Shown: piece by piece, positions 1 to 64,000 of the stretch
Layout: each line of letters begins with the position of its first letter
Position numbering within the stretch: the stretch's first letter is position 1
Origin: Casimicrobiaceae bacterium
GTDB taxonomy: Bacteria > Pseudomonadota > Gammaproteobacteria > Burkholderiales > Casimicrobiaceae
Length of the DNA stretch: 64,000 bases
Direction of reading: 5' to 3'
Assembly: GCA_025056355.1 (NCBI GenBank)
Contig: JANWWI010000006.1
Coordinates: 25,584-89,583, forward strand
Position numbers and translations under genes: made by a program
Notes under the pieces: generated by a model
Database searches by the model: none
What the model was told of the DNA's origin: nothing
Seen by the model: only the letters and a program-made list of their open reading frames with translations

Positions 1-448
1 GCGCCGAAAGCGAGGAGATGCGGCTGAGCGCGAACACCGCGATCCAGAGCACGCTCACCGCAAGCCCGACGCGCCAATCGAGCGCCCACAGCACACCCGC
101 GGCCGTGGCCACGCCCTTGCCCCCGCGAAAGCGAAACCAAATCGGAAACAGGTGGCCGAGAAACACGGCCCCCGCCACGAGCGCAAGACCGATTGTGCTT
201 AGCCCGAATTCCGGGCCCCAGAGCCTCGCGATGGCCACCGCAAGCACCCCCTTGCCGAGGTCGCCGGCGAGGGTCAGGGCAGCGGCGCTTTTGTGCCCCG
301 TGCGCAGCACGTTGGTTGCCCCAGGGTTACCACTGCCGTAGCTGGTCGGATCGGCAAGCCCGAAAGCGCGGCTCACGAGATAGGCAAACGAACACGAACC
401 GAGCAGGTACGCGGCCAGCGCCGCGGCAAGATCCACGGGAAGGTTCAT
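1..448 (-). CDS. plsY: glycerol-3-phosphate acyltransferase PlsY (3' end truncated by window edge)
   Basis: Minus-strand reading from ATG at 448: [51 protein letters not shown]...; contains [12 protein letters not shown] and [13 protein letters not shown] motifs of PlsY. Not in supplied ORF track because it is open at the edge. Confidence 0.92.
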
Positions 449-503
449 CGGCCGTTCCTAGAATGATGCGGTTCGACAAGCGTCGCGATTTTTCTCGACC
501 CTC

Positions 504-896
504 ATGAGCCAAAGCACGATCCTCGTGCGCGGCCTGCGCTGCGAGACCGTCCTCGGACTACACGCCTGGGAGCGGACGAGCCGTCGGCCCGTTGTCCTCG
601 ACCTCGAAATCGAGGCACCGAGTCTCGAACCGTTTTTACACGATCGCGCGCGCGGCCTTGTGAACTACGAAGCCGTGGCCGATCGGCTCACGCAGCTGCT
701 GCCGACGCTTGCCTATCGCACGGTCGAGCGGCTTGCCGAGCACATCGCGCAGGTTCTGATCGAGGAATTCCATGCCCCACGGGTGCGTGTGACCGTCAGC
801 AAGCCCGGCGCGATCGCGGCCGCGCAGTCGGTTGGCGTCACGATCGTGCGGCAGGCAACGACCGATCAAGGCTCGTCGGCCGAAGCCGCCTGCTGA
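504..896 (+). CDS. folB: dihydroneopterin aldolase
   Basis: ILVRGLRCETVLGLHAWERTSRRPVVLDLEI...VNYEAVADRL...VERLAEHIAQVL; FolB family pattern. Confidence 0.88.
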   Translation: MSQSTILVRGLRCETVLGLHAWERTSRRPVVLDLEIEAPSLEPFLHDRARGLVNYEAVADRLTQLLPTLAYRTVERLAEHIAQVLIEEFHAPRVRVTVSKPGAIAAAQSVGVTIVRQATTDQGSSAEAAC

Positions 897-1591
897 GCGA
901 TCGCGCGGCGCCGGTTAAGCCACCAAGAAAGCACAACCACCAGCAGGGCGCCAACAATCTCCGCCGTGACGCGCCCGGCGCCGGTCGTCGCGCCAAACCA
1001 GGCGGTCCACATCACGTCCGTCACGATCATCCCGCCCGCAATCCAGCCGAGCAACGCCCCGCCAAAGGTCACCACGAGCGGGAAGCGGTCGATCAGCTTG
1101 AGCACGAGCGTGGAGCCCCAGATGATGATCGGGATCGACACGAGCAGGCCGAAGATCACGTAACCGAGCTGGTGGCTGCCGGGGGTGTTTTGTGCCGCGG
1201 CAGCGATGGCGATCACGTTGTCGAGACTCATCACGAAGTCCGCAACGATGATCGTGCGCACCGCTGCCCAGAGGCTCGTGGCGCCCTCCACGTGAGCGTG
1301 CTCATCGCCCTCCTCTTCAAGCAGCAGCTTGATACCGATCCAGATGAGCAAGAGCCCACCCACGATCTTGAGAAAGGGCACTTTCAAGAGCGTCATGGCA
1401 AAGGCGATCAGCAACACCCGCAAACCGATCGCCCCTGCGGTGCCCCAGAGAATGCCGGCTCGGCGCTGCGCGGCCGGCAAATTGCGACATGCCAGAGCAA
1501 TCACCACAGCGTTGTCGCCGCCGAGCAGGATGTCGATCAAGATGATCTGCCCGACGGCAACCCAGTTGATCGCGGTCAAAAACTCAAGCAC
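866..1591 (-). CDS. TerC/YjbE-family integral membrane protein
   Basis: IDILLGGDNAVVIALACRNLP... and ADFVMSLDNVIAIAAAA motifs typical of TerC family. Confidence 0.9.
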   Translation of the reverse strand: MLEFLTAINWVAVGQIILIDILLGGDNAVVIALACRNLPAAQRRAGILWGTAGAIGLRVLLIAFAMTLLKVPFLKIVGGLLLIWIGIKLLLEEEGDEHAHVEGATSLWAAVRTIIVADFVMSLDNVIAIAAAAQNTPGSHQLGYVIFGLLVSIPIIIWGSTLVLKLIDRFPLVVTFGGALLGWIAGGMIVTDVMWTAWFGATTGAGRVTAEIVGALLVVVLSWWLNRRRAIAQQAASADEP

Positions 1592-1726
1592 CTCTTACCC
1601 CTCTTCGGCCGAGCGCGGGCCCTGGCAAGTTCATGTTGGCATTTTCGCTGAGCCCGCAGGGCGGCATGCGCGCGCGGGGATCATCGCCGGGCATGCCTTG
1701 CCGATGGGCCTCTAGCGCCGCGCCTG

Positions 1727-2491
1727 CTAGACCAGTCCCCCATCGACCACGAACGCCTGGCCGGTGCATGCGCGGGCATCGTCGCTTGCGAGGAAGAGCA
1801 CCATCGCGGCCACATCTTCGGGCTTCAAGCGAAATTTGAGCGCCTGTTCGGCGAGGACGGATTTTTCAAGCTCGGGCGTGAGCGCTGCCTCGCGTGGTTT
1901 GGGGGTGTCGATCGCGCCAGGCACCACCGTGTTGACGCGGATGCCCTGGCTGCCGAGCTCCTGGGCCAAGGTCCGCGCAAGCCCGTGAATGCCGGCTTTG
2001 GCAGTGGTGTAGCTCACCCATCCCGGCCGAGCCCGCATCCAACTGACCGAACCCATCAGGATGATCGAGCCGCCTAAGCCCATCACACGCGCGGCCGCCT
2101 GCGCCCCAAAGACCTGAGCGCGCAGGTTGATGGCCTGGTTGTTGTCCCAGAACTCGGGGGTGAGCTCCGAGAAACTGTGCCGCTCGTCATTGGCCACGTT
2201 CGCGACGAAGACGTCGAGATTTCCTCCGAGAACCGGCACCGAGCGTTCGATGGTGCGCTGTAGTGCAACCACATCGCGGACATCGCATTTCCAGTAGCGC
2301 AAACGCTCCTTCGCATCGAGCCTGAGCTTGAGCTCATTGGCGGCGCGATCGTCGATATCGAGAAAACCCACGATGGCCCCCTGTGCGACAAAAGCTTCGA
2401 CGATGGTGGCGCCGAGGCCGCTTGCGCCGCCCGTGACAAACACCGAGCGCCCTTCGAGGGAGGGATAACGGTTGGTCAGGGTTCGAGACAT
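1727..2491 (-). CDS. SDR-family NAD(P)-dependent oxidoreductase
   Basis: VFVTGGASGLGATIVEAF (Rossmann TGxxxGxG), YTTAKAG (YxxxK), DGGLV C-terminus; start taken at MSRTLTNRYP. Confidence 0.88.
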   Translation of the reverse strand: MSRTLTNRYPSLEGRSVFVTGGASGLGATIVEAFVAQGAIVGFLDIDDRAANELKLRLDAKERLRYWKCDVRDVVALQRTIERSVPVLGGNLDVFVANVANDERHSFSELTPEFWDNNQAINLRAQVFGAQAAARVMGLGGSIILMGSVSWMRARPGWVSYTTAKAGIHGLARTLAQELGSQGIRVNTVVPGAIDTPKPREAALTPELEKSVLAEQALKFRLKPEDVAAMVLFLASDDARACTGQAFVVDGGLV

Positions 2492-3051
2492 GACCGGATC
2501 GCCCCCCTCACGCAGCGAGAACGAGCGCGGGAGTCCGGGCATCAGGCTTGCAAGCCTTGGCCCTAGAGGCCCGCAGTTTGCTTGAGTATCGGCCCATGGA
2601 GCGTTACTCCCGCGAATAAGCGCTGTGACCGTGGTAAGCGTACGCCAACTTCAGGGCCGCAGCCTAGGCCGGGTCGTCCACCGCTTCCGGCGGTCGAGTG
2701 CCGGGGCGCTCACCTGCCGGTCCGGCTGCGTCGCTTGACGAAGCTCGATGCGACCCACAGCGACTCTGTCCGTGTTCTGCCGCGCAGGCGGCTTCAGAGC
2801 CCGGCGCTGACAGGCACCCAGCGGCAAAGAGCGTCCGTCTGCCAATTGACGGCGTGAGGTCTTTGGGCCCGAGCACGGGCCGGGACCGGATCGACTCGAA
2901 GGGTTGGCGTTGCTCGTTGCGTTGAGGTTCGAGGCTCAGTTCGGGCGGCTCAGGCTCGGAAGTGGGTTCGGCTTCGCTTGGAGGGGCCTTTCTCAAAAAC
3001 CCCGTCTTCATGGAGACAGCCAAGCGCGTGTTGTCTCGATAATGCCGATCC

Positions 3052-4326
3052 ATGCCCCGGTGGTTTGTTGCGCTTTATTCCGTGCTGTGGATCGGCGCCC
3101 TGCCCGTTGCGCTGCTCCGACTCCTGCTGCGCAGTGTCCGGCAACCGGCCTACCGGCGCGGCCTGAGCGAGCGGCTTGCGCTTGTTGCGCCGCCCCGGGT
3201 CTGCATCTGGGTCCATGCGGTTTCGGTCGGCGAAGCGCGGGCGATCGCGCCGCTCGTTCGGAAGCTCGTCTCCCGCGGCCACTCGGTGCTTGCCACCTGC
3301 ACAACCCCGACCGGCCGCGCCACACTCGAGGCACTGCTCGGCGAGCGTGTGGCGGTGCGCTATCTGCCCTTCGATGCGCCGTGGTTGATCGGAGCGTGGC
3401 TCAGACGGCTTCCAGCGCGGCTCGTGCTGCTTGTCGAAACCGAGCTCTGGCCGGGGCTTTTGCACGCCGCGCAGGCTGAGGCGCGGACGCTTTGGCTCAT
3501 CAACGCGCGCCTGTCGGCACGAAGCGCGCGGCGTTATGCGCGCTTTGGAGCTGTAAGCCGAAGGCTTTTTGGCTGCCTGAGCGCGGCGGCGGCGCAAAGC
3601 CAAGCCGATGCGGCGCGGCTTCTCGCCTTGGGAACCCGCCGGGTTGAGGTGACCGGCAACCTCAAGTTCGATCTCGAGGTGCCCCCGGAGACTGGCGCTC
3701 GCGCCGCGGCACTTGCCGAACACCTCTGTGGCGGCCAGCCCCGCCCCTTCTGGGTAGCCGCCTCCACCCGCGAGGGCGAGGAGGCGCTGCTGCTTGAGGC
3801 CCTCGCGGAGCATCCGCTGCGCGGCCGGGCGCTTGCAGTCCTGGTGCCGCGACACCCGGAACGCTTCGGGGACGTTGAGGCGCTTGCACGCGCACGCGGC
3901 TTTCGCGTCGCGCGGCGCAGTGCGAAGTCGATCCCTCCTAACGTCGAGGTCGTGATCGGCGATTCGATGGGCGAGATGCTCTCCTATGTGGGCAAGGCCG
4001 TGGCGGTGCTCATGGGGGGAACCCTTGCCGGCACCGGCGGGCAAAATCTGATTGAGCCCTGTGCGCTCGGCGTGCCGGTGGTGCTTGGGCCTTCGACTTA
4101 CAACTTCGCGCAGGCGGCTGCAGAGGCAATCGAGGTTGGCGCCGCGCGTGCCGTGCCAGATGCGCGGGCTGCGCTCAGCGCCATCGCGGGCTGGCTCGAT
4201 GAACCGAACGCGCGCGAAGTTGCCAGCGCCGCCGCACGCCGTTGGACGCAAGCGCATCGCGGAGCCACGGCGCGCGTGCTTGCGCTACTTGAGTCCGAGC
4301 TCGGCGCGGATCCAGGCGCGTCGTGA
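3052..4326 (+). CDS. waaA: 3-deoxy-D-manno-octulosonic acid (Kdo) transferase
   Basis: WVHAVSVGEARAIAPLV, TCTTPTGRATLEALLGERV, NLKFDL, GGTLAGTGGQNLIEP motifs. Confidence 0.93.
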   Translation: MPRWFVALYSVLWIGALPVALLRLLLRSVRQPAYRRGLSERLALVAPPRVCIWVHAVSVGEARAIAPLVRKLVSRGHSVLATCTTPTGRATLEALLGERVAVRYLPFDAPWLIGAWLRRLPARLVLLVETELWPGLLHAAQAEARTLWLINARLSARSARRYARFGAVSRRLFGCLSAAAAQSQADAARLLALGTRRVEVTGNLKFDLEVPPETGARAAALAEHLCGGQPRPFWVAASTREGEEALLLEALAEHPLRGRALAVLVPRHPERFGDVEALARARGFRVARRSAKSIPPNVEVVIGDSMGEMLSYVGKAVAVLMGGTLAGTGGQNLIEPCALGVPVVLGPSTYNFAQAAAEAIEVGAARAVPDARAALSAIAGWLDEPNAREVASAAARRWTQAHRGATARVLALLESELGADPGAS

Positions 4327-5157
4327 AGCCGCCGGATCGCGCGCGATCCAAGCGGCCACGAGATCGTTGTAGTCCGGGTGCTTGGCCAGAAGCGCCTGCG
4401 CGCCGGCACGCATGAGCTGTTCCCTTTCGTCGCCGAAAGAGACAGCGCCTTCGTGCCCCACGAAGGCGTTCGGGCAAAGCACGTTGCGAAACCCCGCGGC
4501 CGCGGCCCGGCGGCAGAAGTCGTTTTCCTCGCCATAGCCGCGCGGAAAGGCCGTCTCATCGAATCTGCCGACCGCCTCCAAGCAGGGCCGCGTGATCAGC
4601 AGGCAAAAGCCTACCCCGGTGGGCAGATCGATCGCAGCCGCGCGCTTCGAGGCCAGCAGTTGGGCGATGCGCTCGGCCTCGACCCGGCTCGGCAGCGGCC
4701 AGGCGCGCGTGAAATCCGGCAACGAGCAAATCGTGGCGTTGTTGGAAAAGGGGGTGACCGTACCCACGGGCGCATGGCTTGGCTCTGCAGCCGTGGCAAG
4801 CATCTCATCGAGCCAGCCGCGGGTCACAACGGTGTCGCTATTGAGCAGAAGCAAATGCTCCCCGGGCCAAAGCGCATCGATGGCCTGATTCACGTTGGCG
4901 GTGAAGCCGCGGTTCGAGCGATTCCTGCGGAATTGGATCGGTGCGACGCGCTCACCGCTTCGCGCAAAGCGCCGACCGAGTTCGATCACGGCCGGGTCGG
5001 TCGAGGCATCATCGATGACGAGCGCCCGCCAGCGTGCGCGCAGAGGCACTGCGGTGAGCCGTTCGAGGCAGCGCGCAAGCGCTGCGGCGGCATTGAACAC
5101 CGGGATTGCCACCAGCACCGTGGCGCGCGCTGGATCCGAAACGCTCAAGGCGCTCAC
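4285..5157 (-). CDS. glycosyltransferase family 2
   Basis: VLVAIPVFNAAAALARCL...LVIDDASTDPAV...LLLNSDTVV; GT2 fold motifs. Confidence 0.87.
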   Translation of the reverse strand: MSALSVSDPARATVLVAIPVFNAAAALARCLERLTAVPLRARWRALVIDDASTDPAVIELGRRFARSGERVAPIQFRRNRSNRGFTANVNQAIDALWPGEHLLLLNSDTVVTRGWLDEMLATAAEPSHAPVGTVTPFSNNATICSLPDFTRAWPLPSRVEAERIAQLLASKRAAAIDLPTGVGFCLLITRPCLEAVGRFDETAFPRGYGEENDFCRRAAAAGFRNVLCPNAFVGHEGAVSFGDEREQLMRAGAQALLAKHPDYNDLVAAWIARDPAASRRAWIRAELGLK

Positions 5158-6119
5158 CGTGTCCTCCCCGCAGGACGACGGCCGATCGCGCTTAGCGGCA
5201 CCACGGCGTGCCCTTCGGCCGTGCGACGCGGTGCGCCTTTCCAGGCATGCAGGTAGAGCACTTCGACCGTGATTCGCAGGACACCGTCGGATGCGCGCTG
5301 CGTCTCAAGCGCCGCATCGAGCCGCGCGCGTGCCCGCGGGGTCATGAGGCCGCGCGGGCGATCCAGGCGGGCGCTCATCGCCCCGAGGGACCGAGCGTCG
5401 CGCCACAGCGCCGCGGCCGAGCGGTATTCGAGCGCGAGTCGCTCGGCATCGACGACCGGGTCGACAAAGCCCGAACGCAGGAGCCAGTCGCCCACGTCGT
5501 GCAGATCGGGAAAGTCGTGCACGCGCGGCGCGAGCCCCGCTGCGGCGAGCGCGCGCCGTAGCTCGAGCAGCGTGTCAGTACCCGGAAGCGTGGCCATCAA
5601 GAGCCCGCCCGGACGCAGGACCGCAGCCAGTGCGTTGAACAGCGTCGGCAGATCGCGCGAGCAGTGCAGCGCCCAATTGCTCCAGAGCAGATCGACACTT
5701 GCGGGCCTGAACGGCAGGGCATCGAAGTCTGCGCAGACCGGCCAGACGGCCGTCGGCGCAACGGCGTTCGACGCCTCGGCCGGGCGGCGGCCCAACCACT
5801 GGGCAAGCCGCTCGCGCCAGCCCGAAGTCGGTGCGCGAAGCCTCGCCACGAGCGGCTCAAGCATCGCCCAGGAGCGGTCGAGTGCGATGAGCCTCGCGGC
5901 CGGAAACCGTGCTGCCAAAGCCGCGGTATGAGTTCCGGGCCCACAACCGAGATCGAGGATCCATTGCGGCTCGATGCGGATGTAGTCGAAGCGTTCGAGC
6001 TGGCGACGGCCAATTTCGCGCTCCAACGCCGCCGCGGCTGCGTAGTCACGCGCCGAACGCGCATAGGCGCGCTCGATCGCGCGAGCGTCAATCGGGGCGT
6101 ATGTCGGCTCTGTGCTCAT
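5154..6119 (-). CDS. bioC: malonyl-ACP O-methyltransferase BioC-like (class I SAM methyltransferase)
   Basis: ILDLGCGPGTHTAALAARFPAARLIALDRSWAML; WSNWALHC; gene context next to comF. Confidence 0.75.
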   Translation of the reverse strand: MSTEPTYAPIDARAIERAYARSARDYAAAAALEREIGRRQLERFDYIRIEPQWILDLGCGPGTHTAALAARFPAARLIALDRSWAMLEPLVARLRAPTSGWRERLAQWLGRRPAEASNAVAPTAVWPVCADFDALPFRPASVDLLWSNWALHCSRDLPTLFNALAAVLRPGGLLMATLPGTDTLLELRRALAAAGLAPRVHDFPDLHDVGDWLLRSGFVDPVVDAERLALEYRSAAALWRDARSLGAMSARLDRPRGLMTPRARARLDAALETQRASDGVLRITVEVLYLHAWKGAPRRTAEGHAVVPLSAIGRRPAGRTR

Positions 6120-6523
6120 GCCACGGGATCGCCGGATTTGCCCAGGGGTGCGAGCCTCGCAAAGACGGTCGGTTCAGGATGGCTCCAGTGCAAAGCGCCC
6201 CGGGCAGCGGCGAGGATAAGAGAGCGAGCTTTGCACGGGGCCGCGCTCGACTCACCAGTCTCGACCACGACGGTGCGTTGGCTGCGGACGGCGCTCGCGG
6301 GGCCGAGGAAGCGCAACAGCGCCCAACGCGCGCGCATACGATCCTCAAACGGTCTTAGCCATCGCGAGTCCACCGCTGGCGTGCCCATCCAGCGATGATG
6401 GCAGAAACGCGCGCGTCGGCTCACAAACGCGAGCGGCGGTTGCGCACACATCGCACTTGCGAGCACCCGGGTTGGGAGCGCCGGAGGCATCGTGGAACAA
6501 TCCCGGGATTGGTCGCAAGCCAA
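6116..6523 (-). CDS. hypothetical protein, ATGA-overlapping the bioC start
   Basis: Stop codon overlaps bioC ATG (4-nt ATGA overlap, 6116-6119), same strand; no domain recognised. Confidence 0.4.
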   Translation of the reverse strand: MACDQSRDCSTMPPALPTRVLASAMCAQPPLAFVSRRARFCHHRWMGTPAVDSRWLRPFEDRMRARWALLRFLGPASAVRSQRTVVVETGESSAAPCKARSLILAAARGALHWSHPEPTVFARLAPLGKSGDPVA

Positions 6524-6635
6524 CGACTTGCGCGCTCGCCGGATTCGCGAAAACGCAAGCGCCCCAGAGGCGGCGGGCGGTTCCGCGAATCGAGTCTAGC
6601 CTGGGAACACCTCCGATACGCCGAGCCGACGATCG

Positions 6636-7520
6636 ATGCGCCTAGGTCTTGCACGACCCGCCCATTCAAAGGCTGAAAGCGCCCGGCAGGGCCGCACTTT
6701 GCTCCGCGGGGTGCGTGAGGCGTCGCTTCGCAAGGGCTCGATCGGGCCGCAGACACAAACGCCGCTGCCGGCGCTGACACGGCTGCTCCGGCGCGCGCTG
6801 GTTGACCTGCTTGCGCCGCAGACCTGCGTGCTGTGCACCGATGCCGCTTCGGAGGCGATTTGCCGATCGTGCAGTGTTTTGCTACCGAAGATCGCCGGCT
6901 CGAGATGCCCGCGCTGTCAACTTGCCACGGCTCACGGAGCGGTCTGCGGCCGCTGCTTGAAAAAGCCGCCGGCATGGGATCGCCTGGTTTGTCTTTGGCA
7001 CTATGAACACCCCGTGGACCAGCTGCTACTTCGGGCCAAGTACGGAGCCGATTTTTCTGCCCTGTCGTGGCTGGCCGAGCGAGCCGCTTGCGAACGGGCG
7101 TGCTTTGCCGCGCCGGTGCTGACGATCATCCCCATCCCGCTTGGACCGCAGCGCCTCGTCCGGCGCGGCTACAACCAGGCCGCGGAGATCGCCCGTGCCC
7201 TCGCGCGCGCTCCGGCCTGGCACCGCGATCGGCTCGACCTCCACGCGCTGATCCGAATACGTGACACGGCCGTGCAGCAGTCGCTCTCGTGGACCGAGCG
7301 GCGGGCCAATGTCCGGGGCGCCTTCGCGGCAACGCGCTCGCTCGTGGGCGAGCACGTGCTGCTCGTCGACGATGTGCTGACCACCGGTGCCACGCTCAAC
7401 GAATGCGCACGCGCGGTGCGGCGCGCGGGCGCCGTCGCGGTCGATGGGCTTGTGCTTGCGCGGGTCGATCCGCCCGCGCGGCGACACCGCATTCAGCGCT
7501 TCGGTCGGACCGTGGCCTGA
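6636..7520 (+). CDS. comF: ComF family protein (double zinc ribbon + phosphoribosyltransferase)
   Basis: [16 protein letters not shown]...CPRCQ...[46 protein letters not shown] motif. Confidence 0.92.
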
Positions 7521-7533
7521 GAGGCAACGCGCC

Positions 7534-8007
7534 GTGATCGCGGTCGTTCTTGTTGCGCCGCAAATCCCACCCAACACAGGCAACGTGATTCGCCTGTGCG
7601 CAAACACGGGCGCCGAACTGCACCTCGTCGAGCCGCTGGGCTTCCGGCTTGAGGATGCCAAATTGCGCCGCGCGGGACTTGACTATCGTGAGTACGCCCG
7701 CGTGCGCGTGCACGCGGATTGGGCAACGCTTCGCCGCGCGCTGGCCGGTCGCCGCTTGTGGGCCATCGAAACCGGTGCCCCCCAGCGCGTCCATGAGGCG
7801 AGCTTCGCACTCGACGATGTGCTCGTCTTCGGCAATGAGACGACCGGTCTGCCGAACGCGCTCTTTGCGGACTTCCCGCCCGAGCAGCGGCTGAGCCTGC
7901 CGATGCGGCCGGGCAACCGTAGCCTGAACCTCTCAAACGCCGTGGCCGTCACGGTGTTCGAAGCCTGGAGGCAGCTCGGGTTTCCGGGTGCGTGCGATCC
8001 GTCCTGA
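7534..8007 (+). CDS. trmL: tRNA (cytidine(34)-2'-O)-methyltransferase
   Basis: From GTG 7534: [37 protein letters not shown]...[11 protein letters not shown]...[23 protein letters not shown] family. Confidence 0.92.
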
Positions 8008-8022
8008 AAAGCTTCGCCCGCA

Positions 8023-8805
8023 ATGTGGATCGACTCGCACTGCCATCTGGATGCGCCAGAGTTCGACCGTGACCGCGAGCAGGTCGTTGCGCGGGCGCGG
8101 GCAGCCGGGGTGGCCGCCCTCGTCAACCTGCCCGGGCACGTCGAGCATTTCGAGGCCGCGCGTGAGAGCCGGGCGCGCTATGGCTGCTTGACCGGTTACG
8201 GCATTCACCCGATGTGGGTCGCAGGCCCCTCGGGTCGCTCGCGCCGCGAAGCGATCGAGGTGCTCGCTGCGTGGCTTGAGCGCGAACGGCCGGAGCTCGT
8301 CGGCGAAATTGGGCTCGACTTCTTCGTCACCGACACCGACCGCACCGAGCAGGAATGGTTTTTCGTTGAGCAGTTGAAGCTTGCGCGGCGCTTCGACCTG
8401 CCCGTTTCACTGCATGTGCGAAAGAGCCAGGATCGCTTGCTTTACCACCTGCGCCGCATCCGTGTGCGCGGTGGCTTTGCGCACGCCTTCAACGGCAGCA
8501 GCCAACAGGCCGCGGAGTTCATCAAGCTCGGTTTCTGCCTGGGCTTTGGCGGAGCGGCCACCTTCCCGCAGGCAAGGAACATCCGGCGACTGCTTGCCGA
8601 GGCGCCGCTCGAGGCCATCGTGGTTGAGACCGACGCGCCGGATATTCCCCCTGCGTTTTTGGGCACGATGGGCTCACGGGCACGCAACAGCCCCGAGCAC
8701 CTGCCCGCGATCGGCGCGATCCTCGCTCAAGTGCGCGGCATGACGCCGGAGGCGTTTGCGGAGGCAACCAGCGCGAATGTCCGTCGGATACTTGCGCGAT
8801 CCTGA
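8023..8805 (+). CDS. TatD family hydrolase
   Basis: MWIDSHCHLDAPEF, GEIGLDFF, HVRKSQD, ETDAPDIPP motifs. Confidence 0.92.
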   Translation: MWIDSHCHLDAPEFDRDREQVVARARAAGVAALVNLPGHVEHFEAARESRARYGCLTGYGIHPMWVAGPSGRSRREAIEVLAAWLERERPELVGEIGLDFFVTDTDRTEQEWFFVEQLKLARRFDLPVSLHVRKSQDRLLYHLRRIRVRGGFAHAFNGSSQQAAEFIKLGFCLGFGGAATFPQARNIRRLLAEAPLEAIVVETDAPDIPPAFLGTMGSRARNSPEHLPAIGAILAQVRGMTPEAFAEATSANVRRILARS

Positions 8806-8929
8806 GCACACACGTCCACCAGTCGCGCGATGTCCTCTACTCCCCCATCGTCCCCCACTGCATCCAAGTCTGCACCATAGATACAGCAAGCGGCCTCTGC
8901 CGCGTCACCGGCGCAGGCTGGATGAGACC

Positions 8930-9235
8930 GCACACTCGAAGCGCGATCACCTCGCCCGTCCGCTCGACCTGGCGGCCTACGGTGAGCCAGATCTCGCCGA
9001 GCTGGCGGCTGCGTATGCGTTCGGGCTGGCCCGCAACCACGCTTTCGTCGATGGCAACAAGCGTGCAGCCTTCCTCGCCTTGGGTGTCTTTTTACGCCTG
9101 AACGGCTATCGACTGACGGCAAGCCAGCTTGATGCGACCCACACCATGCTCGCCCTCGCCGCGGGAGAGCTTGATGAAGCAAACCTCGCCGCGTGGATTC
9201 GCAAGCACATGAGGCCAGGCGACCCGTCCAAGTGA
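8930..9235 (+). pseudogene. Fic/Doc-family (death-on-curing) toxin remnant
   Basis: LARPLDLAAYGEPDLAELAAAYAFGLARNHAFVDGNKRAAFLALGVFLRLNGYRLTASQ; HxFxDGNKR Fic motif intact but the usual Doc N-terminus is absent or out of frame and no antitoxin gene is adjacent. Confidence 0.65.
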
Positions 9236-9272
9236 GCGGCCGCCTCAGCGGCGCACGAGGCACTTGGGCGGG

Positions 9273-10046
9273 CTACTGAATCGTCTCGCCGCGAAACGCC
9301 CAGCCGGTCATGCGCTTCTCGACCCAGGCGGTGAGCGCATAGAGCACAATGCCGAGCACCGCGAGCACCACGAGCGCGGCAAAGACGAGCTCAACCTTGA
9401 AGGCCGCCTGCGCATCGAGCATGAGCTTGCCCAGACCGGCGTTTGAGCCCACGGTCTCGGAGACCACCGAGCCGACGAAGGCAAGCGTGATTGCCACCTT
9501 GAGCGAGCCGAAGAAATAGGGCATCGAGCGCGGGATGCCGACCTTGCGCATGATGTCGAGCTTGGAGGCGCCGAGCGCGCGAAGCACGTCCCGCAGCTCG
9601 GGCTCGGTGGTGGCAATGCCGGTGGCCACGTTGACCACGATCGGGAAGAAGGAAATCAAAAACGCGGTCAAGATGGCCGGAATGGTGCCGATGCCGAACC
9701 AAAGGATCAGGATCGGCACCACGGCGACCTTCGGGATCGCGTTGAAGCCAATCATCACCGGGTAGAGCGCGCCGTAGATGGTCTTCGACCAGCCGATGAA
9801 GATGCCCAGCGCAAGCCCGCAGGCGATGGCGAGCCCGAAGCCGACGAGCGTGGTGAAGAGCGTCTGCCAGCTGTTCGTGACGATGGGGCCCCAGTACTGC
9901 ACGAGCGCCTGAGCGATGGCCGTCGGCGCGGGCAGGATGGTCGGCGCAATCGAAAAGATTCGGCAGCTTGCCTCCCAAAGCACCAGCAGCCCAAGCACGA
10001 AGGCGGTCGGGGCAAGAACCGATTCCTTGAAGTGTTGTGTACCCAT
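9273..10046 (-). CDS. ABC transporter permease (SsuC/TauC/NMT1-type)
   Basis: MGTQHFKESVLAPTAFVLGLLVLWEASCRIF...; EAA-like loop LRDVLRALGASKLDIMRKVGIPRSMPYFFGSLKVA. Confidence 0.9.
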   Translation of the reverse strand: MGTQHFKESVLAPTAFVLGLLVLWEASCRIFSIAPTILPAPTAIAQALVQYWGPIVTNSWQTLFTTLVGFGLAIACGLALGIFIGWSKTIYGALYPVMIGFNAIPKVAVVPILILWFGIGTIPAILTAFLISFFPIVVNVATGIATTEPELRDVLRALGASKLDIMRKVGIPRSMPYFFGSLKVAITLAFVGSVVSETVGSNAGLGKLMLDAQAAFKVELVFAALVVLAVLGIVLYALTAWVEKRMTGWAFRGETIQ

Positions 10047-10057
10047 AGGCGACCGTC

Positions 10058-10858
10058 TCAGTGTTTGCCGATATGCGAGCGCAGCTCTTGCACGAGCTCT
10101 TGGAATTCCGGCGCGTAGGTCACCGCCAGATCGCGCGGCCGCGGCAGCGGTACACGCTGAACCTTGACGATGCGGCCGGGCCGGTCGCTCATCACATAGA
10201 CCGTGTCGCAGAGGAACACCGCCTCGCGCAGGTCGTGGGTGACAAGAAGCGCTGTGATGCCCTTGGCCGCATGCAGGTCGCGCATCATGCACCAGAGCTC
10301 TTCGCGCGTGAAGGCATCGAGCGCGCCGAAGGGCTCGTCGAGCATGAGAATTTCGGGCTCGTGGATGAGGGCGCGGCAAATGCTCGTTCTCTGCTGCATG
10401 CCGCCGGAGAGCTGCCAAGGGTATTTTTCGGTGAAGCCCTTCAAGCCCACGGATTCGAGCAGCGCGCGCGCCTTGGCGCGGTATTGCTCGCGCTTCGCCC
10501 GGATTTGGCTCCGGTGCGGCTCGACGATCTCGAGCGGCAAGAGCACGTTGTCGACCGCCGTGCGCCAGGGCAAAAGATTGGCCGCCTGAAAGGCCATGCC
10601 GACCTTGTTGATCGGCCCGGTGATCGGCTTGCCTTCGAGCAACAAGCGACCGCTGGCGATGGGCATCAGGCCGCTGATCAACTTCATCATCGAACTTTTG
10701 CCGCATCCCGAAGGACCCACCACGGCCACGAACTCGCCCTTGTGAATGGTCAGGGTGAGGTCTTCGACCGCCTTGACCGCGGTCGGCCCACGGCCATAGA
10801 CCATGCTGACATGTTCGAGCTCGACGAGCGGTGCACCAAGATGATCGCTGGCGGTCAT
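10058..10858 (-). CDS. ABC transporter ATP-binding protein
   Basis: Walker A GPSGCGKSS, signature LSGGMQQR, Walker B ILMLDEPFGALD, H-loop LLVTHD. Confidence 0.94.
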   Translation of the reverse strand: MTASDHLGAPLVELEHVSMVYGRGPTAVKAVEDLTLTIHKGEFVAVVGPSGCGKSSMMKLISGLMPIASGRLLLEGKPITGPINKVGMAFQAANLLPWRTAVDNVLLPLEIVEPHRSQIRAKREQYRAKARALLESVGLKGFTEKYPWQLSGGMQQRTSICRALIHEPEILMLDEPFGALDAFTREELWCMMRDLHAAKGITALLVTHDLREAVFLCDTVYVMSDRPGRIVKVQRVPLPRPRDLAVTYAPEFQELVQELRSHIGKH

Positions 10859-11127
10859 CGTTCTTCCCCCCAAGTCCCCAAAAGCGTGCACGAAGCCCGA
10901 TTCCGGGAAGGCTGGGCCGGGCTGTCCTTGCTCTGGCGGGTCAGGGCCCGAGTGTAGGCCGCTGCCCGCTTCGGCGCGCACAGCCCGGGCTTATAGGTCC
11001 CATCGAACACGAGGTTCGCGAAAACACCCATCGCGACCAGGCGCACCGGCGCTAAATTGCACCTTGTGCGCCGGGTACGCGATTTGCTCGTCCCGGCCCG
11101 ATGATTCCTCTTCGGGAGACCTCCACT

Positions 11128-12153
11128 ATGCTCGTCAAAACCTTCCTCACGCGGCTTGCCGCTTTTTGGGTCGCGGCGCTTCTGGTTGGGACCGCATTCG
11201 CCCAAACCCCGGTCAAATTCACACTCGATTGGCGCTTCGAAGGGCCGTCGGCCATTTTCCTTTGGGCGCTCGAGAAGGGCTACTACAAGGCCGAGGGGCT
11301 CGATGTGACGATCGATGCCGGAAACGGTTCCACCGAGGCCATCAACCGTGTGGCCTCGGGCACCTACGACATCGGCTTCGGCGACATCAATTCGCTGATC
11401 CGCTTCCGCGACAAGCGCGAAAACCCGCCGATGAAGGCCGTGGCGATGATCTATGACGCCCCGCCCTTTGCCATCGTTTCGCTGGCAAAGAACGGCATCG
11501 TCAAGCCGAAAGACCTGGAAGGCAAGATCCTCGGCGCACCGGCCGCTGACGGTGCCTTTGCCCAGTGGAAGGCCTTTGTCGCGATCAACAAAATCGACGA
11601 TTCGAAAGTGAAAATTGAAAACGTCGGCTTCCCCGTGCGTGAGCCGATGCTCGTCGAAGGCAAGGTTCATGCGATCACGGGCTTTTCCTTTTCAAGCTAC
11701 ATCAACCTCAGAAGCCGCGGCGTACCTCAAGATGGCATCAACGTCATGCTCATGCGTGAGCATGGGCTTGATCTCTACGGCAACGCCATCATCGTCAACC
11801 CGGGCTTTGCGCAGAAGAATCCCAAAGCCGTGGCCGGCTTCGTGCGTGCCACGTTGCGCGCGGTGCGCGAGGTGGCCAACACGCAACGCGAAGCCGTCAA
11901 GCTGGTCATCAAACGCAACCCGATCGCGGACGAACAGTGGGAAGCGATCCGGCTCAAGCTCGCCTACGATCAGAACATCTTGACCAAAGATGCGCTTGCC
12001 AACGGCTTGGGCGGGGTGGACATGAAGCGCCTCGCTCGCTCGATTGACCAGATCGGACTGGCCTTCAATTTCACGAACAAGCCGAAGCCGGAAGACATCT
12101 TCGACCCGCAGTTCCTCCCGCCCAAGAACGAACGCATGGTCGTGCTGCGTTAG
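11128..12153 (+). CDS. ABC transporter substrate-binding protein (NMT1/THI5-like/SsuA)
   Basis: Signal peptide then [57 protein letters not shown]; divergent from the permease/ATPase genes. Confidence 0.88.
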
Positions 12154-12182
12154 GCCTTTCGGCCGTTCGCGCTCGAAAGCGA

Positions 12183-12212
12183 GCCCGCCTTGTGCGGGCC
12201 GTTTGCTTTTCT
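12183..12212 (+). terminator. putative intrinsic terminator
   Basis: GCCCGC-CTTGT-GCGGGC hairpin followed by CGTTTGCTTTT, just downstream of the substrate-binding protein gene. Confidence 0.55.
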
Positions 12213-12277
12213 CCTGTGTTGCCTCAAGAGGCGCCGCGCGAAGACAGGCGATCCGCTTCGTTGCCTACAATCGATCC

Positions 12278-13555
12278 ATGCTCAAAAAACTCGATGTTGT
12301 TGACTACTTCCGCATGGTGGGCGAAGCGGCCCGCGCCGCACAACGGGAGCTTGCGCGCGCTTCCACGGCAGCCAAAAACGCCGCCCTGCTTGAAATCGCT
12401 GAAGCTCTTGCCGAGCGCGAAAGCCACATCCTCGAGCAAAACGCGCTCGATGTGAAAGCGGCCAAGGAAGCCGATCTGCCGCCCGCTCTGGTCGACCGCC
12501 TGATGCTGACCGGCAAGGCCATCACCGCGATGGCGGAAGGCTTGCGTCAAATCGCACAACTGCCTGATCCGGTGGGTGAAATCACCGATTTGCGACGTCG
12601 TCCCTCCGGCATCCGCGTCGGGCGCATGCGGGTACCGCTGGGTGTGGTGGGCATCATCTACGAGTCGCGACCCAATGTCACGATCGATGCCGCGGGGCTG
12701 TGCCTCAAAAGCGGCAACGCAGCCATTCTGCGCGGCGGCTCCGAGGCCGCCAAATCCAATGCGGCGCTTGCCGGTTGCATCAGTGCCGGGTTGAAGGCGG
12801 CAAAGCTCCCCGAGGCCTCCGTACAGGTGATTGAAACCACCGACCGCGCGGTCGTCACCGAAATGATCCGCCATCCCGAGTGGGTCGATGTGGTCATTCC
12901 GCGCGGCGGCAAGGGCCTCATCCAGGCGATTGCGAGCGAGGCGCGTGTGCCGGTCCTCAAGCACCTCGACGGCAACTGCCACGTCTATGTCGATGCGTTT
13001 GCGGATGCCGAAAAGGCGATCCGCATCGCCGACAACGCGAAAACGCGCCGCTACGGCATCTGCGGCGCGATGGAGACCCTGCTCGTGCATGCCACCCGCA
13101 TCGAGGATGTGCTCAAGCCTCTGGCAGCCATCTACCGCGACAAGGGGGTGGAACTACGCGGCTGCGAACGCACATGCGCAGCGCTCGCGGACTTTTCAAT
13201 CGTGCCGGCCACCGAAGAGGACTGGTCAACCGAATATCTGGCCCCGATCCTCGCCGTCAAAATTGTTGACTCGCTCGATGAGGCGATCGAACACATCGAG
13301 CGCTACGGCTCGCACCACACCGATGCGATCGTGACCGAGCACTGGAGCCACGCGGAGCGCTTTCTGCGCGAGGTCGACAGCGCAAGCGTCATGGTCAATG
13401 CAAGCACACAGTTCGCCGACGGCTTTGAGTATGGTCTCGGGGCTGAAATCGGCATCTCGACCGACAAATTGCATGCCCGCGGGCCGGTGGGACTGGAAGG
13501 CCTGACCACACAGAAGTTCGTCGTGCTCGGCGAAGGCAGCATCCGCGCGGGCTGA
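12278..13555 (+). CDS. proA: glutamate-5-semialdehyde dehydrogenase (gamma-glutamyl phosphate reductase)
   Basis: [54 protein letters not shown]; start taken at [11 protein letters not shown]. Confidence 0.95.
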
Positions 13556-13583
13556 TGCCACGTTCGTCGCGGCCTCTACGCCG

Positions 13584-15278
13584 ATGATTGATTGGCACCT
13601 CACCGAGACGATCGACGAACGCTGCCCGGCCTGCGGCCTCGGTGGGCGCATGTCGGTGGTAGCAAGCGTGCCGCGCATCGACGCGCCGCAAGAGCGGGCG
13701 CGCTTTGCGCGCTGTGGGGCCTGTGCAAGCCTCCTCCACGACGGTGCGATCCGCGCCTTCGATCACGTCACGGGCGCCGACCAAGGCACCTTCCTGCGCC
13801 AGTACCTTGAAAATCTCGCCGGCCCCTGGGAGACGTTTTGGCCGATCGGCGTGCTCGCCGATGCCGGGCGCCGCTCGCTGCTCGAAGTGGGCTGTGGTTT
13901 CGGCTGGAGCGTCGATCTCTGGCGCACGCAGGTCAACGCCGATGCGCACGGCTGCGACCCGGCCGACTATGCTCGCGCGGGCCGCGCGCTCCTCGGCGAG
14001 CACATCCATCACGCGCTCCTGGACGACGTACCCGAACTCGCTGGGCGCCGCTTCGACGTGGTCTATGCAAGCGAAGTGATCGAGCATGTCGACGACCCGC
14101 GCGCCTTCGTGGGCTTGCTCGTGCCGCGCCTCACGCCGCGTGGGGTCCTCGTGCTCACCACACCGGCAGCCGAATTCATCGCGCCCGAGAACGACCCGGC
14201 CACCGTGCTCGCTGCCCTCGCGCCAGGCTTTCACGGCATGCTTTTTTCACGCGGCGCGCTTGAGGCGCTTTTGCGCGAATTCGGCTTCCCGCACGTCGTG
14301 GTCGAGCGCCACCACGAGCGGCTGATCGCCTGGGCGAGCGCCGAACCGATCGCACGGCGCGCTCCCGAGGCGCTCTTGTCGGCCTACCTCCGCTATCTCG
14401 CCGAACGCGGGCGGACGGTCACGGGCGAGGATGAAGTCAGTCGATCCTTGCGCGCGGGGCTCGCCTATCGCAACTTCAAGGAGCGGCTCCTGCGCGGGGT
14501 CAGCGAAGGGCTCGAGGCGGCGAGAAGCGAAGCCAATCGAATCGCGCTTATGACCGACGAGGCACAAGCGCCCATGCCAGAGGCTCTGCTTTCCGCCCTG
14601 CGCGAGACGGCAGCGGGGCTACCCGCGTTTGCGAAGCGCTTCCGGTTCTGCCTGCCGCAAGTGGCTTTCCTGAACGGAATCGACGCCCAACGCCTCGGGC
14701 AACGCGATCTCGCGCAGCGTTGGTTCGCCCTCATGCAAGCCGTCACCGAGCGGCTGTGCGGACAAAGTGTGCTCTATAACCTTGAAGCGGCGGCGTGGTA
14801 TTGGATCGCCGAACGCGAGCGGCTCATCGCCCTGGCCGAAGCCGGTGATGATCAGGGGCTCGCACAAGGGCTCCTGCAGCTCTTTGCCGCGCTCGATGTA
14901 CCGCTTGCGAGGATCGGAGGCTCCTCGCCGTCCGGGCAGAGCGTGTTCGATGTGCTCGTGCTGCTGGCTGATGGCCATCGCTCGGCTGAGTATGGGCGGT
15001 TCCTTGCCCGCGTGGCAGCGCATCTTGAAGCGGCCTCCGCCCCGGTTGCGCACTGGGCGGCAGCGCTGTTTGCGCTCAGCGCAGGCCGATGCACCGGGCA
15101 GGCGCTTGCGCCAGCCCTCGAGCGCTGTGCCTCGGCGGTTGAGGCACTTGAAGAACGCAGCGGCAGCCTCAAACCCCTGGCGCAGGCGCGGCTGTCCGCC
15201 GACCGTGCCCGGCCGGCTGCGCTTTCTTTCGCCTCGAGCGCGTGGAAACAGCCGCTCGTCACCTCACGCTGGGGGTAA
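13584..15278 (+). CDS. class I SAM-dependent methyltransferase with N-terminal Cys cluster and long C-terminal extension
   Basis: CPACG...CGACASLLH; LLEVGCGFGWSVDLWR; VVYASEVIEHVDDPRAFVGLLVPRLTPRGVLVLTTP. Confidence 0.82.
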   Translation: MIDWHLTETIDERCPACGLGGRMSVVASVPRIDAPQERARFARCGACASLLHDGAIRAFDHVTGADQGTFLRQYLENLAGPWETFWPIGVLADAGRRSLLEVGCGFGWSVDLWRTQVNADAHGCDPADYARAGRALLGEHIHHALLDDVPELAGRRFDVVYASEVIEHVDDPRAFVGLLVPRLTPRGVLVLTTPAAEFIAPENDPATVLAALAPGFHGMLFSRGALEALLREFGFPHVVVERHHERLIAWASAEPIARRAPEALLSAYLRYLAERGRTVTGEDEVSRSLRAGLAYRNFKERLLRGVSEGLEAARSEANRIALMTDEAQAPMPEALLSALRETAAGLPAFAKRFRFCLPQVAFLNGIDAQRLGQRDLAQRWFALMQAVTERLCGQSVLYNLEAAAWYWIAERERLIALAEAGDDQGLAQGLLQLFAALDVPLARIGGSSPSGQSVFDVLVLLADGHRSAEYGRFLARVAAHLEAASAPVAHWAAALFALSAGRCTGQALAPALERCASAVEALEERSGSLKPLAQARLSADRARPAALSFASSAWKQPLVTSRWG

Positions 15279-15305
15279 TACCCGCCGCTTGCCCTTGAGA
15301 TCGCC

Positions 15306-16352
15306 ATGTTGCGCCCGCCGCTACTGATCGTCGACGGTCGGATCCCGACCACGGCGATCGCCGAACGGCTCCTGCGCGACGCCTACGGCGGCTGCGAGGT
15401 CCGCACGGGCGAAGAGCTGCTGGGCGCGCAAGTGCTCAAGCGCCCGCTGTTTATCTCGCGGCTTTGTCATCCGCGCTTTGCTTGGTTGCCCGAGTATCTG
15501 CACGCCCGGGGCGTGCCCTATGTGTACTTGCTCGACGATCACTTCTTTGCACTGACGCCCGACTACGACCGCCACAACGGCGCCTTTTTCTCTCATCCGG
15601 CGGTGCACGAAACGCTCACGGCCTTTCTTCGCGGCGCACGGGCCGTCTGGCTCATGTCGGAGGTGCTTGCGGCTCAATTACGCGCTCGGCTGCCTGAGCT
15701 CGACTGCAGGGTCGTGCCGGCACCCGTCGATCTTGCGCTCTTTGACGCCTGCTTTGCGCGCCGCGCGCCGCGGCCGCGACCGCCGGAGGTGTGGAGCGTC
15801 GGCTATGCAAGCACGCGCCGGCCCAATGTCGCGGCGCTTCTGACGCAGCTGGTCGAGCGAGCCAGCGCGCGCTTCGGGCCGAGGCTTCGCTTCGAATTCA
15901 TCGGCTGGTGCCCCGATGCAATCGCCGCGCATCCGGCGGTGCAGGTCTTTGCGCCGATTGAGGACTATGCGCGCTTCGTGCAAACGATGCTGGATCGGCA
16001 CTGGGATGTCGCACTCGCGCCCCTCGGCGACTCCGTGTTCGAAAACGCCAAAACCAACCTCAAGTACCGCGAGTACGCCGCTGCGCGCATCCCGGGGCTC
16101 TTTAGCGCGGTGCCGCTCTATGCGAACTGTGTGCGCGACGGTGAGACGGGCTTGCTGGTGGGTTTCGATCCAGAGGCTTGGGTCGAGGCCTTGACCCGGC
16201 TCTTGGCCGATTCGGCCCTGCGCGAGGCGATCGTCAGGCAAGCCCTGGCCGAGGTACGCGCCAAGCACGCGCAGCCCGTGGTCGCCCAGCGTGTGCGCGA
16301 GACCTTTGCCGATTGTTTTGCGCAGACCGATGCAAGCAGCGCCCTCGCGTAA
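15306..16352 (+). CDS. glycosyltransferase (GT4-like)
   Basis: RPNVAALLTQLVERASARFGPRLRFEFIGWCPDA...VFAPIEDYARFVQTM...DVALAPLGDSVFENAKTNLKYREYAAARIPGLFSAVPLYANCVRDGETGLLVGFD. Confidence 0.75.
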   Translation: MLRPPLLIVDGRIPTTAIAERLLRDAYGGCEVRTGEELLGAQVLKRPLFISRLCHPRFAWLPEYLHARGVPYVYLLDDHFFALTPDYDRHNGAFFSHPAVHETLTAFLRGARAVWLMSEVLAAQLRARLPELDCRVVPAPVDLALFDACFARRAPRPRPPEVWSVGYASTRRPNVAALLTQLVERASARFGPRLRFEFIGWCPDAIAAHPAVQVFAPIEDYARFVQTMLDRHWDVALAPLGDSVFENAKTNLKYREYAAARIPGLFSAVPLYANCVRDGETGLLVGFDPEAWVEALTRLLADSALREAIVRQALAEVRAKHAQPVVAQRVRETFADCFAQTDASSALA

Positions 16353-17676
16353 TGCGCCTTGCCCCTGTGGCAGCGGGCGACGCTACAAAGAGTGCCACGG
16401 CCGACTCGATGCGGCGGCCGCCCCGCTGCCCACAAAAGCGCAAACCTTGGCCGAGCAAGCGCTTGCGGCCCAACAGGCGCGTCGGCTCGAGCAGGCCGAG
16501 CGACTCTACCGCGAGGCGCTCACGCTTGATCCCAACCACGCCGATGCGCTGCACATGCTGGGGGTGGTGCGGCTTGAGCGCGGGGACGCCCTCGAGGCTC
16601 TGACGCTCATCCTTCGCGCGACCGAGTTGACCGACTGGCGTTATCCGGCGTTTTTGCACAACCTGGGCCTGGCGCTTGCGCGTTGCCTCAGTGGCGATGA
16701 GCCGGTTGAGCATCTGCTCGGGGAAGTCGGCCGCCGCTATCGCACCGAGGGCGTACAAGGCAGCCTCCGAGAGCCCCGCGCGGTTGGGCTCGTCTCGGTG
16801 CTCGTGCCGAGTTTCAACCACGGCCGCTTCATCGAACAGGCCATCGAATCGGTATTTGCGCAAACCTGGCGCGAGCTTGAGCTTGTGGTCATCGACGATG
16901 GCTCGCGCGATGATTCGCCCGAGCGGCTGCGGGCGCTTGAGCGTCGCTCCCCGATTCCGTTTCGGCTGGTGCTGCGGGAAAACCGGGGCGCTGCGGCAAC
17001 CCTCAACGAGGCTGCGCGGCTGGCCCGGGGACAATGGCTGCATCCGGTCAACAGCGATGACGTGTTGCCGCCCGAGCGCATCGAGCGCATGGTCGAGGCC
17101 GTGGCCGCGCGCGGCCACGACTGGGGCTTTGGCCGCGTCGAGTGTCTCGATGCCCAAGGTCGGCCCATCGACCCGCTCGCCGATCCGCGCGTTTTTGCCT
17201 TCTATGGCATGCAAAGCGAGATCGGCCTCGCCGAGACGGTGAGCGAGTGCTTTCTGACGGCGAATGTGGCCATCTCGACCGGCAACCTTTTCTTCTCGCG
17301 CGCGCTCTTTGAGCGCATCGGCGGCTTCCGGGAAGACGAACGCTGGCATCACGACTGGAGCTTTGCGCTTGCTGCCTGCTTCGAAGCCGAGCCGCAGTAC
17401 GTGCCGACGGCGACCTACCGCTATCGTCTGCACGAGACCAACACCATCAGCGAAGCGGCGGCGGCGCGGCTGGCCGAGGTCGCGCGACTCCTTCCGCCCT
17501 TCTTCGAACGCGTCTTTGCGGGCGGCGCGCCGAACCCCTGGGCGCCGGATGCTCGCCGCTGGGGGGCCGGGCTGGTTGCGCGGCTGCTCAGTAGCGGCGC
17601 AGGCCGCTATGTGCCGCGCGAGCGAATCCAAGCGCTTGCGCGCGAGGTCCTCGCGCGTCTCGGCGAGAATGTTTGA
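16330..17676 (+). CDS. SEC-C motif + TPR + GT2 glycosyltransferase fusion protein
   Basis: RNAPCPCGSGRRYKECHG (SEC-C), AERLYREALTLDPNHADALHMLGVVRLERGDALEAL (TPR), VSVLVPSFNHGRFIEQAIESVFAQTWRELELVVIDDGSRDDSPE (GT2). Confidence 0.85.
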   Translation: MQAAPSRNAPCPCGSGRRYKECHGRLDAAAAPLPTKAQTLAEQALAAQQARRLEQAERLYREALTLDPNHADALHMLGVVRLERGDALEALTLILRATELTDWRYPAFLHNLGLALARCLSGDEPVEHLLGEVGRRYRTEGVQGSLREPRAVGLVSVLVPSFNHGRFIEQAIESVFAQTWRELELVVIDDGSRDDSPERLRALERRSPIPFRLVLRENRGAAATLNEAARLARGQWLHPVNSDDVLPPERIERMVEAVAARGHDWGFGRVECLDAQGRPIDPLADPRVFAFYGMQSEIGLAETVSECFLTANVAISTGNLFFSRALFERIGGFREDERWHHDWSFALAACFEAEPQYVPTATYRYRLHETNTISEAAAARLAEVARLLPPFFERVFAGGAPNPWAPDARRWGAGLVARLLSSGAGRYVPRERIQALAREVLARLGENV

Positions 17677-17678
17677 GT

Positions 17679-18527
17679 ATGCAGTTTCACCGCTACCACG
17701 CCCTCGGCAATGACTACCTCGTGATCGACCCGGCTGATCACCCGGCGCCGTTGACGGCCGCCCAGATCGAGCGGCTCTGCCACCGGCACTTTGGCATCGG
17801 CGCCGACGGTATTCTTTGGGGACCGCTGCCTGGTCGAGACGGCGCACCGTTCGCGCTGCGCATCTGGAACCCCGACGGCTCGGAGGCGGAAAAAAGCGGC
17901 AACGGGCTTCGCATTTTCTGCCGCTACCTGTTCGACACGGGACGGGTCGTTCTAGAGGCGCCTTTTCGCGTCCACACCCCAGGCGGTGTGGTGGATGCCA
18001 CCGTGCATGCCGGTGGTGGCGAGGTCACTGTCGTGATGGGCCGCGTGAGTTTTTTGAGTTGCGACATTCCAGTCACCGGCCCGCGGCGTGAGGTGCTCGA
18101 TGAGCCGCTTGAGGTAGGCGGACGCACGCTGCGGGTCAGTGCGGCCACGCTCGGCAATCCACACTGTGTGGTCGACTGGCCCGAAGCGGGTGAGGCTGAG
18201 GCGCGGCAATTTGGCCCGCTCATCGAGACCGATGCGCGCTTTCCGCAGCGCACCAACGTGCAGTTTCTGCGTGTCATCGATCGCACGCGCATCGCGATCC
18301 AGATCTGGGAACGCGGCGCGGGCTACACGCTCGCCTCCGGCTCGAGCGCCTGCGCAGCGGCCGCCGTTGCCCATCGTCTCGGGCGGGTCGACGAACGCCT
18401 GAGGGTGCTTACGCCCGGAGGTGCGCTCTTTGTCGCCATCGGCGAGAATTGGACCGTGACGCTGCGTGGCCCAGTTACCCGCGTGGCAAGCGGCGTCATC
18501 GATCCCGAGATGTTCCGAATCGGATGA
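17679..18527 (+). CDS. dapF: diaminopimelate epimerase
   Basis: FHRYHALGNDYLVID, EKSGNGLRIFCRYL, GNPHCVV, YTLASGSSACAAAAVAHRLG. Confidence 0.95.
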   Translation: MQFHRYHALGNDYLVIDPADHPAPLTAAQIERLCHRHFGIGADGILWGPLPGRDGAPFALRIWNPDGSEAEKSGNGLRIFCRYLFDTGRVVLEAPFRVHTPGGVVDATVHAGGGEVTVVMGRVSFLSCDIPVTGPRREVLDEPLEVGGRTLRVSAATLGNPHCVVDWPEAGEAEARQFGPLIETDARFPQRTNVQFLRVIDRTRIAIQIWERGAGYTLASGSSACAAAAVAHRLGRVDERLRVLTPGGALFVAIGENWTVTLRGPVTRVASGVIDPEMFRIG

Positions 18528-18534
18528 CTCGCGC

Positions 18535-19218
18535 ATGAATGCCCAAGACGTTGCCGCGTGGTTGTCAACGCACCCGGACTTCTTTCTCGATTACCCGGGC
18601 CTGCTCGAAACGCTGCGTGTTCCACACCCGCAGGGCGAGCATACGATCTCGATTGTCGAGCGGCAGCTGATCGCGCTGCGCGAGCGCAACGCGCGGCTCG
18701 AACGGCAGCTGGCCGAGCTGATCGGCTACGGCCATCAAAATGATCAGCTCATCGACAAGATGCATCGACTGGCGCTTGCGTTGCTTCGCGCACCTGATGC
18801 TGCGGTGTCGCTTGCAGTGGCGCATGAGAGCCTGCGAAGCGATTTTGCGATCCCCTATTCCGCGATTCGCTGGTGGGGCGATCCGCTGCCCGGGGTCGAT
18901 GCAAGCGTGAGCGAGGCCAGCGCCGCGATGCGCAGCTACATCGCCGGGCTTGACCAGCCCTACGTGGGACCCAACGCCGCGCACGATTCGCGCACATGGC
19001 TCGTCGACATGCGCGAACCGGCGCAATCGTTCGCCTACGTTCCGCTGGGGGATGTGGCCGGTGGCGCGCCGTGCGGCGCACTCATGCTGGCCAGCCCCGA
19101 CCCCGAGCGCTTCACGCCGGATATGGCCGTCGACGTGCTCGCTCGGCTCGGACATCTAATCACGGCATCGCTTGCGCGCTACGCCGAGCGCGACGAGCGC
19201 GAAGAAGTCGGAGGCTGA
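18535..19218 (+). CDS. DUF484 family protein
   Basis: VAAWLSTHPDFFLDYPGLLETLRVPHPQGEHTISIVERQLIALRERNARLERQLAEL; conserved dapF-DUF484-xerC synteny. Confidence 0.88.
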   Translation: MNAQDVAAWLSTHPDFFLDYPGLLETLRVPHPQGEHTISIVERQLIALRERNARLERQLAELIGYGHQNDQLIDKMHRLALALLRAPDAAVSLAVAHESLRSDFAIPYSAIRWWGDPLPGVDASVSEASAAMRSYIAGLDQPYVGPNAAHDSRTWLVDMREPAQSFAYVPLGDVAGGAPCGALMLASPDPERFTPDMAVDVLARLGHLITASLARYAERDEREEVGG

Positions 19219-19277
19219 GCATCGCCGCCCGCACGCGCGCAACCGCTCCGGGGTCGCAGTCCCGCGAGGCGGCGCTC

Positions 19278-20165
19278 TTGCCGGAAAACCGCGCGCTCCT
19301 CGAAGGGTTTCTCGCCGCCCAATCGGTGCGAGGAACTCCGCAGACCCTCGCACGCTACGCCCGCGCCTGCCAAGCGCTTCTTGAGTTTGTCGGCGCACGA
19401 CCGCTTGCGGCACTCGACCGGCATGAGCTGCAACGGGCACTGGCGGCGCTGCACGCACGCGGACTGGGGCCGCGGACGCTCGCCGTCACGCTGTCTGCCT
19501 GGCGGCGTTTCTACCGCTATCTCGCCCGCGAGGATGCGCGTTTCGACGTGAGCCGGCTGGCCGGCTTGCGCATTCCCAAAGCCGCAAAGCGCTTGCCCAA
19601 CGCGCTTACCGAGGCGCAAGCCGTGCATCTGGTCGCGCCAGCGGCACAGTCCCCCGAAAGCCCCGAGGCGCTGCGCGATCAGGCCGCCTTCGAACTGCTC
19701 TACGGAACGGGCATGCGCGTGGGGGAACTGCTTGCGCTCAACCTCAGCGATATCGATCTTGCCGCAGCCGAAGTGCGCGTCTTCGGCAAGGGCCGCAAGG
19801 AGCGCGTGCTGCCGCTCGGACCGCCTGCGGTGACGGCTCTTGAGCGCTGGCTGGCAGTCCGTCCCGCCAGCAGCGAGACGGCGCTGTTTCTCGGCGCACG
19901 CGGCGGCCGCCTGAGCGCGAGCGTGCTGCGCCGCGCGCTTCGCCGACGGGCGCTTGAGCGCGGTTTTGCCGAGCGCATTTACCCGCACCGCCTTCGCCAC
20001 AGCTTTGCTTCGCATGTGCTGCAAAGCTCGGGCGATCTACGAGCCGTTCAGGAACTCATGGGTCACGCCTCGATCGCCTCGACCCAGGTCTACACGCATC
20101 TTGACTTTGCGCACCTGGCACGGGTCTACGACCAAGCGCATCCCCGGGCGAAGAAGCGGGGCTAG
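19278..20165 (+). CDS. xerC: tyrosine recombinase XerC
   Basis: LLYGTGMRVGELLALNLSDID, GKGRKERVLPL, HRLRHSFASHVLQSSGDLRAVQELMGHASIASTQVYTHLD; start uncertain (TTG assumed). Confidence 0.92.
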   Translation: MPENRALLEGFLAAQSVRGTPQTLARYARACQALLEFVGARPLAALDRHELQRALAALHARGLGPRTLAVTLSAWRRFYRYLAREDARFDVSRLAGLRIPKAAKRLPNALTEAQAVHLVAPAAQSPESPEALRDQAAFELLYGTGMRVGELLALNLSDIDLAAAEVRVFGKGRKERVLPLGPPAVTALERWLAVRPASSETALFLGARGGRLSASVLRRALRRRALERGFAERIYPHRLRHSFASHVLQSSGDLRAVQELMGHASIASTQVYTHLDFAHLARVYDQAHPRAKKRG

Positions 20166-20393
20166 CTGCAAGCCGTGGCCCGCGGGCGAGCGCAGCACCG
20201 CTCGGCAGTCGATACCGAGACGAGTCCGACCGCTTCGACGCGGATGAGGGCAGATGCGCCCTCCGATCAGTGCCGAGGCAGCTGCCAAGTGGTGAACCGA
20301 AAGCATTGCATGAGCGCCCGAAGCGCCTTGCCCCGCCTCCGTGTCCGAGCCGCTTGGGACCTTGGAAAAAGAAAGGTCGAACGACGGCCGGCT

Positions 20394-20945
20394 TTATCGC
20401 GCGGCGCCCTCGCGCCGAGCCCGCATGCGCCGCAAGCGCTTCCAGACCGGCCAGAGCCAAAGCGCCTGCACCGCGAAATACGCCAGTGCTGCAAGGCCAA
20501 GGCCAAGGACCAGGGTGCCGACCACCGTCGGCCAGCCTAACTGCGCCAAACCGCGCGCCACCGTGGAAAACCAGAGCGAAGAACCGAACTCAATGCCCGA
20601 GAGGTTCGGAAAAGCGCTCGTGCCGGGAAAGATGGCCTCGCCGATGAGGTAGCCGAGCCAGTAGACCCCGACAAAGGTAAAGGCATTGTTGTACCAACCG
20701 GCCAAGGTCGCCATGACCAGGTTGCCGCGAAACAGCGCGCAGAGGATCGCCACGAGAATCACCTCGGCCTGGGTCGGGATCACGCCGAGCGCAACGCCAA
20801 TGGCGGCGCCCACCGCGAGCGGGCGACGGCGAAAGGCCAGCATGTCCGAGCGGTCTAGCGCGGGTTTGAGCCATGCCAGCCACGGACGATCGAAGTGCTC
20901 AAGAATCTTTGGCTCGAGCGAGACGAGCCAGCGGCGCAGACGCAT
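20394..20945 (-). CDS. DUF2062 domain-containing membrane protein
   Basis: LKPALDRSDMLAFRRRPLAVGAAIGVALGVIPTQAEVILVAILCALFRGNLVMATLAGWYNNAFTFVGVYWLGYLIG; paralogous to next gene. Confidence 0.85.
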   Translation of the reverse strand: MRLRRWLVSLEPKILEHFDRPWLAWLKPALDRSDMLAFRRRPLAVGAAIGVALGVIPTQAEVILVAILCALFRGNLVMATLAGWYNNAFTFVGVYWLGYLIGEAIFPGTSAFPNLSGIEFGSSLWFSTVARGLAQLGWPTVVGTLVLGLGLAALAYFAVQALWLWPVWKRLRRMRARREGAAR

Positions 20946-20969
20946 CGGCGCGGAGCTTGGGCGGTACGG

Positions 20970-21518
20970 TCAACCGCCCCGGGGTGGTTGACGACTGCGC
21001 ATTCTCTTCCATCGTCTGCGCACCGGCGCCAGAAACGCAAGCTGCGTGAGGGCGTAAGCGTTTGCGGCCAGGAACGTTCCGAGCACGGCCAGTCCGACCA
21101 CCAGCGGCCAGCCGAGCGCCTGGACCCAGTCGACAAGACCGGAAAAAAACCCACTCGCCCCGGCCGCCGCATTCCACTCGGGCATGCTGTGCGTACCCGG
21201 CAGAATGAGCGCCCCCAAGCTGAAGGCGAGCATGTAGATCGGCACGAGCGTGAGCGGGTTGGTCCACATCGAGCCAATGATCCCGGCGATCACATTGCCG
21301 CGAAAAAGCACGCACAGAAGGGTGGTGCCGATCACCTGCACCGGACCGGGAACCGTGCCGCACAAAATGCCAAAGGCCAGGCCACGCGCAAGCGGCTCGC
21401 GCGTGAAGCTAAACACATCATGCCGATCAAGCCAGGGCTTGAGCCACGCAAGCGAGGGCCGATCGAACTCAGCCAGCACGCGCGGCTCCAGTTGGCGTAG
21501 CCAATGACGCAATTTCAT
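20970..21518 (-). CDS. DUF2062 domain-containing membrane protein (second copy)
   Basis: LKPWLDRHDVFSFTREPLARGLAFGILCGTVPGPVQVIGTTLLCVLFRGNVIAGIIGSMWTNPLTLVPIYMLAFSLG; ATG overlaps the terC stop (TCAT at 21515-21518 on + strand). Confidence 0.87.
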   Translation of the reverse strand: MKLRHWLRQLEPRVLAEFDRPSLAWLKPWLDRHDVFSFTREPLARGLAFGILCGTVPGPVQVIGTTLLCVLFRGNVIAGIIGSMWTNPLTLVPIYMLAFSLGALILPGTHSMPEWNAAAGASGFFSGLVDWVQALGWPLVVGLAVLGTFLAANAYALTQLAFLAPVRRRWKRMRSRQPPRGG

Positions 21519-22492
21519 TCGCCCATCATATACGCTCGCTTAGCCGACTTTCGAGTGCTCCAGAACGAGGCCACGATGGAAATGGCGATGATCGAGGCGG
21601 TCACGGCAAGCGCGATGCCGATCGGAATTTTGTAGACATCGAGCAGCAGCATCTTCACGCCGATAAAGATCAGCACGAGCGCCAGGCCGTAGGCGAGAAG
21701 ATGAAAGCGCTCGGCCAGATCCGCAAGCAAAAAGTAAAGCGCCCGCAAGCCGAGAATCGCAAAGACATTGGCCGTGAGCACGATGAAGGGATCCTGCGTG
21801 ACCGCAAAAATCGCCGGGATCGAATCCACCGCGAAGATCACATCGGTGGTTCCAATCAGCACAAGCACCACAAAAAGCGGGGTGTAGTGTTTGACCCCGT
21901 CGATTCTCGTGGTGAGCCGCTCGCCGTCGAAGCGAGTCGTGATGCGGATGCGCTTTTTCAGAAATTTGAGCACCGGGTTGTCTTCGATTGAGGGCTCCTT
22001 GCCGGCGGCAAACCACATCTTGAAGCCGGTGATCACGAGGAAGGCGCCAAAGACGTAAAGAATCCAGTGAAACTGCGCAAGCAGCCACGCCCCGGCCAGG
22101 ATCAGCATCGCGCGCAGCACGATTGCCCCGATGATGCCGATGATGAGCGCGCGCTTTTGATACTCCGCCGGCACGGCGAAGTAGGTAAAGATCATCAGAA
22201 AGACAAAGATGTTGTCGACCGAGAGGCTTTTCTCGACCAAGTAACCGGTCAGAAACTCCATCGCGACCGTGTTGGCGACGCTTCGCCCTTGGGTCGCATC
22301 CAAATACCACCACAGCCAGGCCACGAAGACGAAGGCCAGAAAAAACCAAACCAAGCTCCAGAGGAGAGCCTCACGGAAGCTCACCCTGTGAGCACCCTGC
22401 TTTTCCATCACCAGCAGGTCGACTGCGATCGCCATCACGACGAACATCGCAAAGCCGGCCCACATCCACCCAGTGCCGATCGTCTCCATCAT
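21515..22492 (-). CDS. TerC family protein (Alx-like)
   Basis: VDLLVMEKQGAHRVSFREALLWSLVWFFLAFVFVAWLW...TGYLVEKSLSVDNIFVFLMIFTYFAVPAEYQKRALIIGIIGAIVLRAMLI...GTTDVIFAVDSIPAIFAVTQDPFIVLTANVFAILGLRALYFLL. Confidence 0.93.
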   Translation of the reverse strand: MMETIGTGWMWAGFAMFVVMAIAVDLLVMEKQGAHRVSFREALLWSLVWFFLAFVFVAWLWWYLDATQGRSVANTVAMEFLTGYLVEKSLSVDNIFVFLMIFTYFAVPAEYQKRALIIGIIGAIVLRAMLILAGAWLLAQFHWILYVFGAFLVITGFKMWFAAGKEPSIEDNPVLKFLKKRIRITTRFDGERLTTRIDGVKHYTPLFVVLVLIGTTDVIFAVDSIPAIFAVTQDPFIVLTANVFAILGLRALYFLLADLAERFHLLAYGLALVLIFIGVKMLLLDVYKIPIGIALAVTASIIAISIVASFWSTRKSAKRAYMMGE

Positions 22493-22615
22493 GCTGCCGC
22501 GCGTTGAGTCCTCGTTCCGCGACCCGTTTCGCTCCCGCTCAGACGCCCGTGTCTGGGCCGAGGCCCGACGCCGGATGCGCGCTTCGTGCGGCGCATCTGC
22601 GCATGGAGCGCAAAC

Positions 22616-22790
22616 CAAGTCCTCACCGAAGGTCTTGCACGAACCGCGGGCAGCCGACCGGCCAGTGGTGACCGGACCCGGACCTTGCATCCGGGTGTGG
22701 CACGTGGTTCCGTCCATCCCGGATTCACCCGCACGTTGCGCACGGGCTGCACGTCCTGACGGGATTGACGCGGGAGCTACTCCCCTTCTG
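22616..22790 (-). ncRNA. candidate yybP-ykoY (Mn2+-sensing) riboswitch upstream of terC
   Basis: Minus strand reads AAGGGGAGTAGCTCCCGCGTCAAT...GCAAGACCTTCGGTGAGGACTTGG, resembling the conserved 5' AGGGGAGUAGC and 3' GCAAGACCUUUG elements as I recall them for this class; located in the TerC 5' leader. Confidence 0.82.
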
Positions 22791-22797
22791 GGTCGAA

Positions 22798-22826
22798 ATT
22801 ATCGCCTAACCGCACGGCGTTGCCAG
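22798..22826 (-). promoter_or_regulatory. sigma70-like promoter for the terC leader
   Basis: Minus strand CTGGCA-17 nt-GATAAT; predicted start a few nt before the AAGGGGAGTAGC riboswitch 5' element. Confidence 0.5.
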
Positions 22827-22854
22827 CTCGGGAGAACTCGCGCAGTGCGCCGCT

Positions 22855-24171
22855 TCAGCGCAACCGGCAACCGCGATCCGTAAGCACACCCGAGACGACT
22901 GAGGGGAGGTTGAGGAGGCCCTTGTCTTGGGCTTCCTCGGCGCAGTCTTTCCGCCACGCCTGCTCGATGTCGCGCGCGAAGCGTTCGCGCTCCGAAAGGG
23001 AGGGGGCCACGGAGGGCGGCACGCGTCCGCGGCGCCGGTCGGCTTCGCGCAGCGCCTCACGGATCGCGCTGCGGCGTCCGGATTCGAGATCGAGCTCGCG
23101 CGGTGCGCGTCCGCCTTCTTCGCCGGAAGAGGCGGCCGGAGCCGCGAGCGGAGCTGACGCGGGTACCGCACTCGGCAGCGTCACGGCCGCAGGAGCACTT
23201 GCGCCCGCGGCGGGGCTCGCCGAGCCGGTCCCGCTCGGCCCGCCGCTTGCCGGGGCTGCTTTCGAATCCGCCGCGGCCGCGGATGCGGGTGCAACGGACG
23301 GTGCCGCCGCCGAGGCAGGGGGCGCAGGCACCGGCGCCGTGGGTGCAGCCTCTCGGCTCGGCGGCCTGGTTAATTTGGGTTCCGGCTTGGGTTCACCGGT
23401 GGCTGAATCGGCCGGCGACACCTTTGGCTCAAGCTCCGGCGTCGGCTCAACCGACCGATCAGTTGCGGGCGGCGAGGCTTGCGCCGCCTCCGAGGAGGTG
23501 GCGCGCGCGGCAGGACCGGCCGGTACTTCCGGCCCCGGGGCCGGGCGCGCTGGGACGGTCGGTGCAACAGCGTGCTCGGGTCCGGGTGCCGGCGTTTGCG
23601 CGGCAGCCGGGGGCGCTGGGCTTGTGCGCGGCAAAGGCGCAGAAGGCTCCGGGCGCTCGCGCAGCACCGGCTCTGGCGCAAGCGGTGCAAGCGGGGTCAG
23701 CGGCTCAAGGCGCGGCTCGCGAAGCGGCGCTCGAAGTGGCTCGGGCAGCGGTAAGACGAGCACGCGTTCGGCCGGCACTTCCAGCGGCGTGGGCGCGCTC
23801 TGCGCAGGCCACGGCAGCAGGATCTCGGGCGCCGAGGATGGAGGTGATAGAACGGGCGCTGACGGCGCGGCGGTCCGCTGGGGCGGCGGGGCCGGCCGCA
23901 CGGGACGGATCGGCTCGGCAGCCGACAACGCAGCTTGCGGCGGTGTCACCGTTGCACGCAAGGGCACGGCCGGCTCCTCGGGGCGTTCCCTTCCGCCTAA
24001 GGCAAGCCCCCCATCGCCCGCTCGCCAGAGTAGCGCTGCCGCATGTAACGCCACCGAGGCAAACAGCGCCAGGCCAAGTCGCTCGTGGTCGCGGTTGCGC
24101 GACGCAGGCACGCTCAGCACCGCGCCATAGGCGTGCCGAAGCGCATCGTGCAAGGCGGCAGGGGCTTTCAC
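22855..24171 (-). CDS. Pro/Ala-rich TonB-like membrane-anchored hypothetical protein
   Basis: N-terminal hydrophobic segment LGLALFASVALHAAALLW, long Pro/Ala/Glu-rich linker, compact C-terminus EQAWRKDCAEEAQDKGLLNLPSVVSGVLTDRGCRLR. Confidence 0.6.
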   Translation of the reverse strand: MKAPAALHDALRHAYGAVLSVPASRNRDHERLGLALFASVALHAAALLWRAGDGGLALGGRERPEEPAVPLRATVTPPQAALSAAEPIRPVRPAPPPQRTAAPSAPVLSPPSSAPEILLPWPAQSAPTPLEVPAERVLVLPLPEPLRAPLREPRLEPLTPLAPLAPEPVLRERPEPSAPLPRTSPAPPAAAQTPAPGPEHAVAPTVPARPAPGPEVPAGPAARATSSEAAQASPPATDRSVEPTPELEPKVSPADSATGEPKPEPKLTRPPSREAAPTAPVPAPPASAAAPSVAPASAAAADSKAAPASGGPSGTGSASPAAGASAPAAVTLPSAVPASAPLAAPAASSGEEGGRAPRELDLESGRRSAIREALREADRRRGRVPPSVAPSLSERERFARDIEQAWRKDCAEEAQDKGLLNLPSVVSGVLTDRGCRLR

Positions 24172-24241
24172 GCAAGCTCGCAGTGTACGGGGCCCGCTTG
24201 CCTACAATTCGTCCACCAATCGTTTCTCGGCTCAAGCCGCC

Positions 24242-24565
24242 ATGTCTCAGACCACGCGCGATCTGCACCAGGAAATCGAAACGCTCCTGCGCGAGCACGA
24301 CGTCGTGCTGTTCATGAAAGGCACGCCGCAGTTTCCGCAGTGCGGCTTTAGCGCCACGGCAGCAAAGCTCCTGGCAAAAAACGGAGTCACCCAGTTCAAA
24401 AGCGTCAACGTGCTCGAAGACCCGGAGATGCGCGAAGCGATCAAGGTCTACTCGAACTGGCCGACGCTGCCACAACTCTACATCCGCGGCGAATTCATCG
24501 GCGGCTGCGACATCATGCGCGAAATGGACGCCGATGGATCGCTTGCGCGCAAGTTGCGCGGCTAG
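24242..24565 (+). CDS. grxD: monothiol glutaredoxin, Grx4 family
   Basis: DVVLFMKGTPQFPQCGFSATAAKLL (CGFS), NWPTLPQLYIRGEFIGGCDIMREM. Confidence 0.95.
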   Translation: MSQTTRDLHQEIETLLREHDVVLFMKGTPQFPQCGFSATAAKLLAKNGVTQFKSVNVLEDPEMREAIKVYSNWPTLPQLYIRGEFIGGCDIMREMDADGSLARKLRG

Positions 24566-24566
24566 C

Positions 24567-26690
24567 TCAGGCGCTTGCGTCGCCTTCGAGCCGTTCGGCC
24601 TCAAGCACGCCCGGCACACGCCTGAGCGCCGCAAGACAACGCTCAATAGCGCGCCGGGAACGCACGCGAACCACGAAGTCGAGCTCGGCCACGCCGCGCG
24701 TATCGATGTAGACCGTGCGCGACTGAACGGCATCGATGCTGACGCGTTCGCTGGCGAGGGTGCTCGCGCAGTCGGCCAGCAGTCCGACGCGATCGTTGGC
24801 CCGTAGTCGAATCGTCGACGGCAGTGTCTTTGCGAGCGGCGCCGCCCAGCGGATCGGCAGCATGCGCCTGCGCGCGACGGCGCGCAAACCCACGGCGCAG
24901 TGGCTTCGGTGCACCATGAGCCCGGCTTCGTCCGGCACCGCGAAGATGTCATCGGGCGGAATCGGTTGGCAGCGCTCGCAGTAGAGCAGTCCCGACTCGG
25001 TTCGTCCATCGGCAACGAGCGGCTCGTCGGCGCGAAGCCACTCCAAATCGGCGGCTCGGGGCATGACGCCGGTCAGATAGGCCGCTGCCAACGTCGCACT
25101 CGCCGAACCCGAACCGATCGCGAAGAGCGCATCCTCGGGTGTACGAGCATGCGCCCAATCGGCCAAGCGCTGCCAGGCTGCGCGATCGAGCGTGCATGTC
25201 GGATCGAGGGCCGCAACGCGCTCGAGCAACAAGGTTCGGCCCCGAGCAACCGTCTGCGCGTGGGCCCTTTCGCGCAACCAGTGGCGCAGCTTGGCGCGCG
25301 CCCGAGGCGACTGAAGCAGCGGCAACCAACCCGGATGAGCGCGTATCTCGCTCGCGGTGAGGATTTCAACCACATCGCCCGTTTTGAGCACGACCGACAA
25401 ATCGCGTAATTCGCCATTGACACGGGCTGCACTGGCCCGTAGCCCAACGTCGGTATGCACGGCGAAGGCAAAATCGAGTGCACTTGCGCCAACCGGCAGC
25501 TTGAAGCCGCGGCCCGCCGGCGAAAAGGTCCAGATCGCGCGCAGATCGACGATCTCGCGCAACGAGCGCGTGATGGCTCCTGGCTCAGCGAGCACGCTGG
25601 CCGCCGCGGCCACCTCGTCGATCCACCCCCCGTCCCAGCTCAGTGTGATCGCACCGAGTGCCCGGGGCGGCGGAAAGCTCAGGATGAAGTCCGCCGAGAG
25701 TGCTTCGCGCGTATAGAACATGCGGCAGCCGATCCAGCCATCGCGCACCTCGACCCGAAAACTGCCAGGCACCATGGTTGCCTCAAGATGCAGGTGCGCA
25801 AGCGCCGCGTAAGCCGATTGCACGCTGTCGAATGCGATGCGCAGGGTCGGCACGCCGAAAAAGGACCGATCGCGCGCATGCTCGCGCAGATAGGCCGCAA
25901 GGAGGCGAAAGTCCTCCGCTTCGCCGCCGTCGCGCCGGCCAAGCGAAACGCGGGACGGGTACTGGCGAGCAAGGGCAGAGACGCGCAAGATGCGCTCGGC
26001 GTCGACTTTGGCACGACCCAGCGCGCGTCGTTCCAGAATCGGCTGCCGCCATGGATAAAGAATGCGCCGCGAGCGAACGTAGAGCTCATCGCCCAGGCCG
26101 TTCAAGCCCACGTGCGCGGCCAACGGGCAGTAGATCGCAAGCGTCTCGCGGGCCACGCGTTCGCGCTTGGCAGGGCGCAAGGCGTCGAGGGTGCGCACGT
26201 TGTGCAGCCGGTCGGCGAGCTTGAGCGCAAAGACTCGTCGGTCGCGCCCGCCGGCAGCCAAGAGCTTTCGAAGCGTTTCCTCGGCGGCCGAGAGCGAGGT
26301 GCCGGCCAGCGCTGCCGTGTCGAACTTCGACACGGCATCGACGATGGCCGCAACGGTCGGACCAAAGTGTTCTTTGAGTGTTTCGAGCGAGACCGCACAG
26401 TCCTCCACAGTGTCATGCAGGAGCGCCGCGCACAGCGCGTCGGCATCGGGGACGGTCTCGAAGAGAATTTGCGCAACCGCAAGCGGATGGCTGATGTAAG
26501 CCTCGCCTGAGGCGCGAAACTGCCCACGGTGCGCGCGCTCGGCAAAATCCCAGGCCGAGCGCACCCGGGCTAGATCGGCCGCGCCCAAGTGCGGCGCGAG
26601 GCGATCGAAAAAAGCAGAGGCCTCGGGCGCAATCGGCTCCCGGGCTTGCTCCGGGGCGGCCTCCGTGCAGTCGGCCGCCATAGCGCTCAA
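24567..26690 (-). CDS. spoT: RelA/SpoT family protein (HD hydrolase, TGS, ACT; synthetase region diverged)
   Basis: [79 protein letters not shown]-like C-terminus; gmk-rpoZ-spoT synteny. Confidence 0.88.
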
Positions 26691-26896
26691 ACGCCGACCT
26701 TCTTCAAAATCGAGTGGTCGATCTTGCCCGCCGCGATCTCACGCAGCGCCGTCACAACCGGTTTGTCTTTCTTCTGCGCTTCGATCAGCGGCGCGTGCCC
26801 GGCGGAGAGCTGCCGCGCGCGCACCGCAGCAGCCAAGGTCAGCTCGAAGCGGTTGCTCATGTTGGCAAGGCAATCATCCACGGTAATGCGGGCCAT
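26687..26896 (-). CDS. rpoZ: DNA-directed RNA polymerase subunit omega
   Basis: [33 protein letters not shown]...[16 protein letters not shown]. Confidence 0.95.
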
Positions 26897-27491
26897 AGAA
26901 ACGCTCCAAAAGGGAAGTTGGAAGCAAACGAGTCCGGCATCGTTCCGCACGAACAATGGCGCGAAGCTTCACAAGCGCCTCGTCGAAGAGATCATTCACA
27001 ATACCATAGTCGAACTCGTGCACGTGGCGCACGTCTTCGCCAAGCTGGGCAAGGCGCCGGAGGATGACCTCTTCGGCATCGGTCGCGCGGGCGCGCAGTC
27101 GCGCTCGAAGCGCCTCGGGCGAGGGCGGCAGGATGTAGACCGAGGCCGCCTCCGGGAAGCGTTCGCGCAGGCGTCGCGCGCCCTGCCAGTCCACATCGAA
27201 GATAAGGTCGGGGCCATCGCTTGCCAAGGCCGCCTCGACCGGCGCGCGCAGGGTGCCGTAGAGGTTGCCGTAAACCTCCGCCCACTCGAGGAACTCGCCG
27301 CGCTCCCGCCGGGCTTGAAACTCTTCGACGGTGAGGAAGTGGTAGTCGCGCCCGTCGACCTCGCCCGCCCGCGGAGCGCGCGTCGTGCAGGATACCGAAA
27401 GCCTGAGCCGGGCATCCTCGGCCAGAAGCGCCTGAATCAGCGAAGTTTTCCCGGCGCCCGAGGGCGCGGTCACGATAAACAAACAACCCAT
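26874..27491 (-). CDS. gmk: guanylate kinase
   Basis: [58 protein letters not shown]. Confidence 0.95.
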
Positions 27492-27599
27492 GGGAACTGG
27501 ATCGCAAAAATCGCCGGCAAGACGTCCGTGGCACGAGCACGCCGCCCGGCCGATTATGCCGCCTGCCCGGAATGACCAGCCCTAGAATCGCAGGCGAAC

Positions 27600-28655
27600 A
27601 TGCTTCTTGTGACCGGCGGCTGCGGCTTTATTGGCAGCAATTTCATCCTCGACTGGCTCGCGCTCACTGAGGAGCCGATCGTCAACCTGGATCGCCTCAC
27701 CTACGCGGCCAATCCCCTTTCGCTTTCCGCGGTAGCAAGCGACCCGCGCTACCGCTTCGTGCAGGCCGACATCGGTGATGAGGCCGCCGTCACGCGCGTC
27801 TTTTTCGAACATCGACCGCGTGCGGTCGTGCACTTCGCGGCCGAGAGCCATGTGGATCGCTCGATTCATGGGCCGCTTGAATTTGTCCGCACCAATGTGC
27901 TCGGTACGGCCACCCTGCTTGAGGTGGCACGGCGCTACTGGCGCGAACTGCCCGAGGCCGAGGCAAAGCGCTTCCGCTTTGTGCATGTGTCGACCGATGA
28001 GGTTTTCGGATCCCTCACGCCGGAGGCGCCGCGCTTTACCGAAGCCTCACGCTATGAGCCGAATTCCCCCTACAGCGCCTCGAAGGCGGGGTCGGATCAT
28101 CTGGCGCGGGCCTACCACCACACCTACGGATTGCCGGTGGTGATCACCAACTGTTCGAACAACTACGGACCGCGGCAGTTCCCTGAGAAGCTCATCCCGC
28201 TCATGATCGTCAATGCGCTCTCCGGCAAGCCGCTACCGATCTACGGCGACGGGCAGCAGGTGCGCGATTGGCTCTATGTGGGCGACCACTGCGCAGCGCT
28301 TCGGCGTGTGCTCGAAGCGGCCCCGCCCGGCGAGCTGTATCTGATCGGCGGAGATGCCGAGCGCACCAATCTCGAGGTGGTCCGCACACTCTGCAGCCTG
28401 TTGGCCAAGCACCGGCCCGGGCGCGACTATACGGCGCTCATCACGCATGTGGCCGATCGCCCGGGACACGACCGGCGCTACGCGATCGATGCCAGCAAGC
28501 TCAAGCGCGAGCTCGGCTGGACCCCGACCGAGAGCTTCGAAAGCGGGCTTGAGCGCACGCTGTGCTGGTACCTCGAGCACCCGGAGTGGCTCTCGCAGGT
28601 GCTTTCAGGCGAGTATCAGCGCTGGATCGCCACCCACTACGGAGCGCACGCATGA
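27600..28655 (+). CDS. rfbB: dTDP-glucose 4,6-dehydratase
   Basis: [61 protein letters not shown]. Confidence 0.96.
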
Positions 28656-29539
28656 AGGCGGCACGCAAAGGCATCATCCTCGCCGGCGGTGCAGGCACAC
28701 GCTTGCATCCGGTCACCCAAGCGGTAAGCAAGCAGCTGCTTCCGGTCTACGACAAGCCGATGGTGTATTACCCGCTTTCGGTCCTGATGCTGGCCGGGAT
28801 CCGGGAAATCCTCGTCATCTCGACGCCGCAGGATACGCCGCGCTTTGCCGAGCTGCTGCGCGATGGCCGTCAGTGGGGCATCGAGCTTTCCTACGCCGTG
28901 CAGCCCTCGCCCGACGGGCTGGCACAGGCCTTCATCATCGGTCGCTCGCATGTGGAGGGGCATCCCTCGGCGCTGGTGCTTGGCGACAACATCTTCTACG
29001 GACATGACCTGCAGCCGCTCTTGACCGCCGCGAACGCGCGAAGCGACGGCGCCACCGTGTTTGCCTACCATGTTCAGGACCCCGAGCGATACGGCGTGGT
29101 GGAATTTGACGCCGAACGGCGCGCGGTGTCGATCGAAGAAAAACCAGCCCGCCCGAAGAGCAACTACGCGGTGACCGGGCTCTACTTCTACGACCCCGAG
29201 GTGGTCGAAATCGCCGCCGCGATCAAGCCCTCCGCGCGCGGCGAGCTCGAAATCACGAGCGTGAATGCCGAATACCTCGCGCGCGGCAAACTGCATGTCG
29301 AAATCCTTGGCCGTGGCATGGCCTGGCTCGACACGGGCACTCATGATGCGTTGCTTGAGGCTTCGCACTTCGTCCAGACGATCGAGCGGCGGCAGGGCCT
29401 CAAGATTTGCTGCCCCGAAGAGATCGCCTACCGGCAGGGCTTCATCGACGCCGCTCAGCTCGAGCGGCTTGCCGCCCCGCTTGCCAAGACGGGCTACGGG
29501 CGCTATCTGCTGTCGCTGCTTCACAGCCGGGTGTTTTGA
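28652..29539 (+). CDS. rfbA: glucose-1-phosphate thymidylyltransferase
   Basis: [45 protein letters not shown]. Confidence 0.96.
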
Positions 29540-30096
29540 TGAGCGCACCGATGCTTGCGGTGGAGGCCACACCGCTGCCCGGCTGCTTGATCCTGACGCC
29601 GCGGGTGTTTCGCGACGAGCGCGGGCATTTTTTCGAATCCTTCAACGCGCGGCGTTTCCGCGAGGCGACCGGCCTTGACGTGGCGTTCGTGCAGGACAAC
29701 GAAAGCGTCTCAACCGAACGGGTGCTGCGCGGCATCCACTACCAAATCGAACAAGCCCAGGGCAAGCTCGTGCGCGTGGTCGCCGGTGCCGTGTGGGACG
29801 TGGCGGTGGACCTGCGCCGGAGTTCGCCCACCTTCGGGCGCTGGTTTGGCGTCGAGCTTTCCGCAGAAAACGGCCGGCAGTTCTGGATTCCGCCGGGCTT
29901 CGGGCACGCCTTTGTGGTCACACGCGGACCAGCGACCTTCCTCTACAAAACCACCGACTACTACGCGCCTGAACACGAACGCACGATCCGCTGGGACGAT
30001 CCGACGCTCGCGATCGCCTGGCCGGTGACTGAGCCAATCCTGAGCACGAAGGACGCCGCAGGCGCGCTCTTCCGAGACGCCGAGGTCTATCCGTGA
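29539..30096 (+). CDS. rfbC: dTDP-4-dehydrorhamnose 3,5-epimerase
   Basis: FRDERGHFFESFNARRFREATG, FVQDNESVSTERVLRGIHYQ, WIPPGFGHAFVV. Confidence 0.95.
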   Translation: MSAPMLAVEATPLPGCLILTPRVFRDERGHFFESFNARRFREATGLDVAFVQDNESVSTERVLRGIHYQIEQAQGKLVRVVAGAVWDVAVDLRRSSPTFGRWFGVELSAENGRQFWIPPGFGHAFVVTRGPATFLYKTTDYYAPEHERTIRWDDPTLAIAWPVTEPILSTKDAAGALFRDAEVYP

Positions 30097-30962
30097 AGGT
30101 GTTGATCACGGGTGCAGGCGGGCAGCTGGCGCGAGCGCTTATGCGCGCGCTTCACAGCACGCACGAAGTGATCGCGCTCGACCGAAGCGCGCTTGAGCTC
30201 ACCGATCGGGCCGCAATCCGCGACACGCTTCGGCGCAGCCAACCGGAAGTCGTTTTGAACTGCGCCGCCTACACCGCCGTTGATCGCGCCGAAAGCGAGC
30301 GTGAGCGCGCCTTCGCGGTCAACGCCCACGCTGCCGCGTGGCTTGCCGAAGCCGCCTCAGCGCTCGGCAGCGTGCTGGTTCACTTCTCGACCGACTATGT
30401 CTTCGATGGGCGTGCCACACGGCCCTACCGCGAAGAGGATGCCACCGCCCCCTTGAACGTCTACGGCGCAAGCAAGCTGGCCGGCGAGCAGGCCGTGCTC
30501 GCACACGGGGGGCATCTCGTGCTTCGCCTCTCTTGGGTCTACAGCCACGAGGGAGCGAACTTCTACCGCACGATCCTGCGCCTGGCGCGCGAGCGGGACC
30601 GGCTGCGAGTGGTCGCAGACCAGCGCGGCGTACCCAATTACGTCGGCGACCTGGCCGAAGCGATCGCCGCCATGCTCGCCCACGGTAAGGAAGCACTGGC
30701 CGCGCGCGCAGGGCTCTACCATCTCTCCGCGCGCGGCGAAACCACCTGGCACGGTTTCGCCTGCCAGATCGTACGGCGGCATGGGCTTTCCGAGCGCATC
30801 ACCGTGGAGGCGATCACCACCGCCCAGTATCCGACCGCAGCCCAGCGACCCGCCTACAGTGTGCTCGATGCCAGTCGCTTTTCGGCAACCTTTGGCTGGC
30901 AACCTCCGCAGTGGTCCGAGGGACTTGCACGATGCGTTGCGGCAAGTGCTGAAGCATCCTGA
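30093..30962 (+). CDS. rfbD: dTDP-4-dehydrorhamnose reductase
   Basis: VLITGAGGQLARALM, VVLNCAAYTAVDRAESE, HFSTDYVFDG, NVYGASKLAGEQ. Confidence 0.95.
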   Translation: MKVLITGAGGQLARALMRALHSTHEVIALDRSALELTDRAAIRDTLRRSQPEVVLNCAAYTAVDRAESERERAFAVNAHAAAWLAEAASALGSVLVHFSTDYVFDGRATRPYREEDATAPLNVYGASKLAGEQAVLAHGGHLVLRLSWVYSHEGANFYRTILRLARERDRLRVVADQRGVPNYVGDLAEAIAAMLAHGKEALAARAGLYHLSARGETTWHGFACQIVRRHGLSERITVEAITTAQYPTAAQRPAYSVLDASRFSATFGWQPPQWSEGLARCVAASAEAS

Positions 30963-31121
30963 GGGATCGGTCGGCGAAGGCATCGTCTCGTGCGTTGTCG
31001 ATTACGCTTGCGGAGCAAACTTCCGCGTCGGTTCACGAGGTCCAGCATGTCAACCAAAGCCCTCTGTCACGCCGCTTCCCGCTACTTCCGGATGACCCGG
31101 ACGCATCTGCGTGTCCGCTGC

Positions 31122-33173
31122 ATGTCGCTTTCCTCGCGTCCGCTCTTGATTCTCGCCGCGGCGCTTGCGTGGGGGTTGAGCGCCGAGGCGCAAGTGCGCG
31201 AGCGCTTTGGCGGCGATCCGCTCGGCGCTTTTGCCGCCACGACGGAAATTGGCCGCGCACCGCCGGCGGTGGTGGAAGCACCCAAACAGGCCGCGGCCCC
31301 GGTGCGCTTTCAGCTCGAAGGCGAACCCGCGCTTTCCTTCGAAGCCGAGCCGATGGCGCACGCCCAAGCGCGGCACAAGCGCGACCTGGCCGCCTCAAGC
31401 GCTCAAGGCGAGCGGCGCAAGATCGCGCGCATTGGCTATCCACGCGAGCTTGTGTCGGGACCGGTGCGGTTGAACGGCGCCCTGCTGCCGTGGCAAACGC
31501 AGCCCGATGGTCGACGGCTCGTCGGTGCCAGTTTCAACGCGTCCCTCGCCGCGGGACTGCGGGTGCAGTACGCCATTTACGGTGCGCCGGTGACGCTACG
31601 CTTCGCCGGCTCGGGGCGGCCGGAGGTCTATGAGATCACACCGCCGCTCGGAGAGCCGCAATGGTCGCCCGTGCTTGAAGGCGAGCGCGCGCGGGTCGAA
31701 CTCGAGCTGGCCGCGGGCGTGGATCCTGCCCGTGTCGAAATTGAATTCATCCGGCTTTCGCACCTCGAAGTCGCCGGGGCAAGTCTGCTGCGGAAACACC
31801 CCGAAAACATCGGTGACTCGGGCATCTGCAACATCGATGTCGCCTGCGTCCAGAACCCCAGTCAGGCGCTGCTTGCGGCGGCCCGATCCGTGGCCAAGTA
31901 TGTGTTTTCGGATCGACAGGGCAATTCCAGCCTCTGCACGGGGACGCTCGTGAACTCCGTGCCAAGCAGCAACGTGCCGTACTTTCTTACTGCGGCGCAC
32001 TGCATTGGCCGCCAGGATGAGGCGGACTCGCTCGTGCTGTACTGGTTTTTCGACGCGGTGGCCTGCGACAGCCTGGCCATTCCGGATTTCGTGGTGACCT
32101 TTGGCGGGGCCACGCTGCTCACGGTGGAAGAAAACCTCGATTTCGCGTTGCTTCGGCTGCGTCAGTCGCCGCCGAGCGGGGCGGTCTTTAGCGCCTGGAA
32201 CGCCGGAGTTCTTCGGCGGCAGACGCCGGCAATCGCTCTGCACCATCCCGCGGGCGACCTCAAAAAATTCTCACAAGGCTTCACACAGGGCTATGCCCGC
32301 GGCTCGCCCGCGCTCAACGGGCTCTTCTTCGGCTACGACAGCTTTATCGAAATGCGTTGGCGAGACGGCACGACCGAAGGCGGCTCGAGTGGGTCGGGTT
32401 TGTTTACGTTCAACGCGAGCCCGGCTCCCGGCTTTCCATCCGGCTACTACGAGTTGCGCGGCGTACTCTCGGGAGGGGATGCCTCGTGCCAAAACCCTTC
32501 CGGGCGTGACCTTTATGGACGGCTTGACCTCATGATGGCCAAGCTCGCGCCCTACCTGCATCCAGCTTCGCTACCGCCGCGTTCTGACGCGACAACGCGC
32601 TACCTGGTCGAATACTACAACCCCAAATTCGATTACTACTTCTCCACCTCGCGAGAGGACGACAAGGCGCTTCTGGATTCCCATCGAGAAACTATCGAGG
32701 GCCTCGAAAACGGTCAGCAAAGAACGCGGCAAGTGCAAACCTTTTACCGGACCGGGTATTTTCAGCGCACTTCGGCGCAACCGACCTCTGGTCTGTCACC
32801 GCTTACGCGTTATTTCATGCGCGGCGCTGCTGTCGGCAGCATTTGGAATGAGCCGCGCGGGTCCCACTTCTATATCGCCTCGGACTCCGAACGGAACGAC
32901 ATTCGAAACACCGGCAAAGAAATTCCGGCCTCGCTGTGCGAGTCTTATCCGATCCAGTACTTCTGCAACGAGGGCACCGACTCTTTCGTCGGCTTGCCGG
33001 TGGCAGGGGCCTGTTTTTCCAACGAGATTCCCGTGGTGCGGCTCTTCAAGGGTCCTCCGCGCTATGTCAACGATGGCAACCACCGCTTTGTGGCGGATCC
33101 GGCGCTACGTGCCTTCATGCGCGACGAGCTGGGTTGGAGTGATGAGGGAGTGAAGTTCTGCGTGTTCCGCTGA
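31122..33173 (+). CDS. secreted trypsin-like serine (lysyl endopeptidase-like) protease with C-terminal DUF5648-like repeats
   Basis: YFLTAAHCIG, ENLDFALLRL, TTEGGSSGSGLF catalytic motifs; C-terminal VEYYNPKFDYYFSTS... and GSHFYIASDSERNDI... repeats; signal peptide. Confidence 0.82.
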   Translation: MSLSSRPLLILAAALAWGLSAEAQVRERFGGDPLGAFAATTEIGRAPPAVVEAPKQAAAPVRFQLEGEPALSFEAEPMAHAQARHKRDLAASSAQGERRKIARIGYPRELVSGPVRLNGALLPWQTQPDGRRLVGASFNASLAAGLRVQYAIYGAPVTLRFAGSGRPEVYEITPPLGEPQWSPVLEGERARVELELAAGVDPARVEIEFIRLSHLEVAGASLLRKHPENIGDSGICNIDVACVQNPSQALLAAARSVAKYVFSDRQGNSSLCTGTLVNSVPSSNVPYFLTAAHCIGRQDEADSLVLYWFFDAVACDSLAIPDFVVTFGGATLLTVEENLDFALLRLRQSPPSGAVFSAWNAGVLRRQTPAIALHHPAGDLKKFSQGFTQGYARGSPALNGLFFGYDSFIEMRWRDGTTEGGSSGSGLFTFNASPAPGFPSGYYELRGVLSGGDASCQNPSGRDLYGRLDLMMAKLAPYLHPASLPPRSDATTRYLVEYYNPKFDYYFSTSREDDKALLDSHRETIEGLENGQQRTRQVQTFYRTGYFQRTSAQPTSGLSPLTRYFMRGAAVGSIWNEPRGSHFYIASDSERNDIRNTGKEIPASLCESYPIQYFCNEGTDSFVGLPVAGACFSNEIPVVRLFKGPPRYVNDGNHRFVADPALRAFMRDELGWSDEGVKFCVFR

Positions 33174-33212
33174 GAGGCAAACCCGGCTCTCCAGCGGCGC
33201 GTGTAGCCGCGG

Positions 33213-34022
33213 TCAGAAGTGATAAGAAACCTCGACCGGCTGGCCGAGCGTGACACGCCCAGGCCGCTCAACCACCGCGTAGCGCCCAAAGGTTGCGCCA
33301 CCTTCATCGGGGTCGTTGCGCAGACGGGCAAGCGTCACGAGCGGTTCACTGCCGAGGCGCACGCCGGTTGATTGATCGGTCGTGGTGACCTCGCAGCGCA
33401 CACAGGGTTTGGTAAAGCGCAGCACCACCTCGCCGATCACGAGCCGGTCGATCGAATCCTCCTCCCACGCGCCGAGCCCGTCGAGCACCAAGTTCGGGCG
33501 AAAGCGATCCATGGGGAGGTTGCCGCCACGGCCGCCGTAGAGTGCCGCATTGAGCGCGGCAAGCGAGGCCAGATTGGTCACGAGAACCGGCGCTGCATCG
33601 CTAAAAAAGCCGCGCGCTGCCGCGCTCTCGGCGATGGCGCGCTCATCGACCCGCACGAGACGCAGCCCCGGCTGGCAAAGCTCATGCGCCCACCAGGCCG
33701 CAACGGCATCGCCTTCATCGATCGCCTCGATCTCACGCCGCCAGAGCCGGACGCGAACTCGGCTCGTCGGCTCGCCGGGCTCGAGCACAAAACGCGCGCC
33801 GCTCGGTGCCGTCAGTTCGAGCGCACCCTGGGCGCTCACTTGGGCAGCAAAGCAAGCAAGCTCGGGCCGTTCGCGCTGTGTGACAAAGCGCGCCGGGCTC
33901 TGCCGCGCATCGACGAGCATCCAGGACCGATCGCCTCGCAGCCCCGCGGCGCAGACCTCGATGCTTGGATGGGCGAGCCCGCGAAGCGCTTTGACCGGAT
34001 AGGTGAAAAGCCCGGCAAGCAC
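33213..34022 (-). CDS. MOSC domain-containing protein (MOSC N-terminal beta-barrel)
   Basis: GLFTYPVKALRGLAHPSIEVCAAGLRGDRSWMLVD...NLPMDRFRPNLVLDGLGAWEEDSI...CVRCEVTTTDQSTG; GTG start assumed. Confidence 0.87.
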   Translation of the reverse strand: MLAGLFTYPVKALRGLAHPSIEVCAAGLRGDRSWMLVDARQSPARFVTQRERPELACFAAQVSAQGALELTAPSGARFVLEPGEPTSRVRVRLWRREIEAIDEGDAVAAWWAHELCQPGLRLVRVDERAIAESAAARGFFSDAAPVLVTNLASLAALNAALYGGRGGNLPMDRFRPNLVLDGLGAWEEDSIDRLVIGEVVLRFTKPCVRCEVTTTDQSTGVRLGSEPLVTLARLRNDPDEGGATFGRYAVVERPGRVTLGQPVEVSYHF

Positions 34023-34045
34023 CGGACTTGAGCAACGTACGGGTC

Positions 34046-34696
34046 TTAGTAGTTCGGCTTGAGCCCCGCTGCGTATTCCGCAAGCGCCTTGATTTCCTCC
34101 TCGGTGAGCTTGGCCGCGATTTGCATCATCATGCGGCCCGGGAGGTTGGCGTCTTTCTCGCTCGGCTTGCCACGCTGGCCGTTTTTGAAGGCGAGCAGCT
34201 GCGCCGACGTGTATTCGGCATGCTGACCGCCGATGCGTGGATACTGCTGCGGAATCCCGGCACCGGTCGGGGAGTGGCATCCAGCACAAGCGGGAAGACC
34301 GCGAGCGGCATCCCCGCCGCGGTAGAGCCGCTCGGCGCTCTGGGCGAGCTTCATGTCGCGCGCGCCGGCCGGACGCGGCTTGAGGCTTTGGTAGTACGCC
34401 CCGAGCGCACGCATATCTTCGCTTGAGAGCGCAGAGGCGAAGCCCTTCATGACCGCGTTTTCGCGCTGGCCCGATTTGTAGTGCTCGAGCTGCCGGGCAA
34501 TGTAGGCCGCCGGCAGACCTGCAAGCGATGGAAACTGCGGCGAGAGGCTCACCCCATCGGCGCCATGGCAGCCGGCGCACGTTCCCGACAGAGCTTTGCC
34601 CTTTTCAGCGAGGGCGGAGGGCGACGAGACCTCGGCCTGCGCGACCCCGGTCAAGATGAGAAAGCTAGCGGCGAAGGCGGACAAAACGGGTTTCAT
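34046..34696 (-). CDS. diheme cytochrome c4
   Basis: Signal peptide; two CxxCH sites CAGCHGADGVSLSPQFPSLAGL and CAGCHSPTGAGIPQQYPRIGGQHAEY. Confidence 0.92.
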   Translation of the reverse strand: MKPVLSAFAASFLILTGVAQAEVSSPSALAEKGKALSGTCAGCHGADGVSLSPQFPSLAGLPAAYIARQLEHYKSGQRENAVMKGFASALSSEDMRALGAYYQSLKPRPAGARDMKLAQSAERLYRGGDAARGLPACAGCHSPTGAGIPQQYPRIGGQHAEYTSAQLLAFKNGQRGKPSEKDANLPGRMMMQIAAKLTEEEIKALAEYAAGLKPNY

Positions 34697-34844
34697 GGGG
34701 TTGCACTGAAAGACGCCTCACCTCGGGCGCGGCACCGGCATTGCTCAGCGGGACGCTCGAGCGTGCAAACAACGGGCTCGAAAGCGGCATTCATTCTATA
34801 AGGCGCGCCCGCGTGGGGTCGTCTCGGTCGTGGACAATCGCGCC

Positions 34845-35591
34845 ATGAGCGAGCGCAAAGCGGCCACGCGCACCGCAACCGGGCTGCGAGCCTCTCCGGG
34901 CGCACCTCCGGCAAAAAGCGCAATGGCCACCCCTGCACCCCGGCCGACGCAAGGCGTCGAACGCGTCGCGGCATTCGCCGGTGCGTGCTTTCGATGTTCC
35001 GTCGTTCACGCGAACGAATTGCCCGCGGAAACCGGACCCGAGATCGCCTTCGTCGGGCGCTCCAATGCGGGCAAGTCGAGCGCGATCAACCGACTGGTCG
35101 GGCAGCGGCGGCTCGCCTTTGCGAGCAAGCTGCCGGGCCGCACGCGCGAGATCAACTTTTTCGCGCTGCCTTCCGGTGGCCACCTGGTCGATCTGCCCGG
35201 CTACGGCTTCGCGCGAATCCCGCAGCAGCGGCAGCGTGCCTGGAGCGACGCGATCGAGCACTACCTGCTCACGCGAAGGGCCCTCGCACTCATCGTGCTT
35301 GTCATGGACATCCGCCATGCACCGACGGCATCGGATCTTGCCTTCCTTGCGTGGCTGCGTGCAGCACGCCGCAAGTCCGTGCCGATCCTTGCCCTTCTGA
35401 CGAAAGCCGATCAACTCCGCGCAAGTGAACGCATGAGGCGACTGCACCAAGCGAAAGCCGCGCTTGCAAGCGAGCTTCAACCAGGTGATTCGATCATCGC
35501 CTTCTCCTCAATGAGCGGCGAGGGTCTTGCCCAGTGTGACGCGTTGCTGTCGCGCCTCCTCCGAAACGGAGACACCAACCTCGCCACGTGA
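34845..35591 (+). CDS. engB: ribosome biogenesis GTP-binding protein YihA/YsxC (EngB)
   Basis: EIAFVGRSNAGKSSAINRLVGQRRLAFASKLPGRTREINFF, DLPGYGFA, LLTKADQL. Confidence 0.94.
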   Translation: MSERKAATRTATGLRASPGAPPAKSAMATPAPRPTQGVERVAAFAGACFRCSVVHANELPAETGPEIAFVGRSNAGKSSAINRLVGQRRLAFASKLPGRTREINFFALPSGGHLVDLPGYGFARIPQQRQRAWSDAIEHYLLTRRALALIVLVMDIRHAPTASDLAFLAWLRAARRKSVPILALLTKADQLRASERMRRLHQAKAALASELQPGDSIIAFSSMSGEGLAQCDALLSRLLRNGDTNLAT

Positions 35592-35710
35592 TCCATCTGG
35601 CAAGCACGCCCTCACACACGGGGCGGAGCCTTCGGGAAGACGCACCCCAGGCAAGCCGAAAAGCAGCCCCGATCCCTCGATGGCAGTCCACGCCGTCCCC
35701 CAGCCCCGGC

Positions 35711-37239
35711 TTAGCGCTTGCTCGGGCGCGCGATCGACATCCGAAGGCCAAGCCTCGCAAGCGCTGCCAACAACAGCCCCAGCAATACAAGCCCGGCAGG
35801 CCCAACGGCCGGCACAGGCAAGGTAACACAGGTAATGTTGACGCTGGTGACATTCGAGGTCGCCGTGCCCGAGGCGTTGGAAACCGTGCAGGTCTGGCCC
35901 GTGGGCTGGGTGCCAACCGTCACCGTGTAGGACGTGCCGTGCGTAACCGGATTCGGGAAGCTGTAGCTGCCGTTGGCACTGACCGTCACCGTCTGTGCGC
36001 CGCCATTGAGCAAAAGCGTCACGCTGCCACCGGAGAGCCCGCTCACCGTACCACCCAGGGTGTGGGTCAGGGTAAAGACGTAGACCGCACCGCTGCCAGA
36101 GGCCGAGTCGTTCGACTGGTCGCCATTGACCCCCGTGGCGCTGCTGTCTTCGAAGCGCGCCCCCACGGCCAAGGTGTTGCCATCGGAAGAAAGGGCAACA
36201 GAGAAGCCGAACCAGTCCCCCTGCTCCGTATTGCTTGCCTTGATGTAGGCCTGCTGCACCCAGGTTGTGCCTGAGCGCACAAAGACATAGACCGCACCGC
36301 TGTCAAAGGCCGAGTTGTTCGACTCGTCGCCATCGACCCCCGTGGCGCTGCTGTCTTCGAGGCGCGCCCCCACCGCAAGCGTGTTGCCGTCGCCGGAGAG
36401 AGCAACGGACCAGCCGAACCAGTCCCCCGCCCCCGTATTGCTTGCCTTCACGTAGGCTTGCTGGACAAAGGTCGGATCAATCGTCACCGGATAGCGGGCC
36501 TGGGCATCATCGACCCGATAGATCAGCCGCCCAGACTCATGTACCAACCGCACCGGAAGCAAAAACCCGCGCGCATCCCAGGCCTTGAGCCCCTCGAAAT
36601 ACAACCGCCCATGCCCATTGGCCAACACCAGGCGCCCAGCCTCAAGCCTTGCCTCATAACCCGGCGCCTCAAGAGCCAAAACCACCTCCAGCGGCCCCAT
36701 CCCCGCAGGCCGCGCATCAATCTGCACCCAGTGCTGCGCACCTTGCGGCCCATACAACCACCATTCGCGCTGACCAACCCCTAGCCAGCGCTCCACACGC
36801 TGCTCAAGCTTGGAGGCCACAGGCACAGCATCCACATCCACGGAAAGCCCCCAGCTGCGCCCCCCACCACCGGCCGCATCCAGCCAGGTCGACCCACCGC
36901 CTCCGTGCGAAGCCGAACCCGACCAAGCGCACCGCGCGTGATTTCAAAATCAACCCACCCCCCCTGCTCCCAACGCGCCAGATAGCCCTGGTGCGCATTG
37001 CGCGCCAACCAAACATCGCCTCTTTCTTGCAACCGAACAGCATACGCACGCGCTTCACGCTCAGCAGCAATCTGCGCCGCAAGGCTTGCTTTGGCGGCCA
37101 CATCGAGCTCAAGCGCCTTGCTTTCGGTGGGGCGCAGGGAAGTTTTTGCAGCAGCAAGGAAAGGCAGTGTCAAAGACACCACCGCGCTTACTGCAGCCAA
37201 AGCAGGCAGCACGGCAATAAAGCGCCGGAGATGCTTCAT
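35711..37239 (-). pseudogene. FG-GAP/integrin-like repeat surface protein, interrupted by an apparent frameshift; IPTL-like C-terminal sorting signal
   Basis: N-terminal ORF 36781-37239 (MKHLRRFIAVLPAL...GRVRLRTEAV) and downstream ORF 35711-36841 (VDVDAVPVASKLEQRVERWLGVGQREWWLYG...FVQQAYVKASNTGAGDWFGWSVALSGDGNTLAVGAR...) join if one indel near 36840-36910 is corrected. Confidence 0.65.
36074..36487 (-). repeat. two tandem ~207-bp (69-aa) FG-GAP units
   Basis: VQQAYVKASNTGAGDWFGWSVALSGDGNTLAVGARLEDSSATGVDGDESNNSAFDSGAVYVF vs VQQAYIKASNTEQGDWFGFSVALSSDGNTLAVGARFEDSSATGVNGDQSNDSASGSGAVYVF; DNA offset 207 nt. Confidence 0.85.
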
Positions 37240-37696
37240 CGCACAGCCTCTTCCTCAAAAAAGATCGCACTAAACGAACTAGAAAAGGCGAAGAAAATTC
37301 AGCGATGAACTTAAAACTCAACGCGCCTAAGCAGGGCTAGGGCACGATACGGGGCAAGAACTATCCTGTCAAGGCCTTCTTATCACGCAGCCGCCCTTTG
37401 CTTGAGAGCGAGCCGCTTGGCAGCCCACACAAAAGCCTTAGCGCAAGAAGACTCAAGCCGCCGCACTCGTGAAGGCGGGCACTGTGGATAAACCACCACC
37501 CTCACGCAGCTCGACGGCAGCGCAGCATGCCGCGCATGGTCGAGGTCACCCGGAGCTGAAACGTCTCGCCTGGGCACCGAAATGAAAAAACAATCGATTC
37601 GGCCTCCATCTTGCCTCACCGCTCAACCGCGAGCCTCCTCGATGCGCTGGACTTTCTCGGCTGTTTCGGTTCGCTTGAGTCCAAGCCGCCGACCGC

Positions 37697-39190
37697 TTAG
37701 AACTCGATGCGATAGCTCAAGGCCTCGGCCATGTGTGTGGCCCCGATCGAATCGCACCCGGCCAGATCGGCAATCGTGCGCGCCACGCGCAGGAGGCGGT
37801 GCAACCCTCGGCCGCTGAGTCCGAGCCGCTCGGCCGCCTTGAGCAAGAGCTCCTGCGCGGCCGGGGCGCAAATGGCCACGGCGTCGAGCTGCCCGGCAGC
37901 AAGCACGGCGTTGGGCACCCCTTGACGCGCGATCTGACGTTCGCGCGCCGCGATGACCCGCGCACGCACCTGTGCGCTCGACTCGCCGCTTGGCGCTTCA
38001 CGCAGCACGCGCGGCTCGACCGGCCCGACCAGAATGCGCAGGTCAATGCGATCAAGCAGCGGCCCGGAAATACGCGCCCGATAGCGGGCGACCTGCTCCG
38101 GCGTGCAACGACACACAGCCGCGGCACGAGAACTGCCGTAGTAGCCATCCGGACACGGATTCATCGCGGCGATGAGTTGAAAGCGCGCCGGAAAGCGCAC
38201 CTGACGCGCCGCCCGGGCAATGTGGATGTGGCCCGTCTCGAGCGGTTCGCGCAGGCTTTCGAGCACGCGCCGGTCGAATTCAGGCAGCTCATCGAGAAAG
38301 AGCACGCCGTGATGCGCAAGGGAAATCTCGCCGGGTCGCGGCACCGTGCCGCCGCCCACCAGGGCCGCAGCGCTTGCCCCATGGTGCGGCGCGCGAAACG
38401 GCCGCTCGCCGAAGCGATCCGCCTCGAATTGGCCCGCCAGCGAAAGCAGCGCCGCCGATTCAAGCGCTTCATGCTCGCTCATCGGCGGCATGATCCCCGG
38501 CAGCCGCTCGGCGAGCATGCTCTTTCCGCTGCCGGGCGGTCCTATCATGAGAAGGCTGTGTCCGCCCGCTGCGGCGATCTCTAGCGCCCGCTTGGCCTGC
38601 GCCTGGCCGCGCACCTCGAGCAGGTCGGGGCACGGCCTCGGCTGCGCAGGCGCCGGGCTCGGAGGAGCCGCTGGCAAGCTGGCTCGGCCAGCCACATGCG
38701 CGGCCACAGCCAGCAGCGAGTCCGCCGCGTAGACCTCAGCGCGGGTGCGCCCGACCTCGCAAGCGCTCGCGGTGGGCAGCACGATCGGATGGCCCGCGGC
38801 AGCCGCCGCAAGCGCCATGGCCAGAGCGCCGCGCACCGGCTTGAGCTCACCGCCCAGCCCTAACTCGCCCGCGAATTCGTAGCGCGCAAGCCCTTCGGCC
38901 GGCAATTGGCCACTGGCCGCAAGCACTCCAAGCGCGATGGGCAAGTCAAAACGCCCGGACTCTTTCGGCAAGTCTGCCGGAGCAAGATTGACCGTCAGGC
39001 GCCGCTGCGGGAACTCAAACCCGGCAGTCTGAATCGCAGCCCGTACGCGATCCCGACTCTCGCGCACTTCGGTCTCCGGCAAGCCAACGAGGTTGAACGC
39101 CGGCAGTCCATTGGCCAGATGGACCTCGACGGTGACCGGCTCAGCCCGCATGCCAAGCAGGGCGCGAGTACGGACGGTCGCAAGCGACAT
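37697..39190 (-). CDS. comM: YifB/ComM family Mg chelatase-like AAA ATPase
   Basis: MSLATVRTRALLGMRAEPVTVEVHLANGLPAFNLVGLPETEVRESRDRVRAAI; MIGPPGSGKSMLAERLPGIMPP; AAMNPCPDGYYG. Confidence 0.95.
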   Translation of the reverse strand: MSLATVRTRALLGMRAEPVTVEVHLANGLPAFNLVGLPETEVRESRDRVRAAIQTAGFEFPQRRLTVNLAPADLPKESGRFDLPIALGVLAASGQLPAEGLARYEFAGELGLGGELKPVRGALAMALAAAAAGHPIVLPTASACEVGRTRAEVYAADSLLAVAAHVAGRASLPAAPPSPAPAQPRPCPDLLEVRGQAQAKRALEIAAAGGHSLLMIGPPGSGKSMLAERLPGIMPPMSEHEALESAALLSLAGQFEADRFGERPFRAPHHGASAAALVGGGTVPRPGEISLAHHGVLFLDELPEFDRRVLESLREPLETGHIHIARAARQVRFPARFQLIAAMNPCPDGYYGSSRAAAVCRCTPEQVARYRARISGPLLDRIDLRILVGPVEPRVLREAPSGESSAQVRARVIAARERQIARQGVPNAVLAAGQLDAVAICAPAAQELLLKAAERLGLSGRGLHRLLRVARTIADLAGCDSIGATHMAEALSYRIEF

Positions 39191-39289
39191 GGCGGCGGGA
39201 AATGGGGGATGAACTGGATAAGTATACAGATACGTCAACGCGGCCTCCTCGCTTGCGTTGACGGATCGGGCACTTCGGAGAACTCAGGC

Positions 39290-41101
39290 ATGAACACGCA
39301 CCTCGGCTTTCGCTTCGGTTCTTGGTTCGCGGCCGTCTTGGGCGTGCTTGCGGCAAGCGCAGTCGGTGCCACAAGCGCTTTTGTCGACGATCCGCCCACA
39401 CGCGTCGGACGGCTCGCGGAGCTGGCCGGCGAAGTCCAGATCGCCGGCGCAAGCGGCGACTGGCAGCGCGCCCCGCGTAACCACCCGGTCATTCGCGGCG
39501 ACAACGTGTATGTGGCCCCTGGCGGTCGCGCCGAAATCGACCTGGGCACCGTCCAGCTCTGGCTCGCTGAGGACAGCGCGCTCTATTTAGAGCAACTCAA
39601 TGACGATGGCGTCGTGCTGCGTCTTGGTTCAGGCGCCTTGGCGGTGCGCGTTCGCGCCGCGCGCATTCCCGAGCGCGTGCGCGTGGTCCTGGAGGCGGGC
39701 GAGGTTGCCTTCCTTCGCCCGGGCTTTTATGTCCTCCATGCTGCAACGAATCTATCGCGCGAAGCCTCCGTCGTGGCGGTGCGCGACGGACTCGCTGAGC
39801 TCGACATTGCCGGCCGGCGACACGTTGTAACGGAGGGACGTCGCATCGCATTCGACAGCTTCGGCACGCGCTGGGATTTCGTTCCGACGCGTGAGGGAAG
39901 CTTCGAGGCCTGGGCTGCGAGTCGAGACCGCCGCTATGACCGACGTCCCGCACGGCGCGTGGAGCCGTGGGACGAAGCGCTGATCGGACTGCTTGACCTT
40001 GATGACTACGGGCGCTGGGACTATTACGCGCCCTACGGTCGGGTCTGGTTCCCCACCGCGGTGCCACCGGGCTGGAGTCCGTATCGCTTTGGCCGCTGGA
40101 TCTATCTGCGCCCCTGGGGTTGGACCTGGATCGACGATGCGCCGTGGGGCTTTGCGCCGATGCATTTCGGCCGTTGGGTACGCATCCATGGGCGCTGGGC
40201 CTGGTGCCCGGGCCTCTACACGGCACGCCCGGTCTACGCGCCAGCGCTCGTGACGTTCTTCGGCGGCGATGGTTGGCAAGTCAGCATCTCGACTGGCCCC
40301 GCGTTCGGGTGGGTGCCGCTCGGCTGGAACGAGCCGTATACGCCGTGGTATTCCTACAGCCCGCAGTATTGGCGCCTCATCAACCGGCCGTACGTGCGAA
40401 ACATCGCCGAGGGTCCTTGGCGCCCGGCAGTCTACGTGCATGCCCGGATTCCCGAGGCCGTGACGCTTGTGCCGATGCAGGTGTTTCTTGCCGGACGTCC
40501 GGTGGCCGAACATCGCCTGCCGGCGCGCGGTGTCGACCCGGCAAGCGCCCCGCCCGCCCGAGTGCACGAATACCTTCCCGCCGGGTGGCAGCCGGCTCAG
40601 CCGCCCGCTGCGCCGCCGATACCCGGGGTTCGCCCCTCCGACATCCCGCCGCTCCTGCCCGGTTCGCGGCCGCGTCCTGCCAGCGAGCCGATCTTCGAAC
40701 GGGCGCCACTCAGCCCCTCGGCTCCGCCCGCAGAGCCGCCCATTCGGCACGACCCGAATCCGGTGCTTCACCCGCCCATGCGCGTGCGCAGCGACGTGCG
40801 CGAGCGCACGTTCGAGGCGCCTCCCGCATCGCGTGAACGACCTCCTGCACCGCCACGCGAGGCAGGGCGCGCCGCACCCCCTGCTGCCTCCTTTCCCGAG
40901 ACGCGCAAGCCGCTTGCGAACGAACCCCCCACGCGTGGCGAGACCGCCAACCCCTCCGCGGCGGGCCGCGGAAACCTCGCCGCACCGGCGCCGGGTCTCG
41001 AGCCGAGCCGCGAGCGCGCCACGCCAGCCGCGCCGAACGAGCCGGAACGGCGCAAACCTCGGGTCGAGCCTGGCGGCGCACCCGCTCTCCAGTCGCTTTA
41101 G
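39290..41101 (+). CDS. FecR/DUF6600-like secreted protein with Pro-rich C-terminus
   Basis: Signal peptide; VGRLAELAGEVQIAGASGDWQRAPRNHPVIRGDNVYVAPGGRAEIDLG (FecR-like); aromatic-rich GRWDYYAPYGRVWFPTAVPPGWSPYRFGRWIYLRPWGWTWIDDAPWGFAPMHFGRW. Confidence 0.8.
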   Translation: MNTHLGFRFGSWFAAVLGVLAASAVGATSAFVDDPPTRVGRLAELAGEVQIAGASGDWQRAPRNHPVIRGDNVYVAPGGRAEIDLGTVQLWLAEDSALYLEQLNDDGVVLRLGSGALAVRVRAARIPERVRVVLEAGEVAFLRPGFYVLHAATNLSREASVVAVRDGLAELDIAGRRHVVTEGRRIAFDSFGTRWDFVPTREGSFEAWAASRDRRYDRRPARRVEPWDEALIGLLDLDDYGRWDYYAPYGRVWFPTAVPPGWSPYRFGRWIYLRPWGWTWIDDAPWGFAPMHFGRWVRIHGRWAWCPGLYTARPVYAPALVTFFGGDGWQVSISTGPAFGWVPLGWNEPYTPWYSYSPQYWRLINRPYVRNIAEGPWRPAVYVHARIPEAVTLVPMQVFLAGRPVAEHRLPARGVDPASAPPARVHEYLPAGWQPAQPPAAPPIPGVRPSDIPPLLPGSRPRPASEPIFERAPLSPSAPPAEPPIRHDPNPVLHPPMRVRSDVRERTFEAPPASRERPPAPPREAGRAAPPAASFPETRKPLANEPPTRGETANPSAAGRGNLAAPAPGLEPSRERATPAAPNEPERRKPRVEPGGAPALQSL

Positions 41102-41117
41102 CGTGCGGCGCGCGTGG

Positions 41118-42482
41118 CTAACGGCCGCTCAAAGGCCGCTGCTGCTCAAGCCACGCGACCGCTGCTTCCAGCACCCGATCGCGACCCTCGCGCAGCGCCG
41201 CGCGCGTGATCGCGATCGGCACGTCGGGGACGATGCCCCGTCCTTCGATCAACCGACCCTGCGCGTCGGTGTAGCCGATTTCGCTGTAGGCAAGCTCCCC
41301 GCCGCCGGGCAAACGCACGTACCCGAGGAACGCAAGCAGGCAGCCGCAGCTCGTCTCGCCGAACACACGCGCACGGCCCGTGGCCTGCAGCGCCGCGGCG
41401 AGCGCCTCGGCGGCACTTGCCGTGCCATGATCGATGAGCACTGCGACCGGCCCGGTAAAGGCTTGAGGATCGCCTGGAGCGTAGCGCTCGGGCGGCATGA
41501 TCGGCACGCCAATGACGGTGACCGGGGCGCCGGTACGCGTCTGCGTGCGGGCAATCAGCGTGCGTTCGCGAAAAAAGGCGCCGGCGATCGCGTCCACCAT
41601 GGCCGCTGAGCCGCCGCCGTTGCCGCGCAAATCGAGAACGAGGCCGGGTGTGGCCGACTGTTCGCGAATGAGCTCAAGCACCCGAGCACGAATCGACTCG
41701 CGAAAGGCGCTAAAGCGCACGTAACCAAATCCCGATGGCAAGGTACGGCCTAGGGCAACAGCGCGCGTGGAAAAGGTGCCAACGCGCAGCCGCACATCGA
41801 AGCGCGAGCCATCCTGGCGTTCGACGCGAAGGCGAACCCCGCCGTCGGAGCCCTCCGCGAGCCGATTGAGGGCGCGGATCGGTTGACGCAGCGCCGCCTG
41901 AGGACTCGACACGGGACGCGCCTGCTCGAGCCAGCGGCGCCACAGCGTGAGGGCATCCTGCTCCTCGATGGCCTCGATTCGCATGCCCGGACGAATCCCC
42001 GCCCACCACGCGTCGCTTTCGGCGTGCACGGAGGTCACGATCAGTTCCCCCTCAAGCTCTCGCAGCGAAAGCCCGAGCCCGCGCGCCTGCTCTGCCCGTC
42101 GCAACGCCACGGCCGTGGGCGATTCGACCCGGGTGTGCGAGTCGCCCAGCTCGCCGGTCATGCGATCGAGCAACTCCCAAAACGCCTCATCGGTCTGCGC
42201 CGCAATCGCCAGCGGCGCCCAACGGGCGCGCGCGGCATGCCAGTCCACGCCATTGAGATCGGCGCGCCAGTAGCGCTCAAGCACGGTCCGCCAAACCAGT
42301 TCCACGGCCGCTTCGCGCTGCGCCCGTCGCTCCTCGCCGCTTGGGGCATCGCTTGCCACCTCCGCGCGCGGCAGCGCCCGGCCCACGACGTTGTAGGGAT
42401 CAAGCGCGGCACAACCGGCAAGCGCCAAGACAACGCCTAACACCGGCCAAAGCCGTGGCGCACGTCGGCGAACCTCACGCAT
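41118..42482 (-). CDS. S41 family C-terminal processing-type peptidase (lipoprotein)
   Basis: Lipobox LALAGCAAL; VLDLRGNGGGSAAMVDAIAG; VLIDHGTASAAEALAAALQATGRARVFGETSCG. Confidence 0.88.
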   Translation of the reverse strand: MREVRRRAPRLWPVLGVVLALAGCAALDPYNVVGRALPRAEVASDAPSGEERRAQREAAVELVWRTVLERYWRADLNGVDWHAARARWAPLAIAAQTDEAFWELLDRMTGELGDSHTRVESPTAVALRRAEQARGLGLSLRELEGELIVTSVHAESDAWWAGIRPGMRIEAIEEQDALTLWRRWLEQARPVSSPQAALRQPIRALNRLAEGSDGGVRLRVERQDGSRFDVRLRVGTFSTRAVALGRTLPSGFGYVRFSAFRESIRARVLELIREQSATPGLVLDLRGNGGGSAAMVDAIAGAFFRERTLIARTQTRTGAPVTVIGVPIMPPERYAPGDPQAFTGPVAVLIDHGTASAAEALAAALQATGRARVFGETSCGCLLAFLGYVRLPGGGELAYSEIGYTDAQGRLIEGRGIVPDVPIAITRAALREGRDRVLEAAVAWLEQQRPLSGR

Positions 42483-42786
42483 CCTCGGGAGCCTCGGGCC
42501 TTTTTTCCGCGATGACCAGCGTCGGCGCGTAGGCTTTGGCCAGCGCCCGCAGATACGGCACGGTTCCGGCAATCACCTCGGCCGTGGCACGAACCCCGTC
42601 TTCGCTGACCACACCCTCGGCAATCGCGCGCTCGAGACGCTCGCGCTCAGCCGGCGCCACCAGCAGGCGAAGCCTCGCGATCACGTGGGCGCGCAAGGCC
42701 TCTTCGCTGGCAAAGCTGTGCGTGCTTGGCCTTCCGAACGGGGATCCCTCAACCACGATAAAGCGCGCAGGTGGGCGATCGGTCAT
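42475..42786 (-). CDS. conserved hypothetical protein
   Basis: 103-aa ORF overlapping the S41 peptidase start by 8 nt, same strand; no domain recognised. Confidence 0.55.
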   Translation of the reverse strand: MTDRPPARFIVVEGSPFGRPSTHSFASEEALRAHVIARLRLLVAPAERERLERAIAEGVVSEDGVRATAEVIAGTVPYLRALAKAYAPTLVIAEKRPEAPEDA

Positions 42787-43115
42787 GCGCTTGCCGCCTC
42801 CGCGATAACAAAGGCCGGTGCAGATGCTAACGCGCTCGGGCCCGCGCTGTGGCCGCAGTGGAAACGGTCGTCAGAAGCACCGATCGGCTGCACCGATCAG
42901 GGCGCCTGCCATGGCTTGAGCCCTCGATGAGACGGCAACCAAGCACGCCAACCACTGAGAAAGCGAAGCAGACGGCAACACCCCCGAGATATGGACGATT
43001 TTTTGCGGCCAATCCCTTGCACGAATCGCCGCGCGGGCTCATGATTTGCCATTGGCTACCCAGGTCATCACGTCGTCCGCGTCACCGCGGTCGCGTCCCT
43101 TTTGTGAGGAGCGCT

Positions 43116-43556
43116 ATGTCCGATCCCTTTCCCTCTCCTTCGACCAGTCCCGCAGGCGGTGCGGCCGCCGAGGCCAGCCCCGCCGGCGGAGGCGCCTCCG
43201 CTCGCGCCGAAGCGGAGGCGCCTGCCGAGACCGATGTGCAAATCACGCACCTCATCTATGCCCTCTATGCGCTCGGGCTGTTGAGTTTTGGCCTGCTTGC
43301 CGTCTTCGGCCTCATCCTCGCCTACGTCAAACGCGACGACGTGGCCGGAACCTACCTCGACTCGCACTTCAGCTGGCTCATCCGAACAGCCTGGTGGAGC
43401 CTCGCTTGGCTGGCGCTCATCGTCCTCTTCATTCTGCTCACGCTCGGCATCGGTCTGCTTGTGGCCTGGATCTTGGTCGGGATTCTGCTGCTCTGGGTCG
43501 TCTACCGAATCGTCAAGGGCTGGCTGCGGCTCATCGAAAAGCGCGCGTTGACCTGA
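43116..43556 (+). CDS. DUF4870-like small membrane protein
   Basis: VQITHLIYALYALGLLSFGLLAVFGLILAYVKRDDVAGTYLDSHFSWLIRTAWWSLAWLALIVLF... Confidence 0.8.
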   Translation: MSDPFPSPSTSPAGGAAAEASPAGGGASARAEAEAPAETDVQITHLIYALYALGLLSFGLLAVFGLILAYVKRDDVAGTYLDSHFSWLIRTAWWSLAWLALIVLFILLTLGIGLLVAWILVGILLLWVVYRIVKGWLRLIEKRALT

Positions 43557-43799
43557 CGCAGCAAGCGGCCACCGACGCAAGGCGGAGGCACGACTGCCTT
43601 CGCCCGGTTCGCGCCCCGTCCCGGCGGGTGGCTCCGGTCCCGTTTCGTCCCAAACCCCCCCGTTGTCGCATCCGGCCCGAGACCGGCCGGTAGCACGCAC
43701 GGCGCTAAGCGCCGGCTCAGCGAGGGCAGATCAGGAGATGCCCGCAGGCCAGTCGAAGCCCGGGCCCGGCGCGCGATCGCCGTGACGAATCGATCGGCC

Positions 43800-45445
<1,646 letters not shown>

Positions 45446-45493
45446 CGTTTCCCTGCGCGCTGCTCGTTCGCGCCTGCTGGCCAAGCCGGCGTG

Positions 45494-47356
45494 TTACGGG
45501 TAGTCCGCGCGAAGTCGCTGCTGCAGCTTGCGCGCTTGCCGAAAACATTCCTTGAGGATGCGCGCATCGATCGTCGACAGCGTATCGAGTGGCAGCGCAT
45601 TGGGTGCTTGCGCGAACGCGGGCGCTTGCTGGAGGCGTAACCGTAACCCCTGCAAAAAGCCGAAGGCATCGACCCATGTCCGCGCCTCGACTTCGGGCAG
45701 GAGTCCTCGCTGCGCGAGCCGAGTGAGCCGTTGCGCGGTGTTGGTTGCCGGCTCCGCGCAGGCGAGCGCCAAGACGCGCGCCCCATCGACGAAAGGCCGG
45801 ATGCCGTAGCGCTTCAAATCGATGACCTGCCGCCCTTCGATCGTCTCCGTGGCGGCGATGTTGCCGAGCCAGTTGAGCGGTGGTTCCGTCTCAAGCGCGT
45901 TGTGCGCAAGCTGCTTGAGAAAACGTGGCGTGGCAGACGCCTGCGCAAGCACCTCGGTGCGCAGCGTCTCGGCCAGCGCGGCATTACCCCACAGCGGCCG
46001 CAGATCGAAAAAGATGTTGGCCGCAAGCAGGGCCTGCGGACTGCCGCGATCGATCCAGCCGGCGAAGCGCTCACGCCAGACCTGGAGCGGTTGCGCGAAC
46101 TCGGGGTTACCTGCCATGAGGTTGCCCTTACAGCGCGGAAAGCCACAGGCATCAAGCGCGTCATTGGCCTCACGGGCAAATGCGCTCAACGCCGCCTGCG
46201 CGCTGCCATCGGCCAGAATCAGGGCATTGTCCTGATCCGTCGAGATGGTTTGCTCGTGGCGCCCTTCGCTGCCAAGCGCAATCCAGCACAGCTGCGCGGC
46301 ATCGATGCCATGGCGCGGCGCGAGGGTGTCAAGAAGCCGCGCGACGATCTGGTCGTTGAGCCGGCTCACAAACTGCGTCATCGTGAGCGGCTGCACGCCC
46401 TGGGCGATGAGGTTTTTCGCGAGCTCGCGCGCATCGCGTGCGCAAACGATGAGTTGCTCAAGGCTACTGGCACGTCGGATGGCACCCGAAAGCCCCGTGA
46501 GCGAATGGCGCTGAAGCGCGAACAGATCGCGTTCTGACACCACGCCTCTGAGGCGTCCCTCGCGATCGGTCACGGCGATGTGCCGGAAACCGCGCTCCGC
46601 CATGAGCAGCGCCGCATCCACGGCCGTGTGTTCCGTGCTCAATGTGACCACCGGCTGGGAGGCGACTTCGACGAGACGCCGCTCGATGGGAACCTTGGCG
46701 AGCACGACCCGCGGCACGAGATCGCGCTCGGTGAAGATGCCCACCGGTCGGCGCTCGTCATCGACCACGAGGACCGATCCGATCGCGTGTTCCTGCATCA
46801 GGGTGAGCGCCTCTTCGATCGAGGCCTCGGGCCCTACGCTGATCGGCTGGCGCCGTAACAGCTGGCCCAGCGTCCTCGGCAGCATCTGCTCGGCGCTGCC
46901 TTCAAGCGCGTAACTTGCGGAAAGGGCGCGCTGCGAGCGCTCGAGCAAAAAGCTGAGCCGCTGATCGCAAAAATCGGCCAGCACCCGAATCGTTCTGGTA
47001 CAGGCGATGAAGTCTTGCGCCGGAATTCGCAGCGCGAAGACTTCGTCCTCGGCGTGAAATCGGCTGATCGTGGGTCGCCCGGTCAAAATCGCGCCCACGG
47101 GAAACATCTCCCCGGCCACCAGCTCGATCGCGAGCGCCGCGGCAGTGCCCTGCCGCTCGCCTCGCACGCGCCCTGAAAGCACGATCCAACACTCCTCGGC
47201 AGCCACGCCAGCGGGTAACAGCACCTCCCCCGGCGGGTGATAACTCACCCGGGCGCGCGCAAAAAATTCCGCGCACTCGGCCTCCGACATGCCGGAGAAC
47301 GGTTCGTGCGAGCGCAACAGTTCAAGATACGGTTCAACCGCCGCCAAGCCTTGCAT
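45494..47356 (-). CDS. cNMP-binding / CBS pair / DUF294 nucleotidyltransferase-like protein
   Basis: cNMP fold N-term; IGSVLVVDDERRPVGIFTERDLV and RHIAVTDREGRLRGVVSERDLF (CBS); WIALGSEGRHEQTISTDQDNALIL (NTase). Confidence 0.9.
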   Translation of the reverse strand: MQGLAAVEPYLELLRSHEPFSGMSEAECAEFFARARVSYHPPGEVLLPAGVAAEECWIVLSGRVRGERQGTAAALAIELVAGEMFPVGAILTGRPTISRFHAEDEVFALRIPAQDFIACTRTIRVLADFCDQRLSFLLERSQRALSASYALEGSAEQMLPRTLGQLLRRQPISVGPEASIEEALTLMQEHAIGSVLVVDDERRPVGIFTERDLVPRVVLAKVPIERRLVEVASQPVVTLSTEHTAVDAALLMAERGFRHIAVTDREGRLRGVVSERDLFALQRHSLTGLSGAIRRASSLEQLIVCARDARELAKNLIAQGVQPLTMTQFVSRLNDQIVARLLDTLAPRHGIDAAQLCWIALGSEGRHEQTISTDQDNALILADGSAQAALSAFAREANDALDACGFPRCKGNLMAGNPEFAQPLQVWRERFAGWIDRGSPQALLAANIFFDLRPLWGNAALAETLRTEVLAQASATPRFLKQLAHNALETEPPLNWLGNIAATETIEGRQVIDLKRYGIRPFVDGARVLALACAEPATNTAQRLTRLAQRGLLPEVEARTWVDAFGFLQGLRLRLQQAPAFAQAPNALPLDTLSTIDARILKECFRQARKLQQRLRADYP

Positions 47357-47540
47357 CGCTCCGATTATCGATGGCCCGAGGCGAGGTAGGCGCTCCCCGG
47401 ATCGTTGCTGCAAGCCTTCGAGCCGAAAGAGGCCGTTGCAGTCGCCCTCCGCCGAGCTGCTTCGGGAGCCCGTGCGGCACGACTCTGGCGCGATGCAGCG
47501 CCGCGTTTGCCGTCACGGTGCGCTCCGAAAAAAGCAACGC

Positions 47541-50159
47541 CTAGCGCTGCGGCTTGAGTAAATGGCCGAGCCACTCATTCAACTGCGCCGAACGCTCGGG
47601 ACAGGCCGCCATGCGCTCGATCTGCAGGCGCTCGAGCGCATGCGCCGGCCCCACGTGTCGATGCACGTGCTCAAAGGCCTCGACAAGCCGCGCGGCCAGC
47701 GTCGGGTTACGTCGGTCGTAGGCAAGCACACGCTCGGCAAGCAATGCGTAGCCCGAACCATCGGCGCGGTGAAAGCCCTCCCAGTTCTGCTCGGCAAAGA
47801 CCTGCAGCAAGGCGCGCACGCGATTCGGGTTACGGGTGTCGAAGTCCGGCCGCTGCTCGAGCGATTCGATCCGTTGCGCGGTGGTGTCGCGCGCACGCGC
47901 CCAGAGGGCGTACCAACGGTCGAGCAACAGCGGCTCGGCCTCGCCACGACGGGCAAAGTCCGCCATCGCCCGATCGCGTTCGGTGCCGGGATGCTCGTTG
48001 AGCACAACAAGCGCCGAAAGCCGATCCGTGAGGTTGTTCGCTTCGCGGTAGCGCCGCGCCGCGTGTTCAACCGCACGCTCGGGAGCCGCCGCGGACAGCC
48101 AATGCAACAACGCAGCCGAGAGGGCGCGAAGCCCTGCATCCTGCGCCGTAGGCGCATAGGCGCGTCCGGCCAGTTGCTCGCACAGCGCCTCGTAGCGGGC
48201 CTCCGCAAGGGTAGCCGTATCCGCACAAAGTGCGCGCACGAGTCGATGGCGCGCCGCGGCGGCGCGCTGTGGATCGTAACGATCGAGCCGATCGACGAGC
48301 TCGGCCACGCTCGGCAGCGCAAGTAGCCGTGCCAGTAGCGCCGGATCCTCATGCTCTTCGGCGAGGAGCCGCTCGAGCACGCGGCGCAAGGCGGCACGGG
48401 CGCCCTCGAACACGGGCCGACCCGGCTGAGCGTGCAGCTCCGAGGAGAACGCGGCTGCATAGAGACGACGCACGGCCGCCCAGCGCGCAAAGCTGTCTTC
48501 TTCGTCGAGGGCAAGCCGCTCGCAGGTTGAGGCGTCAAACTCCTCCTCGATCTCCACGGGCGCGGAAAACCCCCGTAGCAGCGACACCACGGGCCGTTCG
48601 CGCCATCCTTCGAACACGAGCCGTGTCTGCTCCTGCTCCAACACAAGCTCGTGCGTCTCGCGCAACCCGTGAGTGCGATCGAGCAAGGCAAGCGAAAGCG
48701 GAATCACCATCGGCTGCGTGTCCGTCTGCGCTTGCGTCGCTGGGACCTGTTGGACAATGAGCAGCGAAAAGCGCCCGGTGGTGGGATCGTGCGCTTCGGT
48801 CACAGACAAACGTGGGGTGCCCGCTTGGCTGTACCAGCGTGCGAAGGCCCTCAGGTCGCGGCCGCTCGCCTCGGCGATCGCGGCGAGAAAATCGTCGCAG
48901 GTGACGGCCTGGCCGTCGTGGCGCGAAAAGTACAGATCGCAGCCGCGCCGCCACGCCTCATCGCCAACCAGCCGATGCAACATGCGCAGGACTTCGGCGC
49001 CCTTCTCGTAGACCGTGACGGTGTAGAAGTTCTCGATTGCCTCGTAACGCTCCGGGCGTACGGGATGCGCCATCGGGCCAGCGGCCTGCGGAAACTGGCG
49101 ATGGATGAGGATGGCGGCCTGATCGATGCGCGCCACCGCCGCTGAAGTGCGGCCGGCCATGTACTGCTGTTCGCGATAGACCGTCAAGCCCTCCTTGAGC
49201 GAGAGTTGGAACCAGTCGCGGCAGGTGACCCGGTTGCCGCTCCAGTTGTGGAAGTATTCATGCGCGACCACGGCGTCGATTGCCTGATAGTCCTCGTCGG
49301 TCGCAATCTCGGGGTCGGCGAGCAGATAACGCCGGTTGAAGATATTGAGGCCCTTGTTTTCCATGGCTCCGGCGTTGAACTCGCTTGCGGCAAAGATCAT
49401 GAAGCGATCCAAGTCGTACTCGCGTCCGTAATGCTGCTCGTCCCAGCGCATCGCGGACTTCAGGCAACTGAGCGCCCAACGCAGGCGTTCGAGGTCGCCG
49501 CCGTCGCTGTAGAGTTCAAGCCGAACCGGACGCCCGGAAGCCGTGACGAATTCATCCTGGAGACATTCGAGCCGTCCGGCCACAAGCGCAAACAAGTAAC
49601 ACGGTTTCGGGTAGGGATCTTCCCAGAGACACTCGTGGCGTCCGCCGGGCAAGGCCTTTGCCGAGATGAGATTGCCGTTCGACAGCAGCACCGGAAAGCG
49701 CTCGCGATCCGCGCACAGACGCACGCGGTAGCGCGAAAGAACGTCGGGCCGGTCGGGAAACCACGTGATGCGGCGAAAGCCTTCGGCCTCGCATTGCGTG
49801 CACAAGACCTCTCCGATCGCGTAAAGCCCCAACAGCGCGGTATTCGCACTCGGATCGACAACGGTCTGAATGCCGAGCACGCCGCGAGCCGGCAGCCCGT
49901 GCAGCAGCAGCGGTTCGCCGGCCTCGGGGAGCGCAACCGGAAGCGGCTGGCCATTGAGCTCAAAGGCCGTTTCAAGATGGCCTTCCCCGTTGAGCTCCAG
50001 AGGGGCATCGGCCGGCGCACTGGGGGATCGCTCGAAATGCAAGCGGGCCGTCACTCGCGTGCGGTTCAATTCAAGCTCGAAGTCGAGCTCGATCCTGGGA
50101 ACAAAGAAGCATGGCGGCTCATAATCAGAACGGTACCTAAGCTTGACAGAGCGTTGCAC
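47541..50159 (-). CDS. pepN: aminopeptidase N
   Basis: GAMENKGLNIFN, VVAHEYFHNWSGNRVTCRDWFQLSLKEGLTVYRE (HExxH...E); M1 family. Confidence 0.96.
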   Translation of the reverse strand: MQRSVKLRYRSDYEPPCFFVPRIELDFELELNRTRVTARLHFERSPSAPADAPLELNGEGHLETAFELNGQPLPVALPEAGEPLLLHGLPARGVLGIQTVVDPSANTALLGLYAIGEVLCTQCEAEGFRRITWFPDRPDVLSRYRVRLCADRERFPVLLSNGNLISAKALPGGRHECLWEDPYPKPCYLFALVAGRLECLQDEFVTASGRPVRLELYSDGGDLERLRWALSCLKSAMRWDEQHYGREYDLDRFMIFAASEFNAGAMENKGLNIFNRRYLLADPEIATDEDYQAIDAVVAHEYFHNWSGNRVTCRDWFQLSLKEGLTVYREQQYMAGRTSAAVARIDQAAILIHRQFPQAAGPMAHPVRPERYEAIENFYTVTVYEKGAEVLRMLHRLVGDEAWRRGCDLYFSRHDGQAVTCDDFLAAIAEASGRDLRAFARWYSQAGTPRLSVTEAHDPTTGRFSLLIVQQVPATQAQTDTQPMVIPLSLALLDRTHGLRETHELVLEQEQTRLVFEGWRERPVVSLLRGFSAPVEIEEEFDASTCERLALDEEDSFARWAAVRRLYAAAFSSELHAQPGRPVFEGARAALRRVLERLLAEEHEDPALLARLLALPSVAELVDRLDRYDPQRAAAARHRLVRALCADTATLAEARYEALCEQLAGRAYAPTAQDAGLRALSAALLHWLSAAAPERAVEHAARRYREANNLTDRLSALVVLNEHPGTERDRAMADFARRGEAEPLLLDRWYALWARARDTTAQRIESLEQRPDFDTRNPNRVRALLQVFAEQNWEGFHRADGSGYALLAERVLAYDRRNPTLAARLVEAFEHVHRHVGPAHALERLQIERMAACPERSAQLNEWLGHLLKPQR

Positions 50160-50340
50160 TCGATATCCTCAAGCAGAATAAACGCGGTTCCCGCGCCTCC
50201 GAGCCGCCGGGGCAAAATCCGCGAACCACGATCGCGATGAAGCGACGATTCATTCTAGGAACGCGCATACACCACGAGCCCCCTGGCTTGCGGGGCGCGG
50301 GTCGCCGTGGGCATGGGCGCTTCCGAACCAAGGTTCGGCC

Positions 50341-52104
50341 ATGAACGAGCGACGCCGTCCACCGTCGCGCGCGAGCACCCCCGGGCAGGAGGCCCGATCC
50401 GGCGCTCGATCGAGGCTCGGAAGCGGAGTGCTGGACTGGATCACCGCTTTGCGCGATCCGTATCCGCTTGCTTCGGAGCGCCAGGCTCGCAAGTTCGTCG
50501 CCTCGCTGGATCGCGATCTGTTTGTCGCGTTCGACCAACTCGAAACGCTTTTGCGGCGATTCCGCGACGACGATGAACGGCGCTCGGTCAGAAACTTCAC
50601 GGCCCTGCTCGCCTTGGATGAGGCCTCCCGCCCTCTCTACAGTCGCATCGAGCACGATTACCTCACCGCGGCTGAAGCGGGGCATAGCCTACGCGATCGG
50701 CTCTGGAGCGTGGGCTACGAGTTGGCGCAGCGCTTTGCCGAGGCCTACCTCACCCACTTTGACGGTGAGGCCCGAGCTCGGACCCGTTCGGAACCGGCCA
50801 CCTTCGCCGCAGTGAGCGTACGGCTGCTCTTGCACCGCACCACGGCTTATCGCTACCGGCTATATCGGCATGAAGAGTGGGTGCCCGCGATTTGGCTGGA
50901 CATCAATGCTTCGTTTCGCGCGATCTGCGACCTCGGCCTCGAACAGCTTTCGGTACCGCTCGAGGAGGGGCGATCGACCCGTGCCGTGGCGGCGTTTTCG
51001 ATCTTGCAGTTGCTGCGGCTGGCCAACGCGGGCGCCTTTACGCCCTCACAAACCTTTGCGCTTTGGCAACGGCTGACTGAATTCGCTCACGACGCACGCC
51101 TGACGCCGCGCCCGACCGGCGAGGATGGCTTCTATATCGATCTGTCAGGACACGAGGGTTTGCGACCGCGGCACCAACTCTCAGACGGCGGCCAGTTTCT
51201 GTTCCTCGACACGAGTGCGATTTTTCATCGCTTCAACGCCTGGCTGGATCAGCTCGAGCGAGAGTTTCGGGACGCCGCCCAAACGCCGGCCCGCGAAAAT
51301 CGTCCCGCCGCGGCGCTGCTTGCGCTGCGCAGTGCCGTGCTGCGCATCGATCCGCGCTTCAAGCCGCTCATGCGCGCCAGTGTGCGCACCCCGCATAGCG
51401 GCCGTCTGCTCACCGCGCTCGGCATCGCCGCCTCAGCGGCCACCTTGACATACGATCCTCGAGTGATCGCCTCGGCGCTCGACGGTACCCAGTCAGAGGA
51501 CAGTCGCGCCGAGCTCCGCACCATGGGCCAACTGACCGATTCCCTGCTCGGCCGTCTGCCGCCCGATTTGCCGGCCGAGATCGCGCGGCTGGACGTCGGC
51601 TTCTGGCGTCTGCGCGACCGCAGCGACCTTGGCTACCGTGTCGTGGTCGATCAGGTCGACCCGAATCGATTTCGGCTTCGAGACCTGGCCCTGGTCTCAG
51701 AAGATCCACCCAACCACGGCTGGCAAGTCGCCTTCATCGCGCGGCTTGTCAAGCTACCGGCCGGACAGGTCGAACTCGGACTGCAAGTGATCTCCCGCGA
51801 TGCCGAAACCGTGGAACTCGAACTGCTTGAACCCTCGCGCTCACGCGACGATGCGCCGCAAGCCGCGCTCGGCAAGACGTTTCGCGCGCTGCGTTTACGC
51901 TCGGCATTTCATGCCCAGCCGCTTCTGGGCACGACGTGGATCGTCCCGCTTGCCGACTTCACACAGGGCACCCGGTATCGCCTCCTCGCCTCAGGGCGCC
52001 AGTTCGAAACGCAGCAGGTGCTCGCCGACGGCCCGACTTGGGTCTGGATCAAGCCGGCCGAGGTGAGTGCGCCGGAGCGCCTCGAGGCAAGGAGTCAGCG
52101 CTAG
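50341..52104 (+). CDS. hypothetical protein (588 aa)
   Basis: Long ORF with coherent codon usage; no domain confidently recognised. Confidence 0.75.
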
Positions 52105-53003
52105 CTGACGCCGTGCCGACGAAACCACGCAAGTAGCATCGCCCAAGCCTCTTCGGCGGCCTGCTTGCGGTAACTCGGCCGATAGTCGGCAAAAAAGGCG
52201 TGCGGTGCATCCTTGAACAGCACGATCTGGCTCGGCTTCCAGGCGGCCGCAAGCGCTTCTTTCATGCGCTCGACGCTCTCGACCGGAATGCCCGCATCGG
52301 CATCCCCATAGAGGCCAAGCACCGGAGCGTTAATGTCGGGCACCACATCGATCGGATGCTGCGGCGTCAGCGGCGTGCGGTTGCCTTCGAGTCGCCCATA
52401 CCACGCGCCGGCCGCTTTGACGTTTTGGTTGTGCGCGACATAGAGCCACGTGATTCGTCCGCCCCAACAAAAACCCGTGATCGCGAGCTTTTCGACGTTG
52501 CCCTTGCCCGACTTGCGCGCGTACTCGACCAGGGCATCGAGGTCGGCCATGACTTGCGCATCGGGCACTTTCGAAACCACCTCGCTCTGGATCCGCGCGA
52601 TCTCGGTCATCTTCGACACGTCGCCCTGGCGAGCAAACATTTCGCCAGCAATCGCGAAGTAGCCGAGCCGCGCGAAGCGTCGGCAAATGTCCTTGATGTG
52701 TTCGTGCACGCCGAAGATCTCTTGCACAACGAGCACGACGGGGAATGCTCCGCCGCTTGCCGGCATCGCGCGATAGGCCGGGATCTCGCCATCTGGCACG
52801 GGGACTTTGACCTCTCCCGCAATCAGCCCATCGGCGGGGGTGCGGATCATGGTCTGCGCTGCCACGGGCAAAGTGGCGGCGGCAAATCCCGTGGCCAGAG
52901 AGGTCACGAGAAATCGGCGTCGAGAAGTGGCCTCGGCGGGGGAAAGCGCATCGATCTCCGCTTTTGCCGCCTCCACCACAGAAACGACGTTTGCTTCGTT
53001 CAT
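52101..53003 (-). CDS. dienelactone hydrolase family protein with Tat-like signal
   Basis: [65 protein letters not shown]. Confidence 0.9.
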
Positions 53004-53017
53004 GGGGATCTCCTTCC

Positions 53018-54313
53018 TCAATGAGTGTTCAAGCCGGCTTGGCCGCTAGGGTAGGGGTGCGCCGCATCATAGGCGAGGTGACCGCGGCAGAGGGTGAACC
53101 GAATGACACCGGGAAGTTCGTATCCGATCAAGGGGGAATTCCCGCCACTCAAAAAGGAGGAGGGGCGAATCAAGCGATAGGCGGTGGGGTCGAACACCAC
53201 CACATCGGCCGGTGCACCGACCGAAAGGGTCGGAATCGGTAGACCGGCCGCCGCCGCGGCGCGATAGCCCACCCAGCCGAGAGCGTCGAGCAAGGCTACC
53301 CGCTCCTTCTGCGCCAACCACAGCACGAGCGACAGGAGCGTTTCAAAACCGCTTGCGCCAACGGCCGCCTCGGCAAAGGGTCGCGCTTTGGCCTCCGGGG
53401 GGTGCGGGAAATGGTCCGACACCACCGCATCGACCGTGCCATCGAGCAGTCCACGCCGCAGCGCGTCCCGATCACGCTGGCTGCGCAGGGGCGGCGCCAG
53501 ACGCAGCTGTGGATCGAAATCGCCGATATCGGCTTCGGTCAAATGCAGATGCAACGCCGACACATCCGCCGTCACGCGTAGGCCCTCCGCCTTGGCCGCG
53601 CGCACCAGTTCCACGCCCGCGGCCGTCGACAGGCGGCACAGATGCAAGCGAGCGCCAGTGGCCCGTGCCAGTGCGAGCTGCGTTGCCACCGCAATCAATT
53701 CGGCTTCCGCTGGAATCCCGGGCAATCCCAGCCGGGCCGCGACTTCGCCGTCGTGGGCTACACCGTCTCCGGCCAGCGAGGCATCCTCGGGGCGCAGCCA
53801 CACCAGGTAGTCAAAGGTGGCCGCATATTGCAACGCGCGCCACAAAAACCTCGTCTCCACGGCCGTGGCCAGCCCTTGCGAAAAGCCGATACAACCGGCC
53901 GCGCGTAGCTTGCACAGGTCCGCCAGTTGCTGCCCTGCCAGCCCGACCGAAAGGGCCCCGAGCGGATGGACCTGCGGTCCGTGAAACGACTGCGCCCGTA
54001 GCCTGAGCATGTCCACCTGGCCCGGATCGTCCAACACCGGCGAAGCCTCCGGCGAACAAACCACTTGCGTGATTCCACCGGCCACCGCCGCGCGCAGTTC
54101 CACATCGAGCCGGCTGCGCGTCAGCCGCGCTGCCAGATCGATCAGCCCCGGCGCGACGACCAGACCCGTGGCATCGATCTCGCGGTTGGCGTGCCAATCG
54201 GGCGGAGCCGTGCCAAGGGCCGCAATCTTGCCGGCCGCGATGAACACGTCGCAGCGCGCATCAAGCGCCTGCGCAGGATCGACCAGTCGTCCCCCTCGGA
54301 TTGCGATCTTCAT
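53018..54313 (-). CDS. pyrX: dihydroorotase-like protein (PyrX/PyrC'-type, HxH motif absent)
   Basis: [34 protein letters not shown]...; [14 protein letters not shown] in place of DxHxH; downstream of pyrB. Confidence 0.85.
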
Positions 54314-55272
54314 CGCAGCGCTCCGGCGAGCATGGCCATCACCGCCATGCGGATCGCAATGCCGTAGGTCACCTGCTCGAGGATGACTGATTGGCTTCCG
54401 TCCGCGACCGCCGAGTCGATCTCGATGCCGCGGTTTAGAGGCCCAGGATGGAGCACGATCGCATCGGGCTTCGCCCGCGCGAGCCGCTGTGGCGTCAGAC
54501 CGTAGCGCTCGAAGTATTCGCTTGCGCTCGGGATATAGGCGCCGTTCATGCGCTCGTTCTGCAAGCGAAGCATCGTGATCACGTCGACACCGACCAGCGC
54601 CTCATCGAGCGAACGATAGATCCGCAGCCCTAGCCGCGCCAGATCGGCCGGCACGAGCGTATTCGGGCCCACCAGCCGTATTTCGGGAACACCGAGCGTC
54701 TTGAGCGCATGGATTTGCGAGCGCGCCACACGCGAGTGCAGGATGTCGCCGACAATGGCCACCGTGAGCCGCGAGAAGTCGCGCTTGTGACGGCGAATCG
54801 TGAAGGCATCGAGCAGGCCCTGCGTCGGGTGTTCGTGCCGGCCGTCGCCCGCATTGATGACGTGCACGTGCGGCGCGGCATGCCGCGCAATCAGATACGG
54901 CGCCCCGCTTTGACTATGACGCACGACGAACATGTCGGCATGCATCGCCGTCAGATTGGCCACGGTGTCCAGAATCGACTCGCCTTTGCTCGTCGAGGAA
55001 CGCGGCACATCAAGGTTGATCACCTCAGCCGACAGGCGCCGCGCGGCGATCTCAAAGGTGGTGCGCGTACGGGTCGAATTTTCGAAAAAGAGGTTGAAGA
55101 TCGCCTTGCCTCGTAGCAGTGGCACCCCTTTGACCTCGCGCTCATTGACGCCGACGAAGCTTTCGGCCGTATCGAGAATGCGCTCGAGGATCGACCGCGG
55201 CAAGCCTTCGATCGCGAGCAGATGATGCAGTTCGCCGCGATCGTTGAGTTGCGGGTTGCGCTTGGACAACAT
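54310..55272 (-). CDS. pyrB: aspartate carbamoyltransferase catalytic subunit
   Basis: [49 protein letters not shown]. Confidence 0.96.
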
Positions 55273-55278
55273 GGTTGC

Positions 55279-55791
55279 TCAACGCCGCCGCGGGACGCAC
55301 CGAAAGCGAAACTGGCCGGCTTCATCGCGCTCGAGTTCGAGCAACTGGTCAACCGGGACGATCACCTCGCCGCCGCAATAATCGGCCGCGATCGGAAGTT
55401 CGCGTCCACCTCGATCAGCAAGCACGGCCAGTTCGACCGATCGCGGACGGCCGTAGTCGAACAGCACGTTGATGGCGGCACGGATCGAACGTCCCGTGTA
55501 GAGCACATCATCGATCAACACCACATCGGCCCCTTCGATCGCGAAGGGCAGCTCGGTCCGACGAACGGTCGCTTTCAAGCCCGCACGGGCAAGGTCATCG
55601 CGATAGAAGGACACATCGAGAAAGCCAACGGGATGGTCGCCCGGCACCTCGCGCGCGAGCCGCTCGGCCAGCCACGCTCCGCCGGAATACACCCCCACGA
55701 AGCATGCCCCCGCGGCGACCGCGCCCGTCATCGCCGCGACAAGCTCACCGAACATGGCCTCAGCGTCAAGGGCCGTGGAGACATCGCTCAT
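55279..55791 (-). CDS. pyrR: PyrR pyrimidine regulatory protein/uracil phosphoribosyltransferase
   Basis: FVGVYSGGAWLAERL, DVSFYRDDL, GADVVLIDDVLYTGRSIRAAI. Confidence 0.94.
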   Translation of the reverse strand: MSDVSTALDAEAMFGELVAAMTGAVAAGACFVGVYSGGAWLAERLAREVPGDHPVGFLDVSFYRDDLARAGLKATVRRTELPFAIEGADVVLIDDVLYTGRSIRAAINVLFDYGRPRSVELAVLADRGGRELPIAADYCGGEVIVPVDQLLELERDEAGQFRFRCVPRRR

Positions 55792-56222
55792 CGTTGGCCG
55801 TGCATCTCGTGGAAGCGTCGAAGGATTTCGGCGGCAGCCTCGGCATCGCTGCTCGAGCCGATCGAGGAGTAGCGTTCGTCGACGAGAAAGACGGGTCGGC
55901 CGAAGCGGGCCCTGAGTTGCCGCGAAAAACGCTCGGCGCGGGCTGTGAGCGCATGCGCGGCGCCATCGGGATGCGTCGGGCGGCCGACGACGAAGCAATC
56001 CGGTTCCCATTCGGCCACAAAGGGACTCAGGCGCTCGAGCCGTTCGCGATCGCTTCGACTCACAATCACCGCGAGCGGCCGCGCCGTTGCGCCAAGCTCT
56101 TGACCCACGGCAATGCCGGTCCGTCGCTCGCCGAAATCAAAGGCGAGCACGGTGCGCTCGCCCGGGACGGCAGCAGGCCGGGTCTGCGCCGCGGCGACCC
56201 GAGTCGACCGGTTCGTGCTCAC
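55788..56222 (-). CDS. ruvX: Holliday junction resolvase-like RuvX/YqgF
   Basis: VLAFDFGERRTGIAVGQEL; FVVGRPTHPDG; VFLVDERYSS; GTG start assumed. Confidence 0.92.
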   Translation of the reverse strand: MSTNRSTRVAAAQTRPAAVPGERTVLAFDFGERRTGIAVGQELGATARPLAVIVSRSDRERLERLSPFVAEWEPDCFVVGRPTHPDGAAHALTARAERFSRQLRARFGRPVFLVDERYSSIGSSSDAEAAAEILRRFHEMHGQR

Positions 56223-56779
56223 GCGTGCCCCGCAAAGGAGCTCAGCGTCAAACGACTGACTCCGAGTCGCGCCAGTGCAGCATCGAAGAGCCGCTCGGGC
56301 TCGGTCCTGAACAAGAGCTCGGCGTCCGCGGGAACCGTGAGCCAAGCGTTGGCGGCGAGCTCCGCCTCGAGCTGCCCGGGCGCCCAGCCCGCATAGCCGA
56401 GCGTGAGTATCCAATCACGCGGACCTTCGCCGCGTGCGGCTGCCTCGAGGATGTCTCGCGAGGTCGTCAGCGACAGCTCGTCATTGACGCGCAGCGACGA
56501 CTTCCATTGCCCGCCCGTGCGATGCAGTACAAACCCGTGCTGACCGCCCACAGGCCCCCCGAAGTAGACCGGCTTGTCCAAGATGGAAGGATCGCGCACC
56601 TCGATGTCGAGCTGCCCAAACAGACGTTCGATGCGAAGCGGTGTCGGGCGATTGACCACGACCCCGAGTGCGCCCTCTGGCGTGTGCTCGCACAGATAGG
56701 TCACGGTCTCGCGAAAATGCACGTCCTCCATCGCTGGCATCGCGATGAGAAAGTGCCCCGCGAGGCTGGTCGTTGCCAT
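56219..56779 (-). CDS. algH: YqgE/AlgH family protein
   Basis: SLAGHFLIAMPAMEDVHFRETVTYLCEHTPEGALGVVVNRPTPL; VYFGGPVGGQHGFVLH. Confidence 0.94.
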   Translation of the reverse strand: MATTSLAGHFLIAMPAMEDVHFRETVTYLCEHTPEGALGVVVNRPTPLRIERLFGQLDIEVRDPSILDKPVYFGGPVGGQHGFVLHRTGGQWKSSLRVNDELSLTTSRDILEAAARGEGPRDWILTLGYAGWAPGQLEAELAANAWLTVPADAELLFRTEPERLFDAALARLGVSRLTLSSFAGHA

Positions 56780-56838
56780 GGCGCAGATTGTAGGCGCTTG
56801 CGCGCCGTGGCGGTACATTCACACGCGCGATTGAGACG

Positions 56839-58281
56839 GTGCTCATGATCTACGAGCGCGCGTTGTTTTGGTTTCGCCGCGATTTGCGCTTGGCGGACAA
56901 CGCCGGGCTTGCCCGCGCGCTGGCTCACGCACGGCGGCTTTTTTGCGTCTTTGTCTTCGATCGCGACATTCTCGACGCCCTGCCCGAAAAGCGCGATCGG
57001 CGAGTCGAATTCATCTGGGCGAGTGTGCGCGAGCTCCACGAGGCGCTTGCCGCTCGTGGCGGCGGGCTGTGCGTGCTCGACGGACGCGCGCGTGAGGCGA
57101 TCCCGGCGCTTGCCACGCGGCTGGGCGTGCGAGCCGTCTTCACCAACCGGGACTACGAACCCGAAGCGATCGAGCGCGACCGCGCCGTCGCCCAGGCACT
57201 TAGGGCCTCCGGCATCGCCTTTGAGACCTGCAAGGACCAGGTGATCTTCGAGCACGATGAGCTGCTCAGCGTCAACCGCACGCCGTTTTCGGTGTTCACG
57301 CCCTACAAAAACGCTTGGCTGCGGCGGCTCGAGCCAGCGCATGTAGCCGAACAGGTCACCGCACGGCTCGCCGAGGCGGTTCAAGCGCCCCCAGAGGGCT
57401 ACGCGCTCCCCCCCCTTGAAGCGCTTGGCTTCGTCACCGGCGCGCTCGATCGCCAAACCATGCCGCCCGGGACGGAGGGCGCCGAGCAGCTCTTCGCCGA
57501 TTTCCTCACACGAATCGACCGCTACCACGAGACGCGCGATTACCCGGGTATCAAAGGCCCTTCTTATCTGTCGACCCATTTGCGCTTCGGCACGGTCTCG
57601 ATTCGCCGCCTTGCGCGCGAGGCGTGGCGTCGCGCACAGGCGGGCTCACGAGGTGCCGAGGCGTGGCTCTCCGAGCTCATTTGGCGCGACTTCTACTTCC
57701 AGATCCTTGCACACCATCCGCGCGTGGTCACCGAAAACTTCAAGCCCGAATTCGATGCGCTGCGCTGGCGCGACGACCCGGAGGCCTTTGCCGCTTGGTG
57801 CGAAGGTCGCACCGGCTACCCGATCGTGGATGCTGCAATGCGCCAGCTCAACCAAACCGGCTACATGCACAACCGCCTGCGCATGGTGGCGGCCTCGTTT
57901 CTGACCAAGCATCTCCTGATCGACTGGCGAAAAGGGGAGCGCTACTTTGCGGCCAAACTCAATGACTATGACCTTGCCGCCAACAACGGTGGCTGGCAAT
58001 GGGCCGCCTCGACCGGCTGCGATGCGCAGCCCTACTTCCGCATCTTCAACCCGGTCGCGCAAAGCCGCAAGTTCGACCCCGAGGGCAGGTTCATCCGCCG
58101 CTACGTTCCGGAGCTTGCGGCGCTCTCAAACGAAGACATCCACGCGCCTTGGCTCATGAAGCCGCTCGAGGCCCGTGCGCGCCGCTTCGAGCTCGGCCGT
58201 GATTATCCGGCGCCAATAGTCGATCATGCGGCTGCGCGCGCCCGAGCGCTCGCAGCGTTCCAAGCCGTGCGCGGGCGATGA
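56839..58281 (+). CDS. phrB: deoxyribodipyrimidine photolyase
   Basis: LFWFRRDLRLADNAGLARAL; LRFGTVSIRRLA; WRDFYFQILAHHP; MHNRLRMVAASFLTKHLLIDWRKGERYF. Confidence 0.95.
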   Translation: MLMIYERALFWFRRDLRLADNAGLARALAHARRLFCVFVFDRDILDALPEKRDRRVEFIWASVRELHEALAARGGGLCVLDGRAREAIPALATRLGVRAVFTNRDYEPEAIERDRAVAQALRASGIAFETCKDQVIFEHDELLSVNRTPFSVFTPYKNAWLRRLEPAHVAEQVTARLAEAVQAPPEGYALPPLEALGFVTGALDRQTMPPGTEGAEQLFADFLTRIDRYHETRDYPGIKGPSYLSTHLRFGTVSIRRLAREAWRRAQAGSRGAEAWLSELIWRDFYFQILAHHPRVVTENFKPEFDALRWRDDPEAFAAWCEGRTGYPIVDAAMRQLNQTGYMHNRLRMVAASFLTKHLLIDWRKGERYFAAKLNDYDLAANNGGWQWAASTGCDAQPYFRIFNPVAQSRKFDPEGRFIRRYVPELAALSNEDIHAPWLMKPLEARARRFELGRDYPAPIVDHAAARARALAAFQAVRGR

Positions 58282-58767
58282 TCAGGGGTTAGCCAAGGCC
58301 GCGCGCGGCAACAGACGCACGAGGAGTGTGGCCTCGTAATCGTTCCAGGTCAGCGGCACAGCAAAGACGGGGCCGTCCCAAAGGACCCGCTCGTCGGGGC
58401 CGAGCCGCCGCACGCGTGGCGGAGCAATCGCCAGCGCATCGCCGTAGACGCGACGCGCATAGCCCGCGACCTGATTGGCGATCTCGCCGACCAAATCAAG
58501 GTGCACCACGTCGGAAAAATCGCGCTCGCCCATCCGCAGAAGCACATGACTCAAAAGCGCCCTGGGGGCCACGAATTCGATCGATCCCCCGTATGCACCG
58601 GAGACGGGAATCTCGCCGAGTAAATCCCCGGGTCGAAGCGGTTCTGGTTCCGCAACGCGGTAGGCCGTCCGTACCGTGGCGGCCAGCCCCGTCGTGGCGT
58701 GAAAAAACCGCGCCAGCGCATCGACGAAGACGCGCACATCGCGCTCGGTCAGTAGCGCTTCGCTCAT
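58282..58767 (-). CDS. CheX-like chemotaxis phosphatase family protein
   Basis: LLGEIPVSGAYGGSIEFVAPRALLSHVLLRMGERDFSDVVHLDLVGEIANQVAGYARRVYG; E...N motif typical of CheC/CheX family. Confidence 0.78.
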   Translation of the reverse strand: MSEALLTERDVRVFVDALARFFHATTGLAATVRTAYRVAEPEPLRPGDLLGEIPVSGAYGGSIEFVAPRALLSHVLLRMGERDFSDVVHLDLVGEIANQVAGYARRVYGDALAIAPPRVRRLGPDERVLWDGPVFAVPLTWNDYEATLLVRLLPRAALANP

Positions 58768-59135
58768 GCAAGCAACTCCCGCAGAGCGACAACGAGCTCC
58801 TCATCCGTGAAGGGCTTGAGCAAAAACCCGTGCGCGCCGCAGGCCACGGCCTTGAGTGCAGTGGCGCGATCGGAGAGCGCGGAAACCACGAGAATGCGCG
58901 CCTCCGGCAAGATGTCGCGCAGGCGTCGCAGGCAGTCGGCTCCTTCCATGCGCGGCATGGTCAGATCCATCGTGACCAGCGTCGGTCGCTTTTGCTGCGC
59001 CAGTTCAACGGCTTCGACGCCATCGCGCGCCATCGCCACGAGTTGAATGCCGAGGTCCGATTGACCGGTGATCAATCGGACGATGCGATTGCGAAACACC
59101 ATGGAGTCATCTACGACCATGAGCGAGTGTCTCAT
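58764..59135 (-). CDS. CheY-like single-domain response regulator
   Basis: SLMVVDDSMVFRNRIVRLI...TLVTMDLTMPRMEGADCLRRLRDILPEARILVVSALSDRATALKAVACGAHGFLLKPF. Confidence 0.93.
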   Translation of the reverse strand: MRHSLMVVDDSMVFRNRIVRLITGQSDLGIQLVAMARDGVEAVELAQQKRPTLVTMDLTMPRMEGADCLRRLRDILPEARILVVSALSDRATALKAVACGAHGFLLKPFTDEELVVALRELLA

Positions 59136-61174
59136 GCCGGTGCTCCCAACTCGATCGTAAAGCGCGTGAACTGCCCGCTGCATGAGGACACGCGAAGCCG
59201 CGCGCCGAGCTCTGCGAGCAGTCGGCGCACCCGCGCCAGGCCATCGCCCCGCCCGGCGACCTCGCTGACCGAAGCAGCGGTACTCACCCCCGGAGCAAAG
59301 ATCAACTCGGCAAGCGCGCGCTCATCTAGCGCAGCAACATCGAGCCCTCGCGCCTCGGCGACCGCGCGCAGCTTGCCGAGCGACAATCCGCCGCCGTCGT
59401 CGCTCACCTCGATGCCGGTGATACGTCCGTCGGCGGCTTGCTCGACGCGTACCCGTACCACGCCGCAGCGAGGCTTCCCGAGACGCAGGCGCTCTTCGGG
59501 GTGCTCGATGCCGTGCACGACAGCATTGCGCACGAGCTGCGGCAAGATCTCGCGCAGCGCGCGCTGCATGGCCTCAGAAAGACGATCGAGACTGCCTTCC
59601 ATTTCCAGGCGGGCTTGCTTGCCGAGACGCTCGGCCGTCTGTTCGACCACGCGAGTCAGCGCTTGGCCCAAGGTGCGCGTGAAATTGCGCTCGGGCGATG
59701 CGGTACCCGAGAGCGTGGCACGGATGCGCTGCATGAGCTCCGCGCCGTGCTGGAGGGAATCGCCGAGTCGCGACAAGGCAAGCGTCACACCGATCAAGTC
59801 CTCACCGGCAAGCTCGGCTTTTTGTCGCAACGCAACGAAGTTGTCTTCGACGCGATGCGCGACCTCTGCGATTCCCACAAGGCCCACGGCAGCAGCTTCT
59901 CCTTTGATGCCGTGAACCACCATGGCCACTTCCTCGAGCAGGCGCCGGCGCGCGTGCGGTTCGTCGGCTAGCCCTTTGAGCGCGTCGTTCAGGCGGGCGA
60001 GCTTGCGTTGCGCGCCGTCGATAAATTGTTCGACCCACTGCGGATCGCCCTCGAGCAGCGCAAGCAGCTCTTCGAGCGACCCTCCAAGGGGACGGCGCGT
60101 CTCAAGCGCTTCGGCCAGTCGTACCCGCTCGGTCACGTCGGTCACGGTCACCAGCAGCTCCTCGACTCGGTTCGCATCACGAATCTGCGTGAAGCGAAAG
60201 CTCAAATGACGGCCTTCCGAGGGTCGGTTCGGGTGACGCGCATACACCTCTTTGAGCGGGTCGAGCTGTTTGAGCAACGCGGGCTTGACCTTGGGATCAA
60301 AAAGTAGCCCGATGTAATCCTGGGCCTGCGCAGCGGTGGCGGGGTCAAGGTACCGATCAAGCCACTCGAAAAACGATGCGCCGGGCGGGCAGGGCTGCAT
60401 GAGCAGCGTTTCAGCGCTCGCCGAAGTGCGGGCGCCGAAGGTGCCGTCGCGGTAGATGAGCAGCAGCCCCTCGTTGACCGCCCCGAGGATGTCCTCGGTG
60501 GCTTTGCGCGCCCGCTCGGCTTCCGCATCGCTCTTGCGCAAGTGCCGCACGAAATGGAAAACGATGTAGAGGAAGTTCAAAAATGCGAGCAGGATCGCGC
60601 TGATCTGGATGATGCGCATCTGCTGGACCTTGCGCTCGGCGCCGTTTTTCACGGCCTGCGCAAGATCGTCGAGTCGGTTGGCCAGGCTGATGTTTCTCGC
60701 CACGGCCCGGTTGACCGCAAACTCCACCGTCTCCGGCGTCAGGCGATCCGTGGTCAGCAGCGGCTCAACCTCGCGCTCGATCGGTTCCCACTGGCGACGC
60801 ACGCGCTCGAGGATCGCGCGCATCGCGGTCACATCGATGCCAAAGTAGACGAAATCGCGGTCGTCAGCCAAGGAGGCCTCAAGCCGCGGTAGCTGCGCCG
60901 CAAAGCCGTTGCGTGCCTCGGTCAGTTGCGCGATGCTCGTCTGCGTCGGAAGTCCCTCTTTGACCTCGGTTTGCAGCGTCAGCACGCTTTTGGTGAGCTG
61001 CTGCGTCAGCATTCGCATTTCGCCGACCGCCGTGAGCCGTTCGGCATCGCGCTCGAGTTGCTTCGAAGCAAAAAAGTTGAACAGCAACAAACCGAGGTCG
61101 ATGATGATGAAGAGCAAGACCGCGATGACAAGGCGCCGATACTTTCCGAACATTGCCAGGGGAAACAAGCGCAA
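59132..61174 (-). CDS. membrane CheA-like histidine kinase (PilJ-like sensor, PAS, Hpt, HATPase)
   Basis: Two TM segments flanking EMRMLTQQLTKSVLTLQ (PilJ-like); HGIKGEAAAVGL (Hpt); ILPQLVRNAVVHGIEHPEERLRLGK, DDGGGLS, GRGDGLARVRRLL (CheA-type ATPase). Confidence 0.87.
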   Translation of the reverse strand: MRLFPLAMFGKYRRLVIAVLLFIIIDLGLLLFNFFASKQLERDAERLTAVGEMRMLTQQLTKSVLTLQTEVKEGLPTQTSIAQLTEARNGFAAQLPRLEASLADDRDFVYFGIDVTAMRAILERVRRQWEPIEREVEPLLTTDRLTPETVEFAVNRAVARNISLANRLDDLAQAVKNGAERKVQQMRIIQISAILLAFLNFLYIVFHFVRHLRKSDAEAERARKATEDILGAVNEGLLLIYRDGTFGARTSASAETLLMQPCPPGASFFEWLDRYLDPATAAQAQDYIGLLFDPKVKPALLKQLDPLKEVYARHPNRPSEGRHLSFRFTQIRDANRVEELLVTVTDVTERVRLAEALETRRPLGGSLEELLALLEGDPQWVEQFIDGAQRKLARLNDALKGLADEPHARRRLLEEVAMVVHGIKGEAAAVGLVGIAEVAHRVEDNFVALRQKAELAGEDLIGVTLALSRLGDSLQHGAELMQRIRATLSGTASPERNFTRTLGQALTRVVEQTAERLGKQARLEMEGSLDRLSEAMQRALREILPQLVRNAVVHGIEHPEERLRLGKPRCGVVRVRVEQAADGRITGIEVSDDGGGLSLGKLRAVAEARGLDVAALDERALAELIFAPGVSTAASVSEVAGRGDGLARVRRLLAELGARLRVSSCSGQFTRFTIELGAPA

Positions 61175-61304
61175 ACTTCCTCTAGTCTCCGCGGGCGCCG
61201 TGACATCCTGATGACCAAACCCTCATGATCCGGAGCGTGCATTCCCGGCCGCGCTAGCATGAGCGTTGTCGTGCTGACCGATTCACTCTGGGTGTTCACC
61301 GACC

Positions 61305-62099
61305 ATGTCGAACACTGCCCTTGCTTCACGTGTTGCGCTTGTCACCGGTTCCACAAGTGGGATTGGACTTGCCATTGCTCGCCGCCTCGCCGCCGCGGGT
61401 GCGGAAGTGGTGCTAAACGGCTTCGGCGACCCGGCCGACATCGAGCGGCTACGCGATGAAATCGCGGAGGCGGCGGGCGTGCGCGTGCACTACGTGCCGG
61501 CCGATTTGGCCAAGCCCGCCGAAGCGCGCGCGCTCGTTGAGCAAGCCCTTGCCATTTGCGGTCGGCTGGATGTGCTCATCAACAACGCCGGCATCCAGCA
61601 TGTCGCACCGGTGGCGGAATTTCCCGACGAGCGTTGGGAAGCCGTGCTGGCGATCAATCTCTCCGCAGCCTTTTACACGATCAAGGCGGCGCTGCCTGAC
61701 ATGCTCGAGCGCGGCTGGGGGCGCATCATCAACATCGCCTCCGCGCACGGCAAAGTCGCCTCGATCCACAAGGCCGCGTACGTGGCCGCCAAGCACGGTG
61801 TGATCGGTCTCACGAAGGTCGTGGCGCTTGAGACGGCAAAGACGCAGATCACCTGCAACGCGATCTGTCCGGGTTGGGTCGACACGCCGCTCGTGCGCAA
61901 GCAAATCCTGTCCCGCGCCGAAGCGCAGGGCATCACGGTCGAAGAGGCCACGCGAGCGCTGGTCGGTGAGAAGCAGCCCTCCGAGCGCTTCGTGCAGCCC
62001 GAACACATCGCCGAGCTTGCGCTCTTTCTCACCAGCGAGGCCGGCGGTTCGATCACCGGGGCGGCCTACTCGATCGACGGCGGCTGGACGGCGCAGTAA
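61305..62099 (+). CDS. bdhA: 3-hydroxybutyrate dehydrogenase
   Basis: VALVTGSTSGIGLAIARRLAAAGAEVVLNGFGD; NNAGIQHVAPVAEFP; YVAAKHGVIGLTKVVALE; CPGWVDTPLVRKQI. Confidence 0.93.
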   Translation: MSNTALASRVALVTGSTSGIGLAIARRLAAAGAEVVLNGFGDPADIERLRDEIAEAAGVRVHYVPADLAKPAEARALVEQALAICGRLDVLINNAGIQHVAPVAEFPDERWEAVLAINLSAAFYTIKAALPDMLERGWGRIINIASAHGKVASIHKAAYVAAKHGVIGLTKVVALETAKTQITCNAICPGWVDTPLVRKQILSRAEAQGITVEEATRALVGEKQPSERFVQPEHIAELALFLTSEAGGSITGAAYSIDGGWTAQ

Positions 62100-62123
62100 G
62101 CGCGAGCGGTTGACCCGCCGAGC

Positions 62124-63227
62124 TCAAGCCGGCGCAAGCACGCCGCGGCGGATCTGATCCAGCTCAATCGACTCGAACAGCGCCTTGAAATTGCCTTCGC
62201 CGAAGCCCTGATTGCCCTTGCGCTGAATGATCTCGAAGAAGATCGGGCCGATCAGGTTCTGCGTGAAGATCTGCAGAAGCAGCCCGGTGTCGCCGGGCGC
62301 GCCGTCGAGCAAGATGGAGAGCCGCTTGAGCCGCTCCGCGTCTTCGCCGTGGTTGGGAATGCGAACGGCAAGCTGCTCGTAGTAGGTCTCGGGTGTGCTC
62401 TGAAAGGGCACTTGAGCCGCAGCGAGCCGCTCAACCGCGTTGTAGATGTCATCGGTGGCCAGCGCCACATGCTGAATGCCCTCGCCGTGATAGGCCTGTA
62501 GATACTCGGCGATCTGGCTCTTGTCGTCGGCGGACTCGTTGATCGGAATGCGAATCTTGCCGCAGGGGCTGGTCATCGCGCGGCTTCTGAGCCCGGTGAG
62601 TTTGCCCTCGATGTCGAAATAGCGGATTTCGCGGAAGTTGAAGAGACGCTCGTAGAACTCGGCCCACTCGTTCATGCGGCCGCGGTGCACGTTATGGGTG
62701 AGATGGTCGATCTGAGTGAGCCCGACCCCCTTCGGCTCGCGCGGCGCGCCGGGCAGGGGCACGAAATCCACATCGTAGATGGTCACATCGTTGCCGCCGT
62801 AGGCCGAATTGCCACGGTAGCGATCCACGAAGTAAAGCAACGAATCCCCGATGCCCTTGATCGCGGGGATGGCTAGCTCCATCGGCCCCGGATGCGGCTC
62901 GACGCCCCATGCGCCGAGCTCGAGCGCGCGCCGGTAGGCGAAGGCTGCATCGCGTACGCGAAAGGCGATCGCGCAAATGGAAGGCCCATGCACACGCGCG
63001 AAACTCTGTGCGAAGGAACCCGGCTCGGCGTTGACAATGAAGTTGATGTCGCCTTGCCGGTAGAGCAATACATTTTTCGAGCGGTGTTTGGCCACCGCCA
63101 CAAAACCCATCTGCTCGAAGAGTCGTCCCAAGGCGGCCGGATTAGGCGCCGCAAACTCAATGAACTCAAAGCCATCGGTGCCCATCGGGTTGTCCCAAGG
63201 CTCAAACCCCTGACCGCGTGTCGTCAT
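62124..63227 (-). CDS. hppD: 4-hydroxyphenylpyruvate dioxygenase
   Basis: [89 protein letters not shown]. Confidence 0.95.
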
Positions 63228-63308
63228 CACGAAACTCCTTTGCGTCAAAGCTCTTGTAGCTGGAGTTTGATAGCCGCTACGCGCAATAGGATGGCGTTTC
63301 ATCGCCTT

Positions 63309-63314
63309 TATAAT
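63309..63314 (+). promoter_or_regulatory. candidate -10 element (TATAAT) for the Lrp-family gene
   Basis: Perfect TATAAT in an AT-rich divergent intergenic region; no convincing -35. Confidence 0.3.
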
Positions 63315-63359
63315 CAATCGCGCGCTAAAAAATTGCTCTCTTGAGGAGTCTCCGTCGCC

Positions 63360-63830
63360 ATGGACCGCATCGATCTGCGCATCCTTGAAGCCTTGCAAGT
63401 CAATGGCCGGCTCACCAACATCGAGCTGGCGGAGCGCGTTTCGCTGTCGGCCTCGCCGTGTCTGCGCCGGGTGCGGGCGCTCGAGGAGGCGGGAGTGATT
63501 GCGGGCTACGCGGCGCTGGTCGATCCTGAGAAGGTCGGACTTGGGCTCACCGTGCATTTGGACGTCGCGCTCGAGAAGCGCGATGCGGCCGCCCGTGAAC
63601 GATTCAAGGCGGCCGTGCAAGCATGGAGCGAGGTGCTGTGGTGTCACTCACTTTCCGGCGAGTGGGACTACACGATGCAGGTTGTGATGCCGGATCTCAA
63701 GCATTACACGGCCTTTCTGATGGACCGCGTACTCGCCCTGCCCGGCGTGGTCAACGTCAAGTCGAGCTTCGTGCTCGAGAAGGTGAAGGAGACCACGGCG
63801 CTGCCGCTCAGTTTCGTGCCGCTCGATTAG
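63360..63830 (+). CDS. Lrp/AsnC family transcriptional regulator
   Basis: [65 protein letters not shown]. Confidence 0.95.
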
Positions 63831-63875
63831 CTGCGTTCGCAGGGCTCGTGAAGCTTTTCTATACTTGCCGTCGAT

Positions 63876-63949
63876 GCGGGTGTCGTTCAATGGCAGGACC
63901 TGAGCTTCCCAAGCTCAAGACGTGGGTTCGATTCCCATCGCCCGCTCCA
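63876..63949 (+). tRNA. tRNA-Gly (anticodon CCC), CCA encoded
   Basis: GCGGGTG...TGAGC-TTCCCAA-GCTCA...GTGGG-TTCGATT-CCCAT-CGCCCGC-T-CCA folds as a canonical cloverleaf. Confidence 0.95.
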
Positions 63950-63957
63950 GAATGATT

Positions 63958-63984
63958 GGGTCGCGCAAGCGACCCTTGTTTTTT
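63958..63984 (+). terminator. intrinsic terminator downstream of tRNA-Gly
   Basis: Perfect 7-bp stem GGGTCGC-GCAA-GCGACCC followed by TTGTTTTTT. Confidence 0.85.
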
Positions 63985-64000
63985 GCGGCGATGGGAAGCG

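Follow-up and report, generated by a model that had tools for sequence, protein, structure and literature searches.

The nitrate sensor kinases NarX and NarQ each have a DNA-binding protein as their partner. The catalytic core of NarX is of the HisKA_3 type (PMC3510030), and a G-x-x-R motif is common to nitrate-sensing kinases (PMC8199190). The Pseudomonas aeruginosa chemoreceptor McpN binds nitrate via R61 in the N-box [IVL]-[ND]-x-A-G-x-Q-R-M-L-[ST]-Q; PilJ's own domains are without this box and do not bind nitrate (PMC6381276). A published survey of CheA proteins reports four core domains in every homologue that it covered (PMC10542144), and an ExxN motif provides the catalytic pair of CheX phosphatases (PMC3510030). 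The locus described here encodes a kinase whose Hpt and ATPase domains are CheA-like, without the P3 and P5 domains and with a periplasmic sensor of its own, together with a CheY and a predicted CheX. This three-gene circuit recurs across many proteobacteria, and no description of it was found in the open-access literature, where most subscription journals are missing.

The window, the whole 64-kb stretch of DNA analysed here, comes from a Casimicrobiaceae genome of 2.6 Mb (98% complete, 170 contigs). Three minus-strand open reading frames have the coordinates and strand given in the first-pass annotation, which had read them as kinase, CheY and CheX. The CheA-like membrane sensor kinase occupies 59132..61174 (680 aa), as defined by the ORF call, Pfam and an AlphaFold2 model. 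The single-domain CheY receiver (PF00072) lies at 58764..59135 (123 aa), and the predicted CheX phosphatase at 58282..58767 (161 aa), the latter identified by PF13690, alignment and a fold match to T. maritima CheX. The ATGA overlaps described in that annotation are present at both junctions, kinase/CheY at 59132..59135 and CheY/CheX at 58764..58767 on the minus strand, each a four-base overlap within ...CATGAG.... The choice of kinase start is uncertain among TTG 61174, TTG 61168 and ATG 61153, of which TTG 61168 has the best spacing from AGAGGAAG.

The kinase, with all features on the minus strand, is anchored by two transmembrane helices predicted by a Kyte-Doolittle scan (61061..61141, residues 12-38; 60539..60619, residues 186-212). 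Its periplasmic four-helix sensor is a PilJ-N domain of the NarX/McpN type (60749..61069, residues 36-142), supported by modelled helices and by PF13675 at 44.8 bits (cut-off 26.6). A cytoplasmic PAS-like domain (60116..60508, residues about 223-353) is suggested by modelled strands and by PAS_4, weakly above its cut-off (23.7 against 23.1 bits). The Hpt domain, resembling CheA P1, spans 59765..60037 (residues 380-470; PF01627, 38.0 bits, cut-off 24.6), and the HATPase domain, resembling CheA P4, spans 59141..59683 (residues 498-678; PF02518, 45.2 bits, cut-off 26.4), where the reading frame terminates. In the AlphaFold2 model (pLDDT 80, pTM 0.46) the Hpt consists of five helices and is joined to the HATPase by a short linker. 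A sequence search of solved structures returned CheA P4 as the best relative of the ATPase domain (about 1e-40) and CheA P1 at about 1e-7, and Foldseek supports the P4 match. Across a 14-row family alignment, the main ATPase box residues and Hpt residues H421, K424, H440 and E443 are invariant, with His421 (59912-59914) the predicted phospho-acceptor. Hpt and HATPase occur in 66/66 related kinases and PilJ-N in 58/66; the P3 dimerisation domain and the CheW-like P5 domain are reported in none of the 66. Since two core CheA domains are missing, the cassette kinase should not be filed as CheA.

The two small partners retain the residues expected of their families. CheY matches PF00072 at 87.6 bits (cut-off 30.2), and in the 14-row alignment D9, D10, D57, S85 and K107 are invariant, Asp57 (58965-58967, minus strand) being the predicted phospho-acceptor. 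For CheX, the first-pass annotation had made its assignment depend on a PF13690 match and an E-x-x-N motif. Both are found: the match scores 35.4 bits (cut-off 27), and the predicted catalytic residues E95 (58483-58485, minus strand) and N98 (58474-58476, minus strand) are invariant in the 14-row CheX alignment; the pair also aligns with the DAVGEVTN stretch of 3hm4. All five families named there for a Pfam search (PF13690, PF00072, PF02518, PF01627 and PF13675) thus score above cut-off. The AlphaFold2 model of CheX (pLDDT 87) is most similar to Thermotoga CheX 1xko (TM 0.79/0.80), at about 20% sequence identity to solved CheX structures.

The membrane CheA-like kinase, single-domain CheY and CheX, with their catalytic motifs intact, are inherited as one unit, in agreement with the earlier grouping of the three genes. 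Within the same GTDB family, CheX is carried by 14/64 genomes and the full-length kinase by the same 14, and the genes are adjacent in the order kinase, CheY, CheX in 13/13 relatives fetched. A wider scan of the CheX alignment against 84,980 species, each represented by a single genome, returned 175 relatives, and the loci of the best 80 were examined. These best 80 of 175 include Comamonadaceae, Rhodocyclales, Methylophilaceae, Neisseriaceae, Derxia, Cardiobacteriaceae (with Dichelobacter nodosus), Moraxellaceae and Oceanospirillaceae, among others. Neighbourhood conservation, which had been proposed as a check, is evident here: the gene order recurs in nearly all of the 80 loci with enough contig, in both Beta- and Gammaproteobacteria. 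The recurrence of this order, together with the occurrence of CheX and kinase in the same 14 of 64 genomes, indicates that the cassette is not a chance arrangement. Among 399 genomes sampled evenly from the order, 19 gave strong hits.

Several departures from this pattern were observed. Within genus g1, the cassette is carried by G000 and G020, its smallest genomes (2.5-2.6 Mb), and was not found in the other 15 members searched, whose genomes are all larger (3.2-4.7 Mb). In a Cardiobacteriaceae MAG (L097:7989-8468), CheX stands alone with no detectable adjacent CheY or kinase. The kinase ORF of Rappaport israeli (L093:6934-8456) is 230 aa long, without sensor and Hpt, beside CheY and CheX that remain; the short frame possibly reflects decay or a frameshift.

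The surroundings of the cassette are not those of a receptor array. No CheW or MCP gene lies within the 64-kb window, none having been noted nearby at first reading, and the one MCP and two CheW-type domains of the genome are all on a separate contig, C93, in a Pil-Chp cluster. Between 53018 and the end of the window, the genes that were named are pyr, yqgE, photolyase, 3-hydroxybutyrate dehydrogenase, 4-HPPD and an Lrp-type regulator. With no CheW, MCP or FliM around the cassette, the proposal of an output apart from receptor-array chemotaxis is favoured. The genome has a single Pil-Chp array, with its own receivers, and a single CheX, so the main role of the cassette CheX and CheY might be to serve that array, and not their own kinase, as a phosphate sink or reset. 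We consider this very improbable, as the three genes stay side by side over many families and in unrelated neighbourhoods.

The first-pass annotation had also suggested a link to pili. A related possibility is that the cassette forms an accessory branch of Pil-Chp, in which CheY would feed into the control of type IV pili, with a sensor responding to surface contact or pilin in the manner of PilJ. The receptor of the genome's one Pil-Chp cluster also bears PilJ-N, and the closest paralogue of the kinase ATPase domain in the genome is a ChpA-like protein of 1956 aa (44%). PilT is present in this genome, as it is in all 26 carriers tested; in the order sample it occurs in 19/19 carriers against 321/399 genomes (80%) overall, and FliM is found in 8/19 carriers (absent in 11) against 259/399 (65%) overall. 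These differences are unconvincing because the carriers are related to one another, and the PilT association is weak because 80% of sampled genomes of the order have PilT regardless. No pil gene is found among the recurrent flanking families of the cassette, and PilJ's own domains are, as described above, without the N-box. An accessory Pil-Chp branch is therefore rather unlikely in our view. Pili as the defining link are rejected, given how common PilT is and that no pil neighbour recurs; the recurrent neighbours are instead nitrate or phosphate genes, and PF13675 is common to NarX, NarQ and McpN.

The flagellar switch protein FliM was likewise rejected as a general target, being present in a smaller share of carriers than of the background and not found in the window's own genome. 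The cassette CheY has no effector domain and this genome has no detected FliM, which leaves a pilus or metabolic target of CheY possible; on weak evidence, type IV pili or surface behaviour would be the least improbable candidate.

The sensor domain offers clues to the input. NarX, NarQ and McpN, which sense nitrate, belong to the same PF13675 family, and the sensor alignment and published motif definitions place the P-box/N-box equivalent of the window's kinase, LTAVGEMRMLTQ, at 61001..61036 on the minus strand (residues 47-58). This box retains G51-x-x-R54 together with M55, L56, T57 and Q58, and departs from the N-box consensus at three defined positions, T48, V50 and M53. The G-x-x-R motif contacts nitrate in NarX/McpN (PMC8199190, PMC6381276), and its G51 and R54 are each found in 57/66 cassette kinases. 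In the alignment, 35/66 kinases are N-box-like (GRQRMLSQR and close forms) and 22/66, the window's among them, have a variant box (GExRMxxQQ and similar). When the sensor is left out of tree building, the 22 variant-box kinases still form one fully supported clade.

The remaining nine of the 66 have no recognisable box, and one of these nine has a Tll0287-like haem sensor; input is thus not uniform across the family. In that kinase (L058:6525-8717, the same gene as L101:5350-7542), the place of PilJ-N is taken by a Tll0287-like domain bearing a CMGCH c-haem motif, and CheY, CheX and the kinase's catalytic core are all retained. This apparent sensor swap may give a haem or redox input. Cassettes from Dichelobacter and Neisseriaceae (L094, L110 and L146) wholly lack the G-x-x-R box, so their input must differ.

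Neighbouring genes in relatives provide further indications. At 16/80 loci the fetched flanks contain nitrate genes (NapA, NrtA/B/CD, NirB, NapC/G, NasA-like, NarK-like); NapA, NrtB, NrtCD, NirB and NapG exceed curated cut-offs, and the matches to NapC, NarK and the NasA-like enzyme fall below them. In Methylotenera the cassette is co-directional with and between nrtA-nrtB-nrtD (plus an unassigned gene) and nirB-narK-...-nasA-like. A nitrate cluster of this Methylotenera type that holds the cassette also encodes a protein phosphatase 2C fused to a Ser/Thr kinase (L108:12435-14126). Nitrate context accompanies 12/35 N-box kinases and 0/22 variant-box kinases (Fisher p 0.002, without correction for relatedness), and requires four changes on the tree.

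By comparison, 7/22 variant-box cassettes, the window's clade, are flanked by pst-pho genes (PstS, PstC/A, PhoU); no pst gene was seen at the other 15/22. PstS, PhoU, PhoB and PhoR were verified beside cassettes of this clade, PhoB/PhoR in one verified locus, and in Azonexus the PstS frame starts about 24 bases past CheX on the same strand. An N-box kinase, L113, likewise adjoins a pst-like cluster. As the variant box has a single origin, its pst association could reflect shared ancestry.

These observations bear on what the window's kinase may detect. It could be a nitrate sensor, like its relatives inside nap and nas clusters, and the retained G51-x-x-R54 and the four residues after it would fit such a role. 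Against this, NapA/NasA and NarG were not found in the 98% complete genome, three motif positions differ and none of the 22 variant-box kinases has a nitrate gene nearby. Nitrate is thus disfavoured as the window's input, given the off-consensus box and the missing reductases, and we regard this reading as improbable. We infer that the protein would instead sense phosphate, or phosphate status via PstS. With no pst gene in the window or the remainder of its contig, phosphate status is a best guess judged from the clade and not from the cassette's own neighbourhood.

Taken together, the best explanation is that the cassette is a CheA-like phosphorelay that senses an anion, operates without an array and is reset by CheX, to which we assign a probability of roughly 0.55. 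The NarX/McpN-type four-helix domain of the kinase would sense a small inorganic anion on the periplasmic side, anion sensing by the family being itself a prediction. The signal would pass through the PAS-like domain and govern autophosphorylation of Hpt His421 by the kinase's own CheA-type ATPase. Phosphoryl groups would then probably flow from the Hpt to the partner CheY, at Asp57, from which CheX would take them off again using E95/N98, a step proposed to make the signal decay fast. Chemoreceptor array, CheW and adaptation enzymes would be dispensable in such a relay. The CheY has no output domain, and its output would therefore have to act by protein contact. A wider and more tentative proposal, which we hold as somewhat less than an even chance, is that the cassettes represent widespread, undescribed array-free relays in which an oxyanion receptor is fused to a CheA-type core, with CheY, reset by CheX and a non-flagellar target, responding to nitrate in one branch and to phosphate in the window's branch.

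Such a relay can be compared with several known systems. The cassette CheX resembles the CheX phosphatases of Thermotoga, Borrelia, Desulfovibrio, Shewanella and Vibrio in its PF13690 match, CheX fold and ExxN pair, but is distant in sequence from the solved structures and has an array-free kinase as its operon partner. Like NarX and NarQ, the kinase has a periplasmic four-helix sensor with a P-box in which G-x-x-R is retained, whereas its core is CheA-like and its partner is a CheY. It shares a PilJ-type ligand domain with McpN, whose N-box is matched or nearly matched by the 35 N-box-like kinases, but McpN is a chemoreceptor whose kinase is another protein, while the cassette combines sensor and kinase in a single polypeptide and the window's box is a variant. 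The nitrate and phosphate ligand predictions can be compared between two branches of one family, in a three-protein system simple enough for in vitro rebuilding. As in CheA, including ChpA of type IV pili, there is an Hpt with the invariant His/Lys/His/Glu set, a CheA-type P4 and a single-domain CheY partner; unlike CheA, the kinase is without P3 and P5 and has two transmembrane helices, a PilJ-N sensor and a PAS-like domain. If the proposed relay is correct, CheA-type catalysis can work without receptor arrays, CheW, P3 or P5, which raises the question of the role of CheY in cells without a flagellar switch.
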